Of a DNA stretch of 32,405 bases, positions 1 through 32,405 are shown one piece after another (position 1 is the first letter of the stretch; the number at the start of each line of letters is the position of its first letter). The position numbers and the translations under genes were made by a program. The DNA is from an uncultured Prolixibacteraceae bacterium (GTDB taxonomy: Bacteria; Bacteroidota; Bacteroidia; Bacteroidales; Prolixibacteraceae), in assembly GCA_903834475.1 (NCBI GenBank), contig CAILJH010000044.1, forward strand, positions 1 through 32,405, in the 5' to 3' direction. The notes beneath the pieces were generated by a model, which made no database searches, was not told where the DNA came from, and saw only the letters and a program-made list of their open reading frames with translations.

Positions 1-18
1 AAACAAGTTCAGGGTGAC
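1..18. repeat. Truncated end of a dispersed palindromic repeat
   Basis: The first 18 bases contain the motif AGTTCAGGGTGAC. It resembles the closing arm of the composite repeat at 6178-6290 (TTCGGGGTGAC). The rest of this copy would lie left of the window, so the identification rests on a short match only. The remaining bases up to the stop codon at 63 show nothing else. Confidence 0.4.
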
Positions 19-62
19 CGTAACTCAATAATGTCAATTTAAATAAACATTCGTACCAATGA

Positions 63-581
63 CTACTGGCTCTTCATAATCTTATTCCGACCTTTTCTTT
101 TTCGGTTGGTGTGATGTTTGTATTCATTCGAAATGATGCTGATGTTTCCATCAGTTTCAAGAACAGCTAAATCAACTTCTCGGATTTCAGAAACTCCATG
201 TTCCCTTACCGCTTCAATTATTTCTTCATTCGTTATTCGTGCCTTTGCCATGTTTTGCTGGTTAAGCTGCCCTTTATATATGAGAAGCAAATCGGAACCC
301 TGAATGAAGGTGTTCAGTTTCGGGAAACGGTACAGCAGAAATTTAAACAAATAATTAATTACAAATAAGGTCGTGGCTGCAACCAGTCCACCGGTTAATG
401 ATGAATCTGAACCCACCATCGCATTTTGAACCGCATTGCTGATCAGCAAAATAAAAACCAGATCAATAATGGAGAGCTGTGCAAGTTCCTTCTTTCCAAA
501 TAGCCTGATGGCCAGTATAATAAAAAGATAGACAGTTGCACTGCTCAGCACAATTCTTAGATATCCTTCCATAATTTCCAA
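63..581 (-). CDS. DUF421 (YetF-type) membrane protein
   Basis: Small integral membrane protein of 172 residues. Three hydrophobic segments are visible at about residues 7-29, 36-55 and 62-84. A soluble C-terminal domain follows, with the family-typical features GKKELAQLS, a GxLLIYKGQLN-like turn and the stretch ITNEEIIEAVREHGV. This is the layout of DUF421/YetF proteins, whose biochemical role is not established. Length is near the short end of the family, and the C-terminus is lysine/arginine-rich. The start could be Met1 or Met4. The gene lies 33 bp downstream of the iron-transporter fusion on the same strand and may share its transcript. Confidence 0.85.
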   Translation of the reverse strand: MEIMEGYLRIVLSSATVYLFIILAIRLFGKKELAQLSIIDLVFILLISNAVQNAMVGSDSSLTGGLVAATTLFVINYLFKFLLYRFPKLNTFIQGSDLLLIYKGQLNQQNMAKARITNEEIIEAVREHGVSEIREVDLAVLETDGNISIISNEYKHHTNRKRKGRNKIMKSQ

Positions 582-614
582 ACTAAAAAATTCGTTGTAA
601 GTTTCAAAATATAT

Positions 615-1715
615 TTATCCGAGTACGGAAACACCAATCAATCTTCCAATTGCAAATGTAATGGCAGCAGCAGCAAGACCAAAAATAACCTGCCGGAATC
701 CAGAATACCAAACACTTTTCCCGGTAAACAGGGTGATGGAAGCGCCGATAAAAAACAGTCCGAAACCGCTGAAAATGGTACTGGTAATAATGGCCTTGGT
801 TCCGCCGGTTATGAAGAAAGGAATAACCGGAATTACGGCTCCTATGGCGAATAAAATGAATGAAGTAATTGCAGCTTCCATCGCCGAACTTTTCAGATCC
901 TCCTGATTAATTCCCAATTCTTCTTTGATCAAAACTTCATGGGCATGATCTTTATCTGAAATAATAGCCTTTGCCATTTCCTTGGCTTGTGCTTCAGGTA
1001 TTCCTTTCGATTGGTAAATCAATGCAAGTTCCAATTCCTCACCTTCCGGATTGTTTTCAAGTTCTTCCAATTCAAGCTGCATTTGATTTTCATAAAGTTC
1101 TTTCGAGCTTTTTACCGAAATCCATTCGCCCAATGCCATAGACAAGGCACCAGCCAATAAACCAGCCAGACCAGTCAGTAATACTTCCTTTTGCCCGCTT
1201 GAAGCGCCTGCAATTCCCATGACCAAACTGAAATTTGAAACCAGTCCGTCGTTTCCTCCCAACACGGCCGCCCTCAAGGCATTGCCGCCAATTGAACGAT
1301 GCCGCTTCTCGAATCGTGCCAAATTTGATCCTGAAACTTTGGCCTGGCTGCTCATGATGTTTTTGAGTATTGTCACATGCGCGGTATCTGAAATCGAACT
1401 GTCTGCATTAATATTTTTTCTTGAACTTATTAATGACGACGAGATACTTTTTTCAGTATCCAGGAGTACGCCTAAAACATAATCGTAGCCTAAAACTTTA
1501 CCAATGTTATGGAGTATTCGGGCTCTTAAAGAAGGAGGCAGTAATTTGGAAGTATCCAAATTATTCTTCGCCATAAAAGCCTTGGCATGCCCCTTTTCGA
1601 TCTCACTCATCTGGCGGAAAACATCGGCTACATTGGGATCTTCTTCGTGATCGGCCAAAACCTGATAAAGATAACTGGCATCAATTTCGGTTTGAATATT
1701 TTTTAAACTTATCAT
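615..1715 (-). CDS. Rubrerythrin-VIT1/CCC1 fusion iron transporter (MbfA-like)
   Basis: A 366-residue fusion. The N-terminal part (about 1-130) is a ferritin/rubrerythrin-like helical domain with acidic iron-ligand candidates E10, E24/E25 and the E40-K-G-H43 motif. The C-terminal part (about 140-366) is a VIT1/CCC1-type Fe(II)/Mn(II) transporter with the signature GGNDGLVSNFSLVMG and four later hydrophobic segments. Fusions of this kind (MbfA in rhizobia) export iron across the inner membrane and protect against iron and peroxide stress; that role here is inferred. Only one canonical ExxH motif is obvious in the ferritin-like half. A candidate promoter box lies upstream at 1753-1760, and DUF421 follows 33 bp downstream. 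Confidence 0.9.
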   Translation of the reverse strand: MISLKNIQTEIDASYLYQVLADHEEDPNVADVFRQMSEIEKGHAKAFMAKNNLDTSKLLPPSLRARILHNIGKVLGYDYVLGVLLDTEKSISSSLISSRKNINADSSISDTAHVTILKNIMSSQAKVSGSNLARFEKRHRSIGGNALRAAVLGGNDGLVSNFSLVMGIAGASSGQKEVLLTGLAGLLAGALSMALGEWISVKSSKELYENQMQLELEELENNPEGEELELALIYQSKGIPEAQAKEMAKAIISDKDHAHEVLIKEELGINQEDLKSSAMEAAITSFILFAIGAVIPVIPFFITGGTKAIITSTIFSGFGLFFIGASITLFTGKSVWYSGFRQVIFGLAAAAITFAIGRLIGVSVLG

Positions 1716-1752
1716 TTGAAGGATTTAAGGTAGTGGGAGTTACAAAACCATA

Positions 1753-1760
1753 CAAAGCTA
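1753..1760 (-). promoter_or_regulatory. Candidate -7 box (TAGCTTTG) for the VIT fusion gene
   Basis: Exact match to the Bacteroidota -7 consensus TAnnTTTG on the minus strand, placing a start site near 1746 and a leader of about 30 nt before the ATG at 1715. No good -33 element at the usual spacing is evident, so this is a sequence match only. Confidence 0.4.
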
Positions 1761-1914
1761 TTAAAAAAGGAACAGCAAAACTTTATTTATTCTGCTTTCC
1801 CCGAATTCAGGCAGTGAGGAATAGGATCAGAATTTTCGGAGACTATTTAAATTTGAGTTATTAAAATGTATTGAAATTCAAGTTCTTCAGGGTTTTGAAG
1901 AGACAAAAGTCCGT

Positions 1915-1999
1915 CCCGAGAACTCGGGAGAATTTGAATAAACTCCGGTGTAACCGGAGGCAAATGAACCAAGTAGTTTGAGAACCCCGAAGTGGGTTC
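1915..1999. repeat. Cluster of three small perfect hairpins in a 415-bp intergenic region
   Basis: The gene-free stretch 1716-2130 contains three consecutive perfect hairpins: CCCGAG/CTCGGG (1915-1928), CTCCGGT-gta-ACCGGAG (1943-1959) and GAACCC-N6-GGGTTC (1982-1999). They sit between the divergent starts of the VIT fusion (minus) and the NAD(P)-binding gene (plus). They look like a palindromic intergenic repeat or a small structured RNA. No open reading frame or U-run is present. The remainder of the region is A/T-rich with no recognisable feature. Confidence 0.6.
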
Positions 2000-2130
2000 A
2001 ATCTGAATTCAAGCAGTTTCTCAATGAATTGGTTTGCCGGTGACTTTATTTTCTGATAATTTGAATCAGAAGAGATTACATGGTTCAGAAGAACTTTTCA
2101 ATCTTATGGTTGTTTTGCTGGTAATTTTAA

Positions 2131-2781
2131 ATGATGACGTCTATGAAAATTGTAATTTTTGGTGCAAGTGGTAAGACTGGCTCACTTTTGGTTGATCAGG
2201 CACTTGCAAGTGGCCATCAGGTGACTGCTTTTGTCCGGAGAGAAGGGACTGCGTTTCAACCGCACGCCAACCTAAAAATCATAACTGGAACCCTCGATAA
2301 TACTGACCGATTGAAAGAAGCAATTTCAGGAGCTGATGCCTGCATCTCTGCTTTGGGCGGAGGTTCGCTTACCAAACACTCTCCGGAAATCAGTTCAGGA
2401 ATTGACCGAATTGTTAGCCTGATGGAGCAGGAAGGCGTTAAACGGTTAATCTACCTTTCGAGTTTGGGAGCAGGTGAAAGCCGTTATTTTATGGGACCGG
2501 TTCTTCGTTTCTTTTTAACATCTGTCTTACTTCGTGTTCCGCTTGCCGATCATAATACCAATGAAGAACGCATCGCGAAGAGCAAGTTGCAATGGACAAT
2601 CGTTCGTCCCGGAGGCCTTACCGACGGACCAAAAACCGGAAAAATGAATCATGGAACTGAAAAGCCTGTATTGAAAGGCAGTTCAAGCATCTCGCGGGCC
2701 AATGTCGCGTCATTTATGCTCGATCAGCTTTCAGATTCTACTTCCATCAATCAATACGTCTGGATTCAGGAGATTTCGTAG
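2131..2781 (+). CDS. NAD(P)H-binding protein, atypical SDR / BLVRB-like
   Basis: 216-residue Rossmann-fold protein. The N-terminus carries the dinucleotide-binding motif GASGKTG (residues 11-17). A later YLSSLGAGES segment and WTIVRPGGLTDGP follow, as in atypical short-chain dehydrogenases (SDR_a5, biliverdin reductase B-like or flavin-reductase-like). There is no classical YxxxK triad. The substrate cannot be told. Met1, Met2 and Met5 (ATG at 2143) are all possible starts; Met5 gives the usual distance to the glycine motif. The gene stands alone on the plus strand, convergent with the VOC gene, whose stop is only 6 bp away. Confidence 0.85.
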   Translation: MMTSMKIVIFGASGKTGSLLVDQALASGHQVTAFVRREGTAFQPHANLKIITGTLDNTDRLKEAISGADACISALGGGSLTKHSPEISSGIDRIVSLMEQEGVKRLIYLSSLGAGESRYFMGPVLRFFLTSVLLRVPLADHNTNEERIAKSKLQWTIVRPGGLTDGPKTGKMNHGTEKPVLKGSSSISRANVASFMLDQLSDSTSINQYVWIQEIS

Positions 2782-2787
2782 ATCGGC

Positions 2788-3852
2788 TTATTTCACCCTT
2801 TTCAGGCTGAATAGTTTCAGGATAAAGCGTGGCAAAGGTTTGTCTGACGGGCGCTTGTGCAGATTGATATAGATTCCCAGTTTTTTAAGAATCGGAACCC
2901 GATGTGTTTCTACAAATTCAATTAAAGTTCCTTCCGGAGCCTGAATATATGAAAAACTACCAGCTGCTTCGCCCATATCGAACGTGTCGCCCTGGCTTGC
3001 ACTATCTACTGTAAACGCAAAACCTTTGTTTTTCACTTCGGTTCGTAAATCATCCATTCCGTGCATATCGAAGCAAAGATGAATAAACCCAAGGTCGCCC
3101 CACATGCGTCCTTTAAAAATATCGACCGGTTCACGGTCAAGTACCTGAATGAGTTCAATTTCTGAAGGCCCAAAAAGCGGACTGAACGGACCAGTTCTTT
3201 TTTCACTGTAGCGCAGTAATACCCTGCGGAATTTGTCATTCGATCCGGGAAGGCCTTTCCAGTCAGTAAAAATGCCGGTTTTGTCGTAAATTACCTGATC
3301 ATATTTCAGAATACCAGTATATACTTTCAAACTGCTTTCCATGTCGGTTACCCCGATGACCGTACCCAATATGCCGCCATTCGTTGCTTTGGTTGGCATG
3401 AAAACATAGGAATTTTGCACTAATTCCCAAATATTTTCGAATATATCCTGAACATAGAAATGTAGATTTCCGGAAGGATCGCTGGTAATTTCGGTAAGCA
3501 AGTTCAGCCCTTTTGCTTTAAAATTTGTGTAAGCTGCCTGAATATCGGCTGTTTTAAGTTTTCCGACTGAGATACCCAGATCGCCCAACAAAATCGGAAG
3601 CTTGGGTCCAACAGGCACTTTACCGGTGTGCTGCCAAACTTCAAATCCTCCTCCTCCCTGCATGTTCAGGGCAAGGACAGCATGTCGCTCACGGGTTTCC
3701 CCTTCGGTATGATGAAGCATGAGTTTTGCAACTGCTTTTTCATCGAACACTAAAATGTCCATTCCAAAATTTTCACGAAACCATTTAAAAGCTTCAGCTA
3801 AATTTTCAACACCTACACCCAATTGCTGGATTCCGTTAATTTGTTTTGTCAT
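2788..3852 (-). CDS. Two-domain VOC (glyoxalase/HPPD-like) protein
   Basis: 354 residues with two vicinal-oxygen-chelate domains. The first is about residues 5-150 (begins INGIQQLGVGVENLAEAFKWF). The second is about 160-320 (begins GGILGTVIGVTDMESSLKVY and ends APEGTLIEFVE). The tandem layout resembles 4-hydroxyphenylpyruvate dioxygenase and extradiol dioxygenases. Candidate metal ligands include H261-area LGFIHLCFD and the E of LIEFVE, but I cannot assign a reaction. A basic C-terminal tail (about 30 residues) follows the second domain. It starts 20 bp after the stop of the SDR gene on the same strand, which suggests a two-gene operon acting on one substrate. Confidence 0.8.
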   Translation of the reverse strand: MTKQINGIQQLGVGVENLAEAFKWFRENFGMDILVFDEKAVAKLMLHHTEGETRERHAVLALNMQGGGGFEVWQHTGKVPVGPKLPILLGDLGISVGKLKTADIQAAYTNFKAKGLNLLTEITSDPSGNLHFYVQDIFENIWELVQNSYVFMPTKATNGGILGTVIGVTDMESSLKVYTGILKYDQVIYDKTGIFTDWKGLPGSNDKFRRVLLRYSEKRTGPFSPLFGPSEIELIQVLDREPVDIFKGRMWGDLGFIHLCFDMHGMDDLRTEVKNKGFAFTVDSASQGDTFDMGEAAGSFSYIQAPEGTLIEFVETHRVPILKKLGIYINLHKRPSDKPLPRFILKLFSLKRVK

Positions 3853-3872
3853 TTGTTCAGTGTTTGACTACT

Positions 3873-4667
3873 TTACATCGGTTTGATGCGTGTAGCCATG
3901 TAATAATAAAGTGATGGTAAAAACCGGCGAATGTGCAGCATCATCATCTCGCTGCCACCTACCCAGATTTCTTTCTTCTCATGTTTTAATCCTGAAAAAA
4001 TAAGCCGGGCAGCTTTTTCAGCAGTAATTCCATTGGCCTGTCCGTCATCGATTTTTCCATGTTCCTTGCCTTCTTTGTCGATGGCAAATCTGGAGATGTT
4101 TGTTTGAACCCGTCCCGGAATTAAAATACTTACTTTGATGTTATATTTCGAATTTTCAGCAAGCAGACTTTCGAAAAATCCATGAATTGCGTGTTTCGAC
4201 GCAGAATATGCAGACCGGTATGGAAATCCAAATTTCCCAACTAAACTCGATGTTGCAGCCAGCTGACCTCCGCCATTCTGGATCATGTGCGGCAATACAG
4301 CTTTGGTCAAAGCCACCACGCCAAAGAAATTGACTTCCATGATCTTTCGGTCGTTTTCGATGGGGGTTTCTGAGACTAATGAGCGCTGACTAATTCCGGC
4401 GAATTGATACAATCCGGAAATTTTTTCCCCTTCACCGATCACTTTTTTTGCTGTTTCGAAAATCGACTGGGTATTGAGCATGTCGAGCGGCTCAATCCGA
4501 ACCGTGCTTCCACGGACAACAATTTCAGCTGCGGTATTTTCCAATCCCGCTAAATCGCGATCGGAAATAATGAGGCGAACTCCGGAAGAAGCCAGTTCCA
4601 GTGAAAGAGAGCGCCCCATTCCTGAAGCTGCTCCGGTAATCCAAAAAGTCTTTCCGGTAAAATTCAT
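3873..4667 (-). CDS. Short-chain dehydrogenase/reductase (classical SDR)
   Basis: 264-residue classical SDR. The NAD(P)-binding TGAASGMG motif is at residues 11-18. The catalytic S141 and the Y154-S-A-S-K158 motif are in the expected spacing. The usual NNAG is replaced by YQFAG, common in this family. The C-terminus has a hydrophobic/aromatic stretch (FLPSLYYYMA) suggesting membrane association. I chose ATG at 4667 rather than an in-frame TTG nine bases upstream, because it gives a conventional N-terminus. It is the first gene of a pair with the two-domain VOC protein. Substrate unknown. Confidence 0.88.
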   Translation of the reverse strand: MNFTGKTFWITGAASGMGRSLSLELASSGVRLIISDRDLAGLENTAAEIVVRGSTVRIEPLDMLNTQSIFETAKKVIGEGEKISGLYQFAGISQRSLVSETPIENDRKIMEVNFFGVVALTKAVLPHMIQNGGGQLAATSSLVGKFGFPYRSAYSASKHAIHGFFESLLAENSKYNIKVSILIPGRVQTNISRFAIDKEGKEHGKIDDGQANGITAEKAARLIFSGLKHEKKEIWVGGSEMMMLHIRRFLPSLYYYMATRIKPM

Positions 4668-4712
4668 AAGTATCAATTCTTGAGCGAACGAAATTATAAA
4701 AATAATTGCAGT

Positions 4713-4756
4713 AAAAAACGCAGGTAATCGGATTAGAATCCTTTTACCTGCGTTTT
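4713..4756 (-). terminator. Intrinsic terminator of the Gfo/Idh/MocA gene
   Basis: A 13-bp perfect stem (4715-4727 with 4744-4756, arm AAAACGCAGGTAA) encloses a short nested hairpin GGAT/ATCC. Read on the minus strand it is followed directly by a run of six U residues (4713-4718 complement). It lies between the oxidoreductase stop (4786) and the SDR start (4667), so it separates the two transcription units. Confidence 0.85.
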
Positions 4757-4785
4757 ATTTTATTTCGCAAGATTTTATTTGCAAA

Positions 4786-6111
4786 CTACAGAAGGCTGTA
4801 TCCTGAACGGTATTCGTAGTGCATCAGTTTAGTAGCAGCACCATCGGTATCATCAATAAATTTCTCTGTTGCAGGATTCCATTTGACGGTCCGTTTCAGT
4901 TCGCAGGCAATGTTGCCCAGGTTGCAGACCGTACAACTGCTGTGACCGATTTCAACCGGAACTGCCGGATCTTTGCGTCCACGAACAGCTTCAATGAAAT
5001 TAACCTGATGTGGAATTTTGGTTTCATAAGGACCGGTATCGTCTTTGGCTTTTGCCGGAGGTAATAATTTGTCGTTCGAAGCTTTGAACATGCCACGAGC
5101 CACTTCGATCCATCCATCTTTTCCGATGAATTTTACTCCTTTTGTTTTTGCAGTGTCAAATGGTTCCGAGGTCATTATTACCCCATTGGCATATTTAAAC
5201 TGCATAAATTCAGTTCCGTCGCCTATTGGAGATGCTTCGATAGGTCCGTTCCGATCCATACCGAGTCCCCATTGGGCAATGTCGAACATATGAGCGCCCC
5301 AGTCGGTAGTAAAACCACCTCCCATACCCTGATACCATCTCCATGCACCCCAAAATTCTTCATCTTTTTCAGGATCAAGGGTAATTGGCGGATCTAATTC
5401 CTTGTTGAAATGAAATGGATGTGGCAATGATCCCTGCCAAAGGTCCCAGTTCAGATCAGCAGGTATCGCTTCTTCGGGAAGATCGTATGGTCTTGGAGGA
5501 GCTCCAACGTATGCATTTACTTTTTCAATTTTTCCCAGAGCACCTGACTGAACCATTTTTACTGCATGCTGGAAGTTCGGATCCGAACGCTGCTGGCTTC
5601 CCAGTCCAAAAATACGCTTGGTTTCGTGCACTACTTTTCTCAATTCCTGTCCTTCTTTAATGGTGAAGGTCATTGGTTTTTCGAGGTACACATCTTTTCC
5701 GGCTTTACAGGCAGCAATGGCAATCCGCGCATGAGAATGGTCAGGAACAGCAATTACAACTGCATTTATATCTTTCCGTGCAAGTAGCTCTTCAAATTTT
5801 TCGTAAGTCTGAACTTCAGCTTGTTTCCCGGCTTTTGCATAAAACGCCTTCACCCTTTTTTCGAATCGTTTACGTTTGATACCATAAACATCGCAACCGG
5901 CAACGACTGTAACTCCAGGTATTTGCAGAAAGCCATTCAGTAAAAACATCGACTGGCGACCCATTCCAATGAATCCCAGTTTCAGTTCGGAATCTGCTAC
6001 GGTGTTCGTAAAGGCTGACAATGAGGAGAACATAGCAACACCAGCTGCTCCCACAGCTGCAGTTCCAATAAACTGACGTCTTGAAACTCCTTTTTTGATT
6101 TGATTTTCCAT
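4786..6111 (-). CDS. Tat-exported Gfo/Idh/MocA family oxidoreductase
   Basis: 441 residues. A twin-arginine signal is visible at the N-terminus (S10-R-R-Q-F-I-G16 followed by a hydrophobic alanine-rich stretch to about residue 35), so the mature enzyme should be periplasmic or membrane-attached. A Rossmann fold follows with GFIGMGRQS (46-54), the PDHSHA segment and the family E144-K-P146 motif. The C-terminal half has the tryptophan-rich WDLWQG and GGGFTTDWGAHMFDIAQWG stretches typical of the exported sugar-related members in Bacteroidota. The likely substrate is a sugar or sugar derivative with bound NAD(P), by family inference only. It is a single-gene unit with its own terminator. Confidence 0.92.
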   Translation of the reverse strand: MENQIKKGVSRRQFIGTAAVGAAGVAMFSSLSAFTNTVADSELKLGFIGMGRQSMFLLNGFLQIPGVTVVAGCDVYGIKRKRFEKRVKAFYAKAGKQAEVQTYEKFEELLARKDINAVVIAVPDHSHARIAIAACKAGKDVYLEKPMTFTIKEGQELRKVVHETKRIFGLGSQQRSDPNFQHAVKMVQSGALGKIEKVNAYVGAPPRPYDLPEEAIPADLNWDLWQGSLPHPFHFNKELDPPITLDPEKDEEFWGAWRWYQGMGGGFTTDWGAHMFDIAQWGLGMDRNGPIEASPIGDGTEFMQFKYANGVIMTSEPFDTAKTKGVKFIGKDGWIEVARGMFKASNDKLLPPAKAKDDTGPYETKIPHQVNFIEAVRGRKDPAVPVEIGHSSCTVCNLGNIACELKRTVKWNPATEKFIDDTDGAATKLMHYEYRSGYSLL

Positions 6112-6177
6112 GGATATAATTTAAGTGTTAATTAGATTTGCTTGGTTTCCAGTGTCTTGTTAATAAACTTTTAACTC

Positions 6178-6290
6178 ATCGTCATGCCGAACGTTCGACT
6201 GAGCTCACGTCGAAGGCTTGTTTCGGCATCCCAAAATAGAATGAGACCCCGAAATACCTGCCAGCCGGCAGGCTGGAATTCGGGGTGACT
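6178..6290. repeat. Composite dispersed palindromic repeat with an inserted micro-palindrome
   Basis: The region between 6112 and 6395 holds no gene. Its core has two palindromic blocks. The first is ATGCCGAA...TTCGGCAT. The second is CCCCGAA (6247-6253) paired with TTCGGGG (6279-6285). The loop of the second block is occupied by CCTGCC-agcc-GGCAGG (6257-6272), which looks like a separate insertion. Repeats of this type are, from general knowledge, common between genes in Bacteroidota. The flanking sequence is A/T-rich without recognisable signals. Confidence 0.7.
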
Positions 6291-6395
6291 GGGGCTTGAC
6301 ATTATTAGTTTTAACATAATTCATGTTTGTAAAAGTACTTTTTTGAATGACTTGTACAAAATAAAATTTGGATATCTACTTGAACTGCTCTCTAT

Positions 6396-7178
6396 TTAAA
6401 TTTCAATTTCTCCGCGAAGGTAGGTAACCGCTTTTCCGGCAATCAATACCCGGTCGGCTTTCAGGCTGCACCAGAGTTGCCCGCCACGTTCCGATAGCTG
6501 TAAAGCTGTCATCTCCGTTTTATTCAGTCTGTCTGACCAAAAAGGAACCAGGGTGGTATGTGCCGATCCGGTCACCGGATCTTCATCGATTCCCTCGTTG
6601 GGAGCAAAAAATCGACTCACAAAATCAACTTCATTTCCCCTGGCGGTAATCATGATTCCGCGGGCATCAGTTTGTTTTAAGATATGAAAATTGGGTTTCA
6701 TATTCCGGATAATTTCTTCTGAATCGAATAGCAGCAGGTAGTCTGTTCTTCCTTTCAGAGTGGTTGTTGGCTGAAATCCAAAGGCTTCAGTAAAAACCGG
6801 ATTGGAATCTTCCGGAGCAACCGTGTCTGCCGGGAAATTGAGTTGAAGCAGATCTCCAATTTTACGAACGGTAAGTATCCCGCTTTTGCTGTTAAATGAC
6901 AGGATTTCCTCCTGAAAATTCAATTCGTTGAAAAGAACATGTGCAGTTGCCAGCGTGGCATGTCCGCAAAGATTTACCTCGGAAACAGGTGTGAACCAAC
7001 GAATATGAAAACTCTTGTTTTCAGGAATAAAAAAAGCTGTTTCCGAAAGATTGTTTTCGGCTGCTATGATTTGCATCATTTCATCCGAAAGCCATTTCTG
7101 GAGCGGCACAACAGCCGCAGGGTTTCCTTTAAAAAGCTCTGAGGCAAAGGCATCAACCTGATAGATTTTAAGTTTCAT
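6396..7178 (-). CDS. PhzF-family isomerase/epimerase-like protein
   Basis: 260 residues, the usual length for the PhzF/YddE family (diaminopimelate-epimerase-like fold). The N-terminus IYQVDAFAxxxFxGNPAAVV, the catalytic glutamate region ENNLSETAFF (E46), the CGHATLATAHVL motif and the near C-terminal DEDPVTGSAHTTL motif are all present. Only PhzF itself has a defined role in phenazine synthesis; no phenazine genes are here, so the substrate is unknown. It begins 4 bp after the stop of the TonB-dependent receptor, so the two are probably translated from one mRNA. Confidence 0.93.
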   Translation of the reverse strand: MKLKIYQVDAFASELFKGNPAAVVPLQKWLSDEMMQIIAAENNLSETAFFIPENKSFHIRWFTPVSEVNLCGHATLATAHVLFNELNFQEEILSFNSKSGILTVRKIGDLLQLNFPADTVAPEDSNPVFTEAFGFQPTTTLKGRTDYLLLFDSEEIIRNMKPNFHILKQTDARGIMITARGNEVDFVSRFFAPNEGIDEDPVTGSAHTTLVPFWSDRLNKTEMTALQLSERGGQLWCSLKADRVLIAGKAVTYLRGEIEI

Positions 7179-7182
7179 CGTA

Positions 7183-9639
7183 CTAAAATTTTACCGTCAG
7201 TTTCAGATTTAATTTCCGCTGGGTCAGGTAATTCGGAACCCCGAACATATCGCCTGAATTATTGGAAACCCAAAAGTATGAAATCGTATTGTTGATTCCC
7301 AGCAGGTTAAATACTTCAAGGCTCAGCCACATATCGTGTATTGAATTGAGCGTTTTGTTTTTGTATTGTTTATGATCCTGATTGATCAGCACTTTTGAAA
7401 AACCCAAATCGATCCGGCGGTAGGGCGGAATGCGGAAAACATCCTGGTATGGTTGCGAGTTGGGTGGTCCGGTTGGAAGTCTCGAACCGTAAAAGGCCGT
7501 CATGTGCATCTTCCAGGTCGGATTTCCGGGGAAATAATCCTGAAAGAAAATACTGAAATTCATTTTCTGATCGGTTGGTCTGGGAATGTAGCCATGCCCG
7601 TCACCCAGAATATCCTGTTCAGTTTTCATGAGTGAAAGGCTTGCCCATGACTCTATTCCGCTTACAAATTCACCATTCACCTTCATGTCCCAACCTAAAG
7701 TGTAGCCTTTTGCCTGAAGTTCGGGCAAATACCTGATCCGTACATTGTCAATCTGATAAGGAATCAGGTTCGACATGTATTTATAGTACATTTCGGAAGT
7801 GAATTTGAAAGGACGGTCCCATGCCCTGAAGATATAGTCAGAGCCCAAAACCAACTGAGTCGATCGCTGAGCTTTGGTACCGGGATAAATCAATCCATTT
7901 CGGTCTTTGAGTTCCTTGTAAAACGGCGCCTGATCATAAATTCCTCCGGAAAGATGAAATACAAAATTGGTATTCCAGTCCGGATAATACCTCAGGGTGC
8001 CTCTCGGACTCAGCAAAAACTCTTCGGAATATGTCCAGTATTGCGAACGGATTCCGGCTGTAGCATACAAAGAGCCTTTGCTGATTGGTATCTGGTAGGT
8101 ATCCTGAACGAATCCAGACCAGCGAAATGAATTCATGCTGTATTTCGTAATGGTGGAGCTAAAAAGGTTGAGATTTAAAATTGCATTCGGATCGTACGGA
8201 ATGGACGGATCAAATTCAGTACGAGGTAAGGAATAGCCGGTTGAGTCGCGCAAAATCCATTCATTCATCCGGTCCTTAATCACTTCACCCGAAACTTTAA
8301 TTCCCCAATTTACCAGATGATTAGCCGAATTGAATGCCCCTTTATGTTCGAAACTGTACACATTTGCATTCAGGTAATTGCGGGCATGATTCAGGAAAGT
8401 GCCTACACCGATGTTCAGAACACTATCGCCCAGATTGGCAGATCCCAGATTTTTTTCCAGTTCGTTCAGGTAATATTGTCCCAGAATGTCATAGGTTTCC
8501 TCTTCTTTCGAGTTATAGGCTGAGGCTATGAATTTCATGTTCAACCGGCTTCCGGCATGGTAATTGGCAACCAGTGCTCCGGTAAGAGTAGCAAATTTAT
8601 CGACCTCCTGACCTTCGAAATAAACCGTAGCATTGTAAGCCTTGTTGAATGTTCCGAAGCTTGTTTTTCGCGTTTGTGGAACGAAATTGTACTGGTTTTG
8701 CGCAAGGTTTCCCAGAAAAGAAACATCAAATTTCGGATTGAATTTGTAAGTCAGATAGGTTTGAATATCGATAAAACGGGGATTATATTCACCCTTTGTG
8801 TCGAGCGTACCCAAGAGATATTTGTTTGTTTTATAGCGAACTCCGGTGATATGCGAGAATTTCTTGTTTTTGCTCTGACCTTCCAGTTCGAGTGAACCTC
8901 CCAGAAGACTTGCGGAGGCACTTCCGGCGAATTCGGTTGGTTTGCGGTATTTGATGTCGAGTACCGACGACATTTTATCGCCGTATTTGGCATCAAAACC
9001 TCCGGCAGAGAATTCAATACCTGATACCATGTCGGAATTAATAAAACTCATTCCTTCCTGCTGTCCCGCACGAACCAGCATGGGCCGGTAAACTTCAATA
9101 TCGTTTACATAAACCAGATTCTCATCGAAATTTCCACCCCGGACTGAATACTGTGAACTCAATTCGTTGTTTGATGAAACTCCGGGTAATGTTTTAATCA
9201 GGGCTTCAACACCGCCGGTTCCAGCATCAGTCATGCCGTTCAGGTATTTTGCTTCAATCTGGTTCATGTTGGTTTTATTCCGCTTCATCTGGGTAACCCG
9301 GACTTCATCAATCTCTTGAGTGATCTGCTGAAGGGTGACGTTCATTTCAAGCCGCTGTTCTTCGCTGGCGGTGATTGTTTTTTCAACCGACCCATAGCCA
9401 ATGATGGAATAAACCATGACCACCTTTTTCTTTGCCGGAATTCGTAAAAGGTATTCGCCATTGCGGTTCGATACCGTTCCGATGGAAGAGTTTTTTAATG
9501 AGATATTGGCCAGTTCGACAGGTTTTCCGGTTTCGTCGTTCACTTTCCCGAATAGAGTGGCGTTGTTGCTTTGTGCGAATAAGTTTGCAGAATATAGAAA
9601 TAGTGCGGTAGCGATTAAAAGCGAATGGATTGACCTCAT
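7183..9639 (-). CDS. TonB-dependent outer-membrane receptor
   Basis: 818 residues. A signal peptide (about 1-22, ending LFAQ) is followed by a carboxypeptidase-regulatory-like beta-sandwich (about 27-110, ATLFGKVNDETGKPVELANIS). A plug domain (about 130-245) includes the LPGVSSNNELSSQYSVRGGN and VYVNDIEVYRP segments. A 22-strand-type barrel region ends in the C-terminal aromatic LKLTVKF. There is no SusD partner and no TonB-box-adjacent sigma/anti-sigma gene, so a polysaccharide-utilisation role is not indicated; siderophore, cofactor or peptide uptake is possible. PhzF follows 4 bp downstream. A -7-like box at 9644-9651 lies almost on the start codon. Confidence 0.95.
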   Translation of the reverse strand: MRSIHSLLIATALFLYSANLFAQSNNATLFGKVNDETGKPVELANISLKNSSIGTVSNRNGEYLLRIPAKKKVVMVYSIIGYGSVEKTITASEEQRLEMNVTLQQITQEIDEVRVTQMKRNKTNMNQIEAKYLNGMTDAGTGGVEALIKTLPGVSSNNELSSQYSVRGGNFDENLVYVNDIEVYRPMLVRAGQQEGMSFINSDMVSGIEFSAGGFDAKYGDKMSSVLDIKYRKPTEFAGSASASLLGGSLELEGQSKNKKFSHITGVRYKTNKYLLGTLDTKGEYNPRFIDIQTYLTYKFNPKFDVSFLGNLAQNQYNFVPQTRKTSFGTFNKAYNATVYFEGQEVDKFATLTGALVANYHAGSRLNMKFIASAYNSKEEETYDILGQYYLNELEKNLGSANLGDSVLNIGVGTFLNHARNYLNANVYSFEHKGAFNSANHLVNWGIKVSGEVIKDRMNEWILRDSTGYSLPRTEFDPSIPYDPNAILNLNLFSSTITKYSMNSFRWSGFVQDTYQIPISKGSLYATAGIRSQYWTYSEEFLLSPRGTLRYYPDWNTNFVFHLSGGIYDQAPFYKELKDRNGLIYPGTKAQRSTQLVLGSDYIFRAWDRPFKFTSEMYYKYMSNLIPYQIDNVRIRYLPELQAKGYTLGWDMKVNGEFVSGIESWASLSLMKTEQDILGDGHGYIPRPTDQKMNFSIFFQDYFPGNPTWKMHMTAFYGSRLPTGPPNSQPYQDVFRIPPYRRIDLGFSKVLINQDHKQYKNKTLNSIHDMWLSLEVFNLLGINNTISYFWVSNNSGDMFGVPNYLTQRKLNLKLTVKF

Positions 9640-9643
9640 GCGG

Positions 9644-9651
9644 CAAAAATA
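9644..9651 (-). promoter_or_regulatory. TAnnTTTG box immediately upstream of the TonB receptor start
   Basis: TATTTTTG on the minus strand, an exact -7 consensus match, ends 5 nt before the ATG at 9639. If used, transcription would start at or within the start codon, giving a leaderless mRNA. The box may be fortuitous in this A/T-rich sequence. Confidence 0.3.
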
Positions 9652-9726
9652 ATATTTCTATATTATAAACTGTTCAGAGCCTGATTAATTGTTTCAGACG
9701 AGGTGTTTTTGTTAAGCTTGAATCAT

Positions 9727-10035
9727 CTCCGAAAAGTCTTTTTTTGCCACAAAGGCTCTAAGACTCTAAGTTTCATAAAGGTTGAGACCACTCCGAAAAG
9801 TCTTTTTTTGCCACCAAAACACGAAACCACGAAATCTCACCAAAATAAATCTATTGAAATTCAGCATTTTGTGCAATTTGGAGACTTGGAGATTTGGTGG
9901 CGTTTTTTATTTTTTGACTTTTCGGAGTTGACTCAAGGTTAAAATATTTAATTACAGTGTTTTGTGAATCTTTGCGTCCTGGTGTCTTTTTGGCATTTCT
10001 TTGTTTTAAGGTTTTCGGAGGGGACTCACCTTTCA
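9727..10035. repeat. Dispersed repeats filling a 413-bp intergenic region
   Basis: No gene is visible between 9640 and 10052. A 24-bp exact direct repeat occurs at 9727-9750 and 9791-9814 (core GTCTTTTTTTGCCAC), 64 bp apart. Downstream, TTGTGAATCTTTGCGTCC...GTCTTTTTGGCA (about 9960-9992) and TTTTCGGAGGGGACTC (10013-10028) are rough inverted counterparts of the left copies. The whole forms a large imperfect inverted repeat of the TTTGCCAC-type dispersed family; a related pair lies at 10806-10900. Confidence 0.65.
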
Positions 10036-10052
10036 ATCGGAAAACTTATCAC

Positions 10053-10757
10053 TTAAAATTCGTTCAATAAATTCAAGGTGTGGCAGGCCACCACGCCTGC
10101 AGTTTCGGTACGAAGACGACTTTCTCCCAGACTAACCGCCTCGAATCCTGATTTTAGCGCCAATTCTATCTCTTCAGGCGAAAAATCACCCTCCGGTCCG
10201 ATCAGAATCAGGTAGTTCTGATTCTGAACAATCCGGTTTTTGAGTAATTCGCGGCCTTGTTCTTCGCAGTGCGCAATGAATTTCTGTCCTTCAAAAGGTT
10301 GCCTGATCAGCTCGCTCAGTTTAGTCAACGGATCCAGTTGTGGCAAGTATGCTTTTAACGATTGTTTCATGGCCGAAACCATCACCTTTTCAAGTCGCTC
10401 CGGTTTAATTTCCTTCCGTTCGGAATGTTGACAAAGTATTGGAATCACCCTGTTGATGCCTATTTCAGTGGCTTTTTCCAGAAACCATTCCATGCGTTCG
10501 ATATTTTTTGTGGGTGCAATGGCGATTTGAATCTGAAATTTCCGGAACCCAAAATTTAATTCCGATTGGATCACTTTCACTGTGCATCTTTTGGGATTTG
10601 GGTCGGTTATTTCAGCGTTAAAACAGCCGCCAAGTCCATCAACCAGCATAATCTGGTCGCCTTTTCCGAGCCGTAAAACCCGGACACAATGCTTCGATTC
10701 GTCTTCGCTGAGCGTGTAATTGTTTCCTGAAATATCGGGTGTGTAGAAAATGTGCAT
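10053..10757 (-). CDS. rsmE: 16S rRNA (uracil1498-N3)-methyltransferase
   Basis: 234 residues, normal for RsmE, which methylates U1498 of 16S rRNA in the decoding region using S-adenosylmethionine. The N-terminal PUA-like domain (1-70) contains the HCVRVLRLGKGD motif. The SPOUT methyltransferase domain follows, with EKATEIGINRVIPI, the knot loops LIGPEGDFSPEE and the closing SLGESRLRTETAG. All family motifs are intact. It is apparently a single-gene unit, separated from the upstream phosphatase gene by an inverted repeat. Confidence 0.96.
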   Translation of the reverse strand: MHIFYTPDISGNNYTLSEDESKHCVRVLRLGKGDQIMLVDGLGGCFNAEITDPNPKRCTVKVIQSELNFGFRKFQIQIAIAPTKNIERMEWFLEKATEIGINRVIPILCQHSERKEIKPERLEKVMVSAMKQSLKAYLPQLDPLTKLSELIRQPFEGQKFIAHCEEQGRELLKNRIVQNQNYLILIGPEGDFSPEEIELALKSGFEAVSLGESRLRTETAGVVACHTLNLLNEF

Positions 10758-10805
10758 CTGTTTCGAAAGAGTAATTTAAAGATTAAAGTTGAACCGATAG
10801 TGTTT

Positions 10806-10900
10806 TTTGCCACCAACACACTAAATCACCAAACTCCACCAAAATGAACAGGCTTAATAACCTGTTTTTGTGATGTTTGGTGTCTTGGTGCTTTTGTGGC
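10806..10900. repeat. Long imperfect inverted repeat between rsmE and the SixA-like gene
   Basis: Left arm starts TTTTGCCACCAACACAC, right arm ends CTTTTGTGGC. The centre is a perfect hairpin AACAGG-N8-CCTGTT (10847-10866). The right arm touches the stop codon of the phosphatase gene, so the structure could end that transcript, but there is no long U-run. It belongs to the same TTTGCCAC-type family as 9727-10035. Confidence 0.6.
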
Positions 10901-11391
10901 TACACCGATTTTGGTGTAAACTGAAAGGCAACTTGTCCGGCCCGTGCCGAAACATCCCTCCATTTGTCAACTTCAAAATCCATGACAACCGTTGCGCATG
11001 TAGGCATATCCGATAGAAATCCGTTGACCAGGTTGTACACCAGTGAATGAACCGTTGGATTGTGCCCAAAAACGAAAACCGTTTGAACCTCATTCGGCAA
11101 TTCATGAAGCAGTTCAATAAAATGATGTGTTGTCAGCCCTTCGTATAAAACTTGTTCCTGATGAATGGAATCGGCTGGAATTCCCAGATTCTGAGAATAG
11201 ATGGAAGCTGTGTGCATCGTCCGCGTGGCAGGACTTGCGATAACCATTTCAGGAAATACGCCCAGTTCTTTGAGTCGCAGACTTATTTTTTCAGCATCCG
11301 AGATTCCCCGGTCAGTCAAATCCCGGTGAAAATCATCGTCGTAACCAAAAGGATCTGATTTTGCATGTCTGACAATTACTACCCGTTTCAT
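10900..11391 (-). CDS. SixA-type histidine phosphatase
   Basis: 163-residue protein of the histidine-phosphatase (RHG) superfamily. The phosphoacceptor motif is V-R8-H9-A-K-S. The second arginine is in SPATRT (R57), an acid candidate is E84 and the second histidine is in FGH110NPTV. The short form without extra domains is like SixA, which removes phosphate from phosphohistidine proteins. The actual substrate in this organism is unknown. It diverges from the phosphodiesterase gene across a 59-bp A/T-rich spacer that must contain both promoters. Confidence 0.9.
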   Translation of the reverse strand: MKRVVIVRHAKSDPFGYDDDFHRDLTDRGISDAEKISLRLKELGVFPEMVIASPATRTMHTASIYSQNLGIPADSIHQEQVLYEGLTTHHFIELLHELPNEVQTVFVFGHNPTVHSLVYNLVNGFLSDMPTCATVVMDFEVDKWRDVSARAGQVAFQFTPKSV

Positions 11392-11450
11392 AGTTCGATG
11401 TTTTTCTGTAAAATTAATCTATTTTTAGCTTTCCTGAACAAAATTTTCAA

Positions 11451-11960
11451 ATGAAGCGAATCGGCTTATTATCAGATACCCACGGAATGTTGAGTCCACG
11501 GATTTTTAAATTCTTCGAACCGGTCGACGAAATATGGCATGCAGGCGATATCGGCAACGCCGAAACTGCCGATCGGCTTTCGGCATTCAAACCGCTGAGG
11601 GCAGTGCACGGAAATATCGACGATCATGTTCTGAGGCGGATGTTTCCGCCTGATATGCGTTTTTTCTGTGAAGAAGTTGATGTTTTAATAACCCACATTG
11701 GCGGATATCCCGGAAAGTATGAGGCCCGTGTCCGGAACCTGTTCCATATAAAATCTCCCCAACTTTTTATATGCGGCCACTCCCATATTCTGAAAGTTAT
11801 TTTCGATCCGAAATACAATTTGCTTCACGTCAATCCGGGTGCAGCCGGAAACAAAGGTATTCACCGGGTTTGCACAGCTGTTCGGTTTGTAATCAATGGG
11901 AAGGATATCAAGGACATGGAAGTGCTGGAATTTGAACGGAATATTTTTCATGAAGAATAA
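11451..11960 (+). CDS. YfcE/MJ0936-type metallophosphoesterase
   Basis: 169 residues. The five metal-binding blocks of calcineurin-like phosphoesterases are present in order: S-D9-T-H11-G, G-D33-I, G-N55-I-D, T-H82 and G-H110-S-H112. Size and motif spacing fit the YfcE/MJ0936 phosphodiesterase subfamily, which cleaves phosphodiester model substrates with two divalent metals; the natural substrate is not known. There is no signal peptide, so it is cytoplasmic. It is transcribed away from the SixA-like gene and followed by 271 bp without a gene. Confidence 0.92.
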   Translation: MKRIGLLSDTHGMLSPRIFKFFEPVDEIWHAGDIGNAETADRLSAFKPLRAVHGNIDDHVLRRMFPPDMRFFCEEVDVLITHIGGYPGKYEARVRNLFHIKSPQLFICGHSHILKVIFDPKYNLLHVNPGAAGNKGIHRVCTAVRFVINGKDIKDMEVLEFERNIFHEE

Positions 11961-12207
11961 GATGAAAGGAAATACGATTCAGCCTAAGGTAGTAGGTGAA
12001 GTTCTACAATCTTAACCTTTTGATTTTTGATTTGTAATCGAAGTCTTTAAAGTGTTTCAATGCTTTGTTGACTTGAATTCAGATTCTGTCTTTCTGGGAT
12101 TCAGTGGTTAAAACCTGCTATGTCTCGTCTTTAAATGTCAAGTTGATGCAATTTGACTCTCTATCTTGAAACGCTTAACCAGTTGATTGAACATTTGATT
12201 AGACATT

Positions 12208-12232
12208 TTCGTTTCCATCAAAAAGAAACGAA
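12208..12232 (+). promoter_or_regulatory. Hairpin abutting the start codon of the CDICGC-protein gene
   Basis: TTCGTTTC (12208-12215) and GAAACGAA (12225-12232) form an 8-bp perfect stem with a 9-nt loop. The last paired base is the A of the ATG at 12232, so the stem would hold the ribosome entry region. Whether it regulates translation is inference. The rest of 11961-12207 shows no recognised feature beyond a 15-bp direct repeat noted separately. Confidence 0.45.
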
Positions 12233-13131
12233 TGAGAAGATTCATTTTTGTATTTCTGCTAGTAATTTCAGTTCAACAACTTTTCGCCTGTGACATTTGC
12301 GGTTGCAGTTCAGGTAACCTTTTCCTGGGACCTGTTCTAATATTCAATAAACACTTTATCGGAATTCGTTATTCATTTCGGAGTTACAGTACCGTACTTA
12401 AAGATGACAACAACCAGTTCAGCAACGATTTTTATCAGACGACTGAACTATGGGGCGGTTTCAAAATCAAAAATAAATTTCAGGTATTGGGTTTTGTTCC
12501 TTTCAACATCAATCACTCAAATACTGATGATGGAATTAAATCAAATAACGGGTTTGGCGATATGACGGTATTAGGGAATTATAACTTATTCAACAAAATG
12601 TCATTGAATAAAGATACCATGACTGTCGGTCAGCAATTATGGATCGGTGCCGGAGTAAAACTACCGACCGGACATTTTTCAGTTGAATCAAGTGAAATTG
12701 TGTCATCAGCCAACAGTCAGGCAGGTTCAGGAAGTTTAGATTTTTTGCTGACAGCTTCTTATTCTCTTGTTATTGACAGTTGGGGGCTATCAAGCAGCAT
12801 CAATTATAAAATCAATCAGTCTGCGTCTGACTTCAGATTTGGAAATCGTTTTACTGCAAATGCCTTTACTTTTCGGTCATTTCAATCCGGAAAAGTCTTG
12901 TTTAGTCCAAATGTTGGGCTTCTTTATGAAAACTTAAATCCAAACGAACTCTCAAAAACAAAAATCAAAAGTACAGGCGGGTATGATTTATTAGCTGCAA
13001 TTGGTTTAGAAACAGTGTTTGATAGAATCAACATTGGTTTCAGCACACAACTTCCTTTGGTATCAAATCTTTCTGATGGACAAACAAAAATAAATATGAG
13101 AGGAATGCTGCATTTGACCTATGCATTTTAA
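12232..13131 (+). CDS. Outer-membrane protein with N-terminal CDICGC motif (transporter-like family)
   Basis: 299 residues. A hydrophobic export signal (about 1-19) ends LFAC, which can be read as a weak lipobox or as a signal-peptidase I site just before the cysteine-rich motif C-D-I-C-G-C-S-S-G. The rest is rich in alternating amphipathic strands (GIRYSFRSYST, WIGAGVKLPTGHF, INMRGMLHLTYAF) and ends in an aromatic residue, so a small outer-membrane barrel is likely. I recognise this layout as a conserved Bacteroidota family usually labelled transporter. The clustered cysteines suggest metal or redox binding, which is inference. The locus is flanked by a 15-bp direct repeat. Confidence 0.7.
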   Translation: MRRFIFVFLLVISVQQLFACDICGCSSGNLFLGPVLIFNKHFIGIRYSFRSYSTVLKDDNNQFSNDFYQTTELWGGFKIKNKFQVLGFVPFNINHSNTDDGIKSNNGFGDMTVLGNYNLFNKMSLNKDTMTVGQQLWIGAGVKLPTGHFSVESSEIVSSANSQAGSGSLDFLLTASYSLVIDSWGLSSSINYKINQSASDFRFGNRFTANAFTFRSFQSGKVLFSPNVGLLYENLNPNELSKTKIKSTGGYDLLAAIGLETVFDRINIGFSTQLPLVSNLSDGQTKINMRGMLHLTYAF

Positions 13132-13375
13132 ATCGTTTTTACCAAAATTCTGAAAGAGAAGCATACCACAGCGTACTCCCACATAAGCCGGGTTTCGGTA
13201 CTTTGTTGACAGGAAATTAGTCCCGAGAGCTATCAGGATGAAAGGAAATACTTCGGAAGAAATTTGTCTGAATAATACCGTACTTTATTCAGCGGAACGT
13301 TTTAGCCTATGCCAAATCACCCGTTCACCATCCCATGCAATTGTTACTGACAGCATTTTTTCGTAAATTAGCTGT

Positions 13376-13540
13376 ATGAAAAAAATAGATGTAGATGTGG
13401 ACTTTATTGGTGGAGAAGGTCCCTTAACTGAATCCGAGGAAAAAGCACTTCGCGAATTCTTTAGACAGAGCAAAGAAGCTTCAACTAAGTCTGGCAATAA
13501 AAGACCCAAGCCAGTCAAACGTCCAAATGTTACTGCCTGA
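13376..13540 (+). CDS. Small conserved-looking protein of unknown function
   Basis: A 54-codon frame from ATG to TGA. The protein begins MKKIDVDVDFIGGEGPLTES, followed by an acidic helix (EEKALREFFRQ) and a basic proline/lysine tail (KRPKPVKRP). The sharp acidic-to-basic layout and the IGGEGPLT motif look like a real small protein; I have a loose recollection of similar short Bacteroidota proteins but assign no function. The only longer frame here, on the other strand, is low-complexity and less convincing. The flanks 13132-13375 and 13541-13832 contain no other gene; the latter has a small hairpin GGTGAAG-N9-CTTCACC (13622-13644). Confidence 0.6.
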   Translation: MKKIDVDVDFIGGEGPLTESEEKALREFFRQSKEASTKSGNKRPKPVKRPNVTA

Positions 13541-13832
13541 TTTTTTTGATTGATAGAGTCACTGTCTTCAACGAAAAACTAATCCTGCCATTCAGAAAAT
13601 GAACAACCGAATGCAGTAGCTGGTGAAGTTTTGCAATCTTCACCGTTTGTTTTAAGATATTTAATCCAGTTTTATTTAGGGTTTAATTGCTTCTTTGAAA
13701 GTAATTTAGCCATGAGTCGGGAAAACAAAAAGCTTCCGAAAAACATACTTCTTCTACTATTCCGCAGACCCAAAAACTTCCCTTTTTCAACTTTTTCCCT
13801 GCCTGTCTGTTTTGAAGAGAAAATAAATATTT

Positions 13833-14420
13833 ATGACAAAATTTCTTTTCATTTTAATTCTATCAGGTATGACACAAATAAGTTCAGGACAGACCGAAAC
13901 TGCAACCTTCGGAGGTGGTTGTTTCTGGTGTACCGAGGCCATTTTCAAGAGTTTAAAAGGCGTTGAAACAGTTGAGTCGGGCTATTCAGGCGGAAAGTTG
14001 AAGAATCCAACGTACAAGGAAGTTTGCACCGGCGAAACCGGTCATGCTGAAGTCATTCAAATTACTTTCGATCCGAAAGTGATTGGTTTCCGCGAATTGC
14101 TCGAGGTTTTTTGGGAAACACACGATCCGACTTCCCTGAATCAACAGGGTGCCGACCGGGGAACGCAGTACCGTTCAGTGGTTTTTTATCATTCTCCGGA
14201 ACAAAAGGAAACAGCAGAAAAATACAAGGCCGAACTAAACAAGGAAAATGTTTTCGGCAAGCCGGTGGTCACCGAGATTACGGCTTTCGATAAGTTCTAC
14301 ACGGCTGAGAGCTATCATCAGGATTACTTCGCAAACAACCGTTCGCAAGGGTATTGCCAGTTTGTAATCGTTCCGAAACTCGAAAAATTTAAAAAGATTT
14401 TCAAAGACAAACTCAAATAA
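13833..14420 (+). CDS. msrA: Peptide methionine sulfoxide reductase A, secreted form
   Basis: 195 residues. MsrA reduces methionine-S-sulfoxide in proteins, using the catalytic cysteine of G-G-G-C30-F-W-C33. Further family motifs GYSGG, EVCTGETGHAEV, DPTSLNQQGADRGTQYRS and ESYHQDYF are intact. The first 19 residues are a signal-like hydrophobic segment ending SSG-Q, so unlike cytoplasmic MsrA this enzyme should be exported to the periplasm. A resolving cysteine candidate lies in SQGYCQF. The neighbouring gene, 7 bp downstream, is also exported, suggesting an envelope oxidative-damage function for the pair. Confidence 0.95.
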   Translation: MTKFLFILILSGMTQISSGQTETATFGGGCFWCTEAIFKSLKGVETVESGYSGGKLKNPTYKEVCTGETGHAEVIQITFDPKVIGFRELLEVFWETHDPTSLNQQGADRGTQYRSVVFYHSPEQKETAEKYKAELNKENVFGKPVVTEITAFDKFYTAESYHQDYFANNRSQGYCQFVIVPKLEKFKKIFKDKLK

Positions 14421-14427
14421 TCAATCG

Positions 14428-14829
14428 GTGAGAAATTCATTTATTCTCTTGATATTCCTTTCTTTAGTGGCTTCAATTGGTGCAAATGCTCAACGGGAAG
14501 TGAAAATACCGGGAGATTCCACGAAGGTACTGAAACGGTATGTTTTTATGTTTCTGAATGAAGGTCTGAAACGAGATCAGGATTCGGCAACATTGGTCCG
14601 GATTCAGGAAGGGCATATGAAACATATCGGCGAAATGGCCCAAACCGGTCAGATGGTGGTTGCGGGGCCGTTCGAAGACGGAGGGAAATATCGCGGAATC
14701 CTGATTTTTGATGTGGATTCGATTTCTCAGGCAATCCGCATGGAATCAACCGATCCGGGAGTGCTTTCAGGTCGTTTCGAAATGCAGGCTTTTTTCTGGT
14801 GGACAACGAAGGGAAGCAAACTGCCGTAA
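14428..14829 (+). CDS. Exported YciI-like (YCII domain) protein
   Basis: 133 residues starting at GTG; no better in-frame ATG exists before the domain, and the GTG start yields a clean signal peptide (about 1-22, ending ANAQ). The mature part is a single ferredoxin-like YCII domain: the segment YVFMFLNEG, a central histidine in EGHMKHIGEMAQTGQMVVAGPF, and FDVDSISQAIRMESTDPGV. YciI-type proteins are small and mostly of unknown reaction, with a proposed His-Asp active site. It is probably co-transcribed with msrA, 7 bp upstream. Confidence 0.85.
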   Translation: MRNSFILLIFLSLVASIGANAQREVKIPGDSTKVLKRYVFMFLNEGLKRDQDSATLVRIQEGHMKHIGEMAQTGQMVVAGPFEDGGKYRGILIFDVDSISQAIRMESTDPGVLSGRFEMQAFFWWTTKGSKLP

Positions 14830-14874
14830 GATTTGCTGGTTCTATATTTTAGATTTTTTTTAGTGACTGTTAAA

Positions 14875-14995
14875 TTTCCCGTAGGGAAAATATATGGGTA
14901 GAAAAGTAGCCATTTACAGACTCATTTTGTCCCGTACGGGACAAAAGATTATCAAAATCATTCTTTTCCTACCCACGTTTTGTTCCTAACGGAAC
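14875..14995. repeat. Nested palindromic intergenic repeat
   Basis: Four palindromic parts in order. TTTCCC-gta-GGGAAA lies at 14875-14889. TGGGTAGAAAA at 14895-14905 pairs imperfectly with TTTTCCTACCCA at 14964-14975. A perfect 22-bp palindrome lies at 14925-14946 (half-site TTTTGTCCCGT). GTTCC-taac-GGAAC lies at 14982-14995. The layout resembles REP-type elements common between Bacteroidota genes. No transposase is near. Confidence 0.75.
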
Positions 14996-15028
14996 GATAA
15001 AATAAAAATTAAACAGTTTTTTACAATA

Positions 15029-15115
15029 GTCATTGGTTGTCATTCATAGTCATTACTTGTAGTACTCAACAAGTAATGACTATGAATGACGTGAAACAAA
15101 TGACAATTAATGACT
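15029..15115. repeat. 22-bp perfect inverted repeat built from 10-nt GTCATT units
   Basis: Perfect 22-bp arms at 15039-15060 and 15069-15090 enclose an 8-nt loop. On the left, GTCATT recurs three times at exactly 10-nt intervals (15029, 15039, 15049). On the right, AATGAC recurs four times with 10, 14 and 10 nt steps. It lies between two convergent genes and could stop transcription from both sides, though there is no U-run. Confidence 0.75.
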
Positions 15116-15157
15116 TCAATTCACTTCGATTGATATTCTGATACAGGACAATGTCAA

Positions 15158-16480
15158 TTAAAACAGGTAATTCAACCCAATATACATGCCTGAAGTACCG
15201 TCCTGAACGTTCGGTGTCATCCCATAATCAACCGCGATGACGAAGTTTTCATTCATTACAATCCGGAGTCCGGCTCCATAGGAATAGTGAAATTTTTCCT
15301 TATCTGCAATGTAATAATCAGCAGGAATGGTAGCAGCAATTTCCTTTGGTATATCAATCTTCTTGGTCACTTTACCAAAGTCCGTAAACGCGTTTAATCC
15401 CAGGTAGAAGTTGTTTTTTATCCATTGAAACCGTACTACTTTCCAGCGCATTTCGGCATTTCCATAAAAGAAACCATCGCCAATAACCCGGTTGCGAAGA
15501 ATTCCACGCATCGTTTTCGCGCCTCCCAAACCTTCGGAAAGTGCTCCGGTAAGCACTGAGGTTATGACCTGAGACTGATAATAAAATGGCGCATGACCGG
15601 CAACCGTTGTTTGGTATGATAAACGGTAAACAAACGACAGTTTTTTAGGAACGAGTGTAAAATACTCCCGGTGAATCAGGCTGATTTTGGCAAACGAACT
15701 TTCGGCACCTAAAAATTTTGGAGCAGCTTCCAAAACAGCTTCCGTCCAGATTCCCTTCATCGGATTTGGCCGGTTGTCGCGGCTGTCAAAAACAATTCCA
15801 CCTTTAACTGTAGGAACAAATCCGCCATTGGCCTCATTGGCCGAAATGATTCCCCAGTCCTGGTATTTCTGAAACAATCCCTGAACAGCCGGTAAAACAT
15901 CACTTCCTTTTTTGCCTTTGTTGAGCTTATCCAGATTGACATCTTTGATTACAAAATTCTGAAGGTTAAAACCGCTCACCCATTTGATGTGTTCTCCGGA
16001 TAAATGGCCCTGAAGATCGACTTTAAACCGAAATAGATTCCGGTCATATTTGTAAAACATCCTGGTTTTGTAGGCACTCGATCCGGAATCAGTCCAGTCC
16101 GGCTGATAAACTGCGTTATAACCGTTATAACCATAAAAATCGTAGGCCTGATCCGAAAGGTAACTCAGGTCGACTGAGGTTCGTAATCCTTTAATTAACT
16201 GATCTGAATCGTAATAAAACCGGTTGATTCCGCTTCCTTTGGTAAAACGTGAAACTTCGAAATAGAGCGAATGATTGTATTTTGGAAAGCGGCTTCCATT
16301 GCCGTAATTGTATAAATTCACCAATGCGCCGTACTGAAATCCAAGGTCGGTATCGAAGGCAACGGTTGGCAGGGCACCAAAATTCCAGTCTTTTTTAACC
16401 AGATCATCCTTCTTTTCGGATTGGGCGAAAAGGGCCAACGAAAGACAAATAAACAGTGCGGAAAGGAAATGTTTTTTCAT
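15158..16480 (-). CDS. BamA/TamA-family outer-membrane beta-barrel protein
   Basis: 440 residues. A signal peptide (about 1-20, ending LALFAQ) is followed directly by a barrel without visible POTRA repeats. The barrel includes the surface-antigen motifs PTVKGGIVFDSRDNRPNPMKG, a GLGGAKTMRGILRNRVIGDGF loop like the VRGY/F-type substrate loop of Omp85 proteins, and the C-terminal DYGMTPNVQDGTSGMYIGLNYLF ending in phenylalanine. It is therefore a short Omp85-type barrel of the kind often annotated D15/BamA/TamA in Bacteroidota. It lacks the chaperone domains of true BamA, so assembly function is not implied. Single-gene unit. Confidence 0.85.
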   Translation of the reverse strand: MKKHFLSALFICLSLALFAQSEKKDDLVKKDWNFGALPTVAFDTDLGFQYGALVNLYNYGNGSRFPKYNHSLYFEVSRFTKGSGINRFYYDSDQLIKGLRTSVDLSYLSDQAYDFYGYNGYNAVYQPDWTDSGSSAYKTRMFYKYDRNLFRFKVDLQGHLSGEHIKWVSGFNLQNFVIKDVNLDKLNKGKKGSDVLPAVQGLFQKYQDWGIISANEANGGFVPTVKGGIVFDSRDNRPNPMKGIWTEAVLEAAPKFLGAESSFAKISLIHREYFTLVPKKLSFVYRLSYQTTVAGHAPFYYQSQVITSVLTGALSEGLGGAKTMRGILRNRVIGDGFFYGNAEMRWKVVRFQWIKNNFYLGLNAFTDFGKVTKKIDIPKEIAATIPADYYIADKEKFHYSYGAGLRIVMNENFVIAVDYGMTPNVQDGTSGMYIGLNYLF

Positions 16481-16642
16481 AGGTTAAAGATTTGAATTAA
16501 ACGAAGATAGAAAAATTCAATTAGCATCCAACTGCAGGAGCTTAATATTCAGATGAAGGTTATGCTTCAATCCTGAAAAATTTGACTTTTTCAGCGTACC
16601 CGGCAGATTCCGATTGAAAGATTTCACCCCATTTTAATTGTT

Positions 16643-16678
16643 TTGTGCAGTTTGTCCTACCCGTTGTGCAGCTTGTCC
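16643..16678 (+). promoter_or_regulatory. Candidate LytTR operator: two direct repeats spaced 21 bp
   Basis: TTGTGCAGTTTGTCC (16643-16657) recurs as TTGTGCAGCTTGTCC (16664-16678), 14 of 15 bases identical, with a period of exactly 21 bp (two helical turns). LytTR-domain regulators are known to bind direct repeats of this spacing. The pair lies 64 bp upstream of the LytS kinase ATG and the only LytTR gene in the window is 3.3 kb downstream, so autoregulation is plausible. Confidence 0.6.
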
Positions 16679-16741
16679 GATTAATCTCTTAAATTGTCTC
16701 CCGAAAGGTTTACTTCGCTGAAACCTTTAAATTCAATCAGG

Positions 16742-18508
16742 ATGAAACCAATAATTTTATTGTTGCTGCTGTTGATTTGCTGCTTCCGAATTACCAATGC
16801 GGAAGAATATAATGCTACGAAGAACCTTGATATAAGGAAACTGATGGAATCAAGGTTCCTTGAAAGGGACACTCCATTAAAATATGATTCAAATATTTTA
16901 ATTCTGCTGAAGGGAAATCCTACGAAGGAAGATTCCCTGATCTTTAAAGAATTGGTTGACACACTAAATGTGTTGATTGATAAATGGGATGTTTATCTGA
17001 TTCCAAAGGGAACTTCAAATCTTGTTGTTGAGATCAATTCGTCATCGATAGAAAGTAGCTGTCGATTCATTGAACAGTTTTATAGTCAAGTTGAAATCTC
17101 AAAAACCACAGTTGTATTGGACCTTCCGGAAACTCTTGATTATGCAAGTAGAAAGAAAGCGATTTATTATCATATTCTGCGTTCATTAGTAGTTTCAAAA
17201 TCAGCAACGCCGCTTCTTCCTTTTGCAGTTCCAGGCTCTGTTTTTACCGAATCTGATCCTGCCCGAATCAAATTTTTGCGCATCGATTTTGACTTAATAA
17301 GAGTCATTTACTCAAACCAATTGCAGGAATTTTTAGGAATAAATAAAAAGGGATATTCACCTTCTCCAAAGATTCAACTTTTGGTTTTTGTAAATTTGAT
17401 TGCGATCTTGATTTCCCTGGTATTTCTAATTCTACTATTTCAAAAAGGGAAATTTAGTGCCCATAATTTTAGTTTTTTGAGATTTCTAAGTCAAGGATTA
17501 TTGGTCTTGTCAGCATTTATGATTTATATTCTGGTCTATGATTTGTATTTCTATATTGCATTTTCCCCCAGTGGTTACGATTTTAAGCTAATAATATATT
17601 CGATTTTAGGAGTTTGTATAATGGGTATTGTATCCGTTGTTGTTATTTTTTTGATAGAATACTTCACTCTAAAAGGTAAAGAAAATTTACCGCTGCAGAT
17701 TATTGTTCCAATTTTGAGTACATCATTTATACCTTTAATTCTTCTTTTACTTGTACAACTTATGTTTCCGACAATAAGTCAAGACTCGCTATTCATATCC
17801 GTATCGATTCGAGGATCAATTACTTATTTTACGCTTTTTGGAATTGCACGTGCATTTTATATTTTCACCAGTAAAAAGTCCGAAAGCATCATCCGCAAAA
17901 AGGACCTTGAATTAGCCCGGATGAACGAACTTCAAAAGCAAACCGAACTCCAGTCGCTTCGCGCAAAGATCAACCCGCACTTTTTATACAATGCGCTGAA
18001 TTCGATTGCCAGTCTGGCCACCACCGATGCCCCAAAAACCGAGCAAATGGCTTTGGCGCTGTCCGACTTTTTCAAATACGCCATCAACCGCGAGCAGAAA
18101 CAGTTGAACACGCTTTCCGAAGAACTGAACGCCATCCGCACCTACCTCGAAATCGAAAAAGTACGTTTTGGTGACCGGCTGAGTTTCGAGATCGATTGCC
18201 CCGAAGACTTGATGAATATCCACATTCCGCAACTGCTGATCCAGCCATTGGTCGAGAATGCCATCAAACACGGTTTGTCGCAAATCACCGAAAGCGGGCT
18301 GATCCGGATTTTGGTGAACCGTGTAGAAAACCAAATAAAAATTCGGGTGTACGACAATGGTCCGGCTTTTCCCGAAGGACCGCTCACCGGTTTTGGCATT
18401 CAGAATACCCAGGAACGGATTGCCTTGCTCTACGGCGCAAAAGCCACGATCAACTGGCAGAACGGGGCGGAGAAGTATATTGAAATTAAGCTTCCGGTTT
18501 TAATTTAG
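16742..18508 (+). CDS. LytS/YehU-type sensor histidine kinase
   Basis: 588 residues from the ATG at 16742; an in-frame TTG at 16694 would only add a non-signal extension. Signal-like segment 1-20, then a periplasmic region to about residue 210, four membrane segments (about 220-340), a short coiled linker and the His_kinase domain. The phosphoacceptor is H413 in LRAKINPHFLYNALN. The ATP-binding domain shows QPLVENAIKHGL and GFGIQNTQERI. It should signal to the LytTR regulator at 19982. The sensor half is visibly more A/T-rich than the kinase half (for example 20/60 G+C at 17521-17580 against 30/60 at 18121-18180), suggesting a mosaic gene. Confidence 0.92.
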   Translation: MKPIILLLLLLICCFRITNAEEYNATKNLDIRKLMESRFLERDTPLKYDSNILILLKGNPTKEDSLIFKELVDTLNVLIDKWDVYLIPKGTSNLVVEINSSSIESSCRFIEQFYSQVEISKTTVVLDLPETLDYASRKKAIYYHILRSLVVSKSATPLLPFAVPGSVFTESDPARIKFLRIDFDLIRVIYSNQLQEFLGINKKGYSPSPKIQLLVFVNLIAILISLVFLILLFQKGKFSAHNFSFLRFLSQGLLVLSAFMIYILVYDLYFYIAFSPSGYDFKLIIYSILGVCIMGIVSVVVIFLIEYFTLKGKENLPLQIIVPILSTSFIPLILLLLVQLMFPTISQDSLFISVSIRGSITYFTLFGIARAFYIFTSKKSESIIRKKDLELARMNELQKQTELQSLRAKINPHFLYNALNSIASLATTDAPKTEQMALALSDFFKYAINREQKQLNTLSEELNAIRTYLEIEKVRFGDRLSFEIDCPEDLMNIHIPQLLIQPLVENAIKHGLSQITESGLIRILVNRVENQIKIRVYDNGPAFPEGPLTGFGIQNTQERIALLYGAKATINWQNGAEKYIEIKLPVLI

Positions 18509-18525
18509 CTTATTAAAATAAATCA

Positions 18526-18533
18526 TACTTTTG
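18526..18533 (+). promoter_or_regulatory. Candidate -7 box (TACTTTTG) for the beta-barrel gene
   Basis: Exact TAnnTTTG match just after the kinase stop, predicting a start near 18540 and an 80-nt leader before the ATG at 18623. The -33 region is A/T-rich but lacks a clear TTTG. It suggests that the barrel gene is transcribed apart from the kinase. Confidence 0.45.
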
Positions 18534-18622
18534 CCGTCATTATGGTAATTTTAAATCCGAATGGCATACCAATCCATTAAACTTAATTATTCAACCAATC
18601 ACCAGCTAAAAACCAATAAATC

Positions 18623-19855
18623 ATGAGAATCCTTTCGACTTTTCTAATCCTGTTTCTTTTCGTTTCAGTATCATTTGGGCAAATCAAATTTGAAAAAGGA
18701 TATATTATTACCAACGATCATAAGCGAGTTGAGTGTTTTATAAAGAATCTGGACTGGAAAAATAATCCGGCAGATTTTATTTATAAGCTCACCGAATTGT
18801 CTGCTCCTGAAATGGGCAACCTGGCTTCGGTCCGCGAATTTGGCATTTCAAAATCCTTCAGGTTTGTGAATGCTGAGGTTAAGATTGATCGCCAGACCAA
18901 GCCTGCTGTCAACCCGAAAAATGAAGCGATTCCTGTATGGACCAAGGAGAAATTGTTTTTGCGGGTTATTTCCGAAGGGAAAGCAAAACTATATAGCTAT
19001 GAAAGTAACCGATTGAAGCGGTTTTTCTATTCGCTGAATGATTCTTCTGTTACCCAATTAATTTACCTTGAAGCTCTGAACGGAACAACCTTGGTTAAAA
19101 ACACCAGTTACCAGCAACAATTGTGGGGAAATTTGAGGGCTCCGATGGCAACGATGAATTCGATCAAGGCAATTGGCTATAACGAGAAAGAACTTACAGC
19201 ATATATACAGGAATACAATGGTGATTCAGGCACAAGTACAAGCCCATTGGTGCAAACTAAACGAAGGGCCTACTTTAACCTGAAGTTTGCACCTGGCTTA
19301 AATATCTCTTCGGTTTCACTGTCCACCGTACTCGATGGTTCAAACAAAGCGTTCCAATCGACTTTTGACAGCAAACCGACATTTCGTTTGGGCTTGGAAT
19401 CTGAATTGATCCTGCCCTTCAATAATTATCATTGGGGAATTCTTTTTGAACCAACTTTCCAATCCTATCAATCTGAAGTGGAAGGTAAATACGGAACTTC
19501 AACAATCACCTACAGTTCAATTGAATTTCCGATTGGCCTTAGATATTATTACCCTTTGAATGATAACACCCGGCTTTTTCTGAACGGACTGATTATCCCG
19601 GCTGCTTCAATGAATCTCAACTCCAAAATCGAATATCATACGTTTTTTGCCAATATGACTGATGTTAAAACAGTTGATGTGGCATCCTCAGGCAGTGCTG
19701 CTCTGGGTGGTGGAGTTGAGCATAAACGTTTCAGCCTCGAAACACGTTATTACACCAGCCGGAATTTATTTAGTGGACAGCCCTCTGAAAGTGCCAACTA
19801 CAGCAGATTCTCAGTTGTTTTAGGATACAAATTCTTAAAAACAAGGTTTAAATAA
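18623..19855 (+). CDS. Outer-membrane beta-barrel protein of unknown function
   Basis: 410 residues. Signal peptide about 1-19 (ending VSFGQ). Residues 20-200 form a soluble-looking region beginning IKFEKGYIITNDHKRVECFI, a pattern seen in Bacteroidota exported proteins that precede a C-terminal barrel. From about residue 215 (KRRAYFNLKFAPGLN) to the end the sequence alternates in strand-like fashion (FRLGLESELILPF, FPIGLRYYYPL, FSVVLGYKFL), like PorT/outer-membrane beta-barrel domains. It sits between the kinase and its likely response regulator, so it could be their target or cargo; this is inference. No specific function recognised. Confidence 0.75.
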   Translation: MRILSTFLILFLFVSVSFGQIKFEKGYIITNDHKRVECFIKNLDWKNNPADFIYKLTELSAPEMGNLASVREFGISKSFRFVNAEVKIDRQTKPAVNPKNEAIPVWTKEKLFLRVISEGKAKLYSYESNRLKRFFYSLNDSSVTQLIYLEALNGTTLVKNTSYQQQLWGNLRAPMATMNSIKAIGYNEKELTAYIQEYNGDSGTSTSPLVQTKRRAYFNLKFAPGLNISSVSLSTVLDGSNKAFQSTFDSKPTFRLGLESELILPFNNYHWGILFEPTFQSYQSEVEGKYGTSTITYSSIEFPIGLRYYYPLNDNTRLFLNGLIIPAASMNLNSKIEYHTFFANMTDVKTVDVASSGSAALGGGVEHKRFSLETRYYTSRNLFSGQPSESANYSRFSVVLGYKFLKTRFK

Positions 19856-19981
19856 GCCGACTGATTTCCTTTTTTTATCATGGCGGGATTTTGTTCACGT
19901 ATTGCCCATTCACGCGAAGTGACTGGATTTAATTTGCTGAAATCCGGGGAATGAATACCAATATTTATATAGCCGATTTGA

Positions 19982-20755
19982 ATGACCATACCAATCGCTA
20001 AATACCGCACCCTGATTGCCGATGACGAGCAACCCGCCCGCGATCGACTCAAAAATCTGCTGGCCACCCATGCTGATCAGATTGAGCTGATTGGTGAAGC
20101 TGTGAACGGACTGGAATGCCTGGAACTAATCGACCGGCTGAAACCCGACCTGGTTTTTCTCGATATTCAGATGCCCGGACTCAATGGTTTTGAAGTGTTG
20201 CAGCAAACTAATCATTCGCCGGTGGTGATTTTTTGCACCGCCTACGACGAGTTTGCCTTGCAGGCTTTCGAAACCAACAGCATCGACTACATTGTTAAGC
20301 CCGTCAAGGCAGAGCGAATCCAAAAGTCGATCGAAAAGCTCGACTCGCTGAAGCGCCATTCCGATAAACAGGAGTTACTTCGCATCATCGAAAGTTACAT
20401 CAGTCAGGCTCCGAAAAAGGAAATCACCAGCATTCCGGTCAAACTGGGCGACCGCATGCTTTTTGTGCGTATCGAAGATGTTTCGTATTTCTCGGCCGAG
20501 GAAAAGTATGTTACGATATTCACCAAAGACGGCAAAACCTACCTCTGCGATTTTCCGCTGAAAAGCCTGGAAGAAAAGCTGGGCGAGGCTTTCCTGCGCA
20601 TCCACCGTTCGCTGCTGGTAAATGTCAAACGTATTAAAGAGATCAACAAACATTTTAACAGTTGTTTCATCATCAAAATTGATGATGTGACTCAAACCAG
20701 ACTCCAGTCGGGCCGTGGTTATTATGAGCAGGTCAAAAAGTTGATGGAGATATAG
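19982..20755 (+). CDS. LytTR-family response regulator
   Basis: 257 residues. The receiver domain (about 8-125) has acidic residues D14-D15, phosphoacceptor D61 in VFLDIQMPG and the conserved lysine in DYIVKPV. The LytTR DNA-binding domain (about 148-255) starts IPVKLGDRMLFVRIEDVSYFSAEEKYV and contains FLRIHRSLLVNVKRI. Such proteins bind 21-bp-spaced direct repeats as dimers. Probable partner is the LytS kinase at 16742, although a barrel gene separates them. Its last 15 codons have been copied twice into the downstream tandem repeat. Confidence 0.94.
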   Translation: MTIPIAKYRTLIADDEQPARDRLKNLLATHADQIELIGEAVNGLECLELIDRLKPDLVFLDIQMPGLNGFEVLQQTNHSPVVIFCTAYDEFALQAFETNSIDYIVKPVKAERIQKSIEKLDSLKRHSDKQELLRIIESYISQAPKKEITSIPVKLGDRMLFVRIEDVSYFSAEEKYVTIFTKDGKTYLCDFPLKSLEEKLGEAFLRIHRSLLVNVKRIKEINKHFNSCFIIKIDDVTQTRLQSGRGYYEQVKKLMEI

Positions 20756-21048
20756 TAACCCTGAACCACATAGTTCACAATAGAAAGGGAAAAACTATGT
20801 GCTCTATGTGGTTAATCAATAACACATATCTAAAGTTCCCAAACCAAACTGATTACCGGTCGCGGCGATTGCAAGCAGGTGAGAGATTGATGGAGATTTA
20901 GGAACCCTGAACCACATAGTTCACAATAGAAAGGGAAAAACTATGTGCTCTATGTGGTTAATCAATAACACATATCTAAAGTTCCCAAACCAAACTGCTT
21001 ACCGGTTGCGGCTCTTGCGAGCAGGTGAGGGGGTTGATGGAGATTTAA
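20711..21048 (+). repeat. 146-bp tandem repeat carrying copies of the LytTR gene 3' end
   Basis: Two 102-nt spacers, 20756-20857 and 20902-21003, differ at about two positions. Each holds a hairpin CACATAGTT/AACTATGTG with an alternative outer pair AACCACATAG/CTATGTGGTT. Each is followed by a diverged copy of the last 45 bp of the LytTR gene. The native tail is 20711-20755. Copy 2 (20858-20901) has a one-base deletion. Copy 3 (21004-21048) keeps the frame and reads EQVRGLMEI-stop, like the native EQVKKLMEI-stop. This fills the gap between the regulator and the toxin gene; no other gene is seen there. Confidence 0.85.
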
Positions 21049-21083
21049 AATTGAAAATTCAGAAGTTGGAAAGGAAAAATGAA

Positions 21084-21353
21084 CTAATAAACTTCATCAT
21101 GAGTACCGATGTCGATCAGAACTGCCTTCTTCGGCTTATCTTTGGTGAAATAAAAGATTACACGTAAATTGTAATCGAGCGAAAAGCTCCACAGATCTTT
21201 TAATTTACCTGACAAACGATGTGTTTTCAGTTTCGATTCAAAAGGATCGCTGATAAATAAATCCAGCTTTTGCCAAAATAAGGACTCTGCATCAGTTGCT
21301 TTTACCCTTTTTCTATAGGCTTTTTTGAAGGAATCACTGAATGAAACTTCCAT
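21084..21353 (-). CDS. RelE/YafQ-type toxin (mRNA interferase)
   Basis: 89 residues. The RelE-fold features are visible: N-terminal helix FSDSFKKAYRKRVK, the H-R-L-S-G-K-L motif, strand LDYNLRVIFYF and the C-terminal IDIGTHDEVY typical of the YafQ/RelE-StbE group. Members cleave mRNA at the ribosome. The start codon overlaps the antitoxin stop by one base (TAATG), so the pair is translationally coupled. The order is antitoxin first, as usual. It lies next to the tandem repeat at 20711-21048. Confidence 0.88.
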   Translation of the reverse strand: MEVSFSDSFKKAYRKRVKATDAESLFWQKLDLFISDPFESKLKTHRLSGKLKDLWSFSLDYNLRVIFYFTKDKPKKAVLIDIGTHDEVY

Positions 21354-21568
21354 TACAGCATGTGCTTAAGTTCCTGTATATTTGATGAAAAATTTAATTT
21401 TTTTGCTATCTCCTCTTCCTGTGCTTTCTCGTAATTCGAAGCAATTTCGTCTCTTCGTGAATCGGCAATGTTATGCTCCAGCAAATTCATCAATTCAACT
21501 TTCTCTTCGAGAGGGAGATTGTATATCGAGTCAACGATACTATTAAATTGAATCACTTGTGTTTTCAT
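21353..21568 (-). CDS. Antitoxin of the RelE-type pair
   Basis: 71 residues from the ATG at 21568; an in-frame TTG at 21586 is less likely because the candidate promoter box overlaps it. The sequence is a short helical acidic protein (LPLEEKVELMNLLEHNIADSR) with a lysine-containing C-terminal helix expected to wrap the toxin. I see no clear ribbon-helix-helix or HTH signature, so DNA-binding is not demonstrated. Its identity rests mainly on size and one-base overlap with the toxin. It lies 80 bp after the homoserine dehydrogenase stop and is likely an independent unit. Confidence 0.8.
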   Translation of the reverse strand: MKTQVIQFNSIVDSIYNLPLEEKVELMNLLEHNIADSRRDEIASNYEKAQEEEIAKKLNFSSNIQELKHML

Positions 21569-21583
21569 GTTATAAATTTTCTT

Positions 21584-21591
21584 CAAAGATA
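21584..21591 (-). promoter_or_regulatory. Candidate -7 box (TATCTTTG) for the toxin-antitoxin pair
   Basis: Exact TAnnTTTG match on the minus strand, giving a short leader of about 9 nt before the antitoxin ATG at 21568. No clear -33 element. Confidence 0.45.
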
Positions 21592-21648
21592 ATAATTCCT
21601 GTTTTCCTTTCTCATCCTGAATTCAGAATCAAAATGAGAACCCATTTA

Positions 21649-22968
21649 TTAATACAATATCGGCATAATCTTCGGCTCGCTCAATAGCATTCCCGGTTTT
21701 TCACGTCTGATTTCCTGAATGGCATTTTCGATTTGCCCCAGGGTGCAGGGCATGGTAGCAACCGAGAACATGGCTTTTTCGCCCGCGTGCCGGTTGTGGC
21801 TCACCGTTTCTATATTGATTTCCTGTTTCCCGATGGCTGTAGCAATAAATCCGGTTGTTCCGGGAATATTTCCGGTGTGGAAAGTAATCAGGTACGGAAA
21901 AACAAACTGACTTGCATCGGCCAGGTTGTGTTCCTGTTTCGCTGGATTGTGGCGGATTTTATCGCCGTATCGGGCAATAAATACGATGTCTGATACAATC
22001 GACATGGCGGTTTCGGTCGAGCCGGCTCCTTTGCCTACCAGAAAATGAACCCCTGAATATTTGTTGTTGATGCGCACAGCATTGGTCGCACCGTTTACAT
22101 CCGAAAGGAAGTTGCTGTTTTTAACCAGCATCGGGCGAACGGTGGCATAAATATCGCCATTCACCTTCTTGGCATAACAAATCAGCTTGATTTTGGCGTC
22201 AATTTCGCTGGCAAAATCGATGTCTTCCTTGGTTATTTCTTCGATTCCGGAGATCGAAAGTTCCTCTTTCGTAACATCTACGCCAAAGGCCAGTTTAATC
22301 AGCAGAATCAGCTTGTGTCCGGCGTCACCGCCATTGATATCCAGGGCAGGATCGGCTTCGGCATAACCACTGTCCTGCGCCATTTTCAGGGCAACGCTGA
22401 ACTCCAGTTTTTCATTTTGCATCTGGCTCAGGATGTAATTGCTGGTTCCGTTCATAATTCCTGAAACCGATAGCACTTTATCGCCTGTAAAACTTTCCTG
22501 AATGGTTTTGATGATCGGTATGGCCCCGCAAACAGCCGCTTCGAATCCGATTTTCACATTCCGTGCTTCGGCAGTTTCAAAGATTGCTTTTCCCCGTTCG
22601 GCTAAAAGGGACTTATTGGCGGTAACCAAATGTTTTCCTGAATTAAGAATGTCCAGGCAGAGATTATAAACGAAGTCGCTTTTTCCGCCAATGGTTTCAA
22701 CCACCAGATCAATCTCGTCTGAAGCGATGATTTGCCGGATATATTCGTTGGCTTCTGCTGCTGAAAGGTCTTTTCCACCACCACAAAACAAATCAAGCGG
22801 AATATTAAAACGATCAGCAGCTATTGCCGGACAAAGTTCTACGATTTTCCGGAGTACAATTTTTGTTCCGGCACGCTCCGAAATCTCCTGATTGATTTCT
22901 GAAATGATTTGGGTAACGCCGCCGCCAACTGTTCCGCAGCCCAGTATGGCTATGTTTAAAGTTTCCAT
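21649..22968 (-). CDS. hom: Homoserine dehydrogenase
   Basis: 439 residues from the ATG at 22968, which places the Rossmann motif A-I-L-G-C-G-T-V-G-G-G directly at the N-terminus; an upstream TTG would add an unrelated phenylalanine-rich stretch. The enzyme reduces aspartate semialdehyde to homoserine, the branch point to threonine, methionine and isoleucine. Visible motifs include TANKSLLAERG, the substrate-binding block IMNGTSNYILSQM, YAEADPALDINGGDAGHK, and a C-terminal ACT-like regulatory region (PYLITFHTGNIPGTTGFIATAI). It is the monofunctional type, not fused to aspartokinase. It diverges from the leu operon across the attenuator region. Confidence 0.96.
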   Translation of the reverse strand: METLNIAILGCGTVGGGVTQIISEINQEISERAGTKIVLRKIVELCPAIAADRFNIPLDLFCGGGKDLSAAEANEYIRQIIASDEIDLVVETIGGKSDFVYNLCLDILNSGKHLVTANKSLLAERGKAIFETAEARNVKIGFEAAVCGAIPIIKTIQESFTGDKVLSVSGIMNGTSNYILSQMQNEKLEFSVALKMAQDSGYAEADPALDINGGDAGHKLILLIKLAFGVDVTKEELSISGIEEITKEDIDFASEIDAKIKLICYAKKVNGDIYATVRPMLVKNSNFLSDVNGATNAVRINNKYSGVHFLVGKGAGSTETAMSIVSDIVFIARYGDKIRHNPAKQEHNLADASQFVFPYLITFHTGNIPGTTGFIATAIGKQEINIETVSHNRHAGEKAMFSVATMPCTLGQIENAIQEIRREKPGMLLSEPKIMPILY

Positions 22969-23161
22969 TTTATGGTTTTGAAATTTTTCGAAATATAAGA
23001 AATAAAATTCCGCTAACTCCCTAAACAATTTTCTGAGTATCGTGTTTTAAAGTCAATGATTATTAAAACAACATTCAGGATCAATTTAAAGAGGATTTTA
23101 TCTTTTTATTAGCAATCGGAATAAAAAAGTCTGTTTTGTTTTCATTTAAGAAAAATAGTTC

Positions 23162-23169
23162 CATATTTG
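23162..23169 (+). promoter_or_regulatory. Weak -7-like box (CATATTTG) upstream of the leu leader
   Basis: Seven of eight match to TAnnTTTG with a TTTG at 23135-23138, 23 nt upstream, slightly further than the usual 19-21. It would start transcription near 23176, about 11 nt before the leader-peptide ATG, as expected for an attenuator. Confidence 0.35.
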
Positions 23170-23186
23170 CATCAAATTATTCAGAA

Positions 23187-23258
23187 ATGACACGTTTTGC
23201 TAACATTTCCCTTATTGGTCTTATTCTCGGTATTCTCCTAATTAGGATGCGCGATTGA
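23187..23258 (+). CDS. Leader peptide of the leu-cim operon (Ile/Leu sensor)
   Basis: A 23-codon frame, ATG to TGA. Ten of the 23 residues are branched-chain: five Ile (all ATT, at 23205, 23214, 23223, 23232 and 23241) and five Leu (CTT, CTT, CTC, CTC, CTA). There is no Val codon. The core reads NISLIGLILGILLIR. Such a composition just upstream of hairpins and a biosynthetic operon is the hallmark of ribosome-mediated attenuation: slow translation at the Ile/Leu codons signals shortage. The stop codon overlaps the antiterminator 5' arm. The mix of Ile and Leu fits an operon feeding both pathways. Confidence 0.85.
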   Translation: MTRFANISLIGLILGILLIRMRD

Positions 23259-23327
23259 GGATGGTATGGGTAAAACTATAAAGAGCTTTTAAAGGCCATT
23301 CTCGATTCAGGGGATGGCTTTTTTTTT
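23231..23327 (+). promoter_or_regulatory. Transcription attenuator with alternative hairpins and terminator
   Basis: Four arms can be drawn. Arm 1 (23231-23237, within the peptide) pairs with arm 2 as ATTCTC/GAGGAT. Arm 2 (23253-23264, GATTGAGGATGG) pairs over 12 consecutive positions, three of them G-U, with arm 3 (23296-23307, CCATTCTCGATT) to make the antiterminator. Arm 3 alternatively forms the terminator GCCATTCTC (23295-23303) with GGGGATGGC (23310-23318), six-base loop, followed by nine T (23319-23327). A ribosome at the leader stop (23256-23258) masks arm 2 and lets the terminator form; one held upstream frees arm 2. Confidence 0.85.
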
Positions 23328-23331
23328 AACA

Positions 23332-23465
23332 GCCCCTCCCTGCCCGAGGCAGGCGGGTAAATCTCCCCAAGGGGGAGACTTGAAAAAGAGGGATTATTAG
23401 ATGGTTGAATTAAATAACTGAAATGCCTTTTTAAGCCCCCTCTTTTGGAGGGGGTTGGGGGAGGC
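23332..23465 (+). repeat. G/C-rich inverted arm pair before leuA
   Basis: Left arm 23332-23379 (GCCCCTCCC ... TAAATCTCCCCAAGGGGGAG) is interrupted by a palindrome CCTGCC-cga-GGCAGG (23339-23353). Right arm 23433-23465 (AAGCCCCCTCTTTTGGAGG ... GGGGGAGGC) is its approximate reverse complement. The right arm ends 16 nt before the leuA ATG at 23482, so the leuA mRNA would carry a large stem-loop between the attenuator and the gene. Confidence 0.8.
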
Positions 23466-23481
23466 CTCTAAAATTAATATT

Positions 23482-25005
23482 ATGAGCGACAGATTGTACA
23501 TTTTCGACACCACATTACGCGACGGCGAACAAGTCCCGGGGTGTCAGTTGAACACCGTTGAGAAAATCGAAGTTGCACGTGCTTTGGAAGAATTAGGCGT
23601 CGATGTAATCGAAGCCGGTTTCCCGATTTCAAGCCCCGGCGATTTCAATTCGGTTGTAGAAATATCAAAAGCGGTTACCTGGCCAACCATTTGTGCCCTC
23701 ACCCGCGCAGTCGAAAAAGATATTGATGTAGCTGCCGAGGCCCTCAAATTCGCAAAGAAAGGACGCATTCACACTGGTATCGGAACCTCATTTTATCACA
23801 TTCATTACAAACTGAATTCCAATCAGGATGAAATTATTGAGCGTGCCATTGCTGCCGTGAAATATGCCAAACGCTATGTGGAAGATGTTGAATTCTATGC
23901 TGAAGATGCGGGCCGTACCGAAAATGAATACCTGGCCCGGGTGGTTGAAGCGGTGATCAAAGCCGGTGCTACTGTAGTAAATATTCCGGACACAACCGGA
24001 TATTGTATGCCTCATGAATTTGGTGAAAAAATTAAATTCCTGATAGACAATGTGCCCAATGTTCACAAAGCTATTTTATCGACGCATTGCCACAACGACC
24101 TGGGAATGGCTACTGCAAACACCATTGCAGGTATCATGAACGGAGCCCGTCAGGCTGAGGTTACAATTAACGGAATTGGCGAACGCGCCGGAAACACTTC
24201 GCTCGAAGAAGTAGTGATGATTCTAAAAAGCCGTTATGCGATTTTGAATATTGACACCAATATTAATACTAAAAATATTTATAAAACCAGCCGTTTGGTT
24301 TCGAACCTGATGAATATGCCGGTTCAGCCGAACAAGGCTATTGTAGGTCGCAACGCTTTTGCACATTCCTCCGGAATTCATCAGGATGGCGTGCTGAAAA
24401 ACCGCGAGAACTACGAAATCATGGATCCTTCTGATGTTGGAATCAACGAATCGAGTATCGTACTGACCGCCCGCAGCGGAAGAGCAGCTTTAAGGCATCG
24501 ACTTGAATTGATGGGTTTCGAACTGGATAAGGAAAAGCTGGACGATGTTTATGAAAAATTTGTAAAACTGGCCGATAAGAAAAAGGATATCAAAGACGAT
24601 GATGTGGCCGCCCTGTTGGGAGATGTGAGCAGGAAAGAACGCCGCGTGAAACTTGATTTCCTGCAGGTAGTTACTGGTAAAGGTTTGACTCCTATTGCCA
24701 ACGTACGGCTTAGTATTGCAGGTGAAATAATGGAAGCAACTGCATCCGGAAACGGTCCGGTTGATGCAGCCCTGAAAGCAGTGAAGAAAATCATTCACCG
24801 GAAAGTTATTCTGGAAGAATTTCTGATTCAGGCAATTAACCGTGGCAGTGACGATTTAGGTAAAGTTCACATGCAGGTCAATTACGAAGGTGGAATCTTC
24901 CATGGTTTTGGTGCAAACACCGATATTATTACTGCTTCGGTTGAAGCTTTCCTGGATGCGATCAATAAAATTCCTGCAGGAATAGCCTCCCCCAACCCCT
25001 CCTAA
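23482..25005 (+). CDS. leuA: 2-isopropylmalate synthase
   Basis: 507 residues. It condenses 3-methyl-2-oxobutanoate with acetyl-CoA, the first step of leucine synthesis. The catalytic D9-T-T-L-R13-D14-G-E-Q motif, the metal-binding H202-C-H204-N-D motif, [14 protein letters not shown] and [16 protein letters not shown] are present. The C-terminal LeuA regulatory (leucine-binding) domain spans about 390-500. I chose ATG at 23482; an upstream TTG at 23455 lies inside the repeat arm. The last codons (ASPNPS-stop) are encoded by the left arm of the next repeat, so the natural C-terminus has been replaced or extended by repeat sequence. Confidence 0.96.
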
Positions 25006-25110
25006 GGAAGGGCGTATTGTTTAACCACTGATTTCAATAGATCTAAATATAAAAATAAATTTAATTACCCGTTCAGGTTCCCCTCCTTTGGAGGGGGCAG
25101 GGGGAGGCTT
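24985..25110 (+). repeat. G/C-rich inverted arm pair, leuA-leuC junction
   Basis: Left arm 24985-25012 (GCCTCCCCCAACCCCTCC) overlaps the end of leuA and contains its TAA. Right arm 25080-25110 (CCCCTCCTTTGGAGG ... GGGGGAGGC) ends 3 nt before the leuC ATG. The 67-nt interior is A/T-rich with no gene. Confidence 0.85.
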
Positions 25111-25113
25111 ATT

Positions 25114-26508
25114 ATGAAAACTTTATTTGACAAAATTTGGGATTCGCATGTAGTGAAAGAGGTTGAAGGCGGCCCAAGTGTTTTATACATCGATCAGCAT
25201 TTGATTCACGAAGTAACCAGCCCGGTTGCATTTCTGGGATTGGAAAAACGCGGGTTGAAAGTTCTTCGTCCGGAGAAAACCATTGCCACTCCCGACCACA
25301 ACGTACCAACCATCAACCAGCACCTGAGCATTATAGACGAATTGTCGCGCAATCAGGTTGAAATGCTGAAGAAAAACTGCGCCACTCACGGCATCGTTTA
25401 TCACGGACTCGGAAGCGAAGGACATGGTGTGGTTCACATCATCGGGCCTGAAATGGGAATTACTCAGCCGGGAATGACCATTGTTTGCGGCGACAGCCAT
25501 ACTTCTACTCACGGCGCTTTCGGAGCTATCGCTTTCGGAATCGGCACCAGTGAAGTGGAAATGGTGTTTGCCAGTCAGTGCATCATGCAGCCGAAACCAA
25601 AGAAAATGCTGATCTCGGTTAATGGCAAATTAAACAAAGGTGTAACAGCCAAAGATATTGCTCTGTATGTAATTGCTCAGATTTCAACTTCAGGCGGAAC
25701 AGGCCATTTTGTGGAATTTGCCGGATCTGCAATCGAAAGTTTGTCGATGGAAGGACGTATGACGCTTTGCAACATGAGCATCGAATGTGGTGCCCGTGGC
25801 GGAATGATTGCTCCGGATCAAACGACTTTCGACTATGTGAAGGGCCGTCAGTTTGCTCCGAAAGGAGAAGACTGGGACACGGCTCTGGCTTACTGGAAAA
25901 CCCTGAAGTCGGATGCTGATGCAGTGTTCGATACTATTTATGAATATGAAGGAGCTGATATTGAGCCGATGATCACTTTTGGTACAAATCCCGGAATGGG
26001 AATCGGCATTTCTGAAAATGTTCCAAACAGCGATAAACTGACTGGTTCGGATAAACTGACCTACGAAAAATCGTTGAAATACATGGGCTACAATCAGGGT
26101 GATAAAATGGTTGGCAAGCAAATCGATTATGTTTTCGTTGGAAGTTGCACCAATGGCCGGATTGAAGATTTCCGCTCGTTTGCCCAATTTGTGAAGGGTA
26201 AAAAGAAAGCCGATAACGTGACTGCCTGGATTGTTCCCGGATCACGCGCTGTGGAGAAACAAATCATAGCTGAAGGATTGGTTGAAATACTGGAAGCTGC
26301 CGGTTTTGAACTGCGTCAGCCGGGATGTTCAGCTTGTCTGGCTATGAACGACGATAAAATTCCGGAAGGAAAATATTCGGTATCCACCTCGAACCGCAAC
26401 TTCGAAGGACGCCAGGGACCTGGAGCACGCACATTGCTTGCCAGTCCGCTAACTGCTGCTGCCGCTGCTGTGACTGGGGTGATTACTGATCCTCGGGAGT
26501 TTTTGTAA
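25114..26508 (+). CDS. leuC: 3-isopropylmalate dehydratase, large subunit
   Basis: 464 residues. With LeuD it isomerises 2-isopropylmalate to 3-isopropylmalate through an aconitase-type 4Fe-4S cluster; the three cluster cysteines are C345 (GSCTNGR), C405 and C408 (PGCSACLAM). Further motifs are [26 protein letters not shown] and [12 protein letters not shown]. Length is typical of bacterial LeuC. If the downstream citramalate synthase is active, the same enzyme would also convert citramalate to 3-methylmalate via citraconate, a known double use in other bacteria. It starts immediately after a repeat arm. Confidence 0.97.
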
Positions 26509-26685
26509 AAGCCCCCTAACCCCCGAAGGGGGAATTCGGAGCAACGAACATGATTTATGCGATTTCAAAAAGTCTCACTTGTTGAGAGGTTCTAAAAGGC
26601 ATTATTCAATTGTGAAAATTGAAACATTAAACAACAAATACCCAGTTCCAAAAGCCTCCCCTTCGGGGAGGTTTCGAGGGGCTTC
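26509..26685 (+). repeat. G/C-rich inverted arm pair, leuC-leuD junction
   Basis: Left arm 26509-26532 (AAGCCCCCTAACCCCCGAAG) begins at the base after the leuC stop. Right arm 26651-26685 (AAGCCTCCCCTTCGGGGAGG ... GGGGCTTC) ends 14 nt before leuD. Interior of about 118 nt without a gene. Confidence 0.85.
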
Positions 26686-26699
26686 TAATTATTTTTACT

Positions 26700-27287
26700 A
26701 TGGCATACGATAAATTTACAACATTGACATCGCCGGCAGTTCCGCTGCCTATCGAAAATATTGATACTGACCAGATTATTCCGGCCCGTTTTCTGAAGGC
26801 CGTTGAACGCAAAGGTTTTGGCGACAACCTTTTCCGCGACTGGCGTTACGATAAAAGCAGCCAGCCTATTGCTGATTTTCCGCTGAACCAATCCAAATAT
26901 TCAGGAAAAATTCTGGTTGGCGGTAAAAACTTCGGAAGTGGTTCGAGTCGCGAACATGCTGCCTGGGCTATCTACGATTATGGTTTCCGCGTGGTGGTAT
27001 CCAGTTTCTTTGCTGATATTTTTCAGGGCAATGCCTTGAACAATGGTATCCTTCCGGTGGTTGTATCTCCTGAGTTTCTGGAAAAAATATTTACGGCAAT
27101 CGAAGCCGATCAGGATACTCCATTTGAGGTTGATCTTCAGAATCAGAAATTCACTATTTGTGCCTCCGGTGAATCAATTGGTTTTGATATCAATCCGTAC
27201 AAAAAACATTGCCTGACACACGGACTTGACGACATCGATTACCTCGTGAGTATGAAAGAGGAAATCGCAGCGTTTGAAACAAAATAA
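26700..27287 (+). CDS. leuD: 3-isopropylmalate dehydratase, small subunit
   Basis: 195 residues, the swivel domain that completes the LeuCD isomerase. The N-terminal [13 protein letters not shown] motif (20-32) and, near residue 80, [18 protein letters not shown] are the substrate-binding signatures; the C-terminal [20 protein letters not shown] is also conserved. All are intact. It belongs to the short bacterial type that works with a separate LeuC. It lies between two repeat-bearing junctions in the order leuC-leuD-cimA. Confidence 0.97.
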
Positions 27288-27288
27288 A

Positions 27289-27416
27289 AAGCCTCCCCCA
27301 ACCCCTCCAAAGGAGGGGAGAAAAAAGGCATATTGTATGAATTAGATTGAAAAAATGAATAACAATGCAAACCACTTCTTTCTCCTCACCCTTCGGGGGA
27401 GGCAGGGAGGGGGCTT
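27289..27416 (+). repeat. G/C-rich inverted arm pair, leuD-cimA junction
   Basis: Left arm 27289-27320 (GCCTCCCCCAACCCCTCC-aa-AGGAGGGGAG) starts 2 nt after the leuD stop. Right arm 27382-27416 (CACCCTTCGGGGGAGG ... GGAGGGGGCTTC) ends 11 nt before the cimA ATG. The left arm itself folds into a CCCCTCC/GGAGGGG hairpin. Confidence 0.85.
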
Positions 27417-27427
27417 CATTTTAAATT

Positions 27428-28966
27428 ATGACAGGAAAAGTAATTGAGGTTAAAAATCAGATGCTTAGTATCATGGATACAACGCTGAGGGATGGAGAAC
27501 AGACCTCCGGTGTATCGTTTACCGACATGGAAAAGCTGAGTGTCGCCCGGATTTTACTGGAAGATGTAAAAGTTGACCGGATCGAGATTGCTTCTGCCCG
27601 CGTTTCTGACGGTGAATTTCTTGCTGCAAAACGGGTGATGGAATGGGCCAGTGAAAAAGGCCACTTGTCGAAAATTGAAATTCTGGGTTTTGTTGATGGT
27701 AAATTATCGCTCGACTGGATTAATCTGGCTGGTGGAAAAGTGCTGAATTTGCTTTGCAAAGGTTCGTACAAACACGTTACCCAGCAGCTCCGGAAAACTC
27801 CTGAACAGCATATTGAGGACATAAAAAAATCGATTCAGTATGCCGGAGAGCTTGGTATACGGGTTAATGTTTATCTCGAAGACTGGTCTAATGGCATGCG
27901 AAATTCGAAGGATTACGTTCATTTCATGGTTGGTGAATTACTGAAACTGAATATTGATCGGATCATGTTACCCGACACACTGGGAATCCTCGATCCGGAC
28001 GAAACCTATGATTTCTGTCGCGAAATGATTGAAGCATATCCGGATGCACGGTTCGACTTTCATGCTCACAATGACTATGACCTGGCATGTGCCAATGTAT
28101 TTCATGCGATCAAAGCCGGAATACGCACGGTCCATACTACGGTAAACGGGCTGGGAGAACGGGCTGGAAATGCACCGCTTTCAAGCGTAATTGCTACCGT
28201 GAAGGATCATCTTCATATGGAAACGACAGTCAATGAAAGCATGCTGAACAAAGTTTCTAAACTGGTTGAATCGTTTTCAGGAATTCGTATTCCGACAAAT
28301 AAACCGCTGATTGGTGAATTTGTGTTTACTCAATGCAGCGGCATCCATGCCGACGGTGACAGCAAAAATAATCTGTATTTCAACGATCTGCTTCCAGAGC
28401 GTTTTGGACGGACGCGCGTTTATGCACTTGGAAAAACTTCAGGAAAAGCAAACATCAAAAATAATCTGGAGGAGTTGGGCATTGAGCTCGACGCGGCTTC
28501 TTTGAAACTGGTAACCGACCGGATTATTGAACTCGGTGACCGAAAGGAAAGCGTTACCATTGAAGATCTTCCATACATTGTGGCTGATGTGCTGAATTAT
28601 GAAGATAGTGAATCGGCCATCCGACTGGTAAATTATTCTTTATCGAGTGCGATGGGACTAAAACCAACAGCAACCGTCAGTATTCAGTTAAAGGGCGAAA
28701 AATACGAAGCGACAGCTGCCGGAGACGGAATGTATGATGCGTTCATGAATGCCATTCAATCGGTATATGAATCGTTGAATAAGCCTTTTCCAAAACTTTT
28801 GGATTATTCGGTAGCAATTCCTCCGGGTGGGCAAACCGATGCATTGGTTGAAACCATGATCACATGGGACCTCGATCACGAATTCAAAACCCGCGGACTT
28901 GATTCTGACCAGACCGCTGCAGCAATAAAAGCAACCATGCGTATGTTGAATCAAATAGAAAAATAG
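27428..28966 (+). CDS. cimA: (R)-citramalate synthase, Leptospira type
   Basis: 512 residues, a second LeuA-superfamily enzyme but clearly unlike the leuA product. R21 and D22 (TLRDGEQTSG), L86 (EILGFVDG), L109 (LNLLCKG), Y149 and E151 (NVYLEDWSNG) correspond, all shifted by +5, to R16, D17, L81, L104, Y144 and E146 that I recall for Leptospira interrogans citramalate synthase, where the Leu/Tyr pocket selects pyruvate. Metal histidines are in DFHAHNDYD and a C-terminal regulatory domain (about 390-505) is present. It should condense pyruvate and acetyl-CoA to citramalate, which LeuCD and LeuB then turn into 2-oxobutyrate for isoleucine. A second isopropylmalate synthase is the less likely alternative. 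Confidence 0.82.
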   Translation: MTGKVIEVKNQMLSIMDTTLRDGEQTSGVSFTDMEKLSVARILLEDVKVDRIEIASARVSDGEFLAAKRVMEWASEKGHLSKIEILGFVDGKLSLDWINLAGGKVLNLLCKGSYKHVTQQLRKTPEQHIEDIKKSIQYAGELGIRVNVYLEDWSNGMRNSKDYVHFMVGELLKLNIDRIMLPDTLGILDPDETYDFCREMIEAYPDARFDFHAHNDYDLACANVFHAIKAGIRTVHTTVNGLGERAGNAPLSSVIATVKDHLHMETTVNESMLNKVSKLVESFSGIRIPTNKPLIGEFVFTQCSGIHADGDSKNNLYFNDLLPERFGRTRVYALGKTSGKANIKNNLEELGIELDAASLKLVTDRIIELGDRKESVTIEDLPYIVADVLNYEDSESAIRLVNYSLSSAMGLKPTATVSIQLKGEKYEATAAGDGMYDAFMNAIQSVYESLNKPFPKLLDYSVAIPPGGQTDALVETMITWDLDHEFKTRGLDSDQTAAAIKATMRMLNQIEK

Positions 28967-28967
28967 T

Positions 28968-29135
28968 GGAAGCCCCTCCCCAGCCCTCCCCAAAAGGGAG
29001 GGAGCATGGCCTGCAAGAAAGAATCAAACATCCTGTGACAGGGTTACTTTGGCCCACTGGGAGATGAAAAAAACTAAAAATGAACACCTGCTTTTTTTAA
29101 GCCTCACCCTTTGGGGGAGGTTTGGAGGGGGCTTA
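28968..29135 (+). repeat. G/C-rich inverted arm pair, cimA-leuB junction
   Basis: Left arm 28968-29005 (GAAGCCCCTCCCCAGCCCTC ...) starts 1 nt after the cimA stop. Right arm 29099-29135 (AAGCCTCACCCTTTGGGGGA ... GGAGGGGGCTTA) ends 13 nt before leuB. Interior of about 93 nt without a gene. Confidence 0.85.
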
Positions 29136-29148
29136 AAATGATATACAA

Positions 29149-30213
29149 ATGAAACTCAAATTAGCCATTCTTCCCGGCGACGGGATCGGACCTGAAATCA
29201 TAGAACAGGCCATGAAAGTAGTCAAGGCGATAGCCACCAAATTTAACCACGAATTGGAATACGAATATGCACTGACTGGTGCTTGCGCGATCGACGAATT
29301 TGGCGCTCCGTATCCTGATTCAACTCACGAATTGTGCATGCAGGCTGATGCTGTACTTTTTGGCGCCATTGGCGATCCGAAATATGACAACAACCCGAAA
29401 GCAACAGTTCGTCCGGAGCAGGGTTTGCTACTGATGCGCAAAAAGCTTGGTCTGTATGCCAACATTCGCCCGGTAGTTACTTTTCCTTCCTTATTACACA
29501 AATCACCGCTACGTCGCGAGTTGATTGAAGGTGCAGATTTTGTGGCGATCCGCGAATTAACCGGCGGTATCTATTTTGGCGAAAGAGGCCGTCTGGACAA
29601 TGGAAATACAGCTTTCGATACTTGCACTTACACGCGTGTTGAGGTGGAGCGTATCCTGAAACTGGCTTACGAATATGCCATGAAACGCAGGAAAAAGCTA
29701 ACCGTAGTTGACAAAGCCAACGTGTTGGAGAGTTCACGTTTATGGAGAGAAATTGCACAGGAAATGGCTCCTACATATCCGGAAGTAACCACCGAATATA
29801 TGTTTGTTGACAACGCTGCCATGAGGATTATTCAGTGGCCGAAGGACTTTGATGTCATGGTAACCGAGAATTTATTTGGCGATATCCTGACTGACGAAGC
29901 CAGCGTAATTACCGGTTCATTGGGATTGTCACCATCGGCTTCTATCGGAATTCACACCTCGGTGTTCGAACCCATTCACGGTTCATATCCACAGGCTGCC
30001 GGAAAGAATATTGCCAATCCGGTTGCAACCATTTTGTCGGCTGCCATGATGTTCGAATATGCCTTCGATCTTCAGGCTGAAGGCGCTATCATCCGTAAAG
30101 CAGTAGATGCTTCACTCGATGCCAATGTGGTAACTGTTGACATTGCAGTTGATAAATCGTATTCAACTTCGGAAGTAGGCGACTGGATTGCCGAGTGGGT
30201 TTCTAAAAATTAA
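29149..30213 (+). CDS. leuB: 3-isopropylmalate dehydrogenase
   Basis: 354 residues. It oxidatively decarboxylates 3-isopropylmalate with NAD+ to 2-oxoisocaproate, the precursor of leucine; it can also act on 3-methylmalate in the citramalate route. Motifs: [10 protein letters not shown] at the N-terminus, the substrate-binding [22 protein letters not shown], the [13 protein letters not shown] segment, [13 protein letters not shown], the metal aspartates in [12 protein letters not shown] and [20 protein letters not shown], and the nucleotide loop [19 protein letters not shown]. Complete, last gene of the operon; a repeat pair follows. Confidence 0.97.
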
Positions 30214-30220
30214 AACTACA

Positions 30221-30372
30221 GCCCCCTAAATCCCCCGAAGGGGGACTTGCCAATAGTGAAACTCGTTGCAATTGCTCTAAAACGATCAAGTGTTACGAGT
30301 TTCTATTTTCTAAACTCTCTTCCCTTTCGGGGAAGGGTTGCCTGCCTGCTGCAGGCAGGGGGATGGGGCTTC
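30221..30372 (+). repeat. G/C-rich inverted arm pair after leuB
   Basis: Left arm 30221-30246 (GCCCCCTAAATCCCCCGAAG) starts 7 nt after the leuB stop. Right arm 30315-30372 contains an extra palindrome CCTGCC-tgctgca-GGCAGG (30341-30359) and ends at the stop codon of the convergent PPOX gene. This sixth pair could act as a bidirectional stop for both genes. Confidence 0.85.
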
Positions 30373-30759
30373 TTAAAGCATTTGTTTGGCTTGATCAACT
30401 GTTACTTCCAAAACCCGGGTCAGGAATGAAAATTTTGCCTTCATCATGTCATATTCTTCACCCGAAGTAATGTATTTGGCAGTGCCATCAATCAGAAAAC
30501 CTGTTCCCTGATAATTATTATATCCCAACACTTCTTTGGTTCCCAAGGTGAGTTTCACCTGATTGTTTACATCAACGTTTTTCTCAGTTTTACGGAATCC
30601 ATAGGCCGGAATCAGTATTCTCTCGTCTTCTGTTGTGACCAGAAATGAGTTCCAGGTATTTACTACATGAGTTTCTACTCCCCACGAAACTATAGAGACA
30701 ACTCCTTCGTGTTTCAGCACTTCATGAAATTTTTCGGATAGCTTTTTGTTTTCGCTCAT
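30373..30759 (-). CDS. Pyridoxamine 5'-phosphate oxidase family (FMN-binding split barrel) protein
   Basis: 128 residues. The fold pattern of the PPOX-like split barrel is visible: HEGVVSIVSWG, NTWNSFLVTTEDERILIPAYGFRKTEKNV, NQVKLTLGT, GTGFLIDGTAKYITSGEEYDMMKAKF. Such small members usually bind flavin (FMN or F420) and act on unknown substrates; they are not the true PdxH. There is no export signal. A -7 box at 30800-30807 and a 14-bp inverted repeat at 30774-30787 lie upstream. The Crp/Fnr regulator gene is upstream on the same strand, 94 bp away. Confidence 0.85.
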   Translation of the reverse strand: MSENKKLSEKFHEVLKHEGVVSIVSWGVETHVVNTWNSFLVTTEDERILIPAYGFRKTEKNVDVNNQVKLTLGTKEVLGYNNYQGTGFLIDGTAKYITSGEEYDMMKAKFSFLTRVLEVTVDQAKQML

Positions 30760-30773
30760 ATTCTTAATTTTTT

Positions 30774-30787
30774 ATCTGTTGACAGAT
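30774..30787 (-). promoter_or_regulatory. Inverted repeat ATCTGT-tg-ACAGAT, candidate operator
   Basis: A perfect 6-bp inverted repeat just downstream of the predicted transcription start of the PPOX gene and next to the Crp/Fnr gene. Position and symmetry suit a dimeric regulator; binding by the neighbouring protein is inference. Confidence 0.4.
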
Positions 30788-30799
30788 TATTTGTAACTG

Positions 30800-30807
30800 C
30801 AAAGCTA
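30800..30807 (-). promoter_or_regulatory. Candidate -7 box (TAGCTTTG) for the PPOX gene
   Basis: Exact TAnnTTTG match on the minus strand, predicting a start near 30793 and a 34-nt leader. The -33 region is a run of T with a TTTG spaced too closely (13 nt). Confidence 0.45.
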
Positions 30808-30853
30808 TCTGCATTCAGGTCAAAAAAAATTAAGCTGGTTTAAGAAATGACAC

Positions 30854-31426
30854 CTATAGTTTCTTTTTTCGCAATTCGCTGACGTATTGTGGAGTCAGTC
30901 CCAGGTAAGAAGCAATCATGTATTGTGGAACGCACTGAACAAATTCGGGGAAAGAAGTGCTGAAATGTTGGTAAAATTCTTCTTTTGACATTTCGTACAG
31001 GTATTTATTTCGCAGCTGGGCGGCAGCCACGGCCCGTTGCATAATAATTCGGAAATAGCGTTCCATTTGCGGAAGTTCCCTTAGCATCGCTTCGAAAGAA
31101 GTTGTACTGATTGCCAGAATCTCTGATTTTTCGACCGTTTGTATAAAGTAAGGTGAGGGTTTGTTATCCTGAAAGCTGAAATGATCGGTCATCCACCAAT
31201 GTTCCAAAGCAAATTGTGTAATCTGCTCGTTCAGTTTGTTGTCGACAAAATACATTCTGAGGCACCCTTTCTCCACAAAATATATGGATTGACAAACCTG
31301 AGCTTCCTTCAGTAAAAATTCCTTCCGCTTTAATTTCAGAGGAGTAATGTATTTTAATAAAAGTGCAACTGAATGGTCATCGAGATCAACGTATTTGCGG
31401 ATATGATTGATGAAATTTGGATACAT
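30854..31426 (-). CDS. Crp/Fnr-family transcriptional regulator
   Basis: 190 residues, the short form frequent in Bacteroidota. The N-terminal cyclic-nucleotide-binding fold (about 20-120) contains KLKRKEFLLKEAQVCQSIYFVEKGCLRMY-like strands, though the full cAMP-binding phosphate cassette is not obvious. It is followed by a dimer helix and a winged-helix region ending QYMIASYLGLTPQYVSELRKK, the DNA-recognition helix. No cysteine cluster for an FNR-type iron-sulfur centre is seen. It may control the adjacent PPOX gene, whose leader has an inverted repeat. The effector is unknown. Confidence 0.88.
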   Translation of the reverse strand: MYPNFINHIRKYVDLDDHSVALLLKYITPLKLKRKEFLLKEAQVCQSIYFVEKGCLRMYFVDNKLNEQITQFALEHWWMTDHFSFQDNKPSPYFIQTVEKSEILAISTTSFEAMLRELPQMERYFRIIMQRAVAAAQLRNKYLYEMSKEEFYQHFSTSFPEFVQCVPQYMIASYLGLTPQYVSELRKKKL

Positions 31427-31514
31427 TCAAGTGCATTTTTAGAGGAGAAAGGTATCAAATAATTCGAAAATTTATGTTGGAGGACTTTATTCAGATCGGA
31501 AGAATTCTATATCA

Positions 31515-32405
31515 TTACGCCAATTCCATTATTGTAATTTCAGGCAAAATACCCAGACGACCTTGGTAGCCTAAAAAGCCGAATCCGCGGTTGACATACA
31601 AGTATTGGTTTTGTTCCTGATATAAACCTGCCCATTGTTTATACAAGTATTGAACCGGACTCCATTTAAAGCCGGGGATTTCAATTCCAAATTGCATTCC
31701 ATGTGTATGGCCACTCAAGGTAAGTGCGATATTGGGATAGTCTTTGCGAACCTGAGCTTCCCAATGCGAAGGATCGTGGCTCATTAGTATCTTTACCGGT
31801 ATGTTTAGATCTTTCAATCCAGCCACTGCCTTTTCCATGTCCCCATATTTGGTAAAACCTCTGGCGCCCCAATTCTCTATTCCAATCAGTGCCAGTTGCT
31901 GGTTATTTCGTTCCAGAATGACATGTTCATTCAGCAGCAAACGCCAGCCCATTGCAGCTTGATGTTGTTTCAGCTGTTCCAGATTTTGTTTCTTGGCTTC
32001 GTCTGATGGCCACGAAACATAGTCGCCATAATCGTGGTTCCCCAAGATGGAATAAACGCCCAAAGGCGCTTTCAACACTTTAAAGACATCCATATATGGC
32101 ACAATTTCTTCGGCCTTATTATTCACCAGATCCCCGGTAAATAAAATCAGGTCAGGCTTTTCGTTCATTAGAGTAGCAATTCCTTCTGATACAGCATGCT
32201 GATCATCAAAACTGCCTGAATGGATGTCCGAAATCTGTGCAATTTTCAACCCTTTAAATTCGGTTGGCAAATCTTTTAGCTGGACTCGTACACGCCTGAT
32301 TTTGTAACGATACCGGTTCGACATTCCGTAGGCCAGGCCCGTAGTTAGTAAAGCCCCGAGAAATAAAGCTGTTTGAGAGATAAAGGTCAGCCGGCTGATA
32401 AAACG
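31515..32405 (-). CDS. Membrane-anchored metallophosphoesterase, 5' end beyond the window
   Basis: Partial gene: the frame stays open from 32324, where a Met occurs, to the window edge, adding 27 residues (RFISRLTFISQTALFLGALL ... AYG) that form a hydrophobic membrane segment. The start therefore lies outside. The catalytic domain has the blocks QISDIHSGSF, TGDLVNNKA, LGNHDYGDYV, LMSHDPSHW and LSGHTHGMQFG of calcineurin-like phosphoesterases, close to the YkuE/UDP-sugar hydrolase-like group found in Bacteroidota with an N-terminal membrane region. The active site would face outside the cytoplasm. Substrate unknown. Confidence 0.9.
   Translation of the reverse strand, partial: RFISRLTFISQTALFLGALLTTGLAYGMSNRYRYKIRRVRVQLKDLPTEFKGLKIAQISDIHSGSFDDQHAVSEGIATLMNEKPDLILFTGDLVNNKAEEIVPYMDVFKVLKAPLGVYSILGNHDYGDYVSWPSDEAKKQNLEQLKQHQAAMGWRLLLNEHVILERNNQQLALIGIENWGARGFTKYGDMEKAVAGLKDLNIPVKILMSHDPSHWEAQVRKDYPNIALTLSGHTHGMQFGIEIPGFKWSPVQYLYKQWAGLYQEQNQYLYVNRGFGFLGYQGRLGILPEITIMELA

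Follow-up and report, generated by a model that had tools for sequence, protein, structure and literature searches.

A predicted ribosome-mediated attenuator with isoleucine and leucine codons upstream of leuA in a Prolixibacteraceae bacterium, and its counterparts in the Bacteroidales

Leader-peptide attenuation, and the way in which it acts on the enterobacterial leu, ilv, his, and trp operons, is textbook knowledge. The question raised by the window analysed here (the whole 32,405 nucleotides of contig 44 from a draft genome that is 66% complete) is whether a stretch of approximately 140 bases, flanked by leuA and by an oppositely oriented gene for homoserine dehydrogenase, works in the same way. 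The named LeuA relatives closest to that of the window are mostly from Prolixibacteraceae. On the forward strand, the leu operon consists of leuA (2-isopropylmalate synthase, 23482–25005; NCBIfam TIGR00973 and NF002086), leuC (25114–26508; TIGR00170), leuD (26700–27287; TIGR00171), and leuB (29149–30213; TIGR00169), all with matches above cut-off, together with a second LeuA-like gene, a citramalate-synthase-like gene of the cimA type (27428–28966). The top NCBIfam match of the latter was NF042433 (Leptospira CimA, 661.8 bits, under its cut-off of 950), and its top PDB match was 3ble, the Leptospira citramalate synthase (399 bits). The anatomy, conservation, covariation, and codon logic of the leader described below are computed.

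The leader peptide ORF MTRFANISLIGLILGILLIRMRD (residues 1–23; forward strand, 23187–23258) starts with the ATG at 23187–23189 and ends with the TGA at 23256–23258. Codons of the regulated amino acids are clustered in this short frame, 5 Ile and 5 Leu with no Val, so that Ile and Leu occupy 10 of the 23 codons; a recount of coordinates and codons reproduced exactly the 23-codon frame with five Ile and five Leu codons described in the first-pass annotation. Alignment with relatives, proposed there as a check on the Ile and Leu codons, revealed that these are kept across 19 congeners: every substitution at the ten positions still yields Ile or Leu, and one of the ten codons is missing, in frame, in 4 congener rows (L016, L019, L025, and L073). 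Variable leader columns in the 19 congeners number 8, 3, and 12 at codon positions 1, 2, and 3, respectively. Val is absent from the leuA leaders of all 19 genus members, 12 of 18 in the rest of the family, and 6 of 10 in the rest of the order.

Downstream of the ORF, an intrinsic terminator (23291–23327) is predicted ahead of the first structural gene. Its stem (23291–23303 with 23310–23322) has 13 pairs, the trimmed hairpin has an energy of −16.3 kcal/mol, and a run of nine T occupies 23319–23327. Arm 3 (23295–23307), which is part of the terminator stem, can instead pair with arm 2 (23253–23265), in which the leader stop codon lies with the sensor codons upstream; this mutually exclusive antiterminator comprises 13 contiguous pairs, including G-U, with a duplex energy of −16.8 or −18.0 kcal/mol in two duplex runs. 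The antiterminator is weak in 5 of the 19 congeners (L017, L023, L024, L026, and L072), with energies from −9.8 to −11.2 kcal/mol and 8–52 of 200 shuffles equally good. Arm 1 is the weakest and least supported part. In the minimum free energy (MFE) fold, a candidate 1:2 protector hairpin (23227–23236 with 23244–23254) shares just two bases with arm 2, and an alternative 1:2 pairing, ATTCTC:GAGGAT, had covariation no higher than that of shuffles.

These arms were also folded with a ribosome mask assumed to cover approximately 12 nt beyond the A-site codon. When the RNA was taken up to arm 3 and the ribosome was masked upstream, the antiterminator folded (−17.8 or −17.3 kcal/mol); when the mask was placed on the stop codon, only −1.7 kcal/mol was left, and the terminator (−17.7 kcal/mol) was free. 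After arm 4 was added, the terminator was favoured in the free fold under all four masks; switching would thus rest, like the mechanism already known, on which arms are synthesized first. The first-pass annotation had placed the stop codon inside arm 2, the sensor codons upstream of it, and a nine-T terminator at the end, and the coordinates and masked folds agree with each of these. It had further proposed that the arms pair as 1:2, 2:3, or 3:4; the latter two pairings stand by fold and covariation, and the 1:2 pairing folds, with no covariation support.

Short hydrophobic ORFs do arise in A+T-rich intergenic DNA, and a chance ORF of this kind beside a chance terminator would produce a similar picture. 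We consider this reading together with counts in relatives. A detector was defined as an ATG ORF of 10–45 codons with at least 5 Ile, Leu, or Val residues amounting to at least 30%, and a terminator within 90 nt. It passed 43 of 63 real leuA upstream regions but not one of their 63 reverse complements; of three sets of 63 shuffled regions, two gave no pass and the third gave one. With 4 leaders added by eye (L030, which has a GTG start, L036, L038, and L055), a leader with a terminator is present upstream of 47 of the 63 leuA genes, that is to say, 19/19 in the genus, 18/26 in the other genera of the family, and 10/18 in the other families of the order; these counts leave out L001 and L009 (both the window itself), L010 (leuA 100% identical to that of the window), and L021 (upstream missing). 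Of the 47 leaders, 39 served to build a covariance model, which was run on 61 genomes (E ≤ 0.001; up to 49 candidates were scored in each genome). In the window's genome it found at least 2 sites, at leuA (153.4 bits) and at ilvD (66.7 bits), the leuA sites matching largely by construction and the ilvD sites being absent from the model. A leuA-type site was present in at least 22 of 23 genus genomes, and the remaining one, G001, had neither a site nor a LeuA match. A lack of conservation in close relatives, named in the first-pass annotation as grounds for abandoning its reading, is contradicted by these 22 genomes. Given the detector counts and this conservation across the genus, the probability that chance produced the element is close to negligible.

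Ten of the 16 leuA genes without a leader were examined, and 9 of these have ilvC as the next upstream gene, with gaps of 30–277 bases. A leuA gene behind ilvC comes after an ilv cluster and has no leader of its own; in the ilvC–leuA genomes for which the region upstream of ilvD was fetched, a leader lies before ilvD in 6 of 6. For 7 of the 63 leuA genes, neither a leader nor ilvC was found upstream.

Covariation of both pairings in relatives, the other check that had been proposed, exceeded shuffles: 0.125 versus 0.094 for 2:3 and 0.219 versus 0.178 for 3:4. Neither score was reached in any of 500 shuffles, and both lay above slid controls, although kinship of the rows alone can raise such scores in the absence of structure. 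Of the 2:3 pairs in the window, the two outermost do not form in 22/38 and 28/38 rows, and the core is near-invariant; the within-family 2:3 covariation therefore depends on few pairs. A clearer test of 2:3 is the arm swap between clades, since Bacteroides-type leaders have a different arm 2/arm 3 pair from the type of the window. Arm 3 paired better with the arm 2 of its own clade than with that of the other clade in 19/19 and 32/37 leaders. Against the arm 2 regions of other genes, the own arm 2 was better in 16/19, 28/28, and 29/37 leaders of three leuA sets, 47/47 of ilvD, 9/9 of hisG, and 5/13 of trpE, the sets including strays (L109, L240, and one of the two leaders in each of L111, L153, and L154) as well as, in L183 and L185, an additional ORF that shares its terminator with the first. 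In 8 of the 13 trpE leaders, 2:3 was no better than swapped arms, and the duplex test did not resolve the trp antiterminators. Two Bacteroides fragilis loci (L153 and L154) have the leuA leader MNQSFIHILLCGIIILLAKVGGSECRA with a terminator; their arm 2, GGAAGTGAG, and arm 3, CTCACTTCC, are unlike those of the window, yet they pair with each other.

Translation of the leader could also act without any switch between 2:3 and 3:4, for example through Rho-dependent termination, RNA decay, or reinitiation at leuA. Other kinds of leader-dependent mechanism are known, the weakness of the 1:2 arm fits such a reading, and reinitiation in Bacteroidetes peaks at a leader-to-gene distance of 11–14 bases, according to PMC4833913. 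The leader stop and leuA are separated by 223 bases in the window, far off this peak, and a T-tract terminator together with a mutually exclusive 2:3 pairing, both conserved and covarying, is at odds with a mechanism that needs no switch; we regard it as very unlikely. The trp/leu/ilv-type attenuation proposed in the first-pass annotation is supported by the relatives, the 2:3 and 3:4 covariation, and the conserved Ile and Leu codons, and, judged from the sequences compared here, the element of the window is very probably a classical ribosome-mediated transcription attenuator.

Counterparts of this attenuator were found before other biosynthetic operons, each with its own codon set. Val-rich leaders with terminators lie before ilvD (L163 in the window's own genome, and L164–L202), where the Ile/Leu/Val detector passed 38 of 40 regions. 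A criterion for Val was passed by 36/40 ilvD versus 1/63 leuA regions, and Val residues number 165 of 774 in the 38 ilvD leaders versus 13 of 1013 in the 47 leuA leaders. Leaders with a His run (HHH) precede hisG (L223–L231) and leaders with a Trp run precede trpE (L233–L242); the His criterion was passed by 9/10 hisG versus 0/63 leuA regions, the Trp criterion by 9/10 trpE (L240 apparently being spurious) versus 0/63 leuA regions, and the Ile/Leu/Val detector by none of the 10 hisG and none of the 10 trpE regions. In the genome to which the window belongs, ilvD is preceded by MKNISIISLVIVSVVVLLQAE and trpE by a leader with WWW; a search of this incomplete assembly found no hisG. The leader codons thus agree, almost without crossover, with the products of the operon: Ile and Leu for leuA, Val in addition for ilvD, His for hisG, and Trp for trpE. 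We regard this near-diagonal codon table as the best indication that selection of codons by identity persists in what would be a sensor.

The same table bears on whether a constitutive terminator or a riboswitch-like metabolite sensor, with the short ORF incidental, could account for the element. The terminator is indeed strong by itself; however, Ile and Leu identity is conserved at the level of codons, the codon set varies with the operon, and no Rfam riboswitch matched in the window, which makes this account extremely unlikely. Attenuation by the ribosome on operon-matched codons probably extends further: we consider it likely that the leu, ilv, his, and trp operons are controlled throughout the Bacteroidales by ribosome-mediated attenuators, with codons rewired to the product set and sometimes, at ilvD and trpE, with two units in series. 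Two leader and terminator units in series were detected by script in 7 of 40 ilvD regions (L173, L174, L175, L178, L180, L186, and L188) and 4 of 10 trpE regions (L234–L237), and by eye before the trpE of the window's own genome (L233). They may be compared with the tandem attenuators of Salmonella mgtCBR, which have two serial leader ORFs (PMC3641672), respond to other signals, and serve another operon; upstream of leuA in the window there is just one unit.

Outside the order, the branched-chain leaders thin out. In the leuA upstream regions at 20 of 28 listed near-LeuA places (window included), a leader was present in 3/3 of the same order and 0/17 of other orders, and the detector matched 5 of 20 ilvD regions of other orders, of which L262 is apparently spurious. 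By these counts, the predicted leaders of branched-chain operons belong mainly to this order. At named loci, the detector matched 50 of 79 regions (L109 apparently being spurious), L099 of the 80 being left out because its upstream sequence was too short, and some of these loci coming from the same genomes as the relatives counted above.

Transcription would have to begin upstream of the leader for the terminator to matter. A sigma-70 promoter scan of the window found none on the forward strand, and a Bacteroidota-type box was therefore looked for. The motif [TC]AnnTTTG, which we take to be the −7 consensus of Bacteroidota-type promoters, occurs 14–45 nt upstream of 40 of the 47 leaders (19/19 in the genus) versus 72 of 2350 shuffles. 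In the window, the candidate −7 box is CATATTTG (forward strand, 23162–23169), which starts 25 nt 5′ of the leader ATG, and TTTTCATTT (forward strand, 23139–23147) is a candidate upstream (−33) element, with a similar spacing kept, by eye, in the genus and many leaders of the family. The terminator end is only approximately 40 bases from leuA in several relatives. Given this short gap and the −7-like box upstream of the leader, leuA transcripts probably pass through the leader and terminator. The terminator–leuA gap of the window (23328–23480) is repeat-like, and pieces of it occur at 24 further genomic places, including one in the window on the opposite strand (27291–27331); a search for a phage match found none. 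In view of the short gap in those relatives, this stretch may be an insertion.

The proposed mechanism is as follows. RNA polymerase would begin just 5′ of the leader ORF, with a ribosome behind it. When charged tRNA-Ile and tRNA-Leu are ample, the ribosome would reach the stop codon and cover arm 2, the 3:4 terminator would form, and transcription would end at about 23327. A shortage of either charged tRNA would stall the ribosome at an Ile or Leu codon, 2:3 would pair, no terminator would form, and the 5 genes leuA, leuC, leuD, the cimA-like gene, and leuB would be transcribed together. We infer that leuA serves leucine, the citramalate-synthase-like gene isoleucine, and leuCDB both; both Ile and Leu are probably sensed because the operon supplies both. 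Two observations run counter to this explanation of the Ile codons: in G052, the leuA leader is Ile-rich and the cimA-like gene lies on another contig, and there are threonine-deaminase-like matches, which are below cut-off.

The enterobacterial leu, ilv, his, and trp attenuators (RF00512 and kin) share with the element of the window a leader rich in the regulated residues, a stop codon in arm 2, an antiterminator competing with a terminator, a T tract, and placement upstream of the first gene for biosynthesis. Unlike them, the window has a candidate Bacteroidota-type promoter and a poorly supported arm 1; unlike RF00512, it has Ile and Leu codons and not a Leu run, and no sequence–structure match to that family. 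Nothing in the window reached an Rfam gathering score, and RF00512 (Leu_leader) was not among the 15 window matches at E ≤ 10. Weak matches to PyrR, Qrr, Phe_leader, and others were rejected as far under their cut-offs. Among nine leader loci searched in Rfam, nothing reached gathering except rRNA in L153, and L230, L231, and L233–L235 gave no leader match. Attenuators of the Bacteroidetes/Chlorobi were reportedly mentioned by Vitreschak et al. in 2004. Clues to leader-peptide attenuation upstream of amino-acid biosynthesis operons have been described in Flavobacterium psychrophilum, of the same phylum (PMC9723704), the relevant main-text section of which mentions neither a leu leader nor any codon set or arms. 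According to PMC2864571, the Bacteroid-trp motif RF01692 is probably a cis-regulatory RNA in Bacteroidetes; none of the 3 trpE leaders L233–L235 reached its gathering score. Short ORFs of B. thetaiotaomicron are called “reminiscent of leader peptides” in PMC7366714, and further background is given in PMC3766115 and PMC1262725. The first-pass annotation described such leaders as rarely annotated in Bacteroidota; the one in the window is part of a set widespread in relatives and is not confined to its genome, and attenuation-like leaders of the phylum are mentioned in print (PMC9723704). Our search, which covered few subscription journals, found no publication on the leuA leader of the window. 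The mechanism is a known one, and the interest lies in its breadth in the Bacteroidales and in the codon sets matched to operons.

A conserved, product-matched set in the Bacteroidales, including the leuA leader of Bacteroides fragilis, suggests that such attenuators arose independently or have a far wider origin. The leader codons would provide a rule for locating the heads of operons and predicting the amino acids that they make. Since attenuation requires the ribosome and the polymerase to move in step, an order-wide set, if true, would be genomic evidence that transcription and translation are coupled in this phylum, which lacks Shine-Dalgarno sequences, and the leaders would be genetic handles on this question in tractable gut bacteria.
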